A DNA stretch of 64,000 nucleotides from Fimbriimonadaceae bacterium (lineage in GTDB: Bacteria; Armatimonadota; Fimbriimonadia; Fimbriimonadales; Fimbriimonadaceae), in contig JAHCHO010000003.1 in the NCBI GenBank assembly GCA_026129685.1, forward strand, positions 62,001 through 126,000. The letters run 5' to 3'. This document shows positions 1-64,000 of this stretch, in pieces; positions within the stretch are counted from its first letter, which is position 1; every line of letters begins with the position of its first letter. Under the pieces are notes generated by a model, which was not told the origin of the DNA, made no database searches, and was given only the letters and a program-made list of their open reading frames with translations. Position numbers and translations under genes: made by a program.

Positions 1-53
1 TCGCGATCTCGTTGAGTCACGTTGCCTTCGGCGTTGCGTACGAGTACTTCCAT
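1..53 (-). CDS. N-terminal fragment of an unidentified gene, downstream of ispDF
   Basis: An ATG at the complement of 51-53 opens a frame that runs leftward off the window, giving 17 residues, MEVLVRNAEGNVTQRDR. It starts 8 bases after the ispDF stop, and an AGGA ribosome site lies 6 bases before the ATG, so it is probably the next gene of the same operon. The short beta-strand-like start followed by a polar turn would suit a ribosome hibernation factor (HPF/YfiA) but 17 residues cannot decide this; the identity is a guess and the existence of the gene is moderately sure. Confidence 0.45.
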   Translation of the reverse strand, partial: MEVLVRNAEGNVTQRDR

Positions 54-61
54 GGTGTTTC

Positions 62-1222
62 CTACGAAGGACCCCGAACGAGGGTGGCGACGGCGAAGGC
101 CGCGATGCCTTCGCCCCTCCCAATGGTTCCCAAGCGTTCGTTGGTCGTTGCTTTGACGTTGACGCGGTCGGAGGGGAGGCCCAGGGTCTGGGCGATGGTG
201 AGGCGCATGTCGTCTCGCTTGCTTCCGAGTCTGGGCGTTTCCGCGATCACCGTTGCGTCTATGTTCACCATACGCCAACCTTCCTCCTCTACCAAGTCCT
301 TTGACACTTCCAGGAAGGTTTTGGAGGCGCATCCGGCCCATTTGGGATCGGAATTCGGGAAGTGGACGCCGATGTCGTCCTTGCCCGCCGCGCCGAGGAT
401 CGCGTCGGCGATGGCGTGGAGCAGCACGTCGGCGTCGGAATGGCCCTCCAGGCCGGCGTGCCCTTCGAAGAGGACGCCGCCGAGCCAGAGGGGCCGGTCC
501 GGATCGGCCGAAAAGGCGTGAACGTCGTAGCCGAGTCCGGTGCGGGTTTCCATGGGTCGGTTCGTTCGGGGGGAGAGCAGCGCGCGGGCGAGGTCGGCGT
601 CGCCGGGGTGGGTGATCTTGAGGTTGTCGGGGTCGCCTTCGACCAGGACGGGGTTGGCGCCAAAGGCCTCGAGCATCGAGAGTTCGTCGGTGAACGAGCG
701 ATCGGCGGCGCCGAAGGCCCGGACGAGCAGGCCTCGGAGAGCGCCCTGCGGGGTCTGGACGGTGCGGAGGCGCGTTCGGTCAAGGGTTTCGATCCCTTCC
801 TCGCCCAAGCGTTTGACGGTGTCGGTGATCGGCAGTCCCGGGGCGGCGGCGCCGCGCTCGACCACGCCGGCGATGACCCGTTCGATGAGGGCGGGCGTCA
901 CGAAAGGGCGGGCCGCGTCGTGAATCAGGACGATCTCGGCCTCGTCGGGGCAAGCCGTCACGCCGCGTCGAGCGCTTTCCTGTCGGGTTTCGCCGCCCGG
1001 AACGACGAAGTCGGCGTCGGGCGCCTCGCTTCGGAAGCGCCCCACCCGTTCGGGGGCGACGACGATGCCAACCCCGGCGATCCGCGCGTTGTCGCGAAAG
1101 GCCCGGTAGGCGTGCCGCCAGAGGGGCGCACCATCCAGGTCCAGCCACAATTTGTCGCCGCCGAACCGCTCGCCGCGCCCGGCGGCGACGAGAACGGCGT
1201 AGACGATGGGCGGGCTCGGCAT
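62..1222 (-). CDS. ispDF: Bifunctional IspD/IspF (MEP isoprenoid pathway)
   Basis: This 386-residue protein fuses two non-consecutive steps of the methylerythritol phosphate pathway. Residues 1 to about 215 are 2-C-methyl-D-erythritol 4-phosphate cytidylyltransferase (IspD): nucleotide-binding start LVAAGRGERFGGDK at 11-24 and HDAARPF at 101-107. Residues from about 225 are 2-C-methyl-D-erythritol 2,4-cyclodiphosphate synthase (IspF): metal ligands D233 and H235 in GYDVHAF, H261 in HSDADVLLHA, and TTNERLGTIGRGEG near the end. The linker is short (SPRTNRPMET) and has an internal ATG at the IspF start. A GAGGG ribosome site precedes the ATG at 1222. Stand-alone IspD and IspF are commoner; fusions are known from alpha- and epsilonproteobacteria. 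Both activities look intact. Confidence 0.95.
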   Translation of the reverse strand: MPSPPIVYAVLVAAGRGERFGGDKLWLDLDGAPLWRHAYRAFRDNARIAGVGIVVAPERVGRFRSEAPDADFVVPGGETRQESARRGVTACPDEAEIVLIHDAARPFVTPALIERVIAGVVERGAAAPGLPITDTVKRLGEEGIETLDRTRLRTVQTPQGALRGLLVRAFGAADRSFTDELSMLEAFGANPVLVEGDPDNLKITHPGDADLARALLSPRTNRPMETRTGLGYDVHAFSADPDRPLWLGGVLFEGHAGLEGHSDADVLLHAIADAILGAAGKDDIGVHFPNSDPKWAGCASKTFLEVSKDLVEEEGWRMVNIDATVIAETPRLGSKRDDMRLTIAQTLGLPSDRVNVKATTNERLGTIGRGEGIAAFAVATLVRGPS

Positions 1223-1306
1223 GGCGCCCTCAGCTTACTTGGCGTCGGAACCTCGGAGGTCGGAAAGAGGAACTCGTCGGCCCATGCGACGCTTGGCGAT
1301 CGTCGT

Positions 1307-2047
1307 TCACGGATCGCGGCGTTTGATCGCGCTGTAGTGGACCCGGTCGCTGCGTTTGCGGGGTTGGTCGAGGCCGTAGCTTTCGAAACAGCGGACTTCG
1401 TCGAAGCCGGCTTCGTCGAGCATCGCGCGAACCTCCTCGTCGGAGTGGGCCCGCTGGACGTGGGTCTCTTCGTATTCCTGGTCGCCCACCCAGAACTTCA
1501 TGTGGACGCGGATGATGCGCGCGTGGGGGTCCCAATCTCCCTTCCAGTCGTACCGCACCTTGGCGCGCGGGTTCTTGTTGTGCTGGTCGAACATCTTGGC
1601 CTCGAAGGCGTAGGCGGTGTTCAGGTCGAACACGAACGAGCCGCCGAGGTCGAGGTGCTGGGAGACGCGGACGATCGCTTGGGAGAGGCTTTCGGCGTCG
1701 GTGATGTAGTTCAGGCTGTCGAAGAACGAGTAGGCGCCTTCGAAGGTGTCACCGAGGTCCAGGGAGGTTACGTCGGCGACCTCGTAGCGAATCTTGAGCC
1801 GCTTCTTGTGCGCCTTCTGGCGGGCGACGCGGATCATGGTCTCGGACAGATCGAAGCCGGTCAGTTCCTTCCCTTCGCGGGTGAGCATCTCGCACATGGT
1901 GCCGGTGCCGCAACAGACGTCGAGGACGCGCTGCGGCTTGACGTTCTGTTGGGCGAGGAGAAGGAGGTAGTAGCCGGTCCACATTCGGTACGGCACGTCC
2001 TTCATCAGGTCGTCGTAGAAGTCGGCGATTTCGAGAAAGCTGGGCAA
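1307..2047 (-). CDS. Class I SAM-dependent methyltransferase
   Basis: About 246 residues if it starts at the TTG at 2047. The SAM-binding motif I is VLDVCCGTGT at 41-50, followed by FDLSETMI (acidic end of strand 2) and a YEVADVTSLDL motif, the arrangement of small-molecule methyltransferases of the Methyltransf_25 type. The C-terminal half (KFWVGDQEYEETHVQRAHS, then DEAGFDEVRCFESYG) resembles other members acting on small substrates. The frame stays open to 2197 but that extension crosses the promoter and start of the divergent gene and looks non-coding. The TTG has no good ribosome site, so the start is uncertain; an in-frame ATG follows 14 codons later. Substrate unknown. Confidence 0.85.
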   Translation of the reverse strand: MPSFLEIADFYDDLMKDVPYRMWTGYYLLLLAQQNVKPQRVLDVCCGTGTMCEMLTREGKELTGFDLSETMIRVARQKAHKKRLKIRYEVADVTSLDLGDTFEGAYSFFDSLNYITDAESLSQAIVRVSQHLDLGGSFVFDLNTAYAFEAKMFDQHNKNPRAKVRYDWKGDWDPHARIIRVHMKFWVGDQEYEETHVQRAHSDEEVRAMLDEAGFDEVRCFESYGLDQPRKRSDRVHYSAIKRRDP

Positions 2048-2132
2048 GGACTTGGGCGAATTCGCCGCGGGGGTCGCGCTTCCTGCGAGGTTCGGACGTA
2101 CAATCCGAGAAGGAACGAGGAAGAGGAAGCCA

Positions 2133-3455
2133 ATGACGCGATGGATCGCACTGGTTGGGCTGGGGCTGACGGCGGTCGCCCGAGGCCAGATGTTCACCGA
2201 CGACGAACGGACGGGCGTCGTCGCCTACTGGAACGAACCGGGACGCTACCGGGCGGGCGCACCACCGGACTCGGTCAAGGCCGGGCCGTTCGGCGTACGG
2301 CTGACGGTGGACGGCTCGAAGTGGCTTTGGGACTACAACCGCGCGCGCGGCCTTTCGAAGGGTCCGCCGACCGAGACGCCGGGCGCCCAGAACCCGCGCG
2401 AGACGGTTTGGGAGGGGTGGATCGAGGCGAAAGTCGCGTACGACCGGTTCGTCGCGGCCGAAGGGGCCGACCGGGCGAACGCCGCCCTCGGCAAGCCCTC
2501 CAAACTGGCGTCGGGGCCGCGGCCCGCGCACCCCGGTCCTGTTCCCGCCGACCTCGTCACGCTGGTCGGCAACCCGCCGGCCTTTGCCTCGGTCGAGGCA
2601 CCCGTGTGGCACACGGTGACGTTCGACGACGGACTCGAGATCGCCTACGCCGACAACGTGTCGATGCGCCCCCGGTACGCCTACTATCGGTTCGACACGG
2701 GGGTCATGTCGGGCGGCGAGTCGGTACGCAACCTGCCCGAGCCCGATCTCAAAGCGCTTTGCGCGGAGGCGGGGTTGACCGAGTCCGAGTTTCGGATCTT
2801 CAAGGCGGTGTCGTTGCTTGAGGGCGGGTTCGACTCCGTGAACACGTACGACACCGGTTTCGTTTCGGTCGGTCTGTTGCAGTTCGCGAGCTTGAGCGAG
2901 GGGGGCGGGTCGCTCGCCTCGGTGCTCAGGAACCAGAAGATCGTCCACCCCGATTCGTTCTTCACCGACTGGCGGCGCTTCGGGCTCGACGTCACGGTGG
3001 ACGGCAAACTCGTCGCGGTGGACCCTGCGACCGGAGTCGAGGCGATCGGCCCGGAGGCCAACCGGCTGATCATTCGCGACAAGCGGCTCATCGCGGTGTT
3101 TCAGCGCAACGGCCGCATCAGCCGTCCCTTCCGTCTGGCTCAGTTGCGGGTGGCAAAGGCGCAGTACTACCCCGCCGACGACCAAGTGGCGGTCTACACG
3201 GGCACCGAGATCTGGACGGGCAAGATCCGGGACATCGTGCGCTCGGAGGCGGGGATGGCGACGCTGATGGACCGCAAGGTGAACACGGGTAAGGTGGACC
3301 CCCTCCCCGCCGTGCTGGCAAAAGTGGTCGAGGACAAGAAGTTGAAGGCGTTCGGCGACCTCGCGGAATACGAGGCGGAGGTGGTGGCGGCCCTGAGGTA
3401 CCGGAAGGACTACACGAAGGACCCCGCCCTTACCCAGCCCGGAAAAAGCCGATGA
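2133..3455 (+). CDS. Secreted protein with lysozyme-like domain
   Basis: A 440-residue exported protein. The first 19 residues (MTRWIALVGLGLTAVARGQ) form a signal peptide, and AGGAAG lies just before the ATG, which fixes the start over an upstream in-frame ATG at 2052. Around residues 220-260 is SLLEGGFDSVNTYDTG followed by SVGLLQFASL; a Glu (E230) in a helix followed by an aromatic-rich turn and a glutamine is the pattern of lysozyme-fold muramidases and phage-type peptidoglycan hydrolases. The N-terminal 200 residues are not recognised. It overlaps the following acetyltransferase by four bases (ATGA), so the two are co-translated. A cell-wall role is inferred, not proved. Confidence 0.7.
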   Translation: MTRWIALVGLGLTAVARGQMFTDDERTGVVAYWNEPGRYRAGAPPDSVKAGPFGVRLTVDGSKWLWDYNRARGLSKGPPTETPGAQNPRETVWEGWIEAKVAYDRFVAAEGADRANAALGKPSKLASGPRPAHPGPVPADLVTLVGNPPAFASVEAPVWHTVTFDDGLEIAYADNVSMRPRYAYYRFDTGVMSGGESVRNLPEPDLKALCAEAGLTESEFRIFKAVSLLEGGFDSVNTYDTGFVSVGLLQFASLSEGGGSLASVLRNQKIVHPDSFFTDWRRFGLDVTVDGKLVAVDPATGVEAIGPEANRLIIRDKRLIAVFQRNGRISRPFRLAQLRVAKAQYYPADDQVAVYTGTEIWTGKIRDIVRSEAGMATLMDRKVNTGKVDPLPAVLAKVVEDKKLKAFGDLAEYEAEVVAALRYRKDYTKDPALTQPGKSR

Positions 3456-4279
3456 GCGACCTGCGCGTCACCGATACCCAGTCATTTTCCGGGGCCGAGA
3501 TCGGGGCGCTCCTGGATCGTTGCTTCGAGGGCTACGCCGTGCCCACCCGGTTCACCCCGGAGATGGTCTCGGTTCTGGCGAGGACCGACTCGATCGATCC
3601 GGACAGGTCGCTCGTCGCATGGCGCGGGGAGGCACCGGTCGGGGTCGTCCTGTGGTGCCAGCGGGGCCGGCGCGTACGACTCGGGCCGACGGGGGTGGTG
3701 AAGGAGGCGAGGCGGCAAGGAGTCGGGCGTTTCCTCGTAGAGGAGTTCTTGCGGCGCGCGCGAGACGAGGGGGCGGAGCGGGTCCGTCTCGAGGTGCTGG
3801 GCGGCAACACGGGCGCGATCCAGTTGTACGAGGGCCAGGGGTTTCGGAGTCTGCGACGGCTGAACGGCTTCCGGGTGGACCCAGCGCGGCTGGAGATCGA
3901 ACCGTGGGAGGTCGAACCGTGGGAAGCCGAGGAGGTTGCGCTGATGATGGACCGACGACACCCGGACGCGCCCTGGCAACTGGAGGGCGAATCGGTGTTG
4001 GCTTTGCCGGAGACCTACCGGGCGGTGCGATTCGACAGCGCGCTGGCGATGGTCGCGGAGACGGAGACGCGCGGGGTGATCCGGGCCTGGACGACCGGAC
4101 GCAGCGCGGACGGGGTCGAGTGTGGGCATCGCCTTCTCAGTGGCCTGCTGTGCGCGGAGCCAAAGCGCACCTGGGTGTTCCCGCCGATCTACCCGTCCTC
4201 GGTGATCCGGCACGACTTCGAGCAGAGCGCGCTTATACGGGAAGCGCTGTTCCAGTACGAGATGGAATGGCGGCCGTGA
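3452..4279 (+). CDS. GNAT family N-acetyltransferase
   Basis: A 275-residue protein with one clear GNAT domain in residues 1-145: PVGVVLW, then the acetyl-CoA loop KEARRQGVGRFLVEEF, RVRLEVLGGNTGAIQLYEGQ and GFRSLRRLNGF. The remaining 130 residues (EPWEVEPWEAEEVALMMDRR onward) look like a degenerate second GNAT fold without an acetyl-CoA loop, as in many tandem GNAT proteins. Its ATG overlaps the stop of the lysozyme-like gene. Substrate cannot be read from sequence. Confidence 0.85.
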   Translation: MSDLRVTDTQSFSGAEIGALLDRCFEGYAVPTRFTPEMVSVLARTDSIDPDRSLVAWRGEAPVGVVLWCQRGRRVRLGPTGVVKEARRQGVGRFLVEEFLRRARDEGAERVRLEVLGGNTGAIQLYEGQGFRSLRRLNGFRVDPARLEIEPWEVEPWEAEEVALMMDRRHPDAPWQLEGESVLALPETYRAVRFDSALAMVAETETRGVIRAWTTGRSADGVECGHRLLSGLLCAEPKRTWVFPPIYPSSVIRHDFEQSALIREALFQYEMEWRP

Positions 4280-4328
4280 CCGGATCGCTTCGCCGGCCGC
4301 CCTTCTGACCCCGGGGGTCGCGGGCTTG

Positions 4329-5594
4329 TCACCCGGCGTCGACCACGAAGGCGGACGTCGGCCAGCGAGGGATGTCCGCCTCGGCGACGCCGAGTACCCG
4401 GATCACGTCGGCGCGGAACTCGTCGTAGTCCTCGGCGGTGCAAGGTCGCACGCCGTGGGCGAGGGCCGAATCGTTTCGCTTCTGCAGGTGCCCGCGCAGG
4501 CGCGCGTACTCTTCGTCGCGTCCCAACACTCGAAAGGCGCCTTCGACGCCCAGACGGAAGACGCCGTCTCGAGGCGGCCCGACGGTGGCGACGGCGATCG
4601 CGCGGGTCTCGGGGTCGAGGCCGTCTTCCTTCAGCTTGCCGAAATCCGCGCCAAAACGCTCGTGGAGGAGATCCTGAGCGTGCAACTCGCAGACGCGGTA
4701 GAGCAGGGCCACGGCCGCGTCGTACCTTCCTTGGGCGCGCCGACGGTCGGCGTTGGCCAGCCACTCGACGGCAAGTTGCGGGTTCTTGGCCGTCTGGGCG
4801 GCTCGGTTGGAGGTTATCTCGTTGGCCGCGCGCTGCCAGCCGTCTCTCAGACCGCTCCAAACCTGTGGGTTTGGGGCCACGAACGGGAACGCGGGGGTGC
4901 ACTTTGCGAGTTTCCGCGCCGCCCCGGCAAAGTCGAAGCCGTCGGCGAGGTCCAGGGCCTCGCAGAGGTCCGCGAAGAGCCGCAGTCGCTCGCCGACCGT
5001 GGGGCCGCATCGGCTCGCGGCGGCACGAAGGACCTGGGTCGCGGCCGCCGCAAGCGATCGGGCCAAGAGGCGCGCGGCTTCCTGTCGACTGAGATCGGCG
5101 AAGTAGTCCCAAGGGTTGGCGGCCTCGATCGGCGTTTCGCTACCCGTAAGGACGACTCCGACGCCGGCCTTGTCGCGGGCGCTGCCGCCCACGTAGCGGA
5201 AGTAGCGGAAGAGTTCGACGCCGGCGAGGACGAGGGCGGCGGTCATCGTTTTGGTCCCGCCCGTGTAGTCCACGATCGCGGCGCTCGGTTCGAGGCGATT
5301 GCGACGAAGCCAGTCCGGCAAGCCCGCTCGAATCTGGGCGTAGCAGATCAACAGGTCCTGGGGATCGGTCACCTCGAGGAACTCATACTGCGGAGCGTGG
5401 TCGAGCCTCGGGAGGATCGCGTCCGGCACGGAGTTCCTGGTCGCTTCGGAGACCACGAAGCACACCTTGTCCGGCCTGAGGTCGAGCAAGGAAGCGACGA
5501 CGGGCTCGGGCGAGCCACCCACGGAAGCCACCAAGGCGCGAATCCGATCCGGAGGCGGTTCGGTTAGGTTCGGTACGGTCCCTTCGGTTCCCAT
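4329..5594 (-). CDS. CRISPR-associated Cas02710 family protein (CARF-HEPN)
   Basis: A 421-residue protein. Residues 15-180 form a Rossmann-like CARF domain: LVASVGGSPEPVV at the start and the family hallmark DYTGGTKTM at 109-117, which in Csm6/Csx1-type proteins lines the cyclic oligoadenylate pocket. The C-terminal half is helical, with repeats of the type VEWLANADRRRAQGRYDAAV, and ends in a HEPN ribonuclease motif, RNDSALAH (R373, N374, H380). This matches the TIGR02710/Cas02710 family. The reading frame is open far upstream (to 7028), but that part lies antisense to glycerate kinase and is low-complexity; the ATG at 5594 gives the family's usual length. No cas genes, Cas10 or CRISPR array occur in the window, so the activating signal must come from elsewhere or differ. 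It is divergent from glycerate kinase. Confidence 0.88.
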   Translation of the reverse strand: MGTEGTVPNLTEPPPDRIRALVASVGGSPEPVVASLLDLRPDKVCFVVSEATRNSVPDAILPRLDHAPQYEFLEVTDPQDLLICYAQIRAGLPDWLRRNRLEPSAAIVDYTGGTKTMTAALVLAGVELFRYFRYVGGSARDKAGVGVVLTGSETPIEAANPWDYFADLSRQEAARLLARSLAAAATQVLRAAASRCGPTVGERLRLFADLCEALDLADGFDFAGAARKLAKCTPAFPFVAPNPQVWSGLRDGWQRAANEITSNRAAQTAKNPQLAVEWLANADRRRAQGRYDAAVALLYRVCELHAQDLLHERFGADFGKLKEDGLDPETRAIAVATVGPPRDGVFRLGVEGAFRVLGRDEEYARLRGHLQKRNDSALAHGVRPCTAEDYDEFRADVIRVLGVAEADIPRWPTSAFVVDAG

Positions 5595-5675
5595 GGCGCC
5601 TGTTTCGACCCCCCTTCGCCGTGTCCTCCCACGTCCTTCGGACGCGCCGCAGCACGACCGACCAGAATGGGAGCG

Positions 5676-6911
5676 ATGACGCGCGACGACCTGCTGGACA
5701 TCGCCCGTTCGGCGCTCGCGGCGACGGAGGCCGGAGCGTTGCTTCGCCGGGCGGTGAGTCGGGACGGCGATCGGTTGCGCTTCGGCGGGCGTTCCTACGA
5801 CCTTTGGGGTTTCGACCGGGTCCTGGTCGTCGCGGCGGGCAAGGCGGCGGGGGCGATGGTGGTGGCGTTGGAGCCTTTGCTCGAGGGGATGGCGTTCGGG
5901 GGGGTGGCGGTCACCAAGGCGGGTCACGCGCCGGTCGCGCCCACGAGGTCGCGGTTCTTGATCGGCGGGCACCCGGTGCCGGACGAGGGCTCGGTGGCGG
6001 CGGGACGGGCGGTCCGGAAATTGCTGGCGGGAGCGACGGCGCGCACTTTCGTGATCGGGCTGATCAGCGGCGGCGCGTCGGCGTTGCTCGAGGACCTGCG
6101 GCCGGGGGTCTCGTTGGAGTCGCTTCGCCTTGCCAATCGCGCGCTGCTGGGGTCGGGGGCACCGATCCAGGCGATCAACCGGGTGCGGGCACGGCTTTCG
6201 ACGATCAAGGCAGGAGGTCTGCTGGAAGCGACGGGCGAGGCGGAGGTCGTGGTGGCGGTGCTGTCCGACGTCCTGGGGGACGATCTGGCGGCGATCGGGT
6301 CTGGTCCGTTCGTTCCGGTTCGGGGAGACGGGAGCGCGGAAGAGGCGTTGCGGCAGTACCGGGTGGACTTGGGATTCGCGCTGCCCCCGGCAAGGGCGCG
6401 CGCCCCGCGAGAGACGCCGCCGCACGTCGTCATCGGCAACTTGGAGACCCTGTTGGCGGCGGCGGAAGGGCGGGCACGGGAACTCGGACTTGCCCCAAGC
6501 CGGGCGTCGTTCCCCTTGGTCGGCGAAGCGTCTTCGCTCCCGCCTCGGTTGCTGTCGGGAGGTCGGGGACTCTTGATTGCAGGGGGCGAGCCGACGGTCA
6601 CCCTCGGCGAAGACTTCGGCTGGGGCGGGCGGATGCAGGAGTTCGCCTTGGCGGCGGCCCCATTGCTCGAGGGGACGGAGAGCCTGGTTCTCGCGGCGGG
6701 AAGCGACGGTACCGACGGGCCGACGGACGCGGCCGGGGCGCTGGTGGACGGCGGGACGGTGGGCCGCATCCGGGCGGCAGGGCTCGACCCGTTGGCGTGC
6801 CTCCGGCGGCACGACGCGTACCCGGCGCTTCGGGCGTCGGGCGACCTGCTGTTCACGGGGCCCACGGGCACGAACGTCGGCGACCTCGTGCTGGCGTTCC
6901 GGGCTTCGTAA
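5676..6911 (+). CDS. Glycerate 2-kinase (MOFRL family)
   Basis: About 411 residues; an in-frame ATG three codons earlier (5667) is the alternative start. Glycerate 2-kinases of this family phosphorylate D-glycerate at C2 with ATP. Visible markers are AAGKAAGAMV and GGHPVPDEGS in the N-terminal domain, ISGGASALL (nucleotide/glycerate loop), TIKAGGL, LSDVLGDDLAAIGSGP, and the C-terminal MOFRL signature AAGSDGTDGPTDAAGALVD, ending in TGPTGTNVGDLVLAF. All family blocks are present. It is transcribed alone, divergently from the Cas02710 gene, and probably serves glyoxylate or serine degradation; that pathway assignment is inference. Confidence 0.92.
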   Translation: MTRDDLLDIARSALAATEAGALLRRAVSRDGDRLRFGGRSYDLWGFDRVLVVAAGKAAGAMVVALEPLLEGMAFGGVAVTKAGHAPVAPTRSRFLIGGHPVPDEGSVAAGRAVRKLLAGATARTFVIGLISGGASALLEDLRPGVSLESLRLANRALLGSGAPIQAINRVRARLSTIKAGGLLEATGEAEVVVAVLSDVLGDDLAAIGSGPFVPVRGDGSAEEALRQYRVDLGFALPPARARAPRETPPHVVIGNLETLLAAAEGRARELGLAPSRASFPLVGEASSLPPRLLSGGRGLLIAGGEPTVTLGEDFGWGGRMQEFALAAAPLLEGTESLVLAAGSDGTDGPTDAAGALVDGGTVGRIRAAGLDPLACLRRHDAYPALRASGDLLFTGPTGTNVGDLVLAFRAS

Positions 6912-7217
6912 CGGGCGCCCGGTGAAGCAGGGAGGCCACGAGGGACGGTTTGTGCCGGCGACCGGTGGGCTCGGGGTCGGGCCGCTCACGCGCCCCGTCC
7001 CCTTCGCCTCCCCGCCGCCGGCGCACAAGTGGACGCTCTAGAGCTTACGGGAGGGTTCCCCGATTGGTAGGAAGCGCCTGTGCGAGAGACCAGCGGCGCC
7101 TGCCACCTCCTCGCACATGGCTGGAACGGTCCGAGTGGCTACCTGGGAAAGTCCGGATCGCAGCCCCTAGCGTGCGTGGCCGCAAAGTCCAGTTGGGGAA
7201 TTCCCAAGCCCGGCTTC

Positions 7218-7246
7218 CGCAGCTTTGTCGCGCGCGTGGGCGGAAT
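7218..7246 (+). repeat. Diverged direct repeat, copy 1
   Basis: Twenty-nine bases beginning CGCAGCTT and ending GAAT. The second copy at 7279-7307 differs at five positions. The two copies flank the loop of a strong stem, so the unit may be part of an RNA fold rather than a mobile repeat. Confidence 0.6.
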
Positions 7247-7278
7247 CCTCGTGAGCCTGAGGGCCGAGGGGTCGCCCG

Positions 7279-7307
7279 CGCAGCTTCCTTGCGCACGTGG
7301 GCTGAAT
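7279..7307 (+). repeat. Diverged direct repeat, copy 2
   Basis: Second copy of the 29-base unit, beginning CGCAGCTT and ending GCTGAAT, starting 61 bases after the start of the first copy. No third copy was noticed in the window. Confidence 0.6.
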
Positions 7308-7509
7308 GGTGTGGGAGCGAGCTTCAAGTACAGGCAAGCGCGATACCGGATGAACCGGGCAGGGATCGGCCGCGATCGCGACGCGGCGGCCCATCGAACG
7401 GGGGGAACGACCCCATGGGCAACGTCAGGCTTCCGCCGAGGGTCCCTCCCCAACCGGCGCGACCCGGGTTACTGCAACCGGCGGTTCGCACAACGCTCGG
7501 AAGGGCTTG

Positions 7510-8964
7510 TCAGCCGCTTCCCAGCGCGGACTTGACGAAGGCGGCGACATCGTCGCGCAGGCGCTTCAGTTCGCCGACGTCGATGTACATCATGTGGCCA
7601 GCGCGGTAGTCGGCGGTCGTGACGCGGTCGCGCTGGGTCGGGTCGAGGCCGAGGTGGGCCAAGGTGTGGCGGGTGGCGAAGTAGGGGGTCGCGAGGTCGT
7701 AGAAGCCGGACGCGACGAACACCTTCATGTAGGGGTTCTTCGCGAAGGCGGTACGGAGGGCCTCGCTCGTGTCGGGATGCCCTTCCCCGGCGGATCCCCA
7801 GTCCCACGGTTTCTCGATTCCTTCACCCAGGATGTAGTAGGGGACGTCGGTCTTGTAGCCCAAGACGGTGCGGTAGTAGTGGTTCGCCATGGCGGTGTAG
7901 GGGGGCCGGATGGCGGTCATGCTCGGGTCGTGGTCGAAGCGCTCGCCGGTGTGCTTGCCGTCGATGCCTTTGAAGCGAGTGTCGAGGCGGCCCACCGTGC
8001 GCTTTTCGGAGCGGAGCAGTTCCTTGCAGAAGGCCATGATCTCGACGCGCAGGTCGCAGTTGTCGAGGTACTCCCGCGAGAGCCCGGTGTAGGCGGCGAG
8101 GCGGTCGATAACGCGCTTGCGGGCGGCGGGCTCGAGGCGGTCGCCCTTCTGAAGCGCGAGGAGGTAGTCGCCCGTGGCCCAGGCCTCAACTTCGCGAAGG
8201 GTGGCCTCCAGGTCGGCCTGGTATTTGGGGGCGAGTTTGCCGTGGTACCAGGCGGTGGCGGCGTAGGTCGGTAGGAACAGGACGTACGGCAGGTCGTTGC
8301 CCTTGACGAACCGGGCGGTGAGGAAGTTCAGGATGGAGGAGACGAGGAGGATGCCGTTGAAGGCGATCCCCTTTTCGACGAGGTAACCGGAGAGGCCGGC
8401 GGCGCGGGTGGTGCCGTAGCTCTCGCCGACGAGAAAGAGGGGGCTTTCCCAACGTTCGAACTTCGTGAGGAAGAGGCGGACGAACTCGGCGATGGACTCG
8501 ATGTCGCCCTTGACGCCCCAGAACTTGGGGCCGAGTTCCTCGGTTTCGGCGCGGCTGTAGCCGGTGCCGACAGGGTCGATGAAGACGAGGTCGGTATCGG
8601 CCAGCCAGGATTCGGGGTTGAACTCAAGCTCGTAGGGCGGGGCGGGCATCGCGCCGTCGTCGAGCATCTTGACGCGGTAGGGCCCGAGGGCGCCGAAATG
8701 GAGCCAGACCGAGGCGGAGCCAGGGCCACCGTTGAAGGAGAACATGAGGGGTCGGCGCTCGCCGGGCCGACGTTCCTTCTTCTGGTAGGCGACGAAGAAC
8801 ACGCGGGCCTCGGTCTCTTCCTTGGCGTTCTTGAGTTCCAGCCGGCCGGTGGTGGCGGTGTAGGCGAAGACCTTGCCCGCCAGTTCGACGGTGTGTTCGG
8901 TGACGATGGGATCGGGTTCGGGCGGCTTTGGCGCGGGCTTGTCTTTGGTCTCCGGGTCGGCCAT
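7510..8964 (-). CDS. Serine carboxypeptidase, peptidase family S10
   Basis: A 484-residue alpha/beta-hydrolase of family S10, which removes C-terminal residues from peptides at acid pH in characterised members. The oxyanion-hole loop FNGGPGSAS is at 77-85, the nucleophile S182 is in GESYGTTR, the acid D423 in SGFYDLATPY and the base H457 in AGHMMYI, so the triad is complete. FIDPVGTGYS is also conserved. There is no signal peptide: the N-terminus is a proline- and lysine-rich run (MADPETKDKPAPKPPEPDP), which is unusual for a family that is mostly secreted or vacuolar. Length agrees with the bacterial S10 group. A -10-like TAATCT ends 7 bases before the ATG. Confidence 0.93.
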   Translation of the reverse strand: MADPETKDKPAPKPPEPDPIVTEHTVELAGKVFAYTATTGRLELKNAKEETEARVFFVAYQKKERRPGERRPLMFSFNGGPGSASVWLHFGALGPYRVKMLDDGAMPAPPYELEFNPESWLADTDLVFIDPVGTGYSRAETEELGPKFWGVKGDIESIAEFVRLFLTKFERWESPLFLVGESYGTTRAAGLSGYLVEKGIAFNGILLVSSILNFLTARFVKGNDLPYVLFLPTYAATAWYHGKLAPKYQADLEATLREVEAWATGDYLLALQKGDRLEPAARKRVIDRLAAYTGLSREYLDNCDLRVEIMAFCKELLRSEKRTVGRLDTRFKGIDGKHTGERFDHDPSMTAIRPPYTAMANHYYRTVLGYKTDVPYYILGEGIEKPWDWGSAGEGHPDTSEALRTAFAKNPYMKVFVASGFYDLATPYFATRHTLAHLGLDPTQRDRVTTADYRAGHMMYIDVGELKRLRDDVAAFVKSALGSG

Positions 8965-8971
8965 GGTGGGT

Positions 8972-8977
8972 AGATTA
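8972..8977 (-). promoter_or_regulatory. -10-like element (TAATCT) before the S10 peptidase
   Basis: TAATCT on the minus strand ends 7 bases before the ATG at 8964, with no ribosome site between. Transcription would start at or next to the start codon. Confidence 0.5.
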
Positions 8978-9023
8978 CCGGGGACGTGGGCTCGCTTTGG
9001 GTTCCAAGGAGCCGAATCGGTTC

Positions 9024-9051
9024 TTGACTTTCCGACAATTTCGTGTAAGAT
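9024..9051 (+). promoter_or_regulatory. Sigma-70-type promoter of the stalk-domain gene
   Basis: TTGACT (9024-9029), a 16-base spacer and TAAGAT (9046-9051) make a near-consensus promoter. The gene starts about 50 bases later, after a GGAG-type ribosome site, so this message has a normal leader. Confidence 0.65.
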
Positions 9052-9104
9052 AGGGAGCGTCCGGGCGTGTCCCCGGACGTTCGACGACGAATGGATGGAG
9101 CGGT

Positions 9105-10562
9105 ATGACGAACAAGACGCTTAGCAGAGCACTCCTCGCGGCAAGTCTGGCCCTGGCGACGGTGGGCGCCCACGCGGCGATGGACGATGCCACGATCCGG
9201 ATTTCGCGTGCGCTGAACAGCCCGACGATCACCGTCAAGTACGACGGCGCGGCGGCGGCGGTGGTGGAGATCCGGGTAAACGGCAGGAGCTTGGCCACGC
9301 GAGACGTGGACCCGGAGGCGAAGTCCGGCGAGACGAATTTCTCCCTTGACCTCAGCAAGCTCGATCCGGGCGACAACAAGGTCGAGGTCCGCTTGTTCGA
9401 CGAAGCGGGCAAACTCATCGGGTCGCAATCCTCGATCATCACGATCGAGGACCACACGAAGAGCGCGGTCTTCCTCAAGACTCCATCCCTTGGGCAGACG
9501 GTGCGCGGGCTCGTGAAGATCGACCTCGGCTTTGGCCGGGAGATGAAGAACGTCTACGTCAGCTTCTTCGTGAACGACCGGTTCACCTCGATGACGAACT
9601 TTCCGCCGTACTCCTTCATGTGGGACACGATCAAGGAGAAGAACGGCTGGCACGACCTCGAGGCTTGGGTGGTGGACGAGGCGAACAACACCTTCAAGAC
9701 CCGCCGAACCCGGGTGTTCGTGGACAACCCCGGTGGACGGACGGATCGCGTGAAGCCGGTGGACCTCCAGACGGGCAACCCGAAGGTGGACCCGAAGACG
9801 GGCGGCTCGGAAACGGGCGTGAAGCCCGGTACGACGGGCGGCTCCGAAGCGGTGGTGCGCACGACCGATCCTAAGGCTCCGAACACCGCGCCCGTCACCT
9901 CGGCGAATCAAGTGACCGCGAAGACGGTGGGCGCCGCGAGCGGAGTGAAGCCGGGCAGCATCGGGAACTCCACGCCGGCGGACGGGCAACTGATGACCCC
10001 GACGGGCACCCGCGTCGCCATTCCGGTTGCGATCAAGCCGACGAACCCGCCGGTCACGGCCCCGACGGTGACCGTTCCCTCGGTCAAGCCGACGGCGGTG
10101 GACACGACGCCGATTCCCACCGCGATCAATGTCTCGGCCTCTCCCCTGGCGGGAATGGCCCGACGCACGATCGAGAAGGGTACGCGGTTGCCCATTACGG
10201 GCAAGTTCGCGATTATGCTCGATTCGCGGTTCGTCGAGTTCGACGTTCAACCGAGGGTCGAGGACGGCGTGCCGCTCACGCCCTTCCGACATCTGATCGA
10301 GCACGCGGGCGGCTCGGTGGACTGGGACAACCTCAAGAAGGAAGTCACCGCCGAAACGGACGGTCGGACGATCTGGTTCAAGATCGGAGACAAGATGGCC
10401 AAGATCAACAGCCTCCCGGTGGACATGGAGATTCGTCCGTACATCGAGCGGGGCCGGTCGATCGTTCCGCTATCCTTCATCAAGGACACCCTCGACGTCG
10501 AGGTCGAGTACGACCCGGAGACGGGCCACGTGCTCATCACCTCCGCGAAGAAGTCCAAGTAA
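9105..10562 (+). CDS. Secreted stalk-domain (copper amine oxidase N-terminal-like) protein
   Basis: A 485-residue exported protein with four parts. Residues 1-25 are a signal peptide ending AHA. Residues 26-210 are two beta-sandwich segments: the second, SLGQTVRGLVKIDLGFGREM to TRRTRVFVDNPGG, resembles the Ig-like modules that follow the phrase 'V..V.ffvd'. Residues 210-350 are a threonine-, proline- and glycine-rich linker that carries repeated VKPTxxxGGS-like phrases. The last 120 residues (DSRFVEFDVQPRVEDGVPLTPFR, MEIRPYIERGRSIVPLSFI, DVEVEYDPETGHVLI) match the stalk domain called copper amine oxidase N-terminal domain, common in secreted Gram-positive and Armatimonadota proteins. Attachment or surface-layer role is inferred. 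Confidence 0.8.
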   Translation: MTNKTLSRALLAASLALATVGAHAAMDDATIRISRALNSPTITVKYDGAAAAVVEIRVNGRSLATRDVDPEAKSGETNFSLDLSKLDPGDNKVEVRLFDEAGKLIGSQSSIITIEDHTKSAVFLKTPSLGQTVRGLVKIDLGFGREMKNVYVSFFVNDRFTSMTNFPPYSFMWDTIKEKNGWHDLEAWVVDEANNTFKTRRTRVFVDNPGGRTDRVKPVDLQTGNPKVDPKTGGSETGVKPGTTGGSEAVVRTTDPKAPNTAPVTSANQVTAKTVGAASGVKPGSIGNSTPADGQLMTPTGTRVAIPVAIKPTNPPVTAPTVTVPSVKPTAVDTTPIPTAINVSASPLAGMARRTIEKGTRLPITGKFAIMLDSRFVEFDVQPRVEDGVPLTPFRHLIEHAGGSVDWDNLKKEVTAETDGRTIWFKIGDKMAKINSLPVDMEIRPYIERGRSIVPLSFIKDTLDVEVEYDPETGHVLITSAKKSK

Positions 10563-10582
10563 GGCGACATCCGTGTTCGCCG

Positions 10583-10624
10583 GAACGGCTCGGGTCTTTC
10601 GCGATCCGGGCCGTTCTCCTTGGT
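10583..10624 (+). terminator. Stem-loop after the stalk-domain gene
   Basis: GAACGGCTCGG (10583-10593) pairs with CCGGGCCGTTC (10606-10616) through one G-U pair, followed by TCCTTGG. The stem is strong but the T-run is weak. Confidence 0.6.
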
Positions 10625-10655
10625 GGCGAGTCCCCCGCCCAGGTAAACCTTTCCC

Positions 10656-11798
10656 GTGAACCAGGATCACGTCCGCCGTTGCTTCCGCGCCCACTTTGGG
10701 GGCGACCCGCGCCACGTTGCGGTCGCGCCGGGGCGGGTCAACCTGATCGGCGAACACACGGACTACAACGACGGCTTCGTGTTCCCGGCGGCGATCGATC
10801 GGGAGTTGTGGGTCGCGGCGGACCTTGCCCCGGGGCCGACGACACTCCTTTCGGAACAGGCGGGCGAGGGCGCGAACTTCGACGCGCCAACGGTGGTTCC
10901 GGGACAGGCTTCGGGATGGGCGGCGTACCCGGCGGGGATGGCCTGGGCGTTGCGCGAGGCGACGGGAAAGCCGGTCCCGAATCTGCGAGTGGCGGTATCC
11001 AGTTCGATTCCGCTCGGGAGCGGGGTGAGTAGCAGCGCGGCGATCGAGATGGCGTTCGGCGTCCTGTGGAACCGGGTCGCGGACCTCGGGTTGGACAACA
11101 AGGCGCTGGCGATGGTGGCCCATCGTTGCGAACGCGAGTTCGTCGGGGTGAACTGCGGCGTGATGGACATGATGGCGAGCGCCCTGGGCCGGGCGGGGCA
11201 CGCCATGTTCCTCGACACGCGCACGCTCGACGTGCGCTACGCGCCTCTGCCCGAGGGGACGGCCATCGTTCTGTGCGACACGCGCATGCCGCGCACCTTG
11301 GCGGGTTCGGCCTACAACGAGCGCCGCGCCCGATGCGAGTCGGCGGCGGCCACGCTCGGAAAGCGGGCGCTTCGCGACGCCACGCTCGAGGAGTTGTTCG
11401 CGCGAGCGGGCGAGATGGAACCGACGACGTTTCAACGGGCGATGCACGTGATCACGGAAAACGATCGCACCCTCTCCTTCAGCGACGCGCTGGAACGGGG
11501 CCTGACGCCCCGGATCGGCGACCTGATGCGCGCCAGCCACGACAGCCTCCGGGTGGACTACGAGGTCACGATTCCCGAACTGGACGCGATGGTCGAGGCG
11601 GCATGGTCCGCGCCCGGATGCGTCGGGGCGCGCATGACGGGGGCGGGCTTTGGAGGAGCGGCGGTGGCTTTGGTCGAACAGGATGCGATCGAACCATTCC
11701 TTTCGTCGGTGGACGCCGAATTCCGTCTTCGGGCGGGGCGCGAGGGCGCGTTTCACGTTTGCGCGGCGGTGGACGGGGCGCGCACGGTGAGCCGCTAG
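10656..11798 (+). CDS. galK: Galactokinase
   Basis: A 380-residue GHMP kinase that phosphorylates galactose at C1, the entry step of the Leloir pathway. The galactokinase signature GRVNLIGEHTDYNDG is near residue 26, the ATP loop is IPLGSGVSSSAA near 122, the catalytic-region NCGVMDMMAS follows at about 168, and GARMTGAGFGGAAVALV is the third GHMP motif. It starts with GTG; an ATG is not available at the right length. The stop codon shares its G with the GTG of the next gene, so the two are coupled. galT and galE are not in the window. Confidence 0.95.
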   Translation: MNQDHVRRCFRAHFGGDPRHVAVAPGRVNLIGEHTDYNDGFVFPAAIDRELWVAADLAPGPTTLLSEQAGEGANFDAPTVVPGQASGWAAYPAGMAWALREATGKPVPNLRVAVSSSIPLGSGVSSSAAIEMAFGVLWNRVADLGLDNKALAMVAHRCEREFVGVNCGVMDMMASALGRAGHAMFLDTRTLDVRYAPLPEGTAIVLCDTRMPRTLAGSAYNERRARCESAAATLGKRALRDATLEELFARAGEMEPTTFQRAMHVITENDRTLSFSDALERGLTPRIGDLMRASHDSLRVDYEVTIPELDAMVEAAWSAPGCVGARMTGAGFGGAAVALVEQDAIEPFLSSVDAEFRLRAGREGAFHVCAAVDGARTVSR

Positions 11799-12625
11799 TG
11801 TCGCATCGTTGGGCGGTGCGCCGCCTGGACGACGCCTGGGAATCGGTGGTGTTCGCGGTGTGCCGAGCTTGCCTCGGCGTCCTCTCTCCCCGTCGCCGGT
11901 TGCGCTTCGGCGTCGGGTTGGCGAAGGTCGCCGCGCTCGACTTCCCCGATTCGCCCCTCTACGTCCGGGTGGCGACGCCCAAGCAGTTGGCGCGAACGAA
12001 GGAGTGCGCGAAGGAGCCGGAGACCGTGGACTGGTTGCGCGCGAACCTGCGACCCGGCGATGTGTTCTACGACGTGGGGGCGAACACGGGCGCCTACTCG
12101 CTGGTCGCGAACGCGATCCTGAGCGGATCGGGGAAGGTCTTCTCGTTCGAGCCGGGGGCGTTCACCTTCAGCGGACTGGTGGACAACCTCTCGCTCAACG
12201 ATTGTGCGACGGTGGTGCCCTTCCAGGTGGCGCTTTCGGACGGCACCGAACTCAGGCCGATGGAGTACTACGCGGGCGGCACCGGCCAGGGTGTGTCCTT
12301 TGAACCCAAGGACGACGCGGCCAAGCCGAGCGCGTTTCGGGTCATGACGGTCTGCTACCGTTTGGACGACCTGTGCCGGGCTTTTTCGCTGCCCGCTCCT
12401 TGCCTGATGAAAATCGATACCGACCGGTCGGAGGCGTCGGTGTTGCGGGGAGCGGCGCAGACCCTTCGCGACCCGGCGTTGCGGACGGTGTTGATCGAAA
12501 TGGACGCCAACGACGAAGCGTCTACCGAAGCGGGGCGCCTCCTCGAGGAAGCGGGATTCCGGGTGGCGTCGCGGCACCCGCGACCCAGCGCGGGAGTGTC
12601 GAACACGATCTATGCCCGCCCGTGA
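11798..12625 (+). CDS. FkbM family methyltransferase
   Basis: About 275 residues starting at a GTG that overlaps the galK stop (TAGTG). The SAM site is GDVFYDVGANTGAYSLVA near residue 85, followed by VFSFEPGAFTFSGLVDNL and a long strand-rich half. FkbM enzymes methylate hydroxyl groups of sugars and polyketides. The usual KIDVEGxE motif reads MKIDTDRSEASVLRGA here, so the acidic and glycine positions differ from consensus. The N-terminal 60 residues are basic and hydrophobic (FAVCRACLGVLSPRRRL) and not part of the domain. Coupling to galactokinase suggests a saccharide substrate, which is inference. Confidence 0.85.
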   Translation: MSHRWAVRRLDDAWESVVFAVCRACLGVLSPRRRLRFGVGLAKVAALDFPDSPLYVRVATPKQLARTKECAKEPETVDWLRANLRPGDVFYDVGANTGAYSLVANAILSGSGKVFSFEPGAFTFSGLVDNLSLNDCATVVPFQVALSDGTELRPMEYYAGGTGQGVSFEPKDDAAKPSAFRVMTVCYRLDDLCRAFSLPAPCLMKIDTDRSEASVLRGAAQTLRDPALRTVLIEMDANDEASTEAGRLLEEAGFRVASRHPRPSAGVSNTIYARP

Positions 12626-12626
12626 C

Positions 12627-13499
12627 CTAGAAGCGGTGGTTCGCCATGACGCGAAGCGTGAACGTGCCGAAAGCGGTGTCGCGCAACCGTTCGACGGACC
12701 GTCCGGGCTGGTAAGGAAGGAAGGCCGTCAACCCGGTCATCGAAGAGCCGACGAGCGGTATTCCCTTGGGGTAAAGGGCGGCGTCGCCTTCGACGGACAG
12801 CCAGGAGTTCGGACGGTAGCGCAGGGTCGCCGCCAGGAATCCGCGCACGCCCTTGTCGCCGGGTGACGCGTCGTAGCCAAGAAAGCCCGTGCCGACCGCC
12901 TCCACCTTATCGCCAAAACTCTTGGTCTTGCTGGCCGACGCGCTGACGGCGTTGACGGTCGCGGCGCCCGTTTTCACGCGTCCGTAACCGACCTCGGCTC
13001 GCCATCCCTCGCCAAAGCCACGGGAGACGAAGAGTGCGTCGACGGTCGGGGCGGCGAAGCGAACGACGGTGCCCCGTTCGTTGTCGGACACGCCGTTTCC
13101 GGGGCGATGTCCCTCATACCGCACGACGAGGCCGGCGGTTCGGTTGCCGTTGATCGCCGCTTCGGCCCCGAAGGAGGAGTTGTTGGCGTCGAAACGGTTG
13201 GCAGTGCCGTCGGAATTCACGAGGCCGCGGGCGTAGAGCTTCTCTCGGCGAAACCAGGCGCGCCACATCGTGGACTCGGCGGACAGCTCGAATCCGCGGG
13301 CCTCGAGCCGACGACCGCCGAGGTTCGCGGCGGACACGTACGGACCGAACGCGATCCTCGACTTGGGAGCGTCCCAGACGGTCTGGGCGAGGACGGCGCG
13401 GGTCGCGTTCCGAGGCAGCAGGGGTTCGAACGTCGTATCCGAAGCACCGGCGAACGCGGAGAGAGCGAGGGCGAATCCGATGGCGCGACGGCGAAGCAT
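12627..13499 (-). CDS. Probable outer-membrane beta-barrel protein
   Basis: A 290-residue protein with a signal peptide (MLRRRAIGFALALSAFAGAS) and then alternating hydrophobic/polar strands rich in Gly, Tyr, Trp and Asn (SAESTMWRAWFRREKLYARG, TAGLVVRYEGHRPGNG, GWRAEVGYGRVKTG, AATLRYRPNSWLSVEGDAAL). It ends in phenylalanine (RVMANHRF), the signal for the BAM machinery in diderm bacteria. No family name is certain. It ends one base from the convergent FkbM stop. Its presence supports a diderm cell envelope. Confidence 0.65.
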   Translation of the reverse strand: MLRRRAIGFALALSAFAGASDTTFEPLLPRNATRAVLAQTVWDAPKSRIAFGPYVSAANLGGRRLEARGFELSAESTMWRAWFRREKLYARGLVNSDGTANRFDANNSSFGAEAAINGNRTAGLVVRYEGHRPGNGVSDNERGTVVRFAAPTVDALFVSRGFGEGWRAEVGYGRVKTGAATVNAVSASASKTKSFGDKVEAVGTGFLGYDASPGDKGVRGFLAATLRYRPNSWLSVEGDAALYPKGIPLVGSSMTGLTAFLPYQPGRSVERLRDTAFGTFTLRVMANHRF

Positions 13500-13504
13500 C
13501 GGCC

Positions 13505-13819
13505 ATGACGATACCAGGATCGGGTTCGTGCCGAAGGTCCCGGACTAAGTCTTGGGCCGGAGCGGTCGGCGTCGAACTTCTTGTGTCGCCTAAACGGACG
13601 TTGCGTGGCCTTCGGTTGCGGGCCGGACTGTGGCTCTTGGCGGGGGCGATCTACCTGGTGTCGCCGCTCGACTTGGTGCCCGATCTGGCGCCCTTCATCG
13701 GCTGGATCGACGACGCCTTGGTGGTGATCGTTGCGCTCCAGCGGGCGTTTTCGGCGCTTCGCGGCTTGCGCCGGCGGGCGGCGGACGGCCCGGTTCGGGG
13801 ATCGCCGGCGACCCGTTGA
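13505..13819 (+). CDS. DUF1232 (YkvA-like) small membrane protein
   Basis: Up to 104 residues. The core GAIYLVSPLDLVPDLAPFIG followed by WIDDALVVIVALQ is the DUF1232 signature, a hydrophobic hairpin with conserved SPxDLxPD. Family members are small membrane-associated proteins of unknown function. The start is doubtful: the ATG at 13505 lies only 5 bases from the divergent gene's ATG and its first 25 codons look untypical, while an in-frame GTG at 13583 would leave just the domain. It precedes the propeller gene by 18 bases. Confidence 0.8.
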   Translation: MTIPGSGSCRRSRTKSWAGAVGVELLVSPKRTLRGLRLRAGLWLLAGAIYLVSPLDLVPDLAPFIGWIDDALVVIVALQRAFSALRGLRRRAADGPVRGSPATR

Positions 13820-13825
13820 ACGCCC

Positions 13826-13831
13826 TATAAT
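13826..13831 (+). promoter_or_regulatory. TATAAT element 6 bases before a start codon
   Basis: A perfect TATAAT is followed by GGGACC and the ATG at 13838. No ribosome site fits in the gap, so a leaderless transcript is likely. Confidence 0.65.
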
Positions 13832-13837
13832 GGGACC

Positions 13838-15061
13838 ATGCGAGTTCGCGCCGTCGTTTCCCTTCTTGCGGTCGCCCTCGTCGCGTCGGGGAGCGCCCAG
13901 AACGCTTTCTGGACGCGGGGCATTCCCTTCACGGTCGAGATGGGCCGCGACGGTTGGATTCGCCCAAGCGCAACGCTGACGGCGCCGGGCCTCCACGGAC
14001 CGATCACCCTCGACTTCTCGGGTCTTCGCCGCCACGGGAACGATCTCTTGGGTCGGTTCCGATTCGAAAGCGCGGGGCATTCGCTTTGCGGGCTACGAAT
14101 GGACATCGTCGGCGTGAGCGAGTCACGGGCGGGCGGCGAACGCGCCTACCCGTCGGCAGCGGCCGAGCCGCTGTTCCTCGGGGACGCCCCCGAGACTCAG
14201 GTCAAGGTCGAGATTCCCGCTTACGCGATCCGGAACACCCCCTTCGCGGCCGACACGAGGACGATCACGGTGAGGGGCGTGCTTTCCGGGTGGCTTGTCG
14301 AGCCGGATATCGAGGTCAAGGCCCGCGACACCGCCACATGCCTCAACGACGGCAAGGAGGGTCGGTTCTGGCTCGGCAGCGCGGACCTGGACCTCGCGAC
14401 GGGCGTCGCCACCCCAGCCGGCCCCGCCGCGATGGCCGTCAACAGCGTGAACGGAAGCGTGTGGCAGGTCACGCCCGACGGTAGGGCGCGACTTGTCGGC
14501 AGCGCCGGCACCGAGGTCGATGTTTCGGTGGGGCCGATCCGCGAGCAGCGCCAGGTTCGCGCGGACGACAACGGGTTTCTCGTCGTGGGCTCGGACAACG
14601 GCATCGTCCGCAAGGTTCGACGCGACGGCACCGTCGAATGGCAAACGGACCTTGGGGCGACCGGTGCGATCCCGATCACGACCGGACCCAAGGGTCGCAC
14701 CTACGCGGTGCGTCCACGCGACGGCGCGGTCGAAATGGTGGCGATCGAGGACAACGGCGCGACGGTGCGCGTCGTGACCACGTCACGGTCCAAGGGCGTC
14801 GTCCGCATCCAGGCACCGGTCGCCATCCGGACCGACCCGATCGGCTACCTCCACGCGCTGGAACGGCGGCGCGACTCGCTCGAAATCCGGGTGTTCGACC
14901 CGATGGGCGGCGTCGTTCGGAGCACCGGACACATGGGGAGGTTCCGGGACGGGGGGGCGAAGGAGCCGCTGGACCTTGCCTTCAGCCCGGATGGGAGCCT
15001 TCACGTGTTGTTCCGCAACGAGGCCGGAACGATGTTCGTGCGGACGTACAAGAGCTTCTAG
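13838..15061 (+). CDS. Secreted beta-propeller-like protein of unknown function
   Basis: A 407-residue exported protein: signal peptide MRVRAVVSLLAVALVASGSAQ, an N-terminal strand-rich domain to about residue 165 that is not recognised, and then short repeats of the NHL/PQQ kind (NSVNGSVWQVTPDGRARLVG, NGIVRKVRRDGTVEWQTDL, GRTYAVRPRDGAVEMVAIED, PDGSLHVLFRNEAGTMFVRT) that should make a beta-propeller. Its TAG overlaps the complementary TAG of the convergent GH20 gene (shared CTAG). Partner or substrate unknown. Confidence 0.7.
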   Translation: MRVRAVVSLLAVALVASGSAQNAFWTRGIPFTVEMGRDGWIRPSATLTAPGLHGPITLDFSGLRRHGNDLLGRFRFESAGHSLCGLRMDIVGVSESRAGGERAYPSAAAEPLFLGDAPETQVKVEIPAYAIRNTPFAADTRTITVRGVLSGWLVEPDIEVKARDTATCLNDGKEGRFWLGSADLDLATGVATPAGPAAMAVNSVNGSVWQVTPDGRARLVGSAGTEVDVSVGPIREQRQVRADDNGFLVVGSDNGIVRKVRRDGTVEWQTDLGATGAIPITTGPKGRTYAVRPRDGAVEMVAIEDNGATVRVVTTSRSKGVVRIQAPVAIRTDPIGYLHALERRRDSLEIRVFDPMGGVVRSTGHMGRFRDGGAKEPLDLAFSPDGSLHVLFRNEAGTMFVRTYKSF

Positions 15062-17451
15062 CCGCCGCCGATGACGATGGTACGGGACGAACCCGCCTTT
15101 CCCGCTCCTCCGGGGCGGCTTCGGGCGGCCGTCGCGGGCGGGTTTGCCCGTCGGAAGACCATCCCGGGACCGATCCGCTTACGTGCGCCGTCGCCCGGAG
15201 CCTGCACGAAGATCTGCAGCGACTCGGCCCCGTCCGCTTCGAAGTAGCGCAACCGGAACGGATAGTAGCCTTTCTTGAGCATGACGCGAGACGAGACTTC
15301 GCGGTAGCCGTGCAATCCGTCGTTGTTCACGACGGTCGCGCCCGCGATCTCGAGCACACTGCCGTCGTCGCTTCCGAGGGTGAAGGTATGGGGGCCGTCG
15401 GACTCGACCTTGAGGTACCCGGAGTATTCGAGGGCGAACCGATCCTGGTTGTCGTACGGCCGGTAGTCGACGAAGGGAAGAACGGCGGTGGTGACCCCCT
15501 TCAAGTTCGCGAAGTCGGGGACGGTGGCGAACTCACCCTTGGCGAACCGCACGTCGACTCCGGGTACGAGGCTGTTGCCCGCTTCGGGCGAGAACTGAAC
15601 GCAATCGAGGCGGAAGGTCTCGCTGGCCGGTCCGCCGGGCTTGATCATGGCCGCTCGAATCTTGGCGGGACGCGTGACGACGAGGGGGGCGGTGTAGAGC
15701 TGGCTTCGTTCGGTGGGCTCGGATCCGTCCATGGTGTAGTGCAGGCGCATCCCTGGCACCCCCGAACTCAGCAGGCGAACGGCCGTTCGGTCGGCGAAGA
15801 TCACCGCGTCGTATTCGGCGCTCGGCGGCGGCACGTAGTAACGGGTGTCGAGCGCGTCGAGGCGACGGTAGTAGGGGGCGAGTCGAGCGGTGAAGTCGTC
15901 GAAGTCGCGGTTCTCGCCGTCGGTCCAAACCGCCTCGGCAAGGGCGAGCATGCGGGGGAACGCCATCCACTCCACCCGTTCCCGGGTCGGCATCCACTCG
16001 GTCCACACGTTGCCCTGGGCGCCGAGGACGCGCTCGGCCTCCTCCGTCGTCAGGTCCTTGGGGATCGGGCGGTAGAAGTACACCTGGGCAAGGGTGGTGC
16101 GTTCGTAGGGGTAATCGAAGTAGCAGGTCGGGGCGGGCGACATGACGACGTCGTGGCCCTGTTTGGCGGCGGCGATGCCACCGGCGGTGCCCCGCCAAGA
16201 CATGACGGTCGAGCGGGGGGCAAGGCCCCCCTCCAGGATTTCGTCCCAACCGATCAGGCGGCGACCCTTCTCCCAGAGGTAGTTCTCGATGCGGCGGACA
16301 AAGTAGCTCTGGAGTTCGTCCACGCTCTTGAGTCCCTCCGACCGCATGCGCTTCTGGCAGTCGGGGCAGTTCGACCAGGGCTCCTTCCAGACCTCGTCCG
16401 CTCCGATGTGAATGTACTCCGAGGGGAAGAGGTCGAGCACTTCGTCCAGGACGCTCTGTAGAAACGTAAAGGTGTACTCGCTCCCCGGGTTGACCATATT
16501 GAATCGAGGCCTTCCGTTCTTAACGGGCGGTTCCGCGCTTTTCGGGTCGATGGGCTGGAGGGCCGGATAGGCGGCAAGGGCGGGCATGGAGTGCCCCGGC
16601 ATTTCGATCTCCGGCACGATGGTGACGAAACGATCCGCCGCGTAGCGGACGATCTCCCGCACCTGGTCCTGGGTGTAGTAGCCACCGTAGAGGTCTTCAC
16701 CCGATTCGCGCCCGGGGAAGCGCAAGGCGCTCTGGTCCCAGCGGTCGATCTTGGCGCGCCACGCTCCGACCTCGGTGAGGCGCGGGTGCCCTTTGATCTC
16801 GATCCGCCACCCGCCATCGTCGGTCAGATGCCAGTGGAACACGTTCATCTTGTGCAGCGCGATCAGATCGATGTACTTCTTCACGAAGTCCATGCCGAAG
16901 AAATGACGCGATTCGTCCAAGTGCATGCCTCGCCACTTGAACTTTGGTCGGTCCACGATGGTGCAGGCGGGAATCGACCACTCGACGTTTCGGACGGGAC
17001 GCTTCTTTTCGATTTCGGGCGGCAGCAGTTGGCGGATCGTCTGGACCCCATAGAAGAGCCCATTCGGGGTGGCGGCGTTCAGTTGGACGCGGTGCGAGGA
17101 CACGATCATCTCGTAGCCCTCGGGACCCAGGTCGGCGCGGTCGCCGAAGAGCCTCAGATGCACCACGCGTCCGGTTCGCGGGAAGTCGCGGACGACGCGC
17201 ACGTCGAGCCCGGTCGCGGGTTCGAGCATTTGCGCGAGCCGGTGCGCGACGGGACGGGCTTCGCCTTCCGCGAGGATGCGGGTGTCCTCGTCGAACTCGA
17301 ACCGGCCCGGCGCCATTTCGATGCGCTGAGGTTTGGGGATGAGCGCGGGCGGGGCCGCCGTCTCAACGGCGGCATGGGCCAACGATCCGGCAAGCGCCGC
17401 CATCAAGACCAGGTTCGTCACGACGGATATGGTAGCCGTTTGGGGCGTCAT
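15058..17451 (-). CDS. Secreted beta-N-acetylhexosaminidase, GH20
   Basis: About 797 residues. It removes terminal N-acetylhexosamine from chitooligosaccharides or glycans by substrate-assisted catalysis. After a signal peptide (NLVLMAALAGSLAHA) come the GH20b N-domain (LIPKPQRIEMAPGRF), the barrel with RGMHLDESRHFF, HWHLTDDGGWRIEI and EIEMPGHSMP, and the catalytic pair D352-E353 in HIGADEVW. A chitobiase C-terminal-type segment (RLHYTMDGSEPT) and a PA14-like sugar-binding module (FALEYSGYLKVESDGPHTFTLGSDDG written here in part) follow. Start choices are GTG 17478 (overlapping the GGDEF stop), ATG 17451, or GTG 17421 with TACCAT 7 bases upstream. It lies downstream of the GGDEF gene in the same direction. 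Confidence 0.92.
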   Translation of the reverse strand: MTPQTATISVVTNLVLMAALAGSLAHAAVETAAPPALIPKPQRIEMAPGRFEFDEDTRILAEGEARPVAHRLAQMLEPATGLDVRVVRDFPRTGRVVHLRLFGDRADLGPEGYEMIVSSHRVQLNAATPNGLFYGVQTIRQLLPPEIEKKRPVRNVEWSIPACTIVDRPKFKWRGMHLDESRHFFGMDFVKKYIDLIALHKMNVFHWHLTDDGGWRIEIKGHPRLTEVGAWRAKIDRWDQSALRFPGRESGEDLYGGYYTQDQVREIVRYAADRFVTIVPEIEMPGHSMPALAAYPALQPIDPKSAEPPVKNGRPRFNMVNPGSEYTFTFLQSVLDEVLDLFPSEYIHIGADEVWKEPWSNCPDCQKRMRSEGLKSVDELQSYFVRRIENYLWEKGRRLIGWDEILEGGLAPRSTVMSWRGTAGGIAAAKQGHDVVMSPAPTCYFDYPYERTTLAQVYFYRPIPKDLTTEEAERVLGAQGNVWTEWMPTRERVEWMAFPRMLALAEAVWTDGENRDFDDFTARLAPYYRRLDALDTRYYVPPPSAEYDAVIFADRTAVRLLSSGVPGMRLHYTMDGSEPTERSQLYTAPLVVTRPAKIRAAMIKPGGPASETFRLDCVQFSPEAGNSLVPGVDVRFAKGEFATVPDFANLKGVTTAVLPFVDYRPYDNQDRFALEYSGYLKVESDGPHTFTLGSDDGSVLEIAGATVVNNDGLHGYREVSSRVMLKKGYYPFRLRYFEADGAESLQIFVQAPGDGARKRIGPGMVFRRANPPATAARSRPGGAGKAGSSRTIVIGGG

Positions 17452-17467
17452 CTTGCAGGAATGGGCG

Positions 17468-18997
17468 TCATGCGGCACGCGGTCGGTTCGACTCGCGCGG
17501 GCGCACCTTCACGGGAGCCTGGTACGGACCTTCGTAGGCTACGGTTCGGTTACGGCCCAGGCGCTTTGCAGCGTAGAGGGCTTCGTCGGCGGCCCGCAGC
17601 AGGGCCGGGACCTCGGAGGCGGTTTCGGGGTAAGCCGCACAGCCAAGGCTGACGGTGAGGGATCGGGAGGCGCCGGCGAGTTCGGCCAGATCGAGGGACT
17701 CGATTCGGCTCCGGACCCGGTCGGCGGCGAGGCGGACGTCGGCGAGACCCTGGCCCGGCATCACGAGGGTGAACTCCTCCCCGCCGTACCGCGCCGCCAG
17801 GTCGCTGATCCGCACGGACTCGCGAAGGGTGCCGGCGACCGCCTTCAGAACGGCGTCCCCGGTGGCGTGGCCTTCGCTTTCGTTGAATTCGCGGAAGTGG
17901 TCCACGTCCACCATGACGACACCGAGCGGCCTGTTTTCCCGAATCGCCTCCGCCAGACGACGGCCGAGGAACTCGTGAAGCGCCCGGTGGTTCGCGATTC
18001 CGGTAAGAGGGTCGTGGGTGGCGAGCCTCAGGGTCGTCTCGAGGAGGATCGCCGCGCGAACGGCCACGGAGAGGTGCTCGGCGACCGTCTCGAAGAGGGA
18101 CCGGTACTCGGCGAACCGGGCGTCTCGCTCTCGGCCCACGGCCTCGAGCACCCCGTACAGTTCGTCGCCGCCGGTCAGGGGAAGCGCGATCGCGCCGCCC
18201 GGTGCGAGCAGGCAGTACTTGGCCTCCCAGGCGGCGGATCGGGCGTCGGCGGCGACGCGATGGTGAAACTGCACCCGCCGAGTGTTCGCGGCGAGCTCGG
18301 CGGCGCAGGCGTCGCCGCCCCGCACCCGCAAGCGACCCATCCGTTCTTGGCCGACCGGCGTCAGACCCCGGCTCGCTCGAAGCCGGAGGACGCGGCCGTC
18401 TTCTTCGGTGGTCCACAGCATGACGGCCGCCAGGTCCGCGCTGACCCCCAGGGCATGGACGACACTCGCGCAGAGGCTCAGCAAGTCGCCCTCGACGGCC
18501 ATCGCCCCGCCCATGACCCGCAGAACGTTCGTCGTCCGCTCGTGGAGTTCGGCGCGGTTCAGCAGCGCACGTTCGGCCGAGGCGTCGGTCACCAGAACCA
18601 GGATCTCCGGCTCGGGACCGGCGTCGAGAAGCGCACCGTGGCAACGATGGCCACCCACCGTCCTACACGCCGACCGGCCGAGCATCGTCTCGCGGACAAG
18701 TTCGCGAAAGGCATCGCTCTTTACCTCTTGGGCGCCGCGAAGGTCGGGAACTTGTCCGGCGGCGCCCCAAGCCACGCGGCAATTCCCCATCGGGTCCACG
18801 ACGGCAAGGCCGACGAGCGACGGGTCCAGTCCGTCCAGCAGGGCCGGGGAGGGCAGATCGAGGACCAGATTCCCCGCCGCGGTGGGCACGACGACGGGAA
18901 AGCCGGTCAAGCCGGGGGCCCCCGCCCCATCGGCGGTCCGGACGCCAAGCCCGTGCAGACGACGCGCCAGTTCCGAAAGACCCTGATCCGGCTCCAA
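17468..18997 (-). CDS. GAF-GGDEF diguanylate cyclase
   Basis: About 509 residues. The C-terminal 170 residues are a GGDEF domain: THDPLTGIANHRALHEFL, VDVDHFREFNESEGHATGD, and the active loop RYGGEEF (GGEEF at 405-409). An RxxD inhibitory site (RISD) stands exactly five residues before the loop, so product inhibition by c-di-GMP is expected. Upstream is a GAF-like domain (residues about 200-345) with an N-terminal segment of unknown type. The chosen start is a TTG with GATAAT 7 bases before it; the frame is open to 19198 but that overlaps the divergent lipoprotein gene. Sensor ligand unknown. Confidence 0.88.
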   Translation of the reverse strand: MEPDQGLSELARRLHGLGVRTADGAGAPGLTGFPVVVPTAAGNLVLDLPSPALLDGLDPSLVGLAVVDPMGNCRVAWGAAGQVPDLRGAQEVKSDAFRELVRETMLGRSACRTVGGHRCHGALLDAGPEPEILVLVTDASAERALLNRAELHERTTNVLRVMGGAMAVEGDLLSLCASVVHALGVSADLAAVMLWTTEEDGRVLRLRASRGLTPVGQERMGRLRVRGGDACAAELAANTRRVQFHHRVAADARSAAWEAKYCLLAPGGAIALPLTGGDELYGVLEAVGRERDARFAEYRSLFETVAEHLSVAVRAAILLETTLRLATHDPLTGIANHRALHEFLGRRLAEAIRENRPLGVVMVDVDHFREFNESEGHATGDAVLKAVAGTLRESVRISDLAARYGGEEFTLVMPGQGLADVRLAADRVRSRIESLDLAELAGASRSLTVSLGCAAYPETASEVPALLRAADEALYAAKRLGRNRTVAYEGPYQAPVKVRPRESNRPRAA

Positions 18998-19004
18998 CGT
19001 CGGG

Positions 19005-19010
19005 ATTATC
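19005..19010 (-). promoter_or_regulatory. -10-like GATAAT before the GGDEF gene
   Basis: GATAAT on the minus strand ends 7 bases before the TTG at 18997. It supports that TTG as a leaderless start. Confidence 0.5.
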
Positions 19011-19077
19011 GGCGGACCCCGGCCCTTCCGGAGACGTCCGACGTACCATGAACCGCGTTCCCGTACCGGCGTTCTGC

Positions 19078-19083
19078 GATAAT
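19078..19083 (+). promoter_or_regulatory. -10-like GATAAT before the clostripain-like lipoprotein
   Basis: GATAAT, then CGGACC, then the ATG at 19090. The six-base gap is nearly the same as that before the gene at 13838 (GGGACC). Confidence 0.6.
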
Positions 19084-19089
19084 CGGACC

Positions 19090-20829
19090 ATGCGAAGTCG
19101 GTTCGGTCCGTGGCTCGCCCTGCTCGTCCTCCTTCTAGCCGGTTGCGGAGGCGGGGGCGGGGGCGGAACCGACACGAACGCGCTCGTCTACACGGCAACC
19201 TGGGCGGCCGGAGGCGGGGTGGACGGCGATTCCCTACGGCTCTCCCTGTACGACGGGAACGGCAAGCTCGCGGTCCCGTCGGTATTGATCAATAAGTCTG
19301 GTGCGAGCGTGGTACAAAACGTGGCGTTGCCGAGAGGAACGTACCGCGCGGTCGCCGAGTTGTACCAGGGAGCGAACCTCGGTGGGAACCGCGTCGGCAT
19401 CTTGGAGACGCCGGTGACGGTGAACGGGACGCTCCGCCTCGACACGCTGATCGGGGCGCAACCGACCCAGTTGCGGGTAATGCCGGGGACGGCTTCCGTG
19501 CAGGCTCAGTTCAGCACCCGATTCTACGCGGTGGCGTACGCGGACCTCGCCCAGACGACGTTCGTCGCCCCCGGCTCGATCCGCTGGCAGGTTCTGGGAT
19601 CGGGCGCGCGCGTGGACGCAACAGGGCTCGCCGTCGGCGAGTCTCCGGGAACGGTGACGGTGCGAGCGACGCACGAACCCACGGCGCTCCAAGCGGGCGC
19701 GACCCTGACGGTCCAGCCCTTCACGCCGCGCCGAACGAAGTGGACGGTGCTCGTCTACATGAACGCGGCGAACGATCTCTATAGCTATTCGCCTCTTAAC
19801 TTTAACCAAATTGAGTCGGTTGCCCAGAACGCGGAAGTGCGGTTCGTCGTGCAGTGGAAGCAGTCGACGTCGCTGTTCACGGGATCGATCTTCAACGGGA
19901 CCCGCCGCTACCTCGTGAGGCCGGACACCTCGTCTGGAATCGCGTCGCAACTCGTGCAGGAGATGGGGTCGGTGGACATGGGGGCACCGGGCACCTTGCG
20001 CGACTTCGTGGACTGGGGCACCACCAACTTCCCCGCCGACCGCACCGCGCTCGTGATCTGGAACCACGGGAGCGGCTGGCGGCGGAGCGCACCCGAAGGA
20101 CGCGCGGTGAGTTACGACGACGAGACGGGGCACGCGATCCAGACTTGGGACCTCGGGGAGGCGCTCGGCGCCCACAGGTTCGACATCCTGGCGTGGGACG
20201 CCTCCCTCATGCAGATGGCGGAAGTAGCCTACGAGGTGAAGGACCAGGCTCGTTACGTGGTCGGTAGCGAGGAGAGCCCCCCCGCCGAGGGCTACCCCTA
20301 TCACACGATCTTCGACAAGTTCAGGGATCGGCCGGACGACCCGACGGCCACGCTGTGCCGCGCGTTCGTGGACGGCATGCTCGGGGTTCCCGCCTATGCC
20401 ACGCGCAAGATCACGCAGAGCGTGGTGGACAGCACGGCGCTCGGGGGATTGGCAACGGCGGTGGACCTGCTCGCCGCCGTCCTGATCGCGAACAAGGACA
20501 CGATCGGGCTCGCGGTCCAAGAAACGCGCGCCCTGAGCCAGTCCTACAGCCAGACGGCGGTTCGCTACTACCGCGACCTGTACGACGTTTGCCTCCACCT
20601 CGAAAGCCGCGACGTGCCGGTGACGGTCAAGACGGCGGCGGCCAACGTGCGCGCCGCGATCGGCACCACGGTGGTCTTCGAGGGGCACAACACGAACTCG
20701 CCGCGCAGCAACGGCATCGCGATCGACTTCTCCCCCAACGACCGGTTCTCCTCCGACGCGACGGACTACCGGCGAATGCGTTTCGCCGCCGACACGCGCT
20801 GGGACGAGTGGCTCGCCGTCGCACCGTAG
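19090..20829 (+). CDS. Lipoprotein with clostripain-like (C11) domain lacking the catalytic Cys
   Basis: A 579-residue lipoprotein: MRSRFGPWLALLVLLLAGCG is a lipoprotein signal with lipobox LLAGC, followed by a glycine run. Residues 30-210 are strand-rich Ig/Big2-like. The peptidase C11 domain starts at WTVLVYMNAANDL and holds the catalytic histidine H326 in WNHGSGW and later GSEESPPAEGYPY. The family's DACLM motif reads DASLM here: codon 372 is TCC (serine). So the fold is C11 but the nucleophile is replaced; it may be a pseudoenzyme or use serine. An earlier in-frame ATG (19048) would put 14 residues before the signal peptide and is rejected. Confidence 0.88.
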   Translation: MRSRFGPWLALLVLLLAGCGGGGGGGTDTNALVYTATWAAGGGVDGDSLRLSLYDGNGKLAVPSVLINKSGASVVQNVALPRGTYRAVAELYQGANLGGNRVGILETPVTVNGTLRLDTLIGAQPTQLRVMPGTASVQAQFSTRFYAVAYADLAQTTFVAPGSIRWQVLGSGARVDATGLAVGESPGTVTVRATHEPTALQAGATLTVQPFTPRRTKWTVLVYMNAANDLYSYSPLNFNQIESVAQNAEVRFVVQWKQSTSLFTGSIFNGTRRYLVRPDTSSGIASQLVQEMGSVDMGAPGTLRDFVDWGTTNFPADRTALVIWNHGSGWRRSAPEGRAVSYDDETGHAIQTWDLGEALGAHRFDILAWDASLMQMAEVAYEVKDQARYVVGSEESPPAEGYPYHTIFDKFRDRPDDPTATLCRAFVDGMLGVPAYATRKITQSVVDSTALGGLATAVDLLAAVLIANKDTIGLAVQETRALSQSYSQTAVRYYRDLYDVCLHLESRDVPVTVKTAAANVRAAIGTTVVFEGHNTNSPRSNGIAIDFSPNDRFSSDATDYRRMRFAADTRWDEWLAVAP

Positions 20830-20885
20830 AGCTTTCCACCCAGGAACCCAGGGGACCGGGCCCGGCAGAGCGAACACAGTGCCCG

Positions 20886-23366
20886 ATGCTCACGATCGTG
20901 ACGGGGGCGTTGCTTGCGGTCGGCGGAATGCAGGCGACTTCGGTCGCCGCTCAGCGCGGACTGGAGGCAAGCCCGTTCGCCATCAACGGGACCAAGCTGT
21001 TCCACGTTCCGGGCGAGGTCTCGACCACGGTCGCCCGACGGCTCGCCTGGATGAAGGAGCTCGGGGTGCGGTGGGATCGAACCGACCTGTGGTGGCACGT
21101 GGTCGAGCCGGAGCCGGGGCGATTCGACTTTTCCCGGCCCGACCTTGCGATCGCGACCTTCGAGAAGGCGGGAGTTCAGTGGTACCCGATCCTGTGCTAC
21201 GGGGCGGCGTGGTTCAAGGACCGGACGGGGCCGCAGACCGAGGACGAGTTCGCCGCGTTCGCGCACTTCGCCAACCGGATCGTTTCGCGTTACCGGGGCC
21301 GGGTGCCCTACTGGTCGGTTTGGAACGAGCCGAACATCGCGCCTTTTTGGACGCCCCGCCCCAACCCCGATCACTACGCAAGGCTGCTGAGGCTGGCGGC
21401 GGCCGCGATCCGGAAGGCCGATCCGAAGGCGAAGGTGTGCGCCCCCGCGATCGCGCCGATCGGCCCGTGGGATCGAGCCTTTACCGAACGGCTGTTCCAA
21501 CTGGGCGGCTTACGCGATCTGGACGTGTTCGATTACCACTACTACCGGAACGGCTCGCCGGAGGAAGAGGTCCCGACGGAGATCGCGGAGATTCGGGCGA
21601 CGATGCGGCGGTACGGCAAGGAGAAACCGATATGGGTCAGCGAGACGGGGGTCTCGACGTGGTTCGACGGCGTGGAGTCGCCCGAACGGCAGGCGGCCCT
21701 GGTGGTGCGGAACCAGTTGCTCTGCCTGGCCCACGGCGTTTCGCGCGTGTTCTACTTCGATCTGCAGAACTGGTTCGACGACCAACCCCAGACTTGGGAC
21801 ACGCACCTCGGTTTGGTCAAGGCTTCGGGCGAACCCAAGCCGTCGTTCCACGCGTACCGCACGCTGGTGCGGGAAGTCGGTCGTCGGCGGGTGGTCGGGC
21901 CGATCCGAGCTTTGGGCAAGTCGGGAACGGGAGTGTTGCTCTACGATCGGGCCACGGGAAGGTACACGCTGGCGGCGTGGATCCGGCCCCTGTCGGGGAC
22001 GGAATCGGTCCCACTCGCGACGCTTCCGGGGGCGGAGCAGGTCGGACCTTACGGGGACCGAAGGCCGCTCGCGCCGGGGGAGCCGAGCGTCGTCCTGTCG
22101 CCCAATCCCGCTTTCTTCGTCGGGGTCCGCTCGGATCGGTTCTTGGCGGAGGCGGGCGTCCGGTTCGACGCCCCGCTGACCATTTTGGCGGTTGGTGAGA
22201 CGGGTTCGTTGCGGCTCGTGACCGACGCCTCGATTCCGAATCCCTCGGTGTCGGTGCGGCGGGTCGAGGCGGACGGGCTGGACTGGAATCCGATCACGGG
22301 CCGGCTGCGCGCCCCCAAGGGGACGGAGATCGGGCTGAGGGTCTTGCGCGCCCACGTGGCGGTCTCCTGGGGCGGGCGCAGGGATCGCGTCCGTCGGACC
22401 GTCGTGGTGGAAGCGAAGGTCCGGGTCGAGCCGGCCGTCACGGTCACGATGCGGCCAGGGTGGAGCGGCCAAGGAATATTCGCGGCAGGGACGGTGAAGA
22501 ACTCCGGGACGCGCGACATCCGAGGGAGGATCGAGGGGATGCGGCAGGCCGGAACCTGGTCGACGACCTTGTTCCCCTCGATGCCGGTCCGCGTCGCCGC
22601 GCGCGGCGAGGCGGCGTTTCGGGCGCCGATCGCCCTGGCGACGGCCCCCAAGGGGGAAGAGATCTGGACGGTGCGAGGCTTCTTGGAGCAGGCAAGGCCA
22701 GTCTGGATGTACCCCGTTCCGCTTGGCGAACCGCCGTCGCCGATCGTCGTCGACGGCCGGTTGGGCGAATGGGAGGCGACGCCGGCGGCGCTCGTCGGTC
22801 GAGCGAGCCAAGTCGTGCGCAATCCGAGCGGGTGGGAGCCGGAGAGCGCTTCGGCCCGGTTCTGGTGCCGCTTCGCGCCGGAGGGGTTCTTTCTGGCGGC
22901 GGAGGTGACGGACGACGACCCGATGGTGAACGACGAGCCTCCGTACACGATGTGGAGGATGGACTCCGTGGAGCTTTACTTGGGTCTGGGCGGCCCGACG
23001 GCGCGCACCGTGCTCGACAAGTCGCTCGAATACCAACTGGGGTTCGCGCCCACGTCTCAGGACGGCAAGCCGGACGCATTCTGGTTCCACGAGGACAGGC
23101 CGATCGCCGGTGCGCGGGTAGCGGCGCGCCGAACGCGGCAGGGGTACGCCCTCGAGGCGTGGGTTCCTTGGTCGGGCATTCGGGCCGATGCGTCGCGATT
23201 CCGGCCAGGGATGGCGGTCGGGCTCGACTTCAAGATCAACGATCGGGATCGGCGGGACCGGGCGCCGGCGGGCGAGATGCCGGGGCGGGACCTCGTTTGG
23301 AACGGCACGGGCGCGAACTGGATCGACCCCTCGAACTGGGGGATCGGCGTCCTCGTTCGCGGCTAG
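20886..23366 (+). CDS. GH39-like glycosidase with C-terminal CBM9-like domain
   Basis: An 826-residue exported protein. After a short signal peptide, residues 25-400 form a (beta/alpha)8 barrel of clan GH-A: GVRWDRTDLWWHVVEP, the acid/base Glu in YWSVWNEPNIAPFW and the nucleophile Glu in PIWVSETGVSTW. The layout resembles GH39 xylosidase/iduronidase-like enzymes but GH5-type relatives cannot be excluded. Residues 400-640 are beta-sandwich. The last 190 residues (IVVDGRLGEWEA, FWCRFAPEGFFLAAEVTDDD, DSVELYLGLGG, YALEAWVPWSGI) match family 9 carbohydrate-binding modules. It follows the C11 lipoprotein by 56 bases. Confidence 0.85.
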   Translation: MLTIVTGALLAVGGMQATSVAAQRGLEASPFAINGTKLFHVPGEVSTTVARRLAWMKELGVRWDRTDLWWHVVEPEPGRFDFSRPDLAIATFEKAGVQWYPILCYGAAWFKDRTGPQTEDEFAAFAHFANRIVSRYRGRVPYWSVWNEPNIAPFWTPRPNPDHYARLLRLAAAAIRKADPKAKVCAPAIAPIGPWDRAFTERLFQLGGLRDLDVFDYHYYRNGSPEEEVPTEIAEIRATMRRYGKEKPIWVSETGVSTWFDGVESPERQAALVVRNQLLCLAHGVSRVFYFDLQNWFDDQPQTWDTHLGLVKASGEPKPSFHAYRTLVREVGRRRVVGPIRALGKSGTGVLLYDRATGRYTLAAWIRPLSGTESVPLATLPGAEQVGPYGDRRPLAPGEPSVVLSPNPAFFVGVRSDRFLAEAGVRFDAPLTILAVGETGSLRLVTDASIPNPSVSVRRVEADGLDWNPITGRLRAPKGTEIGLRVLRAHVAVSWGGRRDRVRRTVVVEAKVRVEPAVTVTMRPGWSGQGIFAAGTVKNSGTRDIRGRIEGMRQAGTWSTTLFPSMPVRVAARGEAAFRAPIALATAPKGEEIWTVRGFLEQARPVWMYPVPLGEPPSPIVVDGRLGEWEATPAALVGRASQVVRNPSGWEPESASARFWCRFAPEGFFLAAEVTDDDPMVNDEPPYTMWRMDSVELYLGLGGPTARTVLDKSLEYQLGFAPTSQDGKPDAFWFHEDRPIAGARVAARRTRQGYALEAWVPWSGIRADASRFRPGMAVGLDFKINDRDRRDRAPAGEMPGRDLVWNGTGANWIDPSNWGIGVLVRG

Positions 23367-23376
23367 GCGCTTTCGT

Positions 23377-25821
23377 TCAGTCGGTGGTCAAACCCCCGAG
23401 GTCGAGCACGTCCAGGGCCATCTCCGGGGGGGCGTCGGTCAGCACGGTGGCGCGGGTCGTTGGATCGCGTTTCAGGTAGAGGCAACGGTCGGCCACCTGG
23501 TTGATCTCCTCGATGTGGCTGATGACGACCATCTGTGTGAACCGGGTCTTGAGGGCGGAAAGTCGGTCCATCACGTGCTGGCGACGCTCGGAATCGAGCG
23601 ACCCGAACACCTCGTCGAGGATCAGGAGGGTCATGGGCATGCCGTGGCGCTCCTGGATCAGTTCGCTCAAGGCGAGGCGCAGGGCCAGGGCGACGACGTC
23701 CTCCTCGCCACCGGAGATCACGCCCTTGGCGACGTTGTCATCCTCCACCACGGTGGGGGAGAAGCTCTCGTCCAGTCTGAGGGTGCGGTACCGGCCCCCG
23801 GTAAGCAGGTCCAGGTTCTCGCCGGCGCGATACTCGAGTTGGGGCCGGAGTTCGAGGTTCAGCCGCTCGCGGAGGCGATTCAGTTCCTTGCGGGTCTGGG
23901 CGAGATGCTTGGACTCGGAGGCGAGGGCCTCGTGCCGAAGCTTTCGCTCGCGATTCGTCTCGATCTCCTTCTTCGCCCGGTCCACGTCCTGTTGGGCGTG
24001 CGCGACCCTCTCCCCGTGCCCTTTGATCTCGGCGTCCTTGAGCTTCAGTTCGGTGTCCCGCTGACGGAACGCCTCGCGGGCGGCGTCGGCGGCATCGCGG
24101 CTCTCGAACCCCAGTTCGCTCTGCTTGGCGAGGAGATCGTCGGCCTTCGCCTTCAGGGCAGCGAACTCGGCCTTCTTGGCGGCTTGGAGTTGCCGGTTCA
24201 GGGCGAGCCGCTCGGCGGCGCCGGCGAAGGAAAGGCGGCGGTCGCGCAGGGGGCGAATGTCGGTAAGGCGCGTAAGGACGGCTTTGTGGTCGGTTTCGTC
24301 GTAGGCGACCGGCTCGCCGAGGTCCGCTTCGAGCTTGGAGAGCCGGTTACGCTCTGCCTCAACGAGGGTGAGGTGCGTCGTGCGGTCGGCGTGCCGCTTT
24401 GCCGCTTCTTCGTGAGCCGATTGGGCGCGCCGGAAGGCTTCTTCGGCGGCCTTCTCGGCGGCTTCGGCGGCGGTCACTTGGTCGGGAACCCGGTCGGCTT
24501 CCTTGGCGGCCTTCTCGCCCTCGGCCATCTTGTCGGCGATCACGGAGAGTTCCGCCTCGTGGGCCAGGACGTGCGCCTCGAAGTCGTCGCCGATCGGTTG
24601 GCGGCAGGTGGGGCACTTGCCTTGACGAACCAGATCTTTAGCCCGGTCGAGGCTCGCCTTGGCGGCCTGGTACCGGGTCCGGGCCTCGATGGCGGCGTTC
24701 GAGGCGGCCTTCTTCGCTTCGGCCCACGCTTCCCGGCTCGCCCGATGGGCGGCGCGGGCGGCGGTGAGCGCGGCGGTCGCTTGGGCGACCCCGTCCTTGG
24801 CGGCCTCCGCGTCGGAGGCGGGCAGTTTGGCGAGGACGGCTTCAAGATCGGTCAGCGTTTTGCGCGTCGCTTGGACGTCCTGCTCCACCTTCTGGCGTCG
24901 GCGGAACGCCTCGCCCAGCGTCGCAAACTCCTTGTTCCGGGTCTCCAGGGCTTCGAACTCGACGACCACGGGCGCCAGGCGTTCGAACTCGGCGACCTCC
25001 TCGGCGCCTTTCGCCTCGTCTTTGGCGAGGGCTTCGAGGTTGTCGGCGATCGCGCGTCCGTCGCGGCGAATGTCGTTCAGTTGCTCGAGGAAGCCGAGCC
25101 ACTTGGCGGCCCGGGCATCGCCCTCTCGGGCGGCTTCGAGCGCCTCCGCGAGCGCCTTGCGGCCCTCCGCGAGCGTCTTTTCGTCGGCCCGCAGTTGGGC
25201 GTGAGCGGCCTGGGCTTCTTTGAGAGCAGCGGCGAGTTCGGCGTCTTCGCGCAGGGCCTCGGAGAGTCCCTTCGCCTGGGCTTCCACCTGCTTCTGACGG
25301 TCCTTGGCGGTCTCGGCGGCGTCCTTCAGCCGGTCGTAGCCGAGCATCTTGGCGATTTCGTCCTGCCGCCCTTGAGCGTTCTTGTCGGCGAGGAAGGCGA
25401 GGGCCTTCTGCTCGGCGCAGAACGAGTTCACGAACTGCTCGTGGGTGAGACGAAGAAGGGATTCGACCTTCGCCTTCACGTCGCTGATGCTCGTGGCGAC
25501 GTGCTTGAGCTTGGGGCCGTCCCCATCGTCCACCACGGTGGACAGGTTCGCGTCGTTCTCGCGGCGCTCGATCGTCCACCGCTTGTCCTCGAGTTCGAAG
25601 ACCAGAGTGACCTTCGCGACCTGGCGGCCGCCGCTCCAGAAGAAGCGAACGTCGTCCTTCGTGCCGCGCTTCTTGCCGTAGAGGGCGAACAGGATGGCCT
25701 CGACGACGGTCGATTTGCCGGTGCCATTCGGGCCGACGATCGCGATCATGCCGTCGCGAAAGGCGATCTCGGTCGATTTGTGCTGGCGAAAGTTCTCGAG
25801 CTTGAGACTAACGAGCCGCAT
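23377..25821 (-). CDS. sbcC: SbcC/Rad50-type DNA repair ATPase
   Basis: An 814-residue SMC-like ATPase that, with SbcD, opens and trims DNA ends and hairpins. Walker A GPNGTGKST is at 30-38. Two long alanine/glutamate-rich coiled coils enclose the zinc hook CPTCRQPIGD (C403, C406). The C-terminal part has the signature ISGGEEDVVALALRLALSEL and Walker B LLILDEVFGSLD. The length is in the Rad50 range and shorter than E. coli SbcC. Its ATG lies 14 bases inside the 3' end of sbcD. Confidence 0.95.
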   Translation of the reverse strand: MRLVSLKLENFRQHKSTEIAFRDGMIAIVGPNGTGKSTVVEAILFALYGKKRGTKDDVRFFWSGGRQVAKVTLVFELEDKRWTIERRENDANLSTVVDDGDGPKLKHVATSISDVKAKVESLLRLTHEQFVNSFCAEQKALAFLADKNAQGRQDEIAKMLGYDRLKDAAETAKDRQKQVEAQAKGLSEALREDAELAAALKEAQAAHAQLRADEKTLAEGRKALAEALEAAREGDARAAKWLGFLEQLNDIRRDGRAIADNLEALAKDEAKGAEEVAEFERLAPVVVEFEALETRNKEFATLGEAFRRRQKVEQDVQATRKTLTDLEAVLAKLPASDAEAAKDGVAQATAALTAARAAHRASREAWAEAKKAASNAAIEARTRYQAAKASLDRAKDLVRQGKCPTCRQPIGDDFEAHVLAHEAELSVIADKMAEGEKAAKEADRVPDQVTAAEAAEKAAEEAFRRAQSAHEEAAKRHADRTTHLTLVEAERNRLSKLEADLGEPVAYDETDHKAVLTRLTDIRPLRDRRLSFAGAAERLALNRQLQAAKKAEFAALKAKADDLLAKQSELGFESRDAADAAREAFRQRDTELKLKDAEIKGHGERVAHAQQDVDRAKKEIETNRERKLRHEALASESKHLAQTRKELNRLRERLNLELRPQLEYRAGENLDLLTGGRYRTLRLDESFSPTVVEDDNVAKGVISGGEEDVVALALRLALSELIQERHGMPMTLLILDEVFGSLDSERRQHVMDRLSALKTRFTQMVVISHIEEINQVADRCLYLKRDPTTRATVLTDAPPEMALDVLDLGGLTTD

Positions 25822-26974
25822 CGCTCACCTCCGTCAGGAGGGCGCAGCCCAGGTCTCGCACGCGTTGCCGTTCGACCCCAGGGGGCATTTCGGCCACCCG
25901 CACATGGTCGTCCCACTCGGTTTCGAGGGTCCTCGAATCCACTCGCTCGCCGGTCGGGCGTTCCACGGTGGTCGACTCGGGGGCGAAGGGCGAGAAGCGG
26001 TAATAGAGGCACGTCTCCTGAAGCTCGCGAAGCAACCGGGGATCGATCTCGCTTCGCACCTGGGGGTGGATGTCGTAGACGCGCTGTCGGACGAGGGGAA
26101 CGTCCTCCGGGTTCCACGTGGCGTTTCGCCGCATGAGATCCTCGATCTCGCGGGCGGTGCGATCCTTTCCCTTGATGGGCGGCAGGTCGATCACCATGCG
26201 CGGTCGCGTGGGAACGATCTCCGCCTTGCCCGCATCGAGGTCGTAGAGGAGCCAAGCCTTGGGGACGCCGATCTCCTCCCAGACGTTGCTGGTCGTGAAG
26301 TCGGTCGAGCCCACGTAGAAGCAGTTGCGGGCGAGTTCTTGGCGCACGTGGAAGTCGCCGAGGCCGACGTAGGTCCACTGCTCGCCGTTCAGTTCCTCGG
26401 CATCGAACTTGGCTTCGGCACCGCCGGCGTGCTTCTGGGCGCGCAACACGTGCTCGGCGACGCCATGGACGGCAAGGACGGACCGCTTGCGCCGCCCGGT
26501 CGGCGACCAGGACACCTTGTCGCCGTCCTTGTTTCGAGAGCCTCCGTCGAGCGCGCGGGACGACACCGCCATCACCTCGAGGTCGAGGTCGGGGTAATCC
26601 ACGACCTCCACGTGGTCGTGGGGGCAGACCTTGACGCCATCGATCGTCTCGAACAGGCGAAGGATGTTGCCCGAGTCGGAGAGTCGAGGGGTGTCGTGGT
26701 TGCCGCCAAGGATTAGGAAGGGGCGGAAGTTCCGCTTTTCCTGCAACCCCCGGAGGGCACGGTACACGGTGTTGATCGTGTGGTTGCTCGGACGGACGAC
26801 GTGGAAGAAGTCGCCGGTATGGAGCACGAAGTCCGGATCGCAGGCGGCGATCTCCAGGAGACTCTCCTTGAAGGTGCGCATCACGTCGAACTCGCGCAGG
26901 TTCAGCCCCTGCGAGGTCGTTCGGCTGTAGGCGCGGTACCCCAAGTGCGTGTCGCTGATGTGAGCCAGTCGCAT
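25808..26974 (-). CDS. sbcD: SbcD/Mre11-type nuclease
   Basis: A 388-residue metallophosphoesterase. Metal-binding motifs are HISDTHLG, LHTGDFFHVV, LGGNHDTPRL, AVHGVAEH and VGLGDFHVRQ, all in the usual order. It works with SbcC as the MR complex. The start at 26974 (MRLAHISDTHLG) has GGAAGGG just upstream; a further upstream in-frame ATG is not needed. TAGAAT at 26991-26996 on the minus strand would give a 10-base leader that still includes the ribosome site. It is followed directly by sbcC. Confidence 0.95.
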   Translation of the reverse strand: MRLAHISDTHLGYRAYSRTTSQGLNLREFDVMRTFKESLLEIAACDPDFVLHTGDFFHVVRPSNHTINTVYRALRGLQEKRNFRPFLILGGNHDTPRLSDSGNILRLFETIDGVKVCPHDHVEVVDYPDLDLEVMAVSSRALDGGSRNKDGDKVSWSPTGRRKRSVLAVHGVAEHVLRAQKHAGGAEAKFDAEELNGEQWTYVGLGDFHVRQELARNCFYVGSTDFTTSNVWEEIGVPKAWLLYDLDAGKAEIVPTRPRMVIDLPPIKGKDRTAREIEDLMRRNATWNPEDVPLVRQRVYDIHPQVRSEIDPRLLRELQETCLYYRFSPFAPESTTVERPTGERVDSRTLETEWDDHVRVAEMPPGVERQRVRDLGCALLTEVSDAAR

Positions 26975-27036
26975 GATCCCTTCCGGGTTCATTCTACAGC
27001 ACGGGCGTCTACCTGTCAAGCAACCTGGGACAAATA

Positions 27037-27066
27037 GACGGGGCGGCGCCGAATCGCCGCCCCGTC
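27037..27066 (-). terminator. Terminator of the cyclophilin gene
   Basis: A perfect 12-base stem, GACGGGGCGGCG with CGCCGCCCCGTC around a six-base loop, followed on the minus strand by TATTTGT. It lies 21 bases after the cyclophilin stop and before sbcD. Confidence 0.8.
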
Positions 27067-27087
27067 TTGACCGCTAGGCCGGTAGCC

Positions 27088-27720
27088 TTACTTGAGCGGC
27101 CACTTGGCTACCTTCACGCTCTTGACCTGGGCCGGGTTGGCCTCGAGGGGGCAATCCCGCGCGTCTCTCGGAAGGTTGACGATCTTGTCCACAACGTCCA
27201 TACCCTCGATGACCTGTCCAAAGGCGGTGTACTGACCGTCCAGGTGGGTGGCTTCCTTCACCATGATGAAGAACTGGCTCCCGGCGGAATCGGGGTCCTG
27301 CGCACGGGCCATGCTGAGGATGCCACGGGTGTGCTTCGTGTCGTTGAACTCGGCCTTGAGCTTGTAACCGGCATCGCCCGTACCGTACCGGGATCGGTCG
27401 TCGCCCTTGCTGTTGGGGTCCCCGCCCTGGATCATGAAGTTGGGGATCACGCGGTGAAACTTGGTGCCGTCGTAGAACTTCTTGCGCGCAAGGTCCTTGA
27501 AGTTCTTCACGTGGTTGGGCGCCTTGCCCGGGAAGAACTTGAGGACGATCCGGCCAAGGTTCGTTTCGATCACGGCGATCTCCTCGCCGGCCTTGGGGGC
27601 GGTCGCGCCGGGGGCGGCGGTCTTGGAGAGCTTCTGGGCTTCGGCCTCGCCGATGGTCATGAAACCGACGAGCCCGATGGCGGCGGCGAGGGAGAGGGCG
27701 TGGAACAACGTGTTTTGCAT
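27088..27720 (-). CDS. Exported peptidyl-prolyl cis-trans isomerase (cyclophilin)
   Basis: A 210-residue cyclophilin with a signal peptide (MQNTLFHALSLAAAIGLVGF then EAEA), so it folds proteins outside the cytoplasm. The domain starts at VIETNLGRIVLKFFPGKAPN and has FYDGTKFHRVIPNFMIQGGD, GILSMARAQDPDSAGSQFFI and YTAFGQVIEGMDVVDKI; the catalytic Arg is in FHRVI and the Gln/Phe pair in QFFIM. AGGAAGG lies about 11 bases before the ATG. It has its own terminator. Confidence 0.94.
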   Translation of the reverse strand: MQNTLFHALSLAAAIGLVGFMTIGEAEAQKLSKTAAPGATAPKAGEEIAVIETNLGRIVLKFFPGKAPNHVKNFKDLARKKFYDGTKFHRVIPNFMIQGGDPNSKGDDRSRYGTGDAGYKLKAEFNDTKHTRGILSMARAQDPDSAGSQFFIMVKEATHLDGQYTAFGQVIEGMDVVDKIVNLPRDARDCPLEANPAQVKSVKVAKWPLK

Positions 27721-27867
27721 CCGAAAATGAACCTTCCTGGGTTAAACGCGCAGGAATCGCCAGGGATTCCCGGGACCAACCATTATGGCGCGGCGGGGTG
27801 GGCTTCGACCCGGACGTCGGGGAGGGGCGGCGCACCGGTGTGTCCGACTCATCTTGCGCCGATGGCT

Positions 27868-27873
27868 CACAAT
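27868..27873 (+). promoter_or_regulatory. -10-like CACAAT before the aldehyde dehydrogenase
   Basis: CACAAT, then CGGAGC, then the ATG at 27880. The six-base gap matches the other likely leaderless starts. Confidence 0.45.
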
Positions 27874-27879
27874 CGGAGC

Positions 27880-29319
27880 ATGGCTCGGCACGCGGAGTTC
27901 CTCATCGGTGGCGTCTTCTACGGTGGGCCGTGCGACCAAGCGGTGCCGAAAGACGTGGTGACGAGCCCATACGACGGACGGGTGGTCGGCACGGTGGCGG
28001 TTTCCTCGTATCAAGACGGAGTCGCGGCGGTCGAGGCGGCGAGGGAGGCGTTCGACGCGTACCGAAGCTCGCCCCGGCGCCAGCGCCAGGCCCTGTTGCG
28101 GGAGGTCGCCCGGTTGGTTCGGCAGCGAGCGGGCGAGTTGGCTTCTCTCCTCGTGGACGAGATCGGCAAGCCGCTGACTTGGGCGAACGGGGAGGTGGCG
28201 CGGCTGGCCCTGACCTTCGACCTCGCGGCCGATCTGCTGGCGACGTACGGCGGGGAGTGGATTCCCAGCGACCTCGACTCGCGCGGCGACGGACACTCGT
28301 TGACGGTCGAGCGGTTTCCGGTCGGCCCGGTCCTCGCCATCGTCCCCTACAACTGGCCCTTCAACTTGGCCGCGCACAAGATCGCGCCCGCCCTCGCGAC
28401 CGGCAACACGGTGGTGGTGAAACCTTCGCGACGATCGGCCCTCAGCACCCTGACGCTGTGCCGGTTGATTCACGAGGCGGGGTGCCCGCCCGGCGTCGTG
28501 AACGCGATCAACGTCTCGGGCGCGGATGCGGAGCGGCTGGCCGAGCACGAGGCGATCCGGGCGATCAGTTTCACCGGATCGCCGTCCGTGGGCTGGCGCC
28601 TCAAGGATCGGTTCCCGCGCAAGCGGGTCAGCCTGGAACTGGGTTCCGATTCGGCGGCGATCGTGTGCGCGGACGCCGATCTCGACCGGGCGATCCCGCG
28701 CATCGCGATGGGCGGGTACGGCTACGCGGGTCAGGTGTGCATCGCCGTCCAGCGCGTCCTGGTCGTGGACGAAGCGTACGAGGGAGCCCGAACGCGCCTG
28801 ATCGCCGCGACCGAGGATTGCCCACGGGGCGACCCCGCCGAAGCGGCGACCGTTTGCGGACCGTTGATCGACGCCGAGGCGGCCGACCACGTAATGGCGC
28901 TGATCGCGGACGCCGAGGCAAAGGGAGGGCGAGTGCTGGCGGGCGGCCGCCGCATTGGTAATCTCGTCGAGCCGACGCTGTTGGAGGACGTACCGCCGGA
29001 GGCAGGGCTGGCGACCGAGGAAGCCTTCGGCCCCATCCTGGTTCTGCGCCGGGTGACCGATCTGGACGAGGCGATCCGGGTCGCGAACGCCTCCCGGTTC
29101 GGGATCCACTGCGGGGTGTTCACCCGGGACCTGAGTCTGGCGCGACGGGCCTACGAGGGCCTCGACGTCTCGGGGGTGGTGATCGGCGACTTTCCCACCC
29201 TTCGGTTCGACGCGATGCCGTACGGGGGCGTGAAGGAAAGCGGTTTCGGGCGCGAGGGTCTCCGGTACGCGATGGACGAGTTCACGGACCCGAAGGCCTT
29301 GCTCGTGCGGCACGGCTGA
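27880..29319 (+). CDS. NAD(P)-dependent aldehyde dehydrogenase (GAPN-like)
   Basis: A 479-residue ALDH. The substrate-tunnel phrase IVPYNWPFNLAAHKIAPAL, coenzyme lysine in NTVVVKPS, glycine turn in ISFTGSPSVGW, general base Glu in SLELGSDSAAIV and nucleophile Cys in GYAGQVCIAVQRV are present, as is EEAFGPILVL. The phrase GQVCIAVQR and LELGSDxAAI are typical of the non-phosphorylating glyceraldehyde-3-phosphate / lactaldehyde dehydrogenase group. It is transcribed alone. Exact aldehyde unknown. Confidence 0.92.
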   Translation: MARHAEFLIGGVFYGGPCDQAVPKDVVTSPYDGRVVGTVAVSSYQDGVAAVEAAREAFDAYRSSPRRQRQALLREVARLVRQRAGELASLLVDEIGKPLTWANGEVARLALTFDLAADLLATYGGEWIPSDLDSRGDGHSLTVERFPVGPVLAIVPYNWPFNLAAHKIAPALATGNTVVVKPSRRSALSTLTLCRLIHEAGCPPGVVNAINVSGADAERLAEHEAIRAISFTGSPSVGWRLKDRFPRKRVSLELGSDSAAIVCADADLDRAIPRIAMGGYGYAGQVCIAVQRVLVVDEAYEGARTRLIAATEDCPRGDPAEAATVCGPLIDAEAADHVMALIADAEAKGGRVLAGGRRIGNLVEPTLLEDVPPEAGLATEEAFGPILVLRRVTDLDEAIRVANASRFGIHCGVFTRDLSLARRAYEGLDVSGVVIGDFPTLRFDAMPYGGVKESGFGREGLRYAMDEFTDPKALLVRHG

Positions 29320-29323
29320 CGCC

Positions 29324-29358
29324 GAAACGGCCTCGCGCGCTTGGCGGGAGGCCGTTTC
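29324..29358. terminator. Bidirectional stem-loop between convergent genes
   Basis: GAAACGGCCTC (29324-29334) pairs perfectly with GAGGCCGTTTC (29348-29358). It lies between the ends of the aldehyde dehydrogenase and the UgpC ATPase and could serve both. Confidence 0.75.
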
Positions 29359-29373
29359 GATGGGATCGGTCCC

Positions 29374-30525
29374 TCAGCGGATGGCCGCTTCGGTCTGCTT
29401 GTCGAAGAGGTGGATGGCGTCGAGGTTCACGATGAACTGGCTCGGCGAGTTCTCCTTGATCCTGGTGCCCGTGTCGATCGAGGCGAGCATGTTGTGCGGT
29501 CCCGCCGCGAGATAGACGACGTACTGGTGGCCGAGGGGTTCGATCACGTCGACTTTGGCGTCGAAGGTGTTGACGCCCTGGACGGTCGCGACCGGGTTGT
29601 TCATGGCGGCGTCGTAGATGTCCTCGGGTCGGATACCGAGCACGATCTCTTTGCCAACCATTGCCGCCGCCGGGTGGCTCGCGGGCAACGGCAACACGAA
29701 GGCTCCGGTGTCGACGACCGCCTTGCCGCCGTCTTCACGGATCGTGGCGCCGAGGAAGTTCATGGGCGGGGAGCCGATGAACCCGGCGACGAACCGATTC
29801 GCGGGGGACTTGTAGACCACGTCCGGGGTGTCGCACTGCTGCAAGATGCCGTCCTTCATGATGGCGATGCGCTGACCCATCGTCATCGCCTCGACCTGGT
29901 CGTGGGTCACGTAGATCGTCGTGATGCCGAGGGATCGGTGCAGGCGGATGAGTTCGGCGCGGGTCTGGATGCGAAGCTTGGCGTCGAGGTTCGACAGCGG
30001 CTCGTCCATGAGGAAGACTTTGGGCTTGCGGACGATGGCGCGCCCGAGGGCGACGCGCTGGCGCTGGCCGCCGGAGAGTTCCTTCGGACGACGGTGAAGC
30101 AACTGCTCGATGCCGAGCATGGTCGCGGCCTCCCGCACGCGAGCGTCGATGTCCTGCTTGATCTGCTTGGCGTCTCCCATGTGGGTGAGCTGCCAGAAAA
30201 AGCCCTTCAACTCGCGCAGACGCAGGCCGAACGCGATGTTGTCGTAGACGTTCATGTGCGGGTACAGCGCGTAGTTTTGGAAAACCATCGCGATGTCCCG
30301 ATCTTTCGGCGGAACGTCGTTGACCCGGACGTCGTTGATCACGATGTCCCCACCGGTGGCCTCCTCCAGCCCGGCGATCATACGCAGGGCGGTGGTCTTG
30401 CCACAGCCGGATGGGCCGACGAGGACCATGAACTCCTTGTCTCGAATCTCGAGATTCAGATCGTTGACGGCGAAAACGTCTTTGCCGAAGACCTTGGTTA
30501 CGTTCCTAAATGCAACGGCGGCCAC
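29374..30525 (-). CDS. ugpC: Sugar ABC transporter ATPase, UgpC/MsmK/MalK type
   Basis: A 383-residue ATPase. Walker A GPSGCGKTT, Q-loop NYALYPHMNVYDNI, signature LSGGQRQRVALGRAI, Walker B VFLMDEPLSNLDAKL and switch His in IYVTHDQVEAM are complete. The C-terminal 140 residues are the TOBE/MalK regulatory domain (LGIRPEDI). Such ATPases often power several sugar importers, and no permease or binding protein lies beside it. It starts with GTG, with a full AGGAGGT ribosome site 8 bases upstream. A TATACT -10 is at 30554-30559 on the minus strand. Confidence 0.94.
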   Translation of the reverse strand: MAAVAFRNVTKVFGKDVFAVNDLNLEIRDKEFMVLVGPSGCGKTTALRMIAGLEEATGGDIVINDVRVNDVPPKDRDIAMVFQNYALYPHMNVYDNIAFGLRLRELKGFFWQLTHMGDAKQIKQDIDARVREAATMLGIEQLLHRRPKELSGGQRQRVALGRAIVRKPKVFLMDEPLSNLDAKLRIQTRAELIRLHRSLGITTIYVTHDQVEAMTMGQRIAIMKDGILQQCDTPDVVYKSPANRFVAGFIGSPPMNFLGATIREDGGKAVVDTGAFVLPLPASHPAAAMVGKEIVLGIRPEDIYDAAMNNPVATVQGVNTFDAKVDVIEPLGHQYVVYLAAGPHNMLASIDTGTRIKENSPSQFIVNLDAIHLFDKQTEAAIR

Positions 30526-30553
30526 GCCGGAGAACCTCCTGAAGCTGTTGGGC

Positions 30554-30559
30554 AGTATA
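30554..30559 (-). promoter_or_regulatory. -10 element (TATACT) of the UgpC gene
   Basis: TATACT on the minus strand lies 28 bases before the GTG at 30525, leaving room for the AGGAGGT ribosome site. No clear -35 is visible. Confidence 0.55.
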
Positions 30560-30659
30560 ACCTAAGGAATCCGCGCCGACCTGCCGTTTCCTAGGAAGGG
30601 TGCTCGCGTGGCGCCTCATAGTGGATTTCCGGAGTCTCACGGATTCCGCCGGGTCCGAC

Positions 30660-30688
30660 TTGGTCCCGGGAACAACCAGTGTTATACT
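30660..30688 (+). promoter_or_regulatory. Promoter of the prepilin gene
   Basis: TTGGTC (30660-30665), a 17-base spacer and TATACT (30683-30688). The start codon is 177 bases further on, so the message has a long leader. Confidence 0.6.
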
Positions 30689-30865
30689 GACCGTGAGGCT
30701 ACCCGGTGGGTCGGGCGCGCCCGTCGGCTTTTGGCGCGAATTCTCGGAATCCGCCGAACAAAAGTCCGAAGGACCCGGTCTGAGGATGTGAACGACCCTT
30801 TTGAACGCCTTCTGCGGGTGTCGCGGTTTCCGCGACGGCTTGGTGGAATCGAGGAGATAACTTAG
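30689..30865 (+). promoter_or_regulatory. Long 5' leader of the prepilin gene with small ORF and hairpin
   Basis: The leader between promoter and ATG holds a perfect GTCGCGG-TTT-CCGCGAC hairpin (30820-30836) and a GTG-initiated frame of 25 codons (30788-30865) starting VNDPFERLL, whose TAG touches the prepilin ATG. GAGGAG serves as ribosome site. The other bases from 30526 to 30659 hold nothing recognisable beyond the two -10 elements. Regulation by the leader is speculative. Confidence 0.35.
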
Positions 30866-31696
30866 ATGGTCATGTCGAAAGTGAAGCGAGGCTTTACGCT
30901 GATCGAGCTGTTGGTGGTCATTGCGATCATCGCGATCCTGGCGGCGATCCTGTTCCCGGTCTTCGCACAAGCGAAGCTGGCGGCCAAGAAAGCCGCGAGC
31001 ATCTCGAATTCGAAGCAAATCATTCTCGCGGCGCTCATGTACAGCGCCGATTACGACGACCTGAGTCCGAAGACGCTGTTCCTGCCGGCGGGCTACTCCT
31101 GGCCTCAGCCGATCGGTTGGCGGCGTCCTCACAACATGCAGATCGGACTCAACGCCTACATCAAGACGGGTCGCGGGTGCGGCGACCTTGGCGAGCCGAA
31201 TCCCGGCAGCCTCTGGTGGGACGGCGCCGACCCGATGGGCGGGTCGCGGTTCCTCTGGGGCTCCTACATCACGAACGGCACGATGACGGGCATTGGCATG
31301 AGCTTTTCATCGGTCGGCGAACCGAGCAACACCATCTTCACCGGCCTTCGGGCGAAGAACTGGGCGGTGGTGGTGGACGTGTCGCCCCCGGCCAACCCGG
31401 GACCGGCGGACAAGTTCTGGGACACGGAGTACTACAACATGGCGACCATGCCGTGGTACGACGGCTCCGCTTCGGAGGAGTCGGTCAGCTCGCCCTACAC
31501 CTATGGTAGCGGTCGCGTGGCGCCGCCTTGCACCCTGGTGCCGACCGATCCCTACTGCGTGAACTGGGACACCCGGATCGACCCGGCTCGCTACAGCAAC
31601 CAGTCCATCTATTCCTTCGCCGACGGGCACGCGGCCTCCAAGAACTTCGCCGCGACGGTGAAGAGCGGCTCCGACAACCTCTGGGACGCGTTCTAG
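30866..31696 (+). CDS. Prepilin-type protein (N-terminal methylation signal)
   Basis: A 276-residue type IV pilin-like or pseudopilin protein. The leader MVMSKVKRG is cut before FTLIELLVVIAIIAILAAIL, with Glu at +5, and the helix runs into FPVFAQAKLAAKKAAS, a form very common in Armatimonadota. The head contains SNSKQIILAALMYSADYDD and ends with YSFADGHAASKNF, the pattern of DUF1559-like heads. It is monocistronic: a long leader precedes it and a strong terminator follows. Two other proteins of this window carry a similar head without the signal. Confidence 0.93.
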   Translation: MVMSKVKRGFTLIELLVVIAIIAILAAILFPVFAQAKLAAKKAASISNSKQIILAALMYSADYDDLSPKTLFLPAGYSWPQPIGWRRPHNMQIGLNAYIKTGRGCGDLGEPNPGSLWWDGADPMGGSRFLWGSYITNGTMTGIGMSFSSVGEPSNTIFTGLRAKNWAVVVDVSPPANPGPADKFWDTEYYNMATMPWYDGSASEESVSSPYTYGSGRVAPPCTLVPTDPYCVNWDTRIDPARYSNQSIYSFADGHAASKNFAATVKSGSDNLWDAF

Positions 31697-31715
31697 ACCC
31701 GGCACCCTGACGCGA

Positions 31716-31750
31716 AAACGGGACGTCCATCGGACGTCCCGTTTCTCTTT
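31716..31750 (+). terminator. Strong terminator of the prepilin gene
   Basis: A perfect 13-base stem, AAACGGGACGTCC with GGACGTCCCGTTT around ATC, followed by CTCTTT. Confidence 0.85.
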
Positions 31751-31765
31751 GCGAAGCTCGTTCGT

Positions 31766-33109
31766 TCAGACGAGGTCGTAGATCAGGGGGAGCATGGGCG
31801 TCGGACGCTCGGACAGAACCAGCGCTTCGCGGACGCTCGCCTCGGCGGCTTCGGCATCGCGCGCGCCGGCGGCGTGGATGCGCGCGACCAAGTCCCCTTC
31901 CTCGAGCTTTCCGCCGACGGTGACGGGCAACTCGAGTCCGACCCCAGGGTCGATCTTGTCGTCCTTCTTGGTCCGGCCGCCGCCAAGTCGAACGACGGTC
32001 TCGCCGATGTGGCGTGCGTTCAGTTCTTGCACGTAGGCGCGCGGTCCGGCGTGCCGCACCTCCACGACGACCTCGGCGGCCGGGAGCCGCCGCGGTTCGT
32101 CCACGACGGCGACGTCGCCGCCTTGGGCGGCGACCCACTCCCTCGCCTTGCCGAGCGCCGCCCCCGACTGCATCGCGCGCTCCGCCATTTCGCGGCCCTC
32201 ACGGTCGCCCGTAGCGGTCCCGCTCAGGTCGAGCGCATAGCCGGCCAGTCGGACGCAGAGTTCGCGGAACCTCCCGTTCGTTCTTCCGGCGAGGGTATCG
32301 AAGGCCTCCCGCACCTCGAGGGCGTTGCCGACGCACACGCCCAAGGGGGCGTTCATGTCGGTCACGGCGGCGCGGACGTTGAGGCCGCACTTGCGCCCGA
32401 TGCGCACCAGCCAGCCCGCCAGTTCGCGGGACTTGTCGAGGGGTTGGATAAGCGCCCCGAAGCCCGTCTTGACGTCGAGCATCACCGACTCCGCCCCACC
32501 GGCAAGCTTCTTGCTGAGGATGCTCGACACCAGGAAGGGCAAGTTTTCGACGGTGCCGGTCGCGTCGCGCAGGGCGTACAGGGTCTTGTCGGCGGGCGCC
32601 AGTTCGCCGCTCGGGCCGGTGACCGCGATGCCGATCCGGGCGGCTTGGTCCTGCATCTGCTTGGCGGTCAGATCGGTTCGAAACCCCGGGATGCTGGCCA
32701 GTTTGTCGACGGTTCCGCCGGTGATGCCGAGTCCCCGTCCGCTCATTTTGACCACGGTGACGCCGCAGGCGGCGAGGAGGGGCATCAGGACAAGGCTCGT
32801 CTTGTCGCCGACGCCACCCGTGCTGTGCTTGTCGATCCACGGCTTCGGGAGCCGTCGAAGATCCAAGCGCTCGCCCGAGTCGGCCATCGCTTCGGTCAGC
32901 CAAGCGGTTTCGGTTTCGTTCAGGGGGTTCAGGAAGGCGGCCATGAGCCAGGCGGAAAGCTGGTAGTCGGGCACCAACTCCATCGCCGCCGCCTGAGCGA
33001 GGAAACGGATTTCGGCGCGCGTGTGGTCCTTTCGGTCCCGACGATGGGCGATAATCGCCTGCATCGTCTCCGAGGCGCGTTCGAACGCGAGACGCTGATG
33101 CGCCTCCAT
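31766..33109 (-). CDS. Thymidine / pyrimidine-nucleoside phosphorylase
   Basis: A 447-residue enzyme that splits pyrimidine nucleosides with phosphate. The family phosphate-binding motif is IDKHSTGGVGDKTSLVL, followed by KMSGRGLGITGGTVDKL, FLVSSILSKKLAGG and DVKTGFGA. The C-terminal barrel-sandwich domain ends in RIHAA. The start at 33109 has an excellent GGGAGGA ribosome site; an ATG 13 codons upstream and the more conserved MQAIIAHRRD start 15 codons downstream are alternatives. TATAGT at 33208-33213 on the minus strand may be its -10. Whether it prefers thymidine or uridine is not decided. Confidence 0.93.
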   Translation of the reverse strand: MEAHQRLAFERASETMQAIIAHRRDRKDHTRAEIRFLAQAAAMELVPDYQLSAWLMAAFLNPLNETETAWLTEAMADSGERLDLRRLPKPWIDKHSTGGVGDKTSLVLMPLLAACGVTVVKMSGRGLGITGGTVDKLASIPGFRTDLTAKQMQDQAARIGIAVTGPSGELAPADKTLYALRDATGTVENLPFLVSSILSKKLAGGAESVMLDVKTGFGALIQPLDKSRELAGWLVRIGRKCGLNVRAAVTDMNAPLGVCVGNALEVREAFDTLAGRTNGRFRELCVRLAGYALDLSGTATGDREGREMAERAMQSGAALGKAREWVAAQGGDVAVVDEPRRLPAAEVVVEVRHAGPRAYVQELNARHIGETVVRLGGGRTKKDDKIDPGVGLELPVTVGGKLEEGDLVARIHAAGARDAEAAEASVREALVLSERPTPMLPLIYDLV

Positions 33110-33261
33110 CAGCTTTCCTCCCGGGTTCGCCAACCGCACCGACAGCACCGCCCGTCATCCGTGGGGGGCGCGTCAACGATCAGGCGGGAGTCCATGGCTA
33201 CGGTCAGACTATAGACCTTGGCCGCACCGTTCGGGTTCCCCGCCGGACCAAAGAGCGAGCG

Positions 33262-34242
33262 TTACACCGGACTTGGCTTGCGAAAGTCGAACGGGGCGGG
33301 CATGGTCTCCCGCTCCGTCACGATCCAATCGATGAGCGAGCCGGGGGTGACGTCGAACGCGGGATTGAGCACGGGGCATCCTTCGGGGGCGAGGCGCACG
33401 CCGTCGAAGGTGGTGACCTCCTCCTCGCCCCGGTGTTCAATGGGGATCGCGTCGCCCGTTTCGAGGGACGGGTCGATCGTCGAGGTCGGGGCGGCAATGG
33501 CGAAGGGGATGCCGTGGTGGCGGGCGAGCACGGCCAGGGCGTAGGTGCCGATTTTGTTGGCGGTGTCACCGTTCGCGGCGATCCGGTCGGCCCCCGCGAT
33601 GACGAAGTCCACGGTTCCGGCGCGCATGAGAGACGCGGCGGCGGAGTCGGGGACGAGGCGAAAGGGGATGCCGTCCCGCATGAGTTCCCAGGCGGTGAGG
33701 CGCATGCCTTGGAGCCTTGGCCGGGTCTCGCAGGCGATCACGAAGAGGTCACGGTCGCGCTCCCAGGCGGTGCGGACGACGCCGAGGGCGGTGCCGTGCT
33801 CGGAAGTTGCGAGGCCCCCGGTGTTGCAGATCGTGAGCACCCGGCTACCGGGTTTGAGGAGGTCGGCGCCGTTGCGTCCGATGGCGCGGTTCATCGCCCG
33901 GTCCTCCTCTTCGATCGCGCGGGCCTCGGCGAGGGCGGAACCGGCGGTCCAGGGCGTCACCCGCGCCATGCGGTCGAGGGCCCAGAAGAGGTTGACGGCG
34001 GTGGGGCGGGAGGCGGCCAGCCCTCGGCTCGCCTCGTTGCGCTCGCCCGCGCGGGCGGCGAGGGCCATGCCGTAAGCGGCGGCGATCCCGATCGCGGGGG
34101 CGCCTCGCACGACCATGTCGCGAATCGCCGCCACGACCCCGGGCCATGCGTCAAACCGGAGCCACCGTTCTTGGGCGGGGAGAAGGCGCTGGTCGAGGAG
34201 CCAGAGGGCGTCGTCCTCCCAGCGCAACGGGCGGATGGGCAT
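33262..34242 (-). CDS. mtnA: Methylthioribose-1-phosphate isomerase
   Basis: A 326-residue protein of the eIF2B-like family that isomerises 5-methylthioribose-1-phosphate to the ribulose form in methionine salvage. Motifs: [39 protein letters not shown] with the catalytic Cys, [38 protein letters not shown] with the catalytic Asp, and [10 protein letters not shown]. Start at the ATG at 34242, with TATCCT ending 7 bases before it. Other mtn genes are absent, but the thymidine phosphorylase just downstream is also nucleoside salvage. Confidence 0.95.
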
Positions 34243-34249
34243 GGCCACG

Positions 34250-34255
34250 AGGATA
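34250..34255 (-). promoter_or_regulatory. -10-like TATCCT before mtnA
   Basis: TATCCT on the minus strand ends 7 bases before the mtnA ATG, with no ribosome site. Confidence 0.5.
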
Positions 34256-34265
34256 CCGGGCGGCT

Positions 34266-34994
34266 TCAGCGAAGCTCGTCGGCCAGACGGTGGAGTTCGT
34301 CGGTGGAACGGTCTCCCACGACCATGAGCGCGAATCCGTTCTCCTCCCAGGTCACGCAGTTCATCTCGCGCATGGTCTGGGCGCAGAAGTAGACGTGGTC
34401 GGTGAAGGGGGTCGTCGCTCGGGCGGCGGCGGGGTCCTCGACCATCACCAGGGACACGTCGCCCTTGCCGTCCGACAGGTTGACGCGGGCCATTCGGCGG
34501 CCGTGGAAGGTCATGGCGACCCCGCCGGAGACGCGCCACGCCTGCGACTCGCTCGGTTGGGAGCCGAAGGCGTCTTGGAACCACTGTCGGTAGCGCGAGG
34601 CATCGAGAAGGCGCGACTCGCCGCTTGGGAACATCCCGGAGGCGAGCATCGCCACGTCGCGGGCGCGCACGTCCGGCGCGCCAAAGGTGCGCTGGAGCAT
34701 GGCCGTGCCGACGAGGGCGGCTAGTAGAATTCCGCTCAGTCCCCAGGCGTAACGACCGACGAAGGACTCGATGCGGCGCGTCTTGTCGATCGCGTCGAGG
34801 CGACGCACGCACTGGGACCAGGCGTCGTCCACCGACGGTTGCTCGAGCTTGGAGCGGAGGCAGGCGCGCAACGCGCGGACCGCCTCCAGTTCGCGCCGCC
34901 CGGCGGGCGCATCGGCGAGCCGGGTGGCCCGATCGAGATCGTCGCCTCGGCATTCGCCGTCGGCCAGAGAGTGGACGTCCAACAAGTCGTTCAT
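34266..34994 (-). CDS. Probable anti-sigma factor
   Basis: A 242-residue protein whose ATG overlaps the sigma-factor stop by four bases. Residues 1-70 are a charged cytoplasmic domain with [20 protein letters not shown], the start pattern of anti-sigma factors, though the zinc-binding HxxxCxxC is absent. One membrane segment ([19 protein letters not shown]) is near residue 83-101. The outer 140 residues contain a DUF4367-like strand-rich part ([36 protein letters not shown]). It should hold the sigma factor until an envelope signal frees it; the signal is unknown. Confidence 0.75.
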
Positions 34995-35554
34995 GCTTCG
35001 CGATCCTCGCGCAGGTAGCCCTGTTCGCGGGCGTAGGTTTCCAGAAGCCTCCTCAGAATGGCCCGCCCCCTCGCGAGCCTCGACCGGACGGTGCCGATCG
35101 GCACCTGGGTCGCGTCCGCGATTTCCTGGTAGCTCAAGCCTTCGATGTCGCTGAGGATGACCGTCATTCTAAAGTCGTCGGGCACCTGCCCCAGAGCCTC
35201 TTCGATTTCGGCGCCGACCAAACCGTCGAAGACCTGGCGGTCCGGCGCCTGATTCTCGTCGGACACGGGTTCGATCGCATTGTCGTCGTCCAAGGAACCG
35301 AGCTGGGGCCCGCGCTGTCGCTGTCGGTAGCGGTTGATGTACAGGTTCGTGACGATCCGAAGCAACCAGGCCTTGAAGTTCGTTCCGTCGAAGCGCTCGT
35401 ACGCCTCGTAAGCGCGGACCAAGGCCTCCTGGGCCAGGTCCTCCGCTTCTTCGCGGCTTCGGGTGAGGCGGAGGGCCGTCCCGAGAACCGACGGGAACAC
35501 CTTTTCGGCTTCTTGCTCGAACCGGTCCCGTAGGCTGTGCCGCTTGAACAGCAT
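34991..35554 (-). CDS. ECF-type RNA polymerase sigma factor (SigE/RpoE-like)
   Basis: A 187-residue group IV sigma factor. Region 2 is [20 protein letters not shown] and [20 protein letters not shown]; an acidic linker ([18 protein letters not shown]) joins it to region 4, [20 protein letters not shown] with [14 protein letters not shown] as the recognition helix. The ATG at 35554 gives the normal length; a frame extension to 35677 has no sigma features. TACACT ends 9 bases before the ATG. It is followed by its likely anti-sigma gene in the same operon. Confidence 0.93.
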
Positions 35555-35563
35555 GGGTCCGGC

Positions 35564-35569
35564 AGTGTA
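35564..35569 (-). promoter_or_regulatory. -10-like TACACT before the ECF sigma gene
   Basis: TACACT on the minus strand ends 9 bases before the ATG at 35554; leader would be 0-3 bases. Confidence 0.45.
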
Positions 35570-35663
35570 CCTTCGGTCAGGTTCAACAGCCCCGGCGGGC
35601 CGGACGGTTCCCGCTTGGCGAGAATCCTCGCCCGACGGTGAAGCCGCGCCCCCGACGATGGCG

Positions 35664-35669
35664 TATTCT
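35664..35669 (+). promoter_or_regulatory. -10-like TATTCT before the propeller-pilin-head gene
   Basis: TATTCT, then GGGTTC, then the ATG at 35676; no ribosome site. Confidence 0.55.
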
Positions 35670-35675
35670 GGGTTC

Positions 35676-37052
35676 ATGCGAGCAAGGTACGTCCTCGTCG
35701 TCGCCGCCGCTCATCTTGCGAGCGCCGGTCTTGGCCAGTCGCTGAACGACATGATGGTCACGGGCGACAAGGCGATGATGATGATGCCGCCGACGGTCGC
35801 GTCGGAAGGGCAGGTCGAGCACCTGGCCTGGTCGAGCGACGGACGGTACCTGGTGCTCCAGCGCGCCGTCCTCAAGTTGTCCGGCCGGCGGCTCGCCGAA
35901 CTCATGCTGCACCCGCCCACCGGGCCGACCAATCCGGACGAGTTCTACGAATCGCGACTCGAAGCGTACGACGTGGAGACCGGCAACCGCAAAACGGTGA
36001 TCAGCCGTCCCGGCCAAACGAGCCTCTGGGGGGCTTGGGCCGGGGGACGGCCCGTCTACCTCGCCTTCGTCCGCACGAAGCCGACCCGGCCGGACCAGAA
36101 AGAGGGGACGTCGTTGCTTCGGTACGACGCGGCGAACGGGGTCTCGTCCATCGTCTGGAGCAGTTCGACGCCGTACGCCGAGACGCACCTGTTCCTCTCG
36201 CCCACCCTGCCGACCGGCTTCGCCGTGTTGCGGCCCGAGGACGGCGTTCCCCAAGCCATGGGCTTGGACGGCGACCTGCGCCCGGTCGGATCGCCGGTCG
36301 CCTTCGCCGACTTCGGGGCGCGAACGCCGTTTTCGTACTGGACGGAGGACGGGACACGCCTGGTGGCGGTCGAGGGTCACATGGAGGAGGAGAGCCGAAC
36401 GTACCGCCAGACGTTCCGCACCTTCGACCCCCGGACGCTCACCTCGGCGATGCCGAAAGACCGACCGAAGCCCTACTCGCCGCCCACGACCCTTCAGGCC
36501 AACGTCGTGACGCAGCGACTCGGGACGCCACGCGACCGGACGTTCTCCGTCGGCCTCCTGACGGGGGGCGAGGCGCAGGGTCCGGTGGCCGACCGCAAAG
36601 AGCCGGACCCGCCGGGGGTCGTCGACCTGGAGGTGGAGCGCGTCGAGGTCTCGCCGACCGGCCGACACGTCGCCTACACGCACAAGGGGATCGCGATGGT
36701 ACGCGAACTCGTGGAGGTCCCGCGCTCGGTCTACGAGCAGGCGCGCAACGCGGCGGCGAGGGTGGAGGCGCTTTCGAAGGGCAAGCAGTGCGCGCTCGCT
36801 TTGCTCATGTTTGCCGCGGATAACGGTGACAAATTGCCTTCGAACAAGGACGACTGGGCCAAGGCGATCGAGCCGTACCTGAAGAACGCCTCGCTTCTAG
36901 AGGGCTTCGTCTACACGTACGGAGGCGGGTTCATGACCGAGATCGGGAGTCCCGCGACCCAAGAGATCGGCTACGTGAACGCCCCGGGGGGACGGGCGAT
37001 CGTCTACGCGGACGGGCACGTGAGGTTCGTCGCGGACGGCGGCGCTACGTAA
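35676..37052 (+). CDS. Exported propeller fused to a pilin-like head
   Basis: A 458-residue exported protein (signal peptide MRARYVLVVAAAHLASAGLGQ). Residues 45-345 carry TolB/WD-like repeats: HLAWSSDGRYLVLQR, LEAYDVETGNRKTV, SPTGRHVAYTHKGIAM. The last 100 residues are a different unit: KGKQCALALLMFAADNGDKL, then EPYLKNASLLEGFVYTYGGG and AIVYADGHVRFVADGG, the same order as in the head of the prepilin at 30866, but with no prepilin signal. The two units seem fused in one gene. It ends 8 bases inside the convergent nadB. Function unknown. Confidence 0.72.
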   Translation: MRARYVLVVAAAHLASAGLGQSLNDMMVTGDKAMMMMPPTVASEGQVEHLAWSSDGRYLVLQRAVLKLSGRRLAELMLHPPTGPTNPDEFYESRLEAYDVETGNRKTVISRPGQTSLWGAWAGGRPVYLAFVRTKPTRPDQKEGTSLLRYDAANGVSSIVWSSSTPYAETHLFLSPTLPTGFAVLRPEDGVPQAMGLDGDLRPVGSPVAFADFGARTPFSYWTEDGTRLVAVEGHMEEESRTYRQTFRTFDPRTLTSAMPKDRPKPYSPPTTLQANVVTQRLGTPRDRTFSVGLLTGGEAQGPVADRKEPDPPGVVDLEVERVEVSPTGRHVAYTHKGIAMVRELVEVPRSVYEQARNAAARVEALSKGKQCALALLMFAADNGDKLPSNKDDWAKAIEPYLKNASLLEGFVYTYGGGFMTEIGSPATQEIGYVNAPGGRAIVYADGHVRFVADGGAT

Positions 37053-38544
37053 GGTCCTCGTTGTAGTGAAGGCCGACGTTGACCCGGCGGGCGGCGGCGC
37101 CCTCGACGACGTGACGGGCGGCGACGAGGAGGTTGCGGGTCTCGAGGGCGTAGACCGAGAACGGCGCGACGGGGGCGGCGTCGTAGGATTTGATCAACTT
37201 TTCGATGCCTTTCTTGGCTTGTTTCAGACCGGCATCGGTCCGCACGATCGATACGTGGTCGGTCATGAGTTTCTGAAGCTGCCGACGAATGGCGATCGCA
37301 TCGTTTTCGGGGATGGAGTGGGGGACGGGACGATCGTCCACGTCCTCGCTCGGCGCGGGTTCGTGCGCCCCGGCGTCGGCGGCGGACCGCCCGAACACCA
37401 TTGCCTCGAGCAGGCTGTTGCTGGCAAGCCGGTTCGCCCCGTGGACGCCCGTGCTCGCCACCTCGCCCGCCGCGTAGAGTCCGGGGACGGAGGTGCGCCC
37501 GTCCAGGTCGGTGACGACGCCGCCGCACGAATAGTGCTGGGCGGGGACCACGGGAATCCAATGCTTGTGCATGGCGATCCCCGCCTCGGCGAGCTTCGCG
37601 CCGATGGTCGGGAACTCCTCGGCCAATCGCTCGGGCGGGAGGTGGGTCGTGTCGAGGTAGACGCACCAGGTGTTGAGGCGCTTGATCTCCGCGTCGATCG
37701 CGCGCGCGACGACGTCGCGCGGGGCAAGTTCCAAGCGCGGATCGCAGTCGTACATGAAGCGCGTGCCAAGGTGGTTGCGGAGGGTGGCGCCCGCCCCCCG
37801 GACGGCCTCGCTGATAAGAAACCCCCGCATTTGGGGGTGATAGAAGGTCGTCGGGTGGAACTGCATGAACTCCATGTTCGCGATCGTCGCGCCGATCGCG
37901 TCGGCGAGGGCGATGCCGTCACCGGTGGCGACGCGCGGGTTCGTGGAGTGGGTGTACATCATGCCGCAACCGCCGGCGGCCAGAAGGGTGGCGCGGGCGA
38001 GGACCTTCCGCTCTCCGATCGGCAGCATGACGCGCGCGCCGACGCACCTTCCCTGGGCGGTGAGCAGACTCGTCACGAAGGCGTGCTCGTAGACGGTGAT
38101 CCGAGGGTTGGCGCGGGCAGCGTTGGTGACGGCGCGCTCGATCTCCCAGCCCGTTTTGTCGGCGTGGTGGACGATGCGATGGCGGCTATGGCCCCCTTCC
38201 CTGCCGAGGGCGAGGGGGTTGTCGGGGTCGCCGTTCTCGCGGTCGAACCGGGCGCCCGTCTCCATCAGCCATTCGATGGCGTCGGGGGCCGAGCGAACCA
38301 AGTGGCGCACGGCATTCGGATCGCACAGCCCGGCGCCCGCGACGAGGGTGTCGTGCTCGTGCAGTTCCCACGAGTCGGCCTCTCCCACGGCGGCAGCGAT
38401 GCCGCCTTGCGCGTAGGTGGTGTTGCTCTCGGCGAACTCCGCTTTGGTGAACACCGCCACCGTGCCGTGGGTCGCCGCCTCGAGCGCGTAGGAGAGCCCC
38501 GCAATCCCGCTTCCGATGACGAGGAAATCGACGCGTTCGTCCAT
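37045..38544 (-). CDS. nadB: L-aspartate oxidase
   Basis: A 499-residue flavoprotein that oxidises L-aspartate to iminoaspartate in NAD synthesis. FAD site VIGSGIAGLSYALEA at the N-terminus, then NTTYAQGGIAAA, the active-site part GREGGHSRHRIVHHADKTG, MEFMQFHPTTFY, HYSCGGVVTDLDGRTSVPGL and ANRLASNSLLEAMVFG, all matching NadB and not the related succinate dehydrogenase (which has an RSH..., HTGHxG pattern). The ATG at 38544 is the natural start; the frame is open 35 codons further. CATAAT lies 10 bases upstream. nadA and nadC are not in the window. Confidence 0.95.
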   Translation of the reverse strand: MDERVDFLVIGSGIAGLSYALEAATHGTVAVFTKAEFAESNTTYAQGGIAAAVGEADSWELHEHDTLVAGAGLCDPNAVRHLVRSAPDAIEWLMETGARFDRENGDPDNPLALGREGGHSRHRIVHHADKTGWEIERAVTNAARANPRITVYEHAFVTSLLTAQGRCVGARVMLPIGERKVLARATLLAAGGCGMMYTHSTNPRVATGDGIALADAIGATIANMEFMQFHPTTFYHPQMRGFLISEAVRGAGATLRNHLGTRFMYDCDPRLELAPRDVVARAIDAEIKRLNTWCVYLDTTHLPPERLAEEFPTIGAKLAEAGIAMHKHWIPVVPAQHYSCGGVVTDLDGRTSVPGLYAAGEVASTGVHGANRLASNSLLEAMVFGRSAADAGAHEPAPSEDVDDRPVPHSIPENDAIAIRRQLQKLMTDHVSIVRTDAGLKQAKKGIEKLIKSYDAAPVAPFSVYALETRNLLVAARHVVEGAAARRVNVGLHYNEDLT

Positions 38545-38686
38545 GGCGGACCCCATTATGGGGGAGGAGCGTGCAGGAGCGCGGAGCGCTTGGCCGGCGT
38601 CGTCGCGAAGCACCGCTGTCCCGACCGCCGGGACGCCCCCGATGTGCAAGAATCCCCCCGGTTGCCCGCCGAACCACGGAACGACG

Positions 38687-39187
38687 ATGGACGAAACAAG
38701 GAAACCTCACCGACCCGCGCAAGAGAGCGTCGCTCCCGCCACGGGCGGAGCCGGCGAGCCAACCTCGGGCGACTTCCAGGACGTTACGGACGGGATCGTC
38801 GCCATCGTTCGGGAGCACTTCCCGACCGTACAAGCCATCTACCTCTTCGGGTCGTTTGGGACGGAGGACGAGTGGCCGACCAGCGACGTGGACCTCGCGG
38901 TGCTGCTGCCCCACGGCGAATCCCTTAGGATGCCGAGCCTCGCCGGCAATTCCTGCCACGAGGCTCTCGTCGCCGCGCTAGGGAAAGAGGTTGATTTGCT
39001 GAACGCGCGGGAGGTCTCGACGGTGTTCCAGAAGGAGATCGTGGCGACCGGGCGGCTCTTGTTCCATACCGACGAGGCGGCGGCCGAGTTCGAGATGTAC
39101 TCCCTCTCGCTCTACCAGCGGCTAAACGAGGAGCGCGCCGCGATCCTCAAGGCTTTTGCGGAATCCGGGAGGGCGTACGCCGTATGA
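38687..39187 (+). CDS. mntA: MntA-like nucleotidyltransferase antitoxin
   Basis: A 166-residue minimal nucleotidyltransferase. The signature GSFGTEDEWPTSDVDLAVL gives G55-S56 and D67/D69, the metal site of the pol-beta fold. In the type VII toxin-antitoxin system MntA transfers AMP from ATP to a tyrosine of the HepT toxin and so silences it. The first 28 residues are hydrophilic and not part of the fold. Its stop overlaps the ATG of the HepT gene (ATGA), which fits the MntA-HepT arrangement. Confidence 0.88.
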   Translation: MDETRKPHRPAQESVAPATGGAGEPTSGDFQDVTDGIVAIVREHFPTVQAIYLFGSFGTEDEWPTSDVDLAVLLPHGESLRMPSLAGNSCHEALVAALGKEVDLLNAREVSTVFQKEIVATGRLLFHTDEAAAEFEMYSLSLYQRLNEERAAILKAFAESGRAYAV

Positions 39188-39615
39188 ACGACCTCGTCGT
39201 CAACAAGATTCAGAGCATCCAGCGGTGCATTCTTCGCGCCCGAGAGGGGTACGAAGCGGATCCGATCGGCTTCGCGACCAACTATTCGCGCCAGGATGCG
39301 GCGCTCCTGAACGTCTTGCGGGCTTGCGAAACGGCGATCGATCTCGCCAACCACGTCATTCGTGTTCGGAAGTTGGGGGTTCCGGTCTCGAGCGCGGACG
39401 GTTTCCGACTGCTCCATTCCGCAGGCTTGCTCGAAGAGCGACTCGCCCAGCGCATGGCGAGGATGGTGGGGTTTCGGAACACGGTCGTCCATCAGTATCG
39501 AGAGGTGGATCTAGGCATCGTCGAATCGGTCCTCACGAAGGAACTGGACCAGCTGCTCGCGTTCACCGACCGGATGCGCGAGGCCTCCGAGACGCCTCGG
39601 GCCGAACCGCGATAG
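39184..39615 (+). CDS. hepT: HepT-like toxin (HEPN ribonuclease)
   Basis: A 143-residue, all-helical HEPN protein. The active motif is RNTVVHQY: R98, N99 and H103 make the Rx4H ribonuclease site and Y105 the HxY position that MntA AMPylates in the characterised pair (established for the Shewanella system). ETAIDLANHVI is the other conserved HepT phrase. It is translationally coupled to mntA. It ends before a separate thiolase gene. The pair is unlinked to any CRISPR locus. Confidence 0.9.
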   Translation: MNDLVVNKIQSIQRCILRAREGYEADPIGFATNYSRQDAALLNVLRACETAIDLANHVIRVRKLGVPVSSADGFRLLHSAGLLEERLAQRMARMVGFRNTVVHQYREVDLGIVESVLTKELDQLLAFTDRMREASETPRAEPR

Positions 39616-39772
39616 GGCGGCGCCGCGCTGACACGGGGGCGGAGATTGGCCCGCGCCGTCCTGGCGGTGCGCAGCGGACACCCGGACCCATCGGTCCCCG
39701 TTGGTCGGCGCCCCGGGCGCCAAGGTACGCTTCACCCATAGGTCGCCGAAGTCGGCGATCACCGAGGAATCC

Positions 39773-40951
39773 ATGAACGAAGTCGTCCTTCTCTCCGGGG
39801 TTCGCACACCGATCGGCGCGTTTCAGGGCGCGCTCGCTTCCCTTTCCGCCCCTCAACTCGGGGCGGTCGCCATACGGGCGGCGATCGAGCGGGCGGGGGT
39901 GAAGCCGGCCGAACTCGACGAAGTCCTCATGGGCAACGTGCTGAGCGGGGGCCTCGGCCAGGCGCCGAGCCGACAGGCGGCGATCGGGGCGGGGGTACCG
40001 ACGAGCGTCCCGTGCTCCACAATCAACAAGGTGTGCGGTTCGGGGATGAAAGCGGCGATGCTGGCCGCGCAGGCGATCCGGCTGGGCGACGCGAGCCTGA
40101 TCGTGGCGGGCGGGATGGAGTCCATGAGCAACGCGCCGTACCTTCTCGACAAGGCGCGCACCGGCTATCGGATGGGCAACGGGACGCTCATCGATTCGAT
40201 GGTGCACGACGGCCTCTGGGACCCCTACAACAACTGCCACATGGGGATGTGCGGCGACCAAACCTCGGCGACCTTCCAGATCGGGCGCGACGAACTCGAC
40301 GCCTTCGCCGCTGAAAGCTACCGCCGCGCGCTCGCGGCCCAGGCGGAGGGACGATTCCAGGACGAGATCGTCGGCGTCTCGGTGCCTCAGCGCAAGGGCG
40401 ATCCGGTGATCGTGAGCGAGGACGAGGAACCCGGGAAGGGACAGCCGGCGAAGCTGGGGTCGCTCCGTCCGGCGTTCGCCAAGGACGGGGTGACGACGGC
40501 GGGCAACGCGAGTTCGATCGACGACGGGGCGGCGGCGATGGTCCTCTCGAGCCTCGAGGTCGCCCAGAAGCGGGGACTCAAGCCGCTCGCCAAACTGGTC
40601 GGCTACGCGCAACACGCCCAGGAGCCGCAGTGGTTCACCACCGCGCCGGCGGGAGCAATCGAGAAACTGCTCTCGGCGCACGGCCTGACCGTCGCCGACG
40701 TGGACCTGTTCGAGGTGAACGAGGCCTTCGCGGTGGTGGCGATGATCGTCGCGCGGCAGGTGGGCATCCCGCCCGAGAAGCTGAACGTGAACGGCGGGGC
40801 GGTCGCCCTCGGCCACCCGATCGGGATGACGGGCGCGCGGCTGATCCTCACCGCCGCGCACGAGTTGCGTCGCCGGGGCGGGCGTTACGCGGTCGCGACC
40901 CCCTGCATCGGCGGGGGCGAGGCGACGGCGGTGCTGCTCGAAAGGATGTAG
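39773..40951 (+). CDS. Acetyl-CoA C-acetyltransferase (thiolase)
   Basis: A 392-residue thiolase. The nucleophile Cys is in TINKVCGSGMKA near residue 88, with NEAFA, GGAVALGHPIGMTGAR (His) and ATPCIGGGEATAVLL (second Cys) near the end. The sequence is of the biosynthetic (AtoB/PhaA) type: short, with IKPxEID-like KPAELDEVLMGNVL. GAGG precedes the ATG at 39773. It is alone; no hydroxybutyryl-CoA genes lie nearby, so the pathway (ketone body, PHB or mevalonate-like) is open. Confidence 0.95.
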   Translation: MNEVVLLSGVRTPIGAFQGALASLSAPQLGAVAIRAAIERAGVKPAELDEVLMGNVLSGGLGQAPSRQAAIGAGVPTSVPCSTINKVCGSGMKAAMLAAQAIRLGDASLIVAGGMESMSNAPYLLDKARTGYRMGNGTLIDSMVHDGLWDPYNNCHMGMCGDQTSATFQIGRDELDAFAAESYRRALAAQAEGRFQDEIVGVSVPQRKGDPVIVSEDEEPGKGQPAKLGSLRPAFAKDGVTTAGNASSIDDGAAAMVLSSLEVAQKRGLKPLAKLVGYAQHAQEPQWFTTAPAGAIEKLLSAHGLTVADVDLFEVNEAFAVVAMIVARQVGIPPEKLNVNGGAVALGHPIGMTGARLILTAAHELRRRGGRYAVATPCIGGGEATAVLLERM

Positions 40952-41026
40952 GAGGGCCGAGAAGGAGGACCGGGGAAACGGAATCCTCCGTGAAGCCCAC
41001 TTCCCTCTAGGAAGCACCCTGACCCT

Positions 41027-42013
41027 TCATCCGTTCTTCTTCATGTACTCGAACAACTCGTCCAAGCGGCAGAAGGCGAGGCCGGTGACGGTGTCGGCGC
41101 AGCCGTAGTAGATCGTGATGCGGCCGCTCGGGGCGTCCGCCAAGGCGGCGCAGGGGAAGGTGACGTTCGGCACGTCGCCCGCGATCTCGTACAACTCGCG
41201 CGGGTTGATGAGGTAGGGCTTCAGCCGGTGGCGGACGATCCAGGGCTTTTCGAGGTCCAGGAGGACGGCGCCAAAGCTGTAGACGTACCCGTTGCAGCTG
41301 GTCAGGACGCCGTGGTGGAACAGCAACCACCCCTCGGTGGTCTCAATCGGGACCGGGCCGGCCCCGATCTTGGTGGACTCCCAGGGCTCGCGCGGACCCA
41401 TGACGTAGCGGTGGCGGCCCCAGTAGACCATGTCCTCGCTCTGGCTCAGGTAGATGTCGCCAAAGGCGGTGTGGCCGGTGTCGCTCGGGCGGCTGAGCAT
41501 CATGTAGCGGCCGTTGATCTTGCGCGGGAACAGCACCCCGTTGCGGTTGTAGGGCAAGAGGGCGTTTTCGAGCATGTGGAAGGTCTCGAAGTCGTCGGTG
41601 TAGCCGATGCCGATGGTGGGACCGTGGAAGCCGTTGCACCAGGTGACCCAGTAGCGGTCGTCGATTCGGCAGACGCGGGGATCGTAGGCGTAGCCGGGGG
41701 CCTCGACCTCCTCGTCGTCGCGAATCCATTGGATCGTCTCGTGCTCGATGTTCCAGTCGAAGCCGTTCTCGCTGCGGCCGGCGTGGAGGACCATCTGGCG
41801 GCGGATGCTGTCGCAACGAAAGACGCCCGCGAACTTGCCCCGGAAGGGGACAGCGGCGCTGTTGAAAATGCTGTTCGAGGTGGGGATGAGGTCGCGTGGG
41901 ATGATGGGGTTGCGCGAGTAGCGCCACATAGGGCCTTGGAGGGCCTTGGCGGGTTCGTCCTCCCAGGGGAGGTTCGGGAGAGGGTCGCCGACGATGCGAA
42001 TGGATGCGCTCAT
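41027..42013 (-). CDS. Glycoside phosphorylase/hydrolase, GH130
   Basis: A 328-residue protein of the five-bladed propeller family GH130, whose members phosphorolyse beta-mannosides (mannosylglucose, mannooligosaccharides, mannosyl-GlcNAc). Visible are NPIIPRDLIP, SNSIFNSAAVPF, EAPGYAYDPRVCRIDD with the catalytic Asp, WESTKIGAGPVPIETTEGWL and the phosphate-binding FHHGV, then YYGCADTVTGLAFC. The propeller is complete. AGGA lies upstream of the ATG at 42013 and TAAGCT may be the -10. The specific mannoside is not predicted. Confidence 0.92.
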   Translation of the reverse strand: MSASIRIVGDPLPNLPWEDEPAKALQGPMWRYSRNPIIPRDLIPTSNSIFNSAAVPFRGKFAGVFRCDSIRRQMVLHAGRSENGFDWNIEHETIQWIRDDEEVEAPGYAYDPRVCRIDDRYWVTWCNGFHGPTIGIGYTDDFETFHMLENALLPYNRNGVLFPRKINGRYMMLSRPSDTGHTAFGDIYLSQSEDMVYWGRHRYVMGPREPWESTKIGAGPVPIETTEGWLLFHHGVLTSCNGYVYSFGAVLLDLEKPWIVRHRLKPYLINPRELYEIAGDVPNVTFPCAALADAPSGRITIYYGCADTVTGLAFCRLDELFEYMKKNG

Positions 42014-42042
42014 GGTCGTGTTCCTGCGAGGTCCTTTCGAGC

Positions 42043-42708
42043 TTACCGCCCGGTTCGGCCCGCGTCGGGCGATGGGCCGATGGTCCCTGTTGGCGACAAG
42101 CCCTGGAGCGGGCGGGAGACCCAGCGGAGGCGGCCGCCGTCGGCGAATCGCCAGGGAATCTCGTCGCCCTTGCCTTTGGCGATGCCGATCCGGGTGCCGA
42201 CGAGGAGGGAGCCGGGAGGTTCACCCGGTTCAAGGCGCAGGGGAGAACGGGGATCGAGGAGGTCGAAGCCGTACTGCGTCTGGTCCAGGGCCAAGGCGGC
42301 GGCGAGTTTGCCGGGACCGTTGAGCAGGTCCTCGGGGCGGCGCGCCTTCGGCCTTCGCTCGGCCATGGCGTCCAGGCCATCGAGCGGTTCGGCGGCACGG
42401 AGGAGAACGGCGCATCCTCGGCCCTCCGGTTCGGCGGTCACGTTCAGCATCCAGTGGTTGCCGTAGGTGAAGTAAAGGTAGGCGAACCCGGGCGGGCCGA
42501 ACATGACGCGGTTGCGCGGGGTCGGGCCGCGAAAGGCGTGGCAACCCGGTTCGTCTTGCGCATACGCCTCGACCTCGACAAGACGGACTCGAAGGTCGTC
42601 GTGAACGAGGTCCCAACCCAAGAGGGCGGGGGCAGCGCGTTCGACGGGACCGGCGAGGAGTCGGCGGAGATCCACGGCGTTCAGGATGACACCACCGGGT
42701 CCCGCCAT
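42043..42708 (-). CDS. mpg: 3-methyladenine DNA glycosylase (AAG/Mpg family)
   Basis: A 221-residue base-excision repair enzyme that removes alkylated purines. Features: LLGWDLVHDDLRVRLVEVEAY with the catalytic Glu, DEPGCHAFRGPTPRNRVMFG, AYLYFTYGNHWMLNV and CAVLLRAAEPLDG, all hallmarks of the AAG fold, then LLNGPGKLAAAL. It ends 30 bases before the GH130 start and reads in the same direction. The start has no clear ribosome site and might be preceded by a few codons. Confidence 0.93.
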   Translation of the reverse strand: MAGPGGVILNAVDLRRLLAGPVERAAPALLGWDLVHDDLRVRLVEVEAYAQDEPGCHAFRGPTPRNRVMFGPPGFAYLYFTYGNHWMLNVTAEPEGRGCAVLLRAAEPLDGLDAMAERRPKARRPEDLLNGPGKLAAALALDQTQYGFDLLDPRSPLRLEPGEPPGSLLVGTRIGIAKGKGDEIPWRFADGGRLRWVSRPLQGLSPTGTIGPSPDAGRTGR

Positions 42709-42736
42709 TCTGAGCCTGCGAATCCCGAGGACGCCC

Positions 42737-42771
42737 GGATGACAGGGATCCTTCGTTCCTCAGGATGACAG
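42737..42771. repeat. Paired GGATGACAG repeats around a GGATCC-type stem
   Basis: GGATGACAG occurs at 42737-42745 and again at 42763-42771, with GGATCCTTCGTTCCTCA between them. In short, a unit of the type 'GATCCTTCGTTCCTCAGGATGACA', familiar from intergenic repeats of many bacteria. AGGATC with GGATCCT-like and CCTCAGG/ATCCTT parts can pair. Only one pair was found here. Confidence 0.5.
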
Positions 42772-42976
42772 CCCGGGGCACTCGATATTCCCCCAAAGTG
42801 GGGACTCGCCAGTATCGCTACCGGCCCGTAAGATGACGGACGTCCTCGATTCCGAACGCGGGTTCGGATCGAACCGAACAGACCAGGTACGGGGCGGCGC
42901 TTATGACCGGGCGTCGCCCTTCTTTTTCGCCTTCGGGACGCGACTTTGGGACGCCCCGGTTCCCGGCGCGTAGAGA

Positions 42977-42982
42977 TACACT
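42977..42982 (+). promoter_or_regulatory. -10-like TACACT before the OsmC gene
   Basis: TACACT, then GAGTCT, then the ATG at 42989; no ribosome site. Confidence 0.55.
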
Positions 42983-42988
42983 GAGTCT

Positions 42989-43444
42989 ATGGCATCCATC
43001 CACGAGTATCCGGTCGTCGTCGAGTGGCGCGGAGGGCGCGAGGGCGCGGGCACGGTGCGGACCGAGCGCACGGCGATCGGCGTTCCGCTGAGCGTGCCGC
43101 CCGAGTTCCACGGGCCGGGCGAGGGCACGAACCCGGAGGAGTTGATCACCGAGGCGATCGCGGCGTGCTACACGATTACGTTCGGCATTGTCGCAGTCAA
43201 CCGCAAGCTCCCCTATCTGGGCATCGAAACGCGGGCGGTCGGCAAGGTCGAGCAGAACGGCGCGAGCTTCGTCTACACCGAAGTGGTGATCACCCCCGTG
43301 ATTACATTGGACGTGGAAGCGACGGACGCACAGGTGGCTATGGCGGAAGAGATGGCGCACAAGGCGGACCACTACTGCATCGTGACGAACGCGGTACGGG
43401 ACAAGGTGAAGGTGATCGTCGAGCCGCGGATCAAGCGCGGCTAG
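42989..43444 (+). CDS. OsmC/Ohr family peroxidase
   Basis: A 151-residue OsmC-fold protein. The two catalytic cysteines are in ITEAIAACYTITF and in KADHYCIVTNAV, and the helical insertion between them has the usual pattern. These proteins reduce organic hydroperoxides with thiol donors. The N-terminus (IHEYPVVVEWRGGREGAGTV) and RxIGVP-type strand fit the OsmC branch more than Ohr. It is a single-gene unit with a likely leaderless start. Confidence 0.9.
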   Translation: MASIHEYPVVVEWRGGREGAGTVRTERTAIGVPLSVPPEFHGPGEGTNPEELITEAIAACYTITFGIVAVNRKLPYLGIETRAVGKVEQNGASFVYTEVVITPVITLDVEATDAQVAMAEEMAHKADHYCIVTNAVRDKVKVIVEPRIKRG

Positions 43445-43617
43445 GCGCGCAACTTGCCCTGCCGATTGCCTGAGCCGTCGAACACCGCATCCTCAGGACA
43501 GAGCCAAAGGCAGACGAGTACGGACCCCGAAGATCGGAGGCTCGGGCCCGAATCGAGAGCGACTCCGGCAGGAATGGGTCTTTTGTCCAGTCGTCCGCCG
43601 CCAAAGGAGAGGGGCCC

Positions 43618-43623
43618 TATACT
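43618..43623 (+). promoter_or_regulatory. TATACT element before the Cys-rich protein
   Basis: TATACT, then CAAGGC, then a GTG at 43630. The spacing supports the GTG as the real start of the exported Cys-rich protein. Confidence 0.55.
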
Positions 43624-43629
43624 CAAGGC

Positions 43630-44006
43630 GTGGTTTCGTCGCGATGGAAAGCGTTGATCGCTCTAAGTTGCCTTCCGCTTGGGGCGATACTTGTACTCGC
43701 CGCGAACGGAGGCAACTTCGATTCCGGGGGGGGTGTTGTCAGCCGGTAGACGCCTGTTGCTGGAACTGCTACAACCGCGCGCCCGGTCAGTGGGTGAAGC
43801 GTGCGGCAGAGGGTCACCTGATGTATGGCGGCGAATCCGGCTGCTATAGCACCCAGACGGTTTGTGCCGAACTCCGGGTCTACGGCAACTCGCAGTGCAC
43901 GGGGAGCTACACGATCGAGAGCTCCAACAGCCCGCCTCGGTGCGCCGACGCGTCGAACAACGTCTGTCACTACGATCCTGGCACCGACGGGTGTTGCGGC
44001 ACATAA
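43630..44006 (+). CDS. Secreted Cys-rich protein, split by a frameshift at a G8 run
   Basis: From the GTG at 43630 the frame encodes a signal peptide (VVSSRWKALIALSCLPLGAI and LVLAANGG) and NFDSGGGVVSR before a TAG at 43747. In another frame, open across the same place to a TAA at 44004-44006, lies a well-formed mature part: CCQPVDACCWNCYNRAPGQW, then GESGCYSTQTVCAEL, YGNSQCTGSY, CADASNNVCHY and DPGTDGCCGT, with about 12 cysteines. The two join at GGGGGGGG (43726-43733) by a -1 shift or one extra G. The coding half without the signal would have no export route, so a sequencing error, a true mutation or slippage must be involved. Function unknown. Confidence 0.6.
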
Positions 44007-44050
44007 ACCGTCTCTCTGGCGGGACCCACCTTCGATCTCTGAAGTCGGCC

Positions 44051-44689
44051 ATGGCGATGGTGTTGGCGGGGCCTACGATTCTGGTCGCCTGGAGCTGCAC
44101 GACGGCATGCTTGGCCCCGGACTCCTCACTGGCGTGCCTCTCAAACCTGAAAGCGATCGCAAAGGCGGCAAGTCTTTACGCAGTAGACCACGACGGGTAT
44201 GTGCCGAGCAGCGTCGTCGTTGGGGTGGAATGGCCGTCCGAGGGTCGGTCTATTGCGGGCCGTCCGGAGGAATGGATGCAATCCTTGTTGCCGTACGGCG
44301 GCCTGAAGGAAACCGCCTTCCGATGCCCCGCCTACGATCCAAGCACCATGCCGGCGGTGGGGGTCGGCAACGAGCCGCTCCCGCGCCTTTCCTACCGTCA
44401 GGGCGGGTTCTTGCACCCCTACCCCGGATTCCTGCGCCCATCCCTGAAGCCGAGCGATCTCGTGACGGCAGACCATGCCCTGCGCCTATCCATGGACATG
44501 ATCGAGAATCCGCGCAGCATGGCGTACGCGGAGGACGCCCTGTTTCAAACCGTTCGGAACGGGGCGAAGCGAATGGAGACGAGTCACGGCGGCTACATTG
44601 GCCGCGCGTTTTTCGACGGGCACGTCGCGATGGCGCCAAGACTCGATTCTTATGCAGCCGATCCCGATTGGCGCAAAGGCGGCTCATAG
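44051..44689 (+). CDS. Pilin-head-like protein without prepilin signal
   Basis: A 212-residue protein starting MAMVLAGPTILVAWSCTTAC, a hydrophobic stretch ending in cysteines, not a prepilin leader (no GFTLxE). It then reads SNLKAIAKAASLYAVDHDGY, the same motif as in the prepilin (SNSKQIILAALMYSADYDD), then VEWPSEGRSIAGRPEEWMQS, FRCPAYDPS, and near the end YIGRAFFDGHVAMAP. So it looks like the head of a DUF1559-type pseudopilin with a different N-terminal anchor. It follows the Cys-rich gene by 44 bases and may be in one operon. It overlaps the convergent cyclodeaminase gene by 40 bases. Confidence 0.7.
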   Translation: MAMVLAGPTILVAWSCTTACLAPDSSLACLSNLKAIAKAASLYAVDHDGYVPSSVVVGVEWPSEGRSIAGRPEEWMQSLLPYGGLKETAFRCPAYDPSTMPAVGVGNEPLPRLSYRQGGFLHPYPGFLRPSLKPSDLVTADHALRLSMDMIENPRSMAYAEDALFQTVRNGAKRMETSHGGYIGRAFFDGHVAMAPRLDSYAADPDWRKGGS

Positions 44690-45921
44690 CTTAGTTCGGC
44701 CCGGCTCACCAGTTGCGCCACCAGTTCTTTGAGAAAGAACTCGCAATCGGTAACCAGACCGATCGCTTGGTGGGTGCCCCGGTCGGTCAGTTTGATGACG
44801 GTGTCCGCGTCGCTGTCCACGCAATAGGTCTTCACCGCCGCCGGTAGGCAGTTACCCGTCGCCACGCTGTGGAGGGTGGTGGCGACCATGATCGCGACCC
44901 CGACCCCCGGAACGTGCGCGCGCATCGCGTCCTGGGCGACGACGCAGTCGGTGATCACGTCGGGGAGTGGGCCGTCGTCTCGGATCGAGCCGCAAAGCAC
45001 GAAAGCGATGGGTTTCGTGACGCAGGCGTGCATCACCCCTTTCGTGACGAGTCCCTCCGCGACCGCGTTCGCGATCGAACCCGCCCGGCGAACCCGGTTG
45101 ATGGCGCGAAGGTGGTGGGTGTGCCCGTGGGGGATCGGGCGGCCGCCGGCGAGGTCCACGCCAAGAGAGGTGCCCATCATCGCGGCCTCGATGTCGTGGG
45201 CGGCGAGGGCGTTGCCCGCGAACAGCACGTCCACCCAGCCTTCGCGGATCAGGCGTTCGAGCAGCCACGCGCTCCCGCTGTGCACGATGGCCGGGCCGCC
45301 GACGAACAGGACGCGCTTCCCTTCCGCCTTCGCCTTGCGCATCGCGTCGGCGCAGTGGGCGATCATGCGGGACTTGGGACGTTCGCTGCTCACGTCGTTC
45401 GACATGAACCGGAACTCTTCTTCGTCCTGGGTTTCGACCTCTTCGGGGATGACGCGGACCCCCGCCACGCCCACGACGAACCGGTCGCCCGGTCGGACCC
45501 GGTGCATCGGGGTGCCGACGGCGCGCCAGCGACCCTCTTCTCGCCAAACCCGGACGCCAACATCCATCTCCGGGCTTTCGACGGGAACCCACCGGCCGTC
45601 GAGTCGGACCAGGGTGCTGAAGTTGGTGGTCGAGTAGAACCCCTCCGGCAGCACGCCGGCGCGATCGGCTTCGGCGAGTTGGGCGTCTTCGACGGCGAAC
45701 TCCGCGCCGTAGGGTCTCAGGGCGTCCAGCGCGGCCTTCAGCGTTGGGTCGTCGGGAGCGGTGAGGTCGAGTTCGATCAGGCTGGGTTCGTTGGTGGCCT
45801 CGCCCACCACGAATCGGCGGATGCGGAACTGGACGCCGTGGCCATCGAGGAGAGACAGCACTTTGCCGAGGGTGTTCTCGTCCAGCAGGTGGCCTTCGAT
45901 GGAGAGACGCTCGGTGACCAT
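44650..45921 (-). CDS. TIGR00300/LOR-SDH family, archaeal-type ornithine cyclodeaminase homologue
   Basis: A 423-residue protein. Residues 1-100 resemble the LOR/SDH N-terminal domain (ERLSIEGHLLDENTLGKVLS and FVVGEATNEPSLIELDL); residues 180-423 are the Rossmann-like part with LFVGGPAIVHSGSAWLLE, VDVLFAGNALAAHDIEAAMM, GTSLGVDLAGGRPIPHGHTH and HLRAINRVRRAGSI, then VTDCEFFLKELV. This is the TIGR00300 family; a homologous domain forms the C-terminal half of cyanobacterial ArgZ/AgrE and archaeal members convert ornithine to proline. That activity is likely but inferred here. TACACT ends 6 bases before the ATG. Confidence 0.85.
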   Translation of the reverse strand: MVTERLSIEGHLLDENTLGKVLSLLDGHGVQFRIRRFVVGEATNEPSLIELDLTAPDDPTLKAALDALRPYGAEFAVEDAQLAEADRAGVLPEGFYSTTNFSTLVRLDGRWVPVESPEMDVGVRVWREEGRWRAVGTPMHRVRPGDRFVVGVAGVRVIPEEVETQDEEEFRFMSNDVSSERPKSRMIAHCADAMRKAKAEGKRVLFVGGPAIVHSGSAWLLERLIREGWVDVLFAGNALAAHDIEAAMMGTSLGVDLAGGRPIPHGHTHHLRAINRVRRAGSIANAVAEGLVTKGVMHACVTKPIAFVLCGSIRDDGPLPDVITDCVVAQDAMRAHVPGVGVAIMVATTLHSVATGNCLPAAVKTYCVDSDADTVIKLTDRGTHQAIGLVTDCEFFLKELVAQLVSRAELSYEPPLRQSGSAA

Positions 45922-45927
45922 GGAGGG

Positions 45928-45933
45928 AGTGTA
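45928..45933 (-). promoter_or_regulatory. -10-like TACACT before the cyclodeaminase-like gene
   Basis: TACACT on the minus strand, then CCCTCC, then the ATG at 45921. It lies in the 37-base gap between two divergent genes. Confidence 0.55.
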
Positions 45934-45958
45934 CCGACGGGGAGGACGGCGCGGCACG

Positions 45959-47704
45959 ATGGGGAACCTAGTTGGGGTGTTGACCGCGTTTGGGTTCCTT
46001 CTCGCCGTCGTGACGGACTCGGTGGTCTTGCCGACCCCGAAAGCGGAGCGGCGAACGGGCGGCGAGTTCGTGTTCCGCGATGGACAGGCGCTCGCCGCGC
46101 CCGCCTCGCTGGGGGCGCAGGCGGGGGTGCTCGCCGACGACCTGAAGACGCTGACGGGCAAGCGGTTTGTTGCGAAGGAGGGGACGCGCGGGGCGATCGT
46201 GTTGCGGCTCGACCCACGGCTCGACGACGAGGAATATCGGTTACGGGTGGGCGGGACCGTGACGATCGAGGGCGGTTCGACGACGGGGGTGGCGTGGGGC
46301 TGCGTCAGCCTGTTGCAGTCCGTTGGCGAGGGTCGCGCCCCCAAACTCGAGATCACCGACCGACCGGACAAGCCGTACCGGGGGCTCATGGTGGACGTGG
46401 CGCGTCGGTACCACTCGATCCCGACCCTGGAACAGATGGTCGAGGTGTGTCGGTTCGCCAAGATTCGGTACCTGCAACTGCACCTGACCGACGACCAAGC
46501 GTTTAGTTTTCCCTCTCGCGCCTTCCCTTTGCTGACGCGGGAGACGCGGCACGGTGGCCCGGCCTACCGCCGGGCCGAACTGGAAGGGTTGGTGCGATTC
46601 GCGAAAGCGCGCGGGGTCACGATCGTGCCCGAAATCGAGATGCCCGGACACTGCGCCAGCCTGATCCGCGCGATGCCGGACCTGTTCACGATCAAGGGAA
46701 CTCAGCCGTACGAGCACCACGCCTCAATCAACTTCGCCGATCCGCGCGTCGTCGAGGCGATGACGACCCTGATCGGCGAGGTGTGCGACGTGTTCGGCGA
46801 CTCACCGTACGTCCATATTGGGGGCGATGAGGCGGATCTGGCGTTGGCCGACCAGAACGCGGAGTTTCGGGCGCGCTTCGCCGAAATGGGCCTGTCGGGC
46901 AAAGGGCAGCACGCCCTCTTCCGGCGGTTCCTGGCGCAGATGAACGAGGTCGTGAGGGCGCAGGGAAAGCGGACGATCGTATGGGAGGGGTTCGGAAGAG
47001 AGCCCGACTCGCCATTCAAGGTTCCGACTAACGTGTTAGTCATGGAGTTCGAGTCGGCCTACTACCTGCCTCAGGAACTTCTCGCGGACGGGTACACGTT
47101 GGTCAACACCGCTTGGACGCCCCTGTACATCGTGAACGACCACGTTTGGCCGGCGCGAAAGGTCTACGACTGGGACCTGGCGACCTTCGGCCGGTACGGC
47201 AAGGAGTACGCGGCGACAACCTGGTTTCGCGTGGATTCGACGGAGAGGGTCCTGGGAGCGCAGGCGTGCGCCTGGGAGCAACCCGAGCACCGGGTGTTCC
47301 AGTCCGCGCGGCGAGTGGCGGCGACGATGAGCGAGCGCGTGTGGAATCTGGAGCGCAGGGGCGACTACGAGAGGTTCGCGGCGCGGCTCGAGGCGTACGA
47401 GTCTCTCTTGGGTCGGCTGGCGCAGCCGGTACGCCTTACCGTCGAAGGTCTGGTCCAGACGGGCCCGGACGAGTTCGACAACCCCACGTTCGTCGGCGAG
47501 GCGCGACTGACCCTTTCCTCCCGGACAGCGGGCACCGTGCGCTACACCCTAGACGGCACGGTCCCGACGGTGGAGTCGGCGGAATACCGAAGCCCGATCC
47601 GTTTGACGGGCACGACGACGGTCCGGGCGGCGGTGGTCGGTCCCGACGGGAAGCGGAGCCGGTACGAGTCGGCGGCGACGCTCTACCAGCGACCAAGCGC
47701 TTAG
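45959..47704 (+). CDS. Secreted GH20 beta-hexosaminidase, second copy
   Basis: A 581-residue GH20 enzyme with a hydrophobic N-terminus (LVGVLTAFGFLLAVV) that acts as signal or anchor. The barrel has GLMVDVARRYHSI, RYLQLHLTDDQAFSF, TIVPEIEMPGHCASLIRAMP and the catalytic pair D290-E291 in YVHIGGDEADLAL; it ends in a chitobiase C-terminal domain (GTVRYTLDGTVPTVES). It is clearly different from the GH20 at 15058 in lacking the PA14-like module and in the shorter N-domain. The ATG at 45959 is chosen because upstream codons lie in the antisense of the divergent gene. Substrate probably beta-linked N-acetylglucosamine or -galactosamine. Confidence 0.92.
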   Translation: MGNLVGVLTAFGFLLAVVTDSVVLPTPKAERRTGGEFVFRDGQALAAPASLGAQAGVLADDLKTLTGKRFVAKEGTRGAIVLRLDPRLDDEEYRLRVGGTVTIEGGSTTGVAWGCVSLLQSVGEGRAPKLEITDRPDKPYRGLMVDVARRYHSIPTLEQMVEVCRFAKIRYLQLHLTDDQAFSFPSRAFPLLTRETRHGGPAYRRAELEGLVRFAKARGVTIVPEIEMPGHCASLIRAMPDLFTIKGTQPYEHHASINFADPRVVEAMTTLIGEVCDVFGDSPYVHIGGDEADLALADQNAEFRARFAEMGLSGKGQHALFRRFLAQMNEVVRAQGKRTIVWEGFGREPDSPFKVPTNVLVMEFESAYYLPQELLADGYTLVNTAWTPLYIVNDHVWPARKVYDWDLATFGRYGKEYAATTWFRVDSTERVLGAQACAWEQPEHRVFQSARRVAATMSERVWNLERRGDYERFAARLEAYESLLGRLAQPVRLTVEGLVQTGPDEFDNPTFVGEARLTLSSRTAGTVRYTLDGTVPTVESAEYRSPIRLTGTTTVRAAVVGPDGKRSRYESAATLYQRPSA

Positions 47705-47714
47705 TCGCCGGTCG

Positions 47715-48344
47715 TCAGACTAGATTGCGCACAAGGTCCACGCGCATGGTCACGAGATTGCCGGCGCCGATGACTTTGGCTTGGGGATCGAGACGCGTGA
47801 AGAAGCGAATCGAGGCGTCGTTGGTGGCGAGGATCGTGCAGTCGAAGGTCCGGATGCCGCGTTCGAGGGCGGCTTGGGCGAGACGTTCGAACAGGCGTAT
47901 CCCAAGGCCTCGGCGTTGCATGTGGTCGGCGACGGCGATCGCGATTTCGGCGCGCGTCGGGTCGATGGGGTCCCGGGTGAGGCGGGCGATTCCCGCGCCC
48001 TCGAAGGTGGACCCGCCGATCCTGGCGGCGCCGATCGCTAAGCGGTTCTCGTTGTCCAGTTCGGTCAGATATCGCAATTCTGACGGCGTGAAGCGTTTTT
48101 TCACAGTAAGGAATCTTTGGTAGACGGTTTGTGCCGACGCGGTGCGGAGCGCACGTTCCAGGATCGCCTTGTCCGAAGGTCGGATCAGGCGCATCGCGAT
48201 CCACGTCCCGTCCTCGAGACGGAACGTTTCGCGCCACCGTGGGTTGTAGACGCACGCGGGGCGCCGTCGTGGCCAAGCGGCGAGGATCAGACCGCCGAAG
48301 ACGCCCGCCCCGAGCATCACCCCCCATAGGAGACGGCGATCCAC
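47715..48344 (-). CDS. Membrane-anchored GNAT acetyltransferase
   Basis: A 209-residue protein. An N-terminal membrane segment (LLWGVMLGAGVFGGLILAAW) is followed by a GNAT fold: TWIAMRLIRPSDKAILERAL, LDNENRLAIGAARI, the acetyl-CoA loop ADHMQRRGLGIRLFERLAQ and GIRTFDCTILATNDASIRFF. The AMRLIRPSD start and VYQRFLTVKK region resemble the GNAT tail of acyl-CoA synthetase-type protein lysine acetyltransferases (Pat). Anchoring is unusual. It starts with a GTG one base after the aminotransferase stop, so the two are one operon. Its target is unknown. Confidence 0.8.
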   Translation of the reverse strand: MDRRLLWGVMLGAGVFGGLILAAWPRRRPACVYNPRWRETFRLEDGTWIAMRLIRPSDKAILERALRTASAQTVYQRFLTVKKRFTPSELRYLTELDNENRLAIGAARIGGSTFEGAGIARLTRDPIDPTRAEIAIAVADHMQRRGLGIRLFERLAQAALERGIRTFDCTILATNDASIRFFTRLDPQAKVIGAGNLVTMRVDLVRNLV

Positions 48345-48345
48345 G

Positions 48346-49569
48346 CTAGACCCCGGCGGCCACCGCTTGCTCGCACGTTCGCCCGGGGTAGGTGGCGAGA
48401 GCGCGACGCAGGCACTCCATCGCTTTGACGATCCGATCGACCCCCAGCACGTAGGCGATCCGCACCTCGTCCTTGCCGGCGCCCTTCGTCGCGTAGAACC
48501 CGTCGGCGGGGGCGAGCATCACGGTCGACCCTTCGAAGACGTGGTGTTCGAGCAACCACCGCGCAAAGGTCTCGCCGTCGTCGATCGGAAGCCGAACGGT
48601 CGCGTAGAACGCACCGTCGATCTTGGGACAGACGACCCCGTTCATCGTTCGCAATGCGGCGACCAGAGCGTCTCGCCGGGCCATGTACTCGGTACGAACA
48701 CCCTCGAAGTAGCTTCTCGGCGCATCGAGGGCCGCTTCGGCGCCGTGCTGCTCCAACGTCGGCGCGGAAAGACGGGCTTGGCCAAAGCGCAGCGCGGCCT
48801 CCATCAACTCATGGTTGCGCGAGATGAGGAAGCCGACGCGCGCGCCGCAAGCCGAAAACTTCTTGCTGACGGAATCAAAGACGACGGCGTGGCCCTCCAG
48901 CCCGGCGAGCGAAAGCACCGAGGTCGGGGGCGTGCCGGTGTACACGAACTCGCGGTAGACCTCGTCGGCGAAAAGATAGAGGTCGTGGCGCAGGACGATC
49001 TCGCGCAACCCCTCCAGTTGGGGGCGGTCGTAGACGGTTCCGGTCGGGTTGTTCGGATTGCAGATGACGATCGCACGGGTCCGGGGGGTGATGACGCGCT
49101 CGAAAGCTTCGGCGGGCGGAAGGGCAAAGTCGTTTTCGATGTAGGTTCGGATGGGAACGACGGTGACGCCCGCCTGAACCGCGAAGCCGTTGTAGTTCGC
49201 GTAGAAGGGCTCGGGGACGATCACCTCGTCGCCCGGGTTCAGGCAACAGAGCAACGCGAAGATCAGCGCCTCGGACCCGGCGGTCGTCACCATCAGGTCG
49301 GCGGTCTCGATCTCGAGGCCGGCGGCACGGTAGGATTCGACGCAACGCTTGCGGAGGGATTCGATGCCCGCCGAATGGGAGTACTCGAGCGTTCGGTTCG
49401 GGAAATCGCGGATCGCGTTCCAGAACTCAGCGGGCGTTTCGACGTCCGGTTGGCCGATGTTCAGGTGGTAGATGTGGACGCCGCGCCGCTTGGCGGATTC
49501 GGCGTAGGGCATGAGTTTGCGGATCGGCGAGGCCGGCATCGCGTGGGCGCGTTCGGACAGTTTCGGCAT
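48346..49569 (-). CDS. PLP-dependent aminotransferase, class I
   Basis: A 407-residue fold type I aminotransferase. The PLP lysine is in VVFDSVSKKFSACGARVGFL near residue 240, with YHLNIGQPDVETP and LMVTTAGSEALIFALLCCLN for phosphate binding, VICNPNNPTG, LFADEVYREF and VRIAYVLGVDRI. The subgroup is aspartate/alanine aminotransferase-like (class I, AspC/DapL type). A ribosome site AAAGGAAA lies before the ATG. A CCCCGCTTGCGGGG hairpin (49593-49606) sits in the leader. Substrate pair not predictable. Confidence 0.9.
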   Translation of the reverse strand: MPKLSERAHAMPASPIRKLMPYAESAKRRGVHIYHLNIGQPDVETPAEFWNAIRDFPNRTLEYSHSAGIESLRKRCVESYRAAGLEIETADLMVTTAGSEALIFALLCCLNPGDEVIVPEPFYANYNGFAVQAGVTVVPIRTYIENDFALPPAEAFERVITPRTRAIVICNPNNPTGTVYDRPQLEGLREIVLRHDLYLFADEVYREFVYTGTPPTSVLSLAGLEGHAVVFDSVSKKFSACGARVGFLISRNHELMEAALRFGQARLSAPTLEQHGAEAALDAPRSYFEGVRTEYMARRDALVAALRTMNGVVCPKIDGAFYATVRLPIDDGETFARWLLEHHVFEGSTVMLAPADGFYATKGAGKDEVRIAYVLGVDRIVKAMECLRRALATYPGRTCEQAVAAGV

Positions 49570-49592
49570 GCGGCGCGTTTCCTTTGAGGTTT

Positions 49593-49606
49593 CCCCGCTT
49601 GCGGGG
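49593..49606. promoter_or_regulatory. Small inverted repeat in the aminotransferase leader
   Basis: CCCCGC-TT-GCGGGG, a 6-base perfect stem, 24 bases before the aminotransferase ATG, in the 171-base gap with divergent pstS. Operator or leader hairpin; no factor is suggested. Confidence 0.35.
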
Positions 49607-49740
49607 ACGATGGGATTTTGGCACGGGCCGCCGGACCCGGAGCGGGTCCGCGCAGGGTCCTACCGATAACGATCTCTTAACAATCCTGGGGCACCCTTCG
49701 GTTGCGGTCGTCGGCTGCGTGGACGACCCGAAGCAATCCT

Positions 49741-50787
49741 ATGAAGGCGCTTAACATTCGGTTCTTGGGCGGGCTCGCGCTAGCGGGCGGAGCGTTGTGT
49801 GTCGGTCTCGTGGCGAGCGGTTGCGGGAGCGGGGGTGGTTCCGGCGCGTCCTCGGCGGCCGGAGCCGGCGAGCTGAGCGGAACGATCACGATCGACGGGT
49901 CCAGCACGGTGTTCCCCATTTCGGAGGCGGTCGCCGAGGAGTTCCCCAAGACGGTCGGCGGCAAGGTCAAGGTGACGGTCGGTCAGTCCGGCACGTCGGG
50001 CGGGATGAAGAAGTTCGTGGTGGGCGAGATCGACATCGCGGACGCCTCGCGGCCGATCTCGAAGGACGAACAGGAGAAAGCCGCCGCGAACGGGATCGAG
50101 TTTATCGAAATCCCGGTGGCGTTCGACGGCCTCAGCGTCGTCGTGAACCCGAAGAACGACTGGGTGGACCACCTGACGGTCGCCGAGCTCAAGAAGATTT
50201 GGGAGCCGGGCAGCACGGTCAAAACGTGGGCCGACGTGCGGGCGGGCTTCCCGGCCGAGCCGATCAAGCTCTATGGGGCGGGCACCGACAGCGGCACCTT
50301 CGACTACTTCACCAAAGCGATCGTCGGCAAGGAGAAGTCGAGCCGGGCGGACTACCAGCCGAGCGAAGACGACAACACGCTCGTGACGGGGGTCGAAGGC
50401 GACAAGGGCGCGCTCGGGTACTTCGGCTTCGCCTACTACGTGATGAACCAGGACAAGCTGAAGATCGTGCCGATCGACAACGGGACGGGTCCGGTGACGC
50501 CGAGCCAGGAGACGATCGCCGACGGCACCTACCAGCCGCTGTCTCGGCCCGAGTTCATCTACGTCAGCAAGAAGGCGTGGGCGCGGCCCGAGGTCAAGGC
50601 GCTCGTCAAGTTCTATTTGAACGAGGGTCGGGCGCTGGTCAAAGAGGTCGGTTACGTGCCGTTGCCGGACAAGGCCTACGAACTCGCTTGGGCACGGTTC
50701 GAGAAGGGCACGACGGGCTCGGTGTTCTCGGGCGGAAGCCAGATCGGGGTGAAGATCGAGGACATCCTGGCGAAAGAGGCGGGCTAA
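49741..50787 (+). CDS. pstS: Phosphate ABC transporter substrate-binding lipoprotein
   Basis: A 348-residue lipoprotein: signal with lipobox LVASGC (C28) and then a glycine/serine linker. The domain begins [20 protein letters not shown] and contains [23 protein letters not shown] and [10 protein letters not shown], the phosphate-binding motifs of PstS. It is the first gene of a pstSCA run, spaced 4 bases from pstC. The AT-richer bases just upstream (CTTAACAATCC) hold one TTAACA but no clear Pho box. The binding protein belongs to the high-affinity phosphate system induced in phosphate starvation. Confidence 0.95.
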
Positions 50788-50791
50788 GGGC

Positions 50792-51730
50792 GTGGACGCG
50801 GCGGACGAGGGTTCGACGCCGCTCCCGGCCGATTTCCGGAAGCGCTTCTCGTGGCGTGCCCTCAACGAGGGCACGCTTCAGAACTTGTGCCTTGTCGCCT
50901 CGCTCCTTTCGATCGCGACCACGTTCGGGATCATCTACGTCCTGTTCGACGAGAGCGTCCGGTTTTTCCGGTGGATCTCGCCGCGCGAGTTCTTCCTGGG
51001 AACGGTCTGGACGCCCTTGTTCGAGCCGGCGCGCTTCGGCATCCTGCCGTTGCTCTCGGGGACCTTCCAGATCGCCCTCGGGGCGGGTCTTTTCGCCCTG
51101 CCGGTCGGCCTGCTGTCCGCGATCTACCTGAGTGAATTCGCCTCCGCGCGGACGCGAGGGATTCTCAAACCGATTCTCGAAGTCCTCGCCGGGGTCCCGA
51201 CGGTCGTCTACGGCTACTTCGGACTGCTCTTCGTGACGCCTCTGTTGCGCCGCTTCTTCCCGGACGTGCAGGTGTTCAACGCGGCGTCCGGTTCGATCGT
51301 GGTGGGCATCATGATTCTGCCGCTGGTCTCCTCGCTGTGCGAGGACGCGCTGTACGCGGTACCACGGGCGCTCCGCGAGGGCGCCTATGCGGTGGGCTCC
51401 ACGAAACTGGAGGTGACGATGAAGGTCGTCGTGCCGGCCGCGCTTTCCGGCATCATGTCCGCGTTTATTCTGGCGATCTCGCGGGCGGTCGGCGAGACGA
51501 TGGCGGTCACGATCGCGGCGGGCAACACGCCGAAGCTGACGCTGAACTTCGCGGAGAGCATCCAGACGATGACGGCTTACATCGTTCAGGTGAGTCTGGG
51601 CGACACCCCGGCCGGGAGTCCGGTGTACCGGACGATCTTCGCGGTCGGGATGTCGCTGTTCGTCATCACGCTCCTGATGAACCTGGTGGCGCAAGCGCTG
51701 GTGCGACGGTACCGGAGCGTGTACTCGTGA
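50792..51730 (+). CDS. pstC: Phosphate ABC transporter permease PstC
   Basis: A 312-residue permease starting with GTG, with six predicted membrane segments (for example [20 protein letters not shown] and [20 protein letters not shown]). The inner-membrane loop [20 protein letters not shown] carries the EAA-type motif that contacts the ATPase. A 50-residue cytoplasmic N-terminus precedes the first helix. It ends in a GTGA overlap with pstA. The ATPase partner is not next to it. Confidence 0.95.
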
Positions 51731-52599
51731 GCGCGATGGCGCCCCGGAGCGGTCACCGAAAGTGGCGCGCGGCCAAGGAAAAGGGCTTTGCGGTGGTCTG
51801 CTTCGTGTCGGCCGGGATCGGGGTCGTGTTGCTCGCCGCCCTGCTTTTCGGGATCGTGCGGGACGGTGCGGGACGCCTGAACTGGAGCTTCGTGCAGTCG
51901 TTCCCTTCGCGCATCCCGTCCCAAGCGGGGATCAAGGCGGCGCTCGTCGGAACGCTCTGGCTGATCGGTCTCACGGCGGTGTTCGCGGTCCCGATCGGGG
52001 TATCGGCCGCCATCTACCTCGAGGAGTTCGCCAAACGGAACCGCGTCAACGCGTTCATCCAGCTCAACATTCTGAACCTGGCGGGGGTGCCGTCGATCGT
52101 CTACGCGTTGCTCGGCCTCGCCTTCTTCGTGCGGTGGATGGACTTGGGGCGGAGCGTGCTCGCCGGGGCGCTGACGCTCGGACTGCTCATCCTGCCCGTG
52201 ATTATCGTCACGACGCAAGAAGCCCTGCGCGCCGTGCCGAGTTCGCTTCGCGAGGGATCTTTGGCGTTGGGCGCGACGCGTTGGCAAACCACGGTCAAGC
52301 AGGTTCTGCCCGCCTCGGCGCCGGGGATCATGACCGGGATCATCCTCTCCCTGTCGCGGGCGATGGGAGAGACCGCTCCCTTGGTGACGATCGGGGCGCT
52401 GGTCTACGTGGCGTTTCTGCCGAGCGGCCCGCGCGACGAGTTCACCGCGTTGCCGATCCAGATCTTCAACTGGACGTCGCGCCCGCAACCCGCGTTCCAC
52501 CAGGCGGCGGCGGCGGCGATCCTCGTGCTGCTTATCGTGCTGCTCACGATGAACTTCGCCGCGATTTGGATTCGCAACCGGTTCCAGCGCAAGATGTAG
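51727..52599 (+). CDS. pstA: Phosphate ABC transporter permease PstA
   Basis: About 290 residues from the GTG overlapping the pstC stop; an ATG three codons later is the alternative. Membrane segments include [20 protein letters not shown] and [20 protein letters not shown], and [20 protein letters not shown] is the EAA loop. [20 protein letters not shown] follows. It closes the run: the next gene is an ABC-F protein, not pstB, so the ATPase and PhoU must be encoded elsewhere. Confidence 0.95.
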
Positions 52600-52635
52600 C
52601 GGCCTTCGGTCCGGCTCGTTCGCAGCCTCGCCCAG

Positions 52636-52641
52636 TACAAT
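52636..52641 (+). promoter_or_regulatory. -10-like TACAAT before the ABC-F gene
   Basis: TACAAT ends 8 bases before the GTG at 52650, with no ribosome site. It marks an independent transcript after pstA. Confidence 0.5.
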
Positions 52642-52649
52642 TCCCCCTT

Positions 52650-54548
52650 GTGCTCCTATCGATCGGTGGTGTGACCAAGGCGTTCGGCGTCGACCAGATT
52701 CTGCTCGACGCGACGTTTCGCCTTGGGCGCAACGCGAAGGTCGGGCTGGTGGGCCGGAACGGGGCGGGCAAGACGACTTTGCTCAAGATTCTGACGGGGG
52801 AATACGCGCCCGACGCCGGGTCCGTGGTCCTCGCCTCCGGAGCGAAGATCGGCTACCTCCGCCAGGAGGACCAACTCGAGGCGGAGGCGACGGTCCTCGA
52901 AGAGGCCGAACTCGCGAAGAAGCACGCGCTCGAACTCAAGGAGCGGCTCGAGGAGATCGAGCGGAGAATGGAAGCGGGAAGCCACTCGGAGGACGACCTC
53001 GAGGAGTACGCCGTCCTGCACGAGCGCTTCATCGAAGCGGAGGGCTACAACGCGGAACACGACCTGCGCACCGTCCTCGCTCGGCTGGGCTTCACGGACG
53101 CCGATCTCGACAAGCACGTCTCGGCGCTGAGCGGCGGGGAACGCACGCGGTTGGCGATCGCCCGGCTCCTGCTCGAGGAACCCGACCTCCTCATTCTCGA
53201 CGAGCCGACGAACCACCTCGACATGGCGGGGATCGAGTGGCTCGAGCGGTGGGTGCGGGGCTACCACGGCGCGGTTCTCATCGTTTCGCACGACCGAACT
53301 TTCCTGCAGAACACGGTGGACCAGGTCATCGACCTGCGCGAGGGCAAGACCAAGGTCTACCCGGGCCCATTCGACAAGTTCCTGAAGCTGCGGGAAGAGG
53401 AAGACCGTCGGCTCGCGGAAGTGGCTCGCCGCCAGCAAGAGCAGATCGACAAGCTGGACGAGTTCGTGCGCCGCTTCATGAACAGCCAGCGCACCGCCCA
53501 GGCGCGCGGACGCCAGAAGCTGATGAATCGGCTGATCTCGGCCAAGGTGGAGGGTCCGTCCAAGGACAAGGGGATGCGGGCGGGGTTCGCCAAGGTCGCG
53601 CGCAGCGGCGACCTCGTGCTCCAGACCAAGGGGCTCGGCATGGCCTTCGACGACCGCACCCTCTTCCGCAACCTGGACTGGACGGTGCGATGGACGGAAC
53701 GGTGGGGCGTGATCGGCGAGAACGGGGTCGGCAAGTCCACGTTGATGAAGATCGTGCTCGGGCTCTTGGCGCCGACCTCGGGCGACTACCGGCTCGGGGC
53801 GAACGTCGAGGCGGCGTTCTTCTCGCAGACGGCGGACGACCTCGACGCCGACCAGTCGCCCCTGGACTTTCTGGTGTACGAATGTGGGATGGAGGTTCCG
53901 CCCGCGCGAGACTTGTTGGGCCGGTTCCTGATCTCCGGGGACGACGTGTTCCGGCGAATCGGGACCTTCAGCGGAGGCGAGAAGAACAAGCTCGCCCTGG
54001 CCCGCCTGACGGTACTCAACCCCAACCTGCTCGTTCTCGACGAACCCACGAACCACCTCGACATGCCCTCGCGGGAGGCCCTTGCCCAAGTTCTGCGCGA
54101 CTACACGGGCACGCTCATCGTCGTCTCCCACGACCGCTGGTTCCTCGACCAAGTGACCGACCATACGCTGAGCTTGCGGCGGGACGGGCACGACGCCTTC
54201 TCGGGGGCGTACGGGGAGTACCGCCAGTGGCTCGACCGCCGCACGGCGCCCGGGCAGGCGTTACGGTCAAACGTCGCCAATCCGAAGCCGTCGGCGTCCC
54301 TGTCTCCTCGCGAGCTGAGTAAGGAGATCGAGCGGCTGCGCAAGCGCGTGGACGAACTTGAAGCGGAGGTCGCGGCGGCGGAGGCGGGACTGCGCTCGAT
54401 CGAGGCACGGTTGGCGTCACCGGAGGGCGAGAACGTAGTGGCACTCTCGCAGGCGCACGTGGACGGCCAGGCGACGGTCGAAGCGCTGCTCGCGGAGTGG
54501 GAAGAGACGAGCGAGCGACTCGGCGCCCTGCGGGCCGCCCAGGGCTGA
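52650..54548 (+). CDS. ABC-F family ATPase (Uup/EttA-like)
   Basis: A 632-residue soluble protein with two ABC domains and no membrane part. Domain 1: Walker A GRNGAGKTT, LSGGERTRLAIARLL, LLILDEPTNHLDM; domain 2: GENGVGKST, FSGGEKNKLALARL, LLVLDEPTNHLDM. The linker (LREEEDRRLAEVARRQQEQI) is the basic-acidic P-site tRNA interaction motif region of ABC-F factors, and a C-terminal coiled coil (LSKEIERLRKRVDELEAEVA) follows as in Uup. Such factors act on stalled ribosomes or on resistance. The GTG start is chosen by the VLLSIGG start and the upstream -10. Confidence 0.93.
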   Translation: MLLSIGGVTKAFGVDQILLDATFRLGRNAKVGLVGRNGAGKTTLLKILTGEYAPDAGSVVLASGAKIGYLRQEDQLEAEATVLEEAELAKKHALELKERLEEIERRMEAGSHSEDDLEEYAVLHERFIEAEGYNAEHDLRTVLARLGFTDADLDKHVSALSGGERTRLAIARLLLEEPDLLILDEPTNHLDMAGIEWLERWVRGYHGAVLIVSHDRTFLQNTVDQVIDLREGKTKVYPGPFDKFLKLREEEDRRLAEVARRQQEQIDKLDEFVRRFMNSQRTAQARGRQKLMNRLISAKVEGPSKDKGMRAGFAKVARSGDLVLQTKGLGMAFDDRTLFRNLDWTVRWTERWGVIGENGVGKSTLMKIVLGLLAPTSGDYRLGANVEAAFFSQTADDLDADQSPLDFLVYECGMEVPPARDLLGRFLISGDDVFRRIGTFSGGEKNKLALARLTVLNPNLLVLDEPTNHLDMPSREALAQVLRDYTGTLIVVSHDRWFLDQVTDHTLSLRRDGHDAFSGAYGEYRQWLDRRTAPGQALRSNVANPKPSASLSPRELSKEIERLRKRVDELEAEVAAAEAGLRSIEARLASPEGENVVALSQAHVDGQATVEALLAEWEETSERLGALRAAQG

Positions 54549-54568
54549 GGCCGCCCGCAATTGGGTTA

Positions 54569-54584
54569 ATGGTAGAATGGTAGA
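54569..54584 (+). promoter_or_regulatory. Tandem ATGGTAGA repeat before vapB
   Basis: Two abutting copies of ATGGTAGA (54569-54576 and 54577-54584) contain a TAGAAT -10-like element (54573-54578) that ends 11 bases before the vapB ATG. It could be promoter and operator together, as VapBC complexes usually repress their own promoter. Confidence 0.45.
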
Positions 54585-54589
54585 AAGCC

Positions 54590-54859
54590 ATGGGCCTGAA
54601 CATCAAGAACCCGGAAGTGGAACGGTTGATCTCCGAGGTGGCGGCCAAGACCGGGGAGACCAAGACGGCGACGGTCCGCCGAGCCATGCTGTTGCTCAAG
54701 GAGCAGGTATCACCGGAAGCAAGTTCAGGCGAGCGTCGCCTCCGACTCAAGACTTTTCTCGAGGAGCATTGGCGGAGCCTTCCGGCAGAACTGCTTGGGC
54801 GTACGATCACCAAGGAAGAGCGCGAGGAGTATCTCGGGTACGGACCTGATGGCGTCTAG
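54590..54859 (+). CDS. vapB: VapB-type antitoxin
   Basis: An 89-residue protein. The N-terminal GLNIKNPEVERLISEVAAKT followed by GETKTATVRRAMLLL is the ribbon-helix-helix part of the Rv0623-like VapB family; the C-terminal 40 residues (LKTFLEEHWRSLPAELLGRT) would wrap the toxin. Its 3' end overlaps the toxin start by 11 bases, the usual coupling. It should neutralise the neighbouring PIN-domain ribonuclease. Confidence 0.9.
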   Translation: MGLNIKNPEVERLISEVAAKTGETKTATVRRAMLLLKEQVSPEASSGERRLRLKTFLEEHWRSLPAELLGRTITKEEREEYLGYGPDGV

Positions 54860-55256
54860 ATGCGTTTTGGACTCCTCGGCCGTGGTCGCCGCCCTCTACG
54901 AGGAGTCCCGGCGCCAAGCGGCGTTCGAGGCGCTGGACCGTGCCACTCAGATTCTGGTGCCCGCCTCGGTGCTGCTCGAATCGACGATCGTCGCGGTCGG
55001 CCACGGCGGTTCGGAGGGCGCAGCCGCCGTCCGGCGGCTGCTCGAAGAAGCGCACGCGGAGATCATCCCCATTGACCATTCTCAGGCGGAGTCGGCGATT
55101 CAAGCGTTCCTCCAGTTCGGAAAGGGGCGGCATCCGGCGCGGCTGAACTTTGGGGACTGCATGGTGTACGCGCTCGCCAAAACCCGTCGGTTGCCGATCC
55201 TCTGCACGGGCGACGACTTCAGCAAGACGGACATCGAGGTCGTGCCCCTCGCCTGA
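54849..55256 (+). CDS. vapC: VapC-type toxin (PIN ribonuclease)
   Basis: A 135-residue PIN-domain protein. The acidic metal residues are D8 (VLDSSAVVA), E44 (LLESTIV), D103 (NFGDCMVYALA) and D122/D123 (CTGDDFSKT). This is the Rv0624-like VapC pattern with RLNFGDC. The start at 54849 follows the vapB overlap; an upstream in-frame ATG (54795) is inside vapB. VapC toxins cut tRNA or rRNA at defined sites; the target is not predictable. A tRNA-Lys gene lies 80 bases downstream, with no sign of a link. Confidence 0.93.
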   Translation: MASRCVLDSSAVVAALYEESRRQAAFEALDRATQILVPASVLLESTIVAVGHGGSEGAAAVRRLLEEAHAEIIPIDHSQAESAIQAFLQFGKGRHPARLNFGDCMVYALAKTRRLPILCTGDDFSKTDIEVVPLA

Positions 55257-55336
55257 ATCTGACGAATGGGCGGTACGGGGAAGCGGCCCATCGCTCCGCA
55301 CGGAGGAAGCCCCGACGGGTACCATTGCGTCCCGGT

Positions 55337-55412
55337 GAGCCGGTAGCTCAGTCGGTAGAGCAACGCCCTTTTAAGGCGTGGGTCCTGGGTTCGAGTCCCA
55401 GCCGGCTCACCA
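55337..55412 (+). tRNA. tRNA-Lys (anticodon UUU)
   Basis: A full cloverleaf: acceptor GAGCCGG with CCGGCTC, D-arm GCTC-AGTCGGTA-GAGC, anticodon arm ACGCC-CTTTTAA-GGCGT, T-arm CTGGG-TTCGAGT-CCCAG and encoded ACCA end. The loop CTTTTAA gives UUU, lysine. It is convergent with the metalloprotease gene and 12 bases from its stop. Confidence 0.97.
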
Positions 55413-55424
55413 GAACGGATCGCG

Positions 55425-57266
55425 TCAGTCCCCAGATAGGCCGAACCCGCGGCGCAGGATGAGGAAGTCGGCGATGCCGACGCTCCCGTCCTTGTTCAAA
55501 TCGGCTTGTGGATGGCTCGAGCCGAAGTGGGAGCGCAACATGAGAAAGTCCGCGATGTTGATCGTGTTGTCCCCGTTTACGTCCCCGTTGACCAGTGGCA
55601 GGAAATGCTCACGACTGGGCAAGGTCACGTTCTTCAATCGCTTTCGGAGCCAAGTGCCGCCTCGGCAAGTTAAGTCGTAGGCTCCCTCCAGACTCGTCTC
55701 GAACTCGAACAAGACCTGACCGTCGCTGGACCCAAACGTCGAGGCGACCGCGTCCAAGGTGTGCGACTCGACCAAGGTCCCGTTCGAGTCCCATATCTCG
55801 AAGGTCAGGGGCAGACCGTAGTGGTCTTGTACCATGTCTCTCAGTTCGACGTAACCCGACACATAGGGCTGCGGGACGACGTAAACCGCCGCACGGTACA
55901 TCTGAACCTCGGCGTCGGCCGAACCCGAAATCTGGAACGTGTACTGGACGCCGGCCCGGACGTCGTAGACCAGGGTTTCAGCGACTCCCCGGGGGTTCTC
56001 CGTCGCGGAGGCGAGCACGTTCGTCCCGCTCGAATCGTACAGCCAAATCTGCAGGTCTTTCGCCAGCAGCGAGTTCACATAGCTTGCGGAGGCGCCGCAA
56101 CCGGCGTCGCTCTGATTGCCGACGTAGTAGGTTTCCCCGACCGGGTCCACAAAGACCACGACCCGTGCGTCCGTTTGTGGCGTAAACCGAAACCAGTCGC
56201 CATCGCCAGGTGTGGACAGGGAGAGCGGCAACCCGAGGCTTTGCGTTCCCATCGGGAGAACGCCAAGGTCCACCGCGTGTTGCGGGATATCGTTGGAGTT
56301 CCAGCCCTCCATGCGATCGGCATAGAGATCGTTTGCACCCAGCACGTCGTCGTGTTGCACCGTATCGTAACCCGTGTAGACGTAGGGTTCCATGAGTTTC
56401 GTTCCGATGCACGGCGACACGTGTCCCAATCCGATTCCGTGTCCGGCCTCGTGGGCGACGACGTTTCTCAGAAAGCGATAGTCGTCCGCGGGATTCGCCC
56501 AGTTTTCGCTCGTGTCGAGAACCATTTCGCCGAACTCCGGGTAGTAGCAGTAGGCCAGTAGCCCACCTTGTCCGTCCAGGGCTTTGGCGCCGATTCGGAT
56601 GTCGCCGCGCACGCCGACGACGCCGTGGGCGCCCAAAGACATCGGTTGGCCGTCGTCACCGACGACGCCGAAGCGGAGACCTGAACGGTCGCTCCAGGGC
56701 CACATGCCACGGTCCAAGGGGCTGGTCCAGTCAACGCCCGAAGGGAACTTGGCGCTCATCGCCGCGAAGAGCGAACTTGGGCCCGCGCCAAAGGAACCGG
56801 AGGCGGGAATGGCCGTCCCGTCGGGCACCTTCGAGAAGAGCACCCATGCGTTGCCGCGCGGATTGACCGCCCCCTGCGCGGTGACGGTCCACCGGTTGTA
56901 GGGAACGTAGTACTGCAGCGACGCATCATCCCGGGACCCGACGTATGTTCGCGAGAACCCCTGCATGACCCTCTGCACGTAAGCCCGACTCGTGTTCGGC
57001 GCGAACATCAGCGCGACCGGGACGCCGTTCGCCGTTTGGCCGACCTCGCAATAGCCGATGGCGCCGCCCGCAGCGGGGCGAGTGCCGTCGGCGGACGTCG
57101 CCGACGTTGCCAGTAGCGGTACCGGGTGCGGGTCGGTTAAGGTCGGCGCACCCTTGGTGGCCATCCGAGGGGACGTTGCGGGACGAACCCCTTCCGAGAC
57201 CAGGGCAAAGGTCGCGAGACCCACCAAGCCAAAGAGCCGACCAAGTCCACGGGACGTCGAGACCAT
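55425..57266 (-). CDS. Secreted matrixin-like metalloprotease with dockerin repeats
   Basis: A 613-residue exported protein: signal peptide from MVSTSRGLGRLFGLVGLATF. A zinc protease domain contains VVAHEAGHGIGLGHVSPCIG (HExxHxxGxxH), with an M-turn methionine in KLMEPYVY, like M10A matrixins. Later there is a beta-sandwich region (pre-peptidase C-terminal-like, DGDWFRFTPQTDARVVVFVD). The last 55 residues have two calcium loops, DVNGDNTINIADFLMLR and DLNKDGSVGIADFLILR, the dockerin type I pattern. The start at 57266 has TATCAT 6 bases upstream. Dockerins usually bind cohesins; no cohesin was seen in the window. Confidence 0.88.
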   Translation of the reverse strand: MVSTSRGLGRLFGLVGLATFALVSEGVRPATSPRMATKGAPTLTDPHPVPLLATSATSADGTRPAAGGAIGYCEVGQTANGVPVALMFAPNTSRAYVQRVMQGFSRTYVGSRDDASLQYYVPYNRWTVTAQGAVNPRGNAWVLFSKVPDGTAIPASGSFGAGPSSLFAAMSAKFPSGVDWTSPLDRGMWPWSDRSGLRFGVVGDDGQPMSLGAHGVVGVRGDIRIGAKALDGQGGLLAYCYYPEFGEMVLDTSENWANPADDYRFLRNVVAHEAGHGIGLGHVSPCIGTKLMEPYVYTGYDTVQHDDVLGANDLYADRMEGWNSNDIPQHAVDLGVLPMGTQSLGLPLSLSTPGDGDWFRFTPQTDARVVVFVDPVGETYYVGNQSDAGCGASASYVNSLLAKDLQIWLYDSSGTNVLASATENPRGVAETLVYDVRAGVQYTFQISGSADAEVQMYRAAVYVVPQPYVSGYVELRDMVQDHYGLPLTFEIWDSNGTLVESHTLDAVASTFGSSDGQVLFEFETSLEGAYDLTCRGGTWLRKRLKNVTLPSREHFLPLVNGDVNGDNTINIADFLMLRSHFGSSHPQADLNKDGSVGIADFLILRRGFGLSGD

Positions 57267-57272
57267 CGGACC

Positions 57273-57278
57273 ATGATA
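57273..57278 (-). promoter_or_regulatory. -10-like TATCAT before the metalloprotease gene
   Basis: TATCAT on the minus strand, then GGTCCG, then the ATG at 57266. It supports this start over the in-frame ATG at 57281. Confidence 0.55.
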
Positions 57279-57393
57279 CAACGGTTCTCCTCAATCCTCG
57301 TTGCGATCCGCGAGGATTTCGTCGAGCGAACCGTCGTCGTCTCGAACGTAACCCGTATGCCCGGCGGCGCGTACACTTGCGGCAGAGTCGCCC

Positions 57394-58479
57394 ATGCAGG
57401 ATTTCGCCCCGCGATACCGCGCGTTCGTCCTCCCGATCCTCGGCTTCGTCCTCGTCGCCTTGGGGGTCTGGGTCCTCGTGCCGTTCTTGCCCGCCCTCCT
57501 CGGGGCGATCGTGCTGTCCGTCCTCCTCTATCCGTTGCACGCCCGGCTGAAGAGGCGCATGCCGGAAGGAGGGGCGGCGATCCTGACCACGCTGCTCGCC
57601 ATCGTGCTGATCCTGATCCCGATCGGGATCGCCGGTCTCGTGCTGTACGCCCAGGCCGCCAACGTGATCGCCGAGTTGGAGCGCTCGCAGCCTTCCGGCC
57701 AAGGGCACCTGACGGTGGACAGCCTCGTGACGATGGCCGACACGAACCTCGCCCCGGTCCTGAAGAACCTCGGGGTGTCGAACTTCAGCGTCTCGGCCTG
57801 GTTCTCCGAGAACCGCCGGACGATCGCCGAGAACTTGGCGCGGACGGGTGGAAGGTACGCACTCCAAAGCGCGACGTCGGTGATCAGCGTCGTGATCGCT
57901 CTCCTCACCATGTTCTTCCTGTTGCGGGACGGCCATCGGTTGAGGCGGCCCGCACTCGAACTCATCCCGCTCCCCAAAGACCAAGGCGAGCGAATCCTCG
58001 AACGTCTCGGGGACACGATCCGTGCGGTGTTCGTCGGCGTCGTGCTGGTCGGGCTCGTGCAGGGCAGTCTGGCGGGCCTCGCCTACTGGGTGGCGGGCGT
58101 CCAGAACCCGTTCGTTTGGTTCGTGGCGACGACGGTTCTGTGCATGGTGCCGCTTCTCGGATCCCCGATCGTGTACATCCCGCTGTCGCTGGCGCTCATT
58201 GGGTCCGGCAAGCTCTGGAACGGGGTCGGGCTGTTGCTGTTCGGCTTGCTCGTGGTGAGCCAGATCGACAACGTCCTTCGACCCTTCATCATCGGCATGC
58301 GGGTGAGCCTCCACCCGATGGCGATCTTCTTCGCCTTGCTGGGGGGCTTGCTGGCGTTCGGGCCGGTCGGCATTATGGCGGGGCCGATGCTCCTGACCGC
58401 CCTCCTCGCCCTCCAAGACGTGGTGCGAACGCGACTGTCGAACGAGCGGGAATCCGAGTCGTCCGTTGACCCGTCGTAA
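57394..58479 (+). CDS. AI-2E family transporter (PerM-like permease)
   Basis: A 361-residue membrane protein of the AI-2E transporter family. Segments include LPILGFVLVALGVWVLVPFL and LPALLGAIVLSVLLYPLHAR near the N-terminus, the cytoplasmic loop with RIAENLARTGG, then LVQGSLAGLAYWVAGV, CMVPLLGSPIVYIPLSLALI and DNVLRPFIIGMRVSLHPMAI. Proteins of the family export autoinducer 2 or other solutes; function is often unknown. TACACT lies 16 bases before the ATG. It is not in an operon with lux genes. Confidence 0.9.
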   Translation: MQDFAPRYRAFVLPILGFVLVALGVWVLVPFLPALLGAIVLSVLLYPLHARLKRRMPEGGAAILTTLLAIVLILIPIGIAGLVLYAQAANVIAELERSQPSGQGHLTVDSLVTMADTNLAPVLKNLGVSNFSVSAWFSENRRTIAENLARTGGRYALQSATSVISVVIALLTMFFLLRDGHRLRRPALELIPLPKDQGERILERLGDTIRAVFVGVVLVGLVQGSLAGLAYWVAGVQNPFVWFVATTVLCMVPLLGSPIVYIPLSLALIGSGKLWNGVGLLLFGLLVVSQIDNVLRPFIIGMRVSLHPMAIFFALLGGLLAFGPVGIMAGPMLLTALLALQDVVRTRLSNERESESSVDPS

Positions 58480-58549
58480 CTAAAGGAATCGTCTCCGCCA
58501 TCGCGGAATCTGGAAAGAAGGCGTTTTGTGCGCCCGGTGAGGTTTGTCA

Positions 58550-59302
58550 ATGTCACACGAGTCGGACCCGCAAGCGACGGTGCAACGCTCCTCCGACGTA
58601 CGCGAATCAACGTGGGCGGAAGCGTTTCTCTACCTTGGCCCGGGGGTGATCGCCTTGCTCGTCGGCGCGTTCGGTCTGAAGTACGGCGGCGGGTTCATCG
58701 GCCTTGGTTACGTCGGGCTGATCCTCGGGTCGAGCCTCAGCGTGTACGGCTTGTACCGAGGGCTCCAGGCGCGGAAGGTCGGTTCCTCGCGGATGGACTG
58801 CGTGTACTGCGGGCTGTCGAACTACCTAGCCGGTCCGCCCGACCACGACTTTCGGTGCGAGCACTGCAACCGCATGATCCCGATCAAGGACGGCCGTCCG
58901 TTGCCCGTCTCCCAGGTCCGTTGCGGCTACTGCAACCACCTGAACTACTACAGCGAGAAGACGGAGGTGCTGCTCTGCGAGAACTGCAACCGGGACGTAC
59001 CGATCTCGCTCGACGACGACCGCCCCCGCAAACAGGTCGCCCGAGGCTATGCGGTCCAGGACGACGACCGACTCTACGAGCTGAGGTTGCTCTCGGGTGG
59101 CCCCAAAGTGGAAGAAGTGATTCCGGTGCTGCAGCGCATGCTGGCGCTCAACCGAAAGCAGGTGAAGCAACTGCTCGAGGACGCGCCGGTGACGCTTCTC
59201 ACCGGCATTCCGAAGATGAAGGCGGAGATGCTGGTCGCCCAGTTGACGGCCCACGAGGCGGTCGCGCAATCGAGTCCGCTCGACGGCTCGACGTTGCGTT
59301 AG
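58550..59302 (+). CDS. Membrane zinc-ribbon protein with L7/L12-like C-terminal domain
   Basis: A 250-residue protein with a recognisable but unnamed layout. Residues 1-20 are hydrophilic; two hydrophobic segments follow (FLYLGPGVIALLVGAFGLKY and IGLGYVGLILGSSLSVYGLY); then two zinc ribbons: CVYCG with CEHCN, and CGYCNHLNYY with CENCN. The last 60 residues (YELRLLSGGPKVEEVIPVLQ, MLALNRKQVKQLLEDAPVTL) follow the C-terminal domain of ribosomal protein L7/L12: FxVxL.., IKxVRxxTGLGLKEAKDLVE. GGTGAGG precedes the ATG at 58550; a TTG two codons earlier is the alternative. No function can be named. Confidence 0.75.
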   Translation: MSHESDPQATVQRSSDVRESTWAEAFLYLGPGVIALLVGAFGLKYGGGFIGLGYVGLILGSSLSVYGLYRGLQARKVGSSRMDCVYCGLSNYLAGPPDHDFRCEHCNRMIPIKDGRPLPVSQVRCGYCNHLNYYSEKTEVLLCENCNRDVPISLDDDRPRKQVARGYAVQDDDRLYELRLLSGGPKVEEVIPVLQRMLALNRKQVKQLLEDAPVTLLTGIPKMKAEMLVAQLTAHEAVAQSSPLDGSTLR

Positions 59303-59334
59303 TCTCGTCTCCTTAGTCACTTGGTCTTGTTAGT

Positions 59335-59368
59335 CACGGGGGTGGGCTCCCCTGGAACCCACCCCGTG
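59335..59368. terminator. Stem-loop between convergent genes
   Basis: CACGGGG-TGGG pairs with CCCACCCCGTG apart from one bulged G, between the zinc-ribbon gene and hsp20. TTAGTCAC occurs twice (59313-59320, 59330-59337) just before it. Confidence 0.6.
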
Positions 59369-59373
59369 CCGGT

Positions 59374-59838
59374 TTACGAGGCGCGCACTTCGACCCGCCG
59401 GACCTCGGGCTTGGGCTGCTCGACCCGCGGGATCGAGACGGTGACGAACCCGTTCTTGAACTCCGCGTCGATCTGGTCGAGGTCGAGGTCGTCGGGCAGG
59501 CGGAGGCTCCGCGAGAACGTCCCGTAGGTGTATTCGCGGCGATAGACCCGCACGTCCTTGTCCTCGAACTCCCGCTTGAGTTCGCCTCGGATGGACAGCA
59601 CCCCGTCCTCGACGCTCACGTCGAGGTCTTCGGGGACGACACCGGGAACGGCGGCGCGGATGAGGACCTTGCCGTCCTTCTCCAGGATTTCCAGGGGGAG
59701 GGTCAGCCCGGTGTTCGCGGCGGGCATCGCGGCGCCGCCGTTGTTGGGGGTGAAGAGGGCGCGGTCGAAGGCGTCCATGACTTGGCGCATTTCGCTGAGC
59801 GCGTCGAAGGGGGCGAGGGTGCGTACGATTCTGCTCAT
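59374..59838 (-). CDS. Small heat shock protein, Hsp20 family
   Basis: A 154-residue alpha-crystallin-type chaperone. The conserved part runs from LPLEILEKDGKVLIRAAVPG to VEDGVLSIRGELKREFEDKD, with YGTFSRSLRLPDDLDLDQID and the C-terminal IxI-type FVTVSIPRVEQ. It prevents aggregation of damaged proteins. A GGAGG ribosome site lies about 18 bases from the ATG. Paired CGTTAC repeats at 59878-59894 (minus strand) upstream could be an operator for heat control, but no CIRCE element was seen. Confidence 0.95.
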   Translation of the reverse strand: MSRIVRTLAPFDALSEMRQVMDAFDRALFTPNNGGAAMPAANTGLTLPLEILEKDGKVLIRAAVPGVVPEDLDVSVEDGVLSIRGELKREFEDKDVRVYRREYTYGTFSRSLRLPDDLDLDQIDAEFKNGFVTVSIPRVEQPKPEVRRVEVRAS

Positions 59839-59877
59839 GGTGTGTCTCTAGGATCCTCCTGAGGTCTTCAGTAGAAT

Positions 59878-59894
59878 GTAACGTGAGTGTAACG
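59878..59894 (-). promoter_or_regulatory. Direct repeat upstream of hsp20
   Basis: On the minus strand CGTTAC-ACTCA-CGTTAC, i.e. two hexamers at 59889-59894 and 59878-59883 with an 11-base period, one helix turn. It is 40-56 bases before the hsp20 ATG and near a possible -10 (TACATT). Possible activator or repressor site. Confidence 0.4.
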
Positions 59895-60019
59895 CTATCA
59901 GGTTCCCTTAGTCCAGCTTTCGTATGGCAAAGGGACGAAAGACCCGTCGGCCCGGCTCTTCGGGCGCTTCGCGCCGTCGAGAGGAACCATCGGAAGGGCG
60001 AAGGACTTTTCGGAACACG

Positions 60020-60025
60020 TAGAAT
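60020..60025 (+). promoter_or_regulatory. -10-like TAGAAT before the 651-residue gene
   Basis: TAGAAT ends 8 bases before the GTG at 60034 and supports this GTG as the start. Confidence 0.5.
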
Positions 60026-60033
60026 CAGCGCAG

Positions 60034-61989
60034 GTGCATACAGCCCAGGAACCCGTTTCGATCGAGGAGGCCGTGCGTCGCCTAAGCGCGACCTCGCCGG
60101 CCGTTCCCCTGCTCGCACTCGGGCAGACGGTGTTCTGGGACGAGACGGTCAAGGCGGGGGTCGCCTTGGCGGCCGAGCGGACGGGATTGCCTTACTTCGC
60201 GGGCGTCCACGACACCGACTACTTCGCCAAGTTGCCCGGGGCCGAACGGGGCGCGCAGGGGTACCGGGCGTTCCCGCACAACGACCATTCCACCAAGGGG
60301 CTTTGGAGCGCGGCGGGCGAGTTCTCGGCCCTCTTCGGCTCGGAGACGGTGGTGCGGCGCGAGGCGCTGCAAGCGGCGGGGGTCAAGCTCGAGCGCATCG
60401 CCCTTTCGCGCCCGGGCATTCTGGACGAGGCCACCGAAGCGTGGGGCTGGCGAGGGATCGTTTCGCTCAGCGAGGACCCTCCGATCGCCGGAGAAGTGCC
60501 ACTCGGCGACGTGTTCACCGAGCTCCGGTCCACCTTTGATTGGGCGCTCGAATCGAGCCTGGCCAGCTTCGCTAGCGACCGGCGCCGGGCGGCGGGCGCG
60601 AGGGCGGACGGTCTACGCGACCTGGTGAACCAGACGCGAGACAGGTTGCCGCACGGCACCCTCGGGGATTTCTACGAAGCCCTGATCGAGCCGATGTACG
60701 CCCGCACGGCGTCAGGGCCGGTGCCTCTCCAGACCACGCGGACCTCCCGGCTCCTTCGGTTCAACCGGTCGACGTGCCGCTTGCCGCGTTTCCAAACCCT
60801 GGATCTCTTTCTTCGACCCGAGACGGCGGAGGCGGCAAGGGCGGCGTACGACGAGGCGATCGCCGGGTCCGAGATGTACGCGCTCGAACGATTCGGGACC
60901 TGCGCCATCCCGTTCGACCTGATCGTGCCGGGGCGAGGGCGCGGGACGCTCAGGGTCGGCCCGAACGGCGTCGTCGTCATGGCCCGAAAACCCCTGTTCG
61001 TCACCCTGGAGGAGCCGGTTCGCAGCGTCGAGGATCTCGCGGCGGCAGTCGAGGGCAAGTTCGGGCCCGGCTGTACCGTGGTCGGGAAAGCGGTGACGCT
61101 CATCGGGATGCTGGCGCGGGAGTTCGCGTTCGTCTTTCACGAAGGGGCGAGCGGCTACGTCTGGCGCAGTCGCGGACTGCACCAACGACTCCGAGCGCTC
61201 GATCCGTCGCTCGACTTCAACCCGATCTTGCGCGTGCGCTACGAAACGTGGGACGCGCTGGGCGCCTGCAAGACGTGGTTCTCGTTACCAGAGCCGTTCC
61301 GGCGACCGTTTGGGGCCGACGACGTGTACGCGCCCACCTTCGCCGCCCGCTGGCGGGAGGTCGTCGAGGACCAAGCCGGCTTCCTGACCCGCCTTGGCGC
61401 GCTTCGCCGCCCGATCGAGCTGATACGCTTCCTGGCGGAGTATTCCGGAGGCGGATGGGCGAGTCTGGCCCGGGAGTACGAGGCGCTACACGACGGCTTG
61501 GAGCGGCTGCGCGAGACGATCGACGGGTTTCGCGCCGAGCGTCGGGGGGTCTACGATAAGATTCGGGCTTTGCGAGGGCAGCGGGTGGCGGCGGAGGCGG
61601 CCAAGGGGGCGCACTTCCGCGATCGCGTTTTCGAGCGAGAACCCACGGAGGAGGACCTCGTCGAGCGGACGCGCCTTACGGGCGAGGTCGAAGCGATCGT
61701 CCATCGCCTGGGCGAGCAGCTTCACCGGTTGCACGAATCCTGGCGCCGCCAACGGGAGTTCGTGACGCGGGAAGAGGTGCGCGCGATGCACGAAAGGCGA
61801 CGCATCATCGAACTCGAAGCGGAACTTAAGCGACTCCGGTTGGCCCGCCAGGGGCTGATCGTGCACCACGGGCTGAAATCTTCGAACCGGCGACCGAGCG
61901 GCTGGTGGTTCCCGCTGCTGTGCCCCGAGGGCAAGTGGTTCCACGAGACGATGCGGACCGCGACCGCGTACCTGGAGCCGCTCCAGTGA
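60034..61989 (+). CDS. Conserved-looking unknown protein, possible distant BshC relative
   Basis: A 651-residue soluble protein I cannot name. The N-terminal third has VPLLALGQTVFWDETVKAGV, then RTGLPYFAGVHDTDYFAKLP; the order 'GQT ... HDTDYF' recalls the GQQ ... SEDHDF blocks of bacillithiol ligase BshC, but other BshC motifs were not recognised. The middle (residues about 230-440) is mixed. A long charged helical part (ERRGVYDKIRALRGQRVAAE, EAELKRLRLARQGLIVHHGL) precedes a short end with GWWFPLLCPEGKWF. It overlaps dapF by four bases (GTGA). Function unassigned. Confidence 0.6.
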   Translation: MHTAQEPVSIEEAVRRLSATSPAVPLLALGQTVFWDETVKAGVALAAERTGLPYFAGVHDTDYFAKLPGAERGAQGYRAFPHNDHSTKGLWSAAGEFSALFGSETVVRREALQAAGVKLERIALSRPGILDEATEAWGWRGIVSLSEDPPIAGEVPLGDVFTELRSTFDWALESSLASFASDRRRAAGARADGLRDLVNQTRDRLPHGTLGDFYEALIEPMYARTASGPVPLQTTRTSRLLRFNRSTCRLPRFQTLDLFLRPETAEAARAAYDEAIAGSEMYALERFGTCAIPFDLIVPGRGRGTLRVGPNGVVVMARKPLFVTLEEPVRSVEDLAAAVEGKFGPGCTVVGKAVTLIGMLAREFAFVFHEGASGYVWRSRGLHQRLRALDPSLDFNPILRVRYETWDALGACKTWFSLPEPFRRPFGADDVYAPTFAARWREVVEDQAGFLTRLGALRRPIELIRFLAEYSGGGWASLAREYEALHDGLERLRETIDGFRAERRGVYDKIRALRGQRVAAEAAKGAHFRDRVFEREPTEEDLVERTRLTGEVEAIVHRLGEQLHRLHESWRRQREFVTREEVRAMHERRRIIELEAELKRLRLARQGLIVHHGLKSSNRRPSGWWFPLLCPEGKWFHETMRTATAYLEPLQ

Positions 61990-62909
61990 CCCACGGCCTT
62001 CCGTTCGTCAAGGCGCAGTCCATCGGCAACGACTTCGTGCTGGTTCGAACCGAGGAACTCGAGCGGTGCCTCGCCCGGACGGATCGGGCGCTCGCGGACG
62101 TCGTACGGGCGCTTTGCTCCCGACGATTCGGCGTCGGGAGCGACGGCCTGCTCGCCTACCGCGTCGAGGGTGAAATCGTCCATCAGCGCATGTTCAACCC
62201 GGACGGCACGGAGGACTTCTGCGGCAACGGCTTGCGCTGCACCGCCGCCCGGGCGTTCCGGGAGCGGGAGGTGCCGCGCGAATTCACGTTTCACCATCTT
62301 GGGTTGAAGGTCCCCTGCATCGTAACCCGGAACGGCTACGTGCGCACGACGCTGGCGGCGGCCCGGTGGCGGGCGGAGGAGGTCCCCGTCCTTGCCGACC
62401 CAAGGCCGCGGCCCGCCAACCTGGAAGGACTCGTCGACTCGCTCGAAGGATGCGGACCCGAGCCGATGCAGACGCGAACCGTCGACGTCCCCACCTCTCG
62501 CGGACAAACCGAGGTAACGCTGATCGCGGTCAACACGGGCAGCACCCACGCCGTTGTCTTTGTGGACGAGTTGCCCGGCGACCCGTGGTTCACCGAAGCG
62601 AGCGCCCAGATCGAAGTCCATCCCTTGTTCCCCGAACGGACGAGCGTGATCTGGACGCGGGTGGAGCGTCGGAACGTGCTGCGCCTGCGCATCTGGGAAC
62701 GGGGGGCGGGCGAAACCTTGGGTTGCGGTACGGGATCGGCCGCCGCGGCGGTCGCCTATCTGCGTCGAACGGGACGCTGGGGACACGGCCGGGTCCGCGT
62801 ACACAACCCGGGCGGAAGCCTGACCTTTGACCTTCCGGAGGGATGGTCGGGGCCGGTCACGTCGATCGGGCGCGCGGAGACCCTCTTCGAGGGAGTCTGG
62901 ACCGGCTAA
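61986..62909 (+). CDS. dapF: Diaminopimelate epimerase
   Basis: A 307-residue PLP-independent epimerase converting LL- to meso-diaminopimelate for lysine and peptidoglycan. The catalytic cysteines are C79 in FNPDGTEDFCGNGLRC and C247 in ETLGCGTGSAAAAV. KAQSIGNDFVLV near the start binds substrate. It begins with a GTG that overlaps the previous stop. It is in an operon with the unknown gene and perhaps with thyX, although thyX has its own -10-like element overlapping the dapF stop. Confidence 0.95.
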   Translation: MTHGLPFVKAQSIGNDFVLVRTEELERCLARTDRALADVVRALCSRRFGVGSDGLLAYRVEGEIVHQRMFNPDGTEDFCGNGLRCTAARAFREREVPREFTFHHLGLKVPCIVTRNGYVRTTLAAARWRAEEVPVLADPRPRPANLEGLVDSLEGCGPEPMQTRTVDVPTSRGQTEVTLIAVNTGSTHAVVFVDELPGDPWFTEASAQIEVHPLFPERTSVIWTRVERRNVLRLRIWERGAGETLGCGTGSAAAAVAYLRRTGRWGHGRVRVHNPGGSLTFDLPEGWSGPVTSIGRAETLFEGVWTG

Positions 62910-62912
62910 AAT
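62907..62912 (+). promoter_or_regulatory. -10-like TAAAAT before thyX
   Basis: TAAAAT includes the dapF TAA and ends 8 bases before the thyX ATG at 62921. It would allow an extra leaderless thyX transcript. Confidence 0.45.
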
Positions 62913-62920
62913 CCCCAGGC

Positions 62921-63793
62921 ATGGCAAGGATCGTCGTCCCTGAAGCGGAAGCGCTGCTCGACCAGGAGATTCCCGTCCTCGACAAGGGGTTCGTCCGTCT
63001 CGTGGACTACCTCGGCGGCGACGCCCGGATCGTGCAGGCGGCGCGCGTGAGCTACGGTGAGGGCACCAAAACCTTTCGTCAAGATCGGGGCCTCATCCAT
63101 TATCTTGTCCGCAACGAGCACACCTCGCCCCTCGAGCAGGTGATCCTCACTTTTCACGCCAAGATGCCGATTTTCGTCGCTCGCCAGTGGGTACGGCACC
63201 GAACGGCGCGCCTCAACGAGATTTCCGGGCGCTACAGCGTGATGAAGGACGAGTTTTACGTCCCGGACCCGAACCAGGTCCGCTTTCAGAGCGCGTCGAA
63301 CAAGCAGGGCCGAAGCGAGGAAGCCCTCGCCGAGGCCGACGTGACGGAGATCCTGGACGAATGGACGGAAGACCATCGGACGATCTACGCCCACTACCAG
63401 GCGATGCTCGACAAGGGAATGGCGCGCGAACTCGCCCGCGCCAACTTGCCTCTCGCCACCTACACCGAGTGGTACTGGCAGATCGACCTTCACAATCTGT
63501 TCCGGTTCCTGCGTCTGCGGATGGACCCGCACGCCCAGTACGAGATTCGGGCCTACGGCGAAGCCCTCTCCCGGTGCGCGAAGGCGGTCGCGCCGATCGC
63601 CTATGAGGCGTTCGAGGAGCATCTCCAGTGTTGCGTCAAGTTTTCCCGTGAAGAGGGGGCGGCCCTGCTCGCGCTTCTCGACGGACGCGAAAGTTCACTC
63701 GAGGGCCGGGCGAAGCAGCTGTTCGAGGAGAAGTTGGCGGCCCTGCGGGCGCGCACCGGGGTCGGGTTCGACGCGCAGGCGCCGGAAGGCTAG
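62921..63793 (+). CDS. thyX: FAD-dependent thymidylate synthase
   Basis: A 290-residue ThyX, which makes dTMP from dUMP with methylene-tetrahydrofolate and FAD/NADPH. The family signature RHRTARLNEISGRYS starts at R92 and S102 completes RHRx7S. Other blocks: EHTSPLEQV, FVARQWVRH, LPLATYTEWYWQIDLHNLF. The ATG at 62921 gives a normal N-terminus. The organism may lack ThyA, but the window does not show that. Confidence 0.96.
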   Translation: MARIVVPEAEALLDQEIPVLDKGFVRLVDYLGGDARIVQAARVSYGEGTKTFRQDRGLIHYLVRNEHTSPLEQVILTFHAKMPIFVARQWVRHRTARLNEISGRYSVMKDEFYVPDPNQVRFQSASNKQGRSEEALAEADVTEILDEWTEDHRTIYAHYQAMLDKGMARELARANLPLATYTEWYWQIDLHNLFRFLRLRMDPHAQYEIRAYGEALSRCAKAVAPIAYEAFEEHLQCCVKFSREEGAALLALLDGRESSLEGRAKQLFEEKLAALRARTGVGFDAQAPEG

Positions 63794-63796
63794 GGA

Positions 63797-64000
63797 CTAC
63801 TCGACGGTCAGGATGTCCGGCCCGTTGCGACTGATGTGAACCGTATGCTCGAAGTGCGCCGACCGCTTGCCGTCGGCGGTGATCATCGTCCACTTGTCCG
63901 GCAGGGTCACGACTTTCCAGGTTCCCTCGTTGACCATCGGCTCGATGCAGATCGTCATCCCTTCGCGCAGCATTTCGCCCTTCCCCAACGTGCCGTAGTT
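63797..64000 (-). CDS. map: Methionine aminopeptidase, C-terminal part
   Basis: The last 68 codons of a type I methionine aminopeptidase, open at the window edge: LREGMTICIEPMVNEGTWKV with the metal-ligand Glu, DGKRSAHFEHTVHISRNGPDIL with the second Glu/His region. It removes the initiator methionine. It is convergent with thyX (3 bases apart). The N-terminal three quarters lie beyond 64000. Confidence 0.93.
   Translation of the reverse strand, partial: NYGTLGKGEMLREGMTICIEPMVNEGTWKVVTLPDKWTMITADGKRSAHFEHTVHISRNGPDILTVE

What the first reader, a model, noticed from the sequence alone, without database searches (positions are those of the whole stretch)
4329..5594. Orphan Cas02710 (CARF-HEPN) ribonuclease with no CRISPR locus nearby
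DYTGGTKTM and the RNDSALAH HEPN motif are both intact, so the protein should bind a cyclic oligoadenylate-like ligand and cut RNA. Its neighbours are glycerate kinase and a GNAT enzyme. Either it responds to a Cas10 made elsewhere in the genome or it belongs to a signalling system without CRISPR.
Basis: partly seen in the sequence, partly recalled or inferred. Interest (0 to 1): 0.6.

Follow-up and report, generated by a model that had tools for sequence, protein, structure and literature searches.

The report
Unlinked CRISPR type III alarm ribonuclease
This gene encodes an RNA-cutting enzyme of a known kind that is switched on by the alarm molecule of type III CRISPR systems; it lies far from any CRISPR locus, but the same genome carries two such systems that can make the alarm, so it is most likely an ordinary effector working at a distance.

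Summary
In detail: window 4329-5594 (minus) encodes an intact 421-aa CARF-HEPN protein, a full-length TIGR02710 member, with no cas gene or CRISPR array in the window or found elsewhere on its 478-kb contig. It is not a CRISPR-free orphan. The genome has two type III-B (Cmr) loci on other contigs, each with a Cas10 that keeps GGDD and shows no HD domain, plus CRISPR arrays. In the phylum, 20 of 21 PF09670-positive genomes carry Cas10 or Cas RAMP genes; 36 of 38 homologue loci of 15 kb or more carry type III genes. A characterised family member, TTHB144 of Thermus thermophilus, is a cA4-activated ribonuclease. Its tested pocket lysine and catalytic histidine are conserved here, as are the HEPN residues of the nearest solved structure, T. 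thermophilus Csm6. Best reading: a cA4-activated, dimeric HEPN ribonuclease acting in trans for the host's own type III-B systems. Effectors acting between loci have been proposed before, so this is a new member of a known kind. One mild oddity: the window gene and its relatives in the same family are all unlinked, the intact ones lack a near-invariant Asp/Arg pair, and one host genome shows no Cas10, RAMP or Cas1.

The parts
4329..5594 (-). TIGR02710 (Cas02710) CARF-HEPN gene, 421 aa, single-gene unit
   Evidence: Open frame; TIGR02710 188 bits; PF09670; AlphaFold2 model pLDDT 90.3, pTM 0.84
5118..5543 (-). CARF (ligand-sensing) domain, about residues 18-159
   Evidence: Structural match to CARF domains of Cam1, Can2/Card1, Cad1 and TtCsm6 over this range
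5244..5270 (-). CARF motif DYTGGTKTM (residues 109-117); K115 aligns with TTHB144 K94
   Evidence: G113, T114, K115 and M117 invariant in 55 homologues; alignment with TTHB144
4776..5111 (-). Helical linker between CARF and HEPN, about residues 162-273
   Evidence: Secondary structure of the model
4401..4775 (-). HEPN ribonuclease domain, residues 274-398
   Evidence: PF09670, E 1.8e-20
4455..4478 (-). HEPN catalytic motif RNDSALAH (R-X6-H, residues 373-380)
   Evidence: R 53/55, N 55/55, H 55/55; matches TtCsm6 R415, N416, H422 (PMC10897365)

Best explanation
The gene encodes a homodimeric CARF-HEPN ribonuclease that works as a trans-acting effector of the host's own type III-B CRISPR systems. 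A crRNA-guided Cmr complex from the C11 or C15 locus recognises invader RNA. Its Cas10 GGDD palm then makes cyclic oligoadenylate, most likely cA4. The ligand binds the CARF dimer (K115 beneath it), and the signal passes through the helical linker to the HEPN pair, freeing R373, N374 and H380 to cut single-stranded RNA non-specifically. The CARF may also cleave cA4 slowly, as TTHB144 does, but this copy has G27-S28 where TTHB144 has T10-T11, so self-limitation may be altered. Shown here: family membership, conserved residues, fold, cyclase-competent Cas10s and CRISPR arrays in the same genome. Inferred: cA4 as ligand, RNase activity, dimerisation, and coupling to these particular Cas10s.
For: TIGR02710 match. 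A family member, TTHB144 (TTH_RS10730 on pTT27; T10/T11, K94 and H368 checked in its sequence; TIGR02710 519 bits), is an experimentally shown cA4-activated RNase and cA4-degrading enzyme (PMC6599890); 29% identity to the window protein. K94 corresponds to K115 and H368 to H380. The model's best solved matches are T. thermophilus Csm6 structures, led by the cA4-bound form, Z 21.9; R415, N416, H422 and E332 of TtCsm6 correspond to R373, N374, H380 and E303 (PMC10897365). Two III-B loci with GGDD Cas10s and 34 CRISPR repeats in the same genome. Phylum co-occurrence: 16 of 21 PF09670 genomes have a clear Cas10 against 54 of the other 270 (Fisher p 2e-7, not corrected for phylogeny), and 4 of the remaining 5 have RAMPs. 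Homologue loci: 56 of 80 with type III genes and 14 more with cas1/cas2; 36 of 38 among loci of 15 kb or more.
Against: No physical link to either cas locus, and no biochemical test. At least one other CARF-HEPN-like gene already sits at the C11 locus (L090 18558-19874). The protein lacks D293 and R297, near-invariant in the family, although active TtCsm6 appears to lack them too. Genome G149 keeps an intact relative but shows no Cas10, RAMP or Cas1.
Confidence: 0.8

Rival explanations
1. It is a CARF-HEPN ribonuclease that has left CRISPR control and answers a non-CRISPR nucleotide signal or a housekeeping ligand.
For: The window gene and its relatives in G147 and G149 form one clade (SH-aLRT 99), and all are unlinked from cas genes in the stretches read; in three species of genus g31 they sit at one shared chromosomal site with dN/dS about 0.31 between two of them. 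G149 (95% complete) shows no Cas10, RAMP, Cas1, mCpol or SMODS.
Against: The window genome, G147 and G148 all have Cas10; G149 is a fragmented MAG in which a cas locus can be missing. The CARF pocket motif is fully kept. The only other cyclase family found in the window genome, a SMODS enzyme on C13, is followed by a TIR-SAVED gene.
Confidence: 0.08
2. It is activated by the genome's CBASS-like cyclase (SMODS on C13) rather than by Cas10.
For: A SMODS cyclase is present in the genome.
Against: An adjacent TIR-SAVED gene looks like that cyclase's own effector; the three g31 genomes have no SMODS match; the family tracks type III genes.
Confidence: 0.03
3. It is a decaying or inactive remnant left behind by a lost type III locus.
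For: Unlinked, with D293/R297 lost; the relative in G148 has a frameshift in the HEPN region.
Against: The window gene is intact with all catalytic and pocket residues; relatives in G147 and G149 show purifying selection (dN/dS about 0.31); TtCsm6 also appears to lack the D/R pair.
Confidence: 0.07

Closest known systems
TTHB144 of Thermus thermophilus HB8 (TIGR02710 family)
   Same: Same NCBIfam equivalog; same CARF-HEPN layout; K94 and H368, essential in TTHB144, correspond to K115 and H380
   Different: 29% identity; TTHB144 lies near cas1, cas2 and cas10 on a plasmid, this gene is unlinked on a 478-kb contig; T10/T11 of TTHB144 are G27/S28 here; D293/R297 absent here
T. thermophilus Csm6 (TTHB152; PDB 5fsh, 8jbb, 8jh1)
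   Same: Best structural match (Z 21.9); same HEPN residues and CARF lysine; cA4-activated in experiment
   Different: About 20% identity; a different family branch; encoded in its own type III CRISPR locus
Inter-locus cOA signalling proposed by Hoikkala et al. 2024 (PMC11229360)
   Same: Cyclase-positive, HD-lacking Cas10 loci thought to act through effectors encoded elsewhere; the C15 locus fits
   Different: That study proposed effectors at another locus in the genome, looking at type III loci; this one lies outside any cas locus

Membership tests
TIGR02710 / Cas02710 CARF-HEPN family | Full-length match above the curated cut-off | tested here: met
   188.1 bits against 83.9, profile 2-380 of 384
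TIGR02710 / Cas02710 CARF-HEPN family | CARF motif with invariant lysine | tested here: met
   DYTGGTKTM, K115
TIGR02710 / Cas02710 CARF-HEPN family | HEPN R-X4-6-H motif | tested here: met
   R373 to H380, R-X6-H
TIGR02710 / Cas02710 CARF-HEPN family | Near-invariant D293 and R297 of the HEPN helix (seen here in the alignment, not a published or defining criterion) | tested here: not met
   A and L here; T and C in the two intact g31 relatives
Type III CRISPR ancillary effector (functional class) | Cyclase-competent Cas10 in the same genome | tested here: met
   Two Cas10s with GGDD
Type III CRISPR ancillary effector (functional class) | Encoded in or next to the type III locus (usual, not required) | tested here: not met
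   Gene on C12, loci on C11 and C15
Type III CRISPR ancillary effector (functional class) | Activated by cyclic oligoadenylate | not testable with these tools
   Needs biochemistry; relative TTHB144 is cA4-activated (PMC6599890)
Csm6-2 (fused CARF-HEPN-CARF-HEPN) | Tandem fusion of about 795 aa | tested here: not met
   Single CARF-HEPN of 421 aa (definition in PMC11229360)
Panoptes-like mCpol signalling (named from memory) | Stand-alone mCpol cyclase in the genome | tested here: not met
   Only a sub-cut-off match, at the C11 Cas10 itself

The most novel reading that the evidence does not exclude
A lineage of TIGR02710 CARF-HEPN ribonucleases in this bacterial family has become a stand-alone chromosomal sensor, kept under selection at sites away from cas genes and able to persist without any Cas10 (as the G149 genome suggests), answering a signal other than type III cyclic oligoadenylate.
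Probability: 0.07. Interest if true: 0.55.

Novelty: new member of a known kind. Interest (0 to 1): 0.2.

Why it matters
It is a clear case of a type III effector encoded far from any Cas10, in a genome where one III-B locus (C15) shows no effector of its own within the stretch read. That makes the idea of effectors shared in trans testable, and it warns that surveys limited to a few kilobases around cas operons miss such effectors. The biology itself is expected.

Tried and rejected
A sequence search with the single protein against solved structures gave nothing; the profile and the fold search were needed. Csm6-2 was considered and rejected on architecture. Carriage by phages: no match in the phage collection; plasmid matches are Thermus, Rhodothermus and Synechocystis. 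A clean empty site in genus mates could not be shown: genes on either side match DNA in G140/G141 and 3416-7521 does not, but the flanking genes lie on different contigs there. The glycerate kinase is rare in the family (5 of 41 genomes), so the neighbourhood is not a conserved partner set. The search terms Cas02710 and TIGR02710 found no paper in the library, and the 2020 CARF classification paper is not held.

Full report
Observation. The minus-strand frame 5594-4329 is intact and encodes 421 aa. It is a full-length TIGR02710 protein with an HEPN domain of PF09670 and CARF-HEPN/Csx1 matches in PADLOC. It is the only PF09670 match in the 3.94-Mb genome, 99% complete. The quoted motifs are present and sit at conserved columns of 55 homologues. 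The plus-strand ORF across the same DNA (4326-5567) is a by-product of high G+C, since the minus-strand frame carries the family match. The gene converges with a GNAT gene and diverges from a glycerate-kinase-like gene with a 72-base gap, so it is probably transcribed alone (sequence).

Where the signal could come from. The genome has two Cas10 genes and six RAMP matches, on contigs C11 and C15. I read both loci and identified genes by PADLOC and Pfam. C11: reverse transcriptase and cas2 on the minus strand, then cmr1, cas10, cmr3, cmr4, cmr5, cmr6 and cas1, followed by a minus-strand CARF-HEPN-like gene. C15: cmr1, cas10, cmr3 to cmr6, with no cas1 and no CARF gene recognised in the stretch read. 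Cmr4 to Cmr6 are named from order, RAMP matches and local profiles. Both Cas10s keep GGDD and are short (558 and 543 aa) with no HD domain found. Thirty-four copies of one 35-base repeat lie on C11, in arrays at 24004-24665 and 61354-62943 plus a single copy at 29946. So the gene is unlinked, but the genome has what is needed to make the ligand.

Association at large. Of 80 homologue loci from public genomes, 56 contain type III genes and 14 more contain cas1 or cas2; of the 38 loci of 15 kb or more, 36 contain type III genes. These were found with local profiles seeded from this genome, so other cas subtypes may be missed. In the phylum, 21 of 291 genomes have PF09670; 16 of these have a clear Cas10 (I counted matches over about 40 bits, since weaker ones look like GGDEF proteins), against 54 of the other 270. 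Four of the remaining five have RAMPs. The exception is G149, which has two PF09670 proteins, one above the TIGR02710 cut-off and one below, and shows no Cas10, RAMP, Cas1, mCpol or SMODS. It is a 95% complete assembly in about 140 contigs, so absence is not proven.

Mechanism. T. [quoted passage not shown] K94A abolishes both and H368A abolishes RNase only (PMC6599890). I confirmed that the annotated gene has T10, T11, K94 and H368. K115 and H380 are the counterparts here. The AlphaFold2 model (pLDDT 90.3) matches T. thermophilus Csm6 best, the cA4-bound form first (Z 21.9, 376 residues, rmsd 6.1); the large rmsd probably reflects domain movement. The HEPN residues R415, N416, H422 and E332 of TtCsm6 (PMC10897365) are R373, N374, H380 and E303 here. 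T10-T11 of TTHB144 is G27-S28 here; the T10A/T11A mutant stays an RNase but degrades cA4 about 12-fold slower, so self-limitation here is uncertain.

A lineage detail. The window protein groups with those of G147 and G149 (same family, different genus) at SH-aLRT 99, on long branches; it is a quick tree, so long-branch effects are possible. These three, and no other member of the 55, have lost both D293 and R297. In genus g31 the gene sits at one shared non-cas site in three genomes; two copies are intact with dN/dS about 0.31, the third has a frameshift in the HEPN region, which could be an assembly error.

Alternative cyclases. The genome also has a SMODS enzyme on C13 followed by a TIR-SAVED gene, a CBASS-like pair with its own receptor. 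No stand-alone mCpol was found.

Known context. Hoikkala et al. 2024 reported 133 cyclase-positive type III loci without effectors and proposed signalling to effectors encoded elsewhere (PMC11229360); they inspected operons plus or minus 4 kb. This gene fits that proposal. It is a new member of a known kind.

Noticed in passing
L090 18558-19874 (C11:48557-49873, minus): A 438-aa CARF protein beside the C11 III-B locus, PADLOC Csx1/Csm6 75 bits, no Pfam match. Its C-terminal HEPN motif is unclear by eye, so it may be a divergent or inactive effector.
   Followed up: partly
L090 1632-2774 (C11:31631-32773, plus): A 380-aa protein with a CARF-like N-terminus by eye (SSGTP) and no Pfam, PADLOC or NCBIfam match, about 7 kb from the C11 cas genes. 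Possibly an undescribed effector family.
   Followed up: partly
L090 9529-10664 (C11): A separate reverse transcriptase gene next to cas2, divergent from the cmr operon, with cas1 at the operon's far end: possible RNA spacer acquisition.
   Followed up: no
L091 11491-11634 (C11:61490-61633): Two consecutive repeat-spacer units in the CRISPR array are identical over 72 bases, a duplicated spacer.
   Followed up: no
L154 8986-11628 (C13:18985-21627): SMODS nucleotide cyclase followed by a TIR-SAVED gene, a CBASS-like pair.
   Followed up: partly
G149 (L119, L126): Two CARF-HEPN genes but no Cas10, RAMP or Cas1 match in a 95% complete genome.
   Followed up: partly
L121 8662-11040 (G176): A TIGR02710 gene followed directly by a TIGR02619 CARF gene (putative CRISPR-associated protein, perhaps a ring nuclease), on a contig other than that genome's RAMP genes: a second case of an unlinked type III signalling module.
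   Followed up: partly
window 54590-55256: A PSK-type antitoxin-like gene followed by a PIN-domain gene, a VapBC-like pair.
   Followed up: partly

Follow-up and report, generated by a model that had tools for sequence, protein, structure and literature searches.

The locus and its two reading frames

The window (the whole stretch of DNA analysed, 64,000 nucleotides, G000:C12:62001-126000, from the 3.94 Mb genome G000 in 18 contigs) contains, at 43618-44006, one gene whose product is a small, exported protein rich in cysteines and which is divided between two reading frames at a run of eight G residues (G8). It is followed by an intact gene for a pseudopilin-like partner. The genome is one of the Armatimonadota (GTDB family Fimbriimonadaceae): an enzyme encoded nearby has its best matches, among named organisms, in Chthonomonas sp. 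UBA2387 (78%), Chthonomonas sp. UBA2362 (71%) and MAG H1_ARM1 (68%). The features of the locus are as follows.

43618..43623, plus strand: -10-like hexamer TATACT, 6 bases 5' of the GTG start, in leaderless geometry
43630..43749, plus strand: frame 1, export signal, with ~32 codons 5' of the run and a stop 16 bases 3' of the run
43726..43733 (G000:C12:105726-105733), plus strand: G8 run at the signal/mature junction, meeting point of both frames
43734..44006, plus strand: frame 2, cysteine-rich mature part with 12 cysteines, open up to its stop
44051..44689, plus strand: H-X9-DG (pseudopilin-like) partner, intact, with the motif identified by eye and homologues in the genomes G001 and G002

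The first frame opens with the GTG at 43630 and encodes 39 amino acids (MVSSRWKALIALSCLPLGAILVLAANGGNFDSGGGVVSR) up to the stop codon at 43747-43749; its signal peptide was judged by eye and by likeness in kind to the homologue at L002, described below. The cysteine-rich frame extends, in the list of open reading frames, from an ATG at 43644 to the stop at 44004-44006. The initial annotation placed the meeting point of the two frames at 43726-43733, and these coordinates are exact, with the offset of the frames confirmed. The gene would comprise about 125 codons, and the run, at codon ~33, is a homopolymer towards the 5' end of the ORF at which the frames part.

Codon usage was scored with a model trained on the window. 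On the 5' side of the run, the signal-peptide frame is the best of six by a small margin (-3.5, followed by -6.9 on the other strand and -10.2 on the same strand), and on the 3' side, the cysteine-rich frame is the best of six by a large margin (-2.1 versus -24 for the next one). The signal-peptide frame would belong to the gene by virtue of its kind, position and codon use rather than by homology. The gene does not appear to be old wreckage because the 90 codons that follow G8 remain open, with no further stop or shift, and retain the conserved pattern of cysteines.

The promoter that had been proposed 6 bases from the start of the signal peptide is borne out in part: TATACT is found at 43618-43623 but no -35 element accompanies it. 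A consensus scan of the window gene promoter for a sigma-70-type -35/-10 pair yielded none (0.3 expected), leaving only the -10-like hexamer, and no G tract lies upstream, so that the promoter lacks a spacer tract of the porA type. In 400 kb of G000, TANNNT is most common 6-7 bases before the ATG (16 of 140 starts with an upstream gap of at least 60), and at other offsets it precedes mostly 0-4 of the same 140 starts (7 at nine bases and 5 at 39 bases). Given that TANNNT peaks 6-7 bases before the ATG and that TATACT lies at six, a leaderless transcript is plausible for the window gene, and this geometry suggests that the gene at 43618-44006 is probably leaderless.

Relatives of the cysteine-rich protein and of its partner

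A homologue of the cysteine-rich part is encoded in G001, a genome of the same genus (E = 1.2e-11; the profile made from the two-row alignment of the homologues gives E = 4.2e-54 and 1.0e-49 for its own two rows). This counterpart (L002:1417-1764) is intact, with the signal peptide and the cysteine-rich part in a single frame, has no G run at the signal/mature junction and is followed by the same partner gene. Together with the codon usage, it supports the original proposal of one exported cysteine-rich protein split at the run. The signal peptides of the window gene and L002 are of the same kind, and their sequences do not align (E = 0.83). The comparison with related genomes, which had been suggested as a check and in which an intact relative without the run was to count as a refutation, is not decisive: the intact G001 relative lacks the run at the junction, yet carries a run of ten G just before the same gene. 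This G10 is located 32 nt 5' of the ATG of the homologue, and the distance from its end to a TATGAT hexamer is 17 nt, so that the run covers the -35 position.

Beyond the genus, no convincing homologue of the cysteine-rich protein was found, the next matches having E-values of 6.8e-4 or worse and mostly containing stops. A search of G000 for a paralogue returned only the protein itself, and domain-model searches detected no known domain in it. A phage origin was considered and rejected, with only 32% matches at E = 0.5.

The partner is conserved in both G001 (E = 1.5e-39) and G002 (E = 1.0e-38), with 36% identity over 237 columns in one pairwise comparison, and has two weaker paralogues on contig C15 of G000. 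In G002, the partner gene is retained with no cysteine-rich gene in front of it, and a synteny check shows that the pair is absent at the locus of the neighbouring enzyme in two named relatives. The partner resembles the prepilin/pseudopilin-like H-X9-DG proteins (TIGR02532, TIGR04294, DUF1559) in its H-X9-DG motif, which was recognized by eye, and a related partner (L126) has a prepilin motif (Pfam N_methyl, E = 3.5e-4). Unlike members of these families, the window partner matches no Pfam or NCBIfam model, and the curated cut-offs of TIGR02532, TIGR04294 and PF07596 are not reached. A total of 79 PulG-type genes have been reported in Fimbriimonas ginsengisoli (PMC4072686). A surface or pilus-associated role for the cysteine-rich protein would be a guess from the partner.

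Poly-G tracts in the genome and in the family

The G000 genome contains 70 G/C runs of at least eight bases (31 of eight, 9 of nine and 30 of ten or more), and its 30 runs of at least ten bases are the highest count among the 61 genomes compared. According to a crude gene caller, 27 of these 30 are intergenic, whereas a called gene contains 19 of the 31 runs of eight. Loss of mismatch repair is ruled out as the cause of the long tracts because G000 has both mutS and mutL domains (MutS_I is found in 59 and MutL_C in 56 of the 61 genomes).

The notion that all long G runs are switches was rejected as well: many are not near genes of the kind found in the window, and some belong to CRISPR-like repeats or contig ends. 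The runs at 40, 120 and 194 of contig C11 lie within a short repeat at the start of the contig (G000:C11:1-204, L060), where three copies containing C6G11, 74-80 bases apart, have the look of a CRISPR array by eye; the runs near C2:89891, C6:27129-27274 and C12:259429 are likewise CRISPR-like by eye. The contigs C5, C10, C14 and C3 end in or near G runs (a G25 at the end of C5), and G tracts break the G000 assembly or collect artefacts.

Across the family, poly-G is linked to promoters. The pattern TTGACAN{0,14}GGGGGGGG was searched in 85 genomes of the family, with the reversed pattern as the control. TTGACA followed by poly-G occurs at 37 distinct sites (by our own grouping of overlapping rows) in 21 of the 85 genomes, whereas the reversed pattern turns up at no more than 4 sites, in 3 genomes. 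Among the 27 distinct sites that were read, 14 show a distance of 16-18 between TTGACA and the end of the run (5.4 expected if the gap were uniform, p = 0.0003), and 13 have TA immediately 3' of the run; an example from G004 is TTGACA-cattgaac-G10-TAGAGT-tgcgcc-ATG. A tract between -35 and -10, as in porA, is thus a feature of other loci in the family. This layout of TTGACA, tract, TA-type -10 and start is the one seen in known phase-variable promoters. The excess shrinks beyond the family, with a match in 44 of 206 genomes and a control match in 22. G090, a genome from another family of the same phylum, contains several near-identical TTGACAAATAAGC-polyG sites that differ in run length (C22:4205, C67:10955, C67:15094, C46:109265 and C43:52253) and may form a distinct group of promoters of this type.

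The family also links poly-G to exported genes. A tandem duplicate of a cysteine-rich gene plus an H-X9-DG gene lies on the minus strand of G000:C15:196500-202500 (L143); the first copy has a G13 24 nt before the cysteine-rich exported gene, and the second copy has no run. In G009, a G16 is located 16 nt 5' of a cysteine-rich exported gene, which is followed by a prepilin-like gene. In G029, a run of eleven C lies in frame at the signal/mature junction of a cysteine-rich gene, with a prepilin-like gene ~0.6 kb downstream; this run closely parallels the in-gene G8 of the window.

In a test that is independent of gene calling, signal-peptide-like ORFs were sought at most 70 nt downstream of runs of at least nine bases, with the antisense direction and random places as the controls; signal peptides were scored by a hydrophobicity rule of our own making rather than by a published predictor. 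The sample of relatives comprised regions around runs of at least ten bases from 11 relatives, chosen among the matches listed with the genes unseen, and also took in the loci of G001, G002 and G009. Among the matches listed, 12 of 67 runs have a signal-peptide-like ORF (6 Cys-rich), compared with 99 of 2520 positions drawn at random from those regions (8 Cys-rich), which gives Fisher p-values of 1.8e-5 for signal-peptide-like ORFs and 6e-7 for Cys-rich ones. The antisense direction of the same 67 runs yields 5 signal-peptide-like ORFs, 1 Cys-rich (sense versus antisense p = 0.059 among the matches listed). The corresponding counts for G000 are 5 of 31 sense, 3 antisense and 60 of 2240 random (p = 0.0016 versus random).

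A test based on called genes lent the pattern no support in the relatives, where a signal is present in 2 of 4 neighbouring genes in the sense direction and 3 of 9 in the antisense direction, versus 44 of 176 other genes; the caller used there is crude, was trained on little DNA and called few genes, with no called start within 120 nt of most runs. In G000, a signal is found in 5 of 12 called neighbours of runs of at least ten bases, in 3 of 7 for runs of nine and in 0 of 7 for runs of eight, versus 22% of 334.

Further runs in G000 adjoin genes for exported proteins. Three copies of the exported-protein family SAITVALWERDYSDNT have a run in front (C1:153010, C13:472728 and C14:149336; L046, L079 and L082), two with TTGACA-N9-G8-TAGGAA (total 17) and the third with a G10 and a changed -35. 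At C14:383482 (L084), a G12 lies 12 nt before the start of an exported protein; this ORF has only 78 codons and proteins similar to it next to other runs have about 400-470, so L084 is possibly another broken member.

A candidate contingency gene and its alternatives

The most likely explanation, to which about an even chance is given, is that the window gene is an exported-protein contingency gene caught in the OFF state, because poly-G is tied, in this lineage, to promoters as well as to exported proteins of the same type, and because the tract lies at the junction between signal and cargo. The gene would fall into a class of exported-protein loci that the family couples to poly-G tracts; the usual place of the tract would be the -35/-10 spacer or the position just before the gene, and in the window it is located within the gene, where signal and mature part join. 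The length of the tract would change through slipped-strand mispairing during replication, and the signal peptide and the mature part would share a frame only when this length is a multiple of three. The assembled G8 would represent the OFF state since its length is not a multiple of three. Under this scheme, the tract would vary within the population and switch expression. Phase variation, which the initial annotation offered by analogy, finds support within the lineage itself: poly-G tracts occur in promoter spacers family-wide and adjoin exported cysteine-rich genes. This context speaks for a switch rather than a plain error. On the other side, the G001 homologue has no tract at the junction, the promoter of the window gene shows neither a G tract nor a -35, the signal-peptide excess over antisense reaches only p = 0.059, and G000 has mismatch repair genes. 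Overall, the pattern suggests, although it does not prove, that related bacteria turn the production of surface proteins on and off via changes in the length of G runs.

That the homopolymer was misread or misassembled, the real tract being in frame and the gene intact, is rather unlikely. Runs of G are classic error sites, the four G000 contigs that end in or near long G runs indicate that the assembly struggles there, and the gene looks undamaged on both sides of the run. However, 18 of the 19 called genes with an 8-base run proved to be in frame when read individually, the exception being C17:99239, so that with the window gene added, the 20 genes that contain an 8-base G/C run divide into 18 in frame and 2 broken. 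The frame-change score detects no shift at any of 13 G/C runs of seven; the shifts called at runs of 4-6 G/C bases (44 of 2112 in C1:1-400000, 4 of 374 in the window) count here as method background rather than real frameshifts. Moreover, random errors would be expected to strike housekeeping genes too, whereas both broken genes are of the exported Cys-rich/prepilin kind, although this argument is post hoc. The second broken gene, on the minus strand of G000:C17:97242-101242 (L096, about 1675-2375), is a prepilin/H-X9-DG gene split at a run of eight C (C17:99239), with the prepilin N-terminal methylation motif in one frame (TIGR02532, E = 8.4e-8) and the H-X9-DG end in the other (TIGR04294, E = 0.003).

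A real, recently fixed frameshift, such that the gene is on its way to becoming a pseudogene and does not switch back, is unlikely. The gene seems dispensable given that G002 keeps the partner without it, and its lack of detected homologues beyond the genus fits with this, but the absence of any other lesion in the 90 codons after the run, the preserved cysteine pattern and the intact partner argue against decay, and eight Gs is a length that permits easy slippage back. Recoding, whereby ribosomal -1 frameshifting or transcriptional slippage would produce the fusion protein from G8, is very improbable: G-GGG-GGG could serve as a slippery run, with -1 as the open frame, but the RNA after the run is no better folded than shuffled sequences (z = +0.98; 166 of 200 fold at least as well) and the single homologue detected encodes both parts in the same frame with no slippery site, so that a programmed -1 slip in translation has neither a stimulatory structure nor a conserved slippery site to its credit.

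The contingency-gene reading can be placed next to known systems. Homopolymer phase variation has been described for the host-associated Neisseria, Treponema, Listeria, Campylobacter, Helicobacter and Mycobacterium. The reported in-gene tracts include poly-G in Neisseria pilC (PMC5320596) and poly-A in Listeria inlA (PMC2831843), in which, as in the window, the frame of a gene for an exported protein is set by the length of a homopolymer close to its 5' end. Unlike in these cases, the window tract lies at the signal/mature junction, its variation in length is a prediction, and the protein belongs to a family without a database match and comes from an environmental phylum. Among the reported promoter tracts, that of Neisseria fetA lies in the promoter spacer (PMC5320596), the optimum promoter spacing of porA and Treponema tp0126 is 17 (PMC7864442), and the opc tract is located at -35 (PMC7864442). 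The TTGACA-tract-TA -10 arrangement of the family, with the distance centred on 16-18, resembles porA, fetA and tp0126, and the run over the -35 position of the G001 homologue resembles opc. Unlike these promoters, that of the window gene has no tract, and the relatives have ~12 nt between the run and the start codon, a spacing that points to leaderless transcripts.

In the open-access literature, no phase variation in Fimbriimonas or Armatimonadota was found; a search that combined poly-G, promoter, phase variation and leaderless matched only Mycobacterium, and a looser one gave nothing relevant by title. The terms phase variation, homopolymer and frameshift are absent from the main text of the paper on the F. 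ginsengisoli genome (PMC4072686). Thus, within the open-access literature searched, the family-wide poly-G layout is apparently undescribed: the mechanism is well known, and what is new is the lineage, the class of genes and the leaderless geometry.

Whether this family of Armatimonadota possesses a poly-G 'phasome', i.e. many leaderless exported-protein genes switched by tracts despite the presence of mutS and mutL, appears evenly balanced. If it does, genomes of this lineage would hold exported genes that only seem broken or promoterless through tract length, and such frameshifts should not be counted as errors without reads. The prominent members of the phasome would be small cysteine-rich proteins paired with pseudopilin-like H-X9-DG proteins, with the tracts in promoter spacers and sometimes, as in the window, within the gene. 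This would amount to bet-hedging of surface proteins in bacteria with no known host, so that bacteria of an environmental phylum would also hedge on their surface proteins, and the Cys-rich/pseudopilin pairs of unassigned kind would become candidates for the variable surface.
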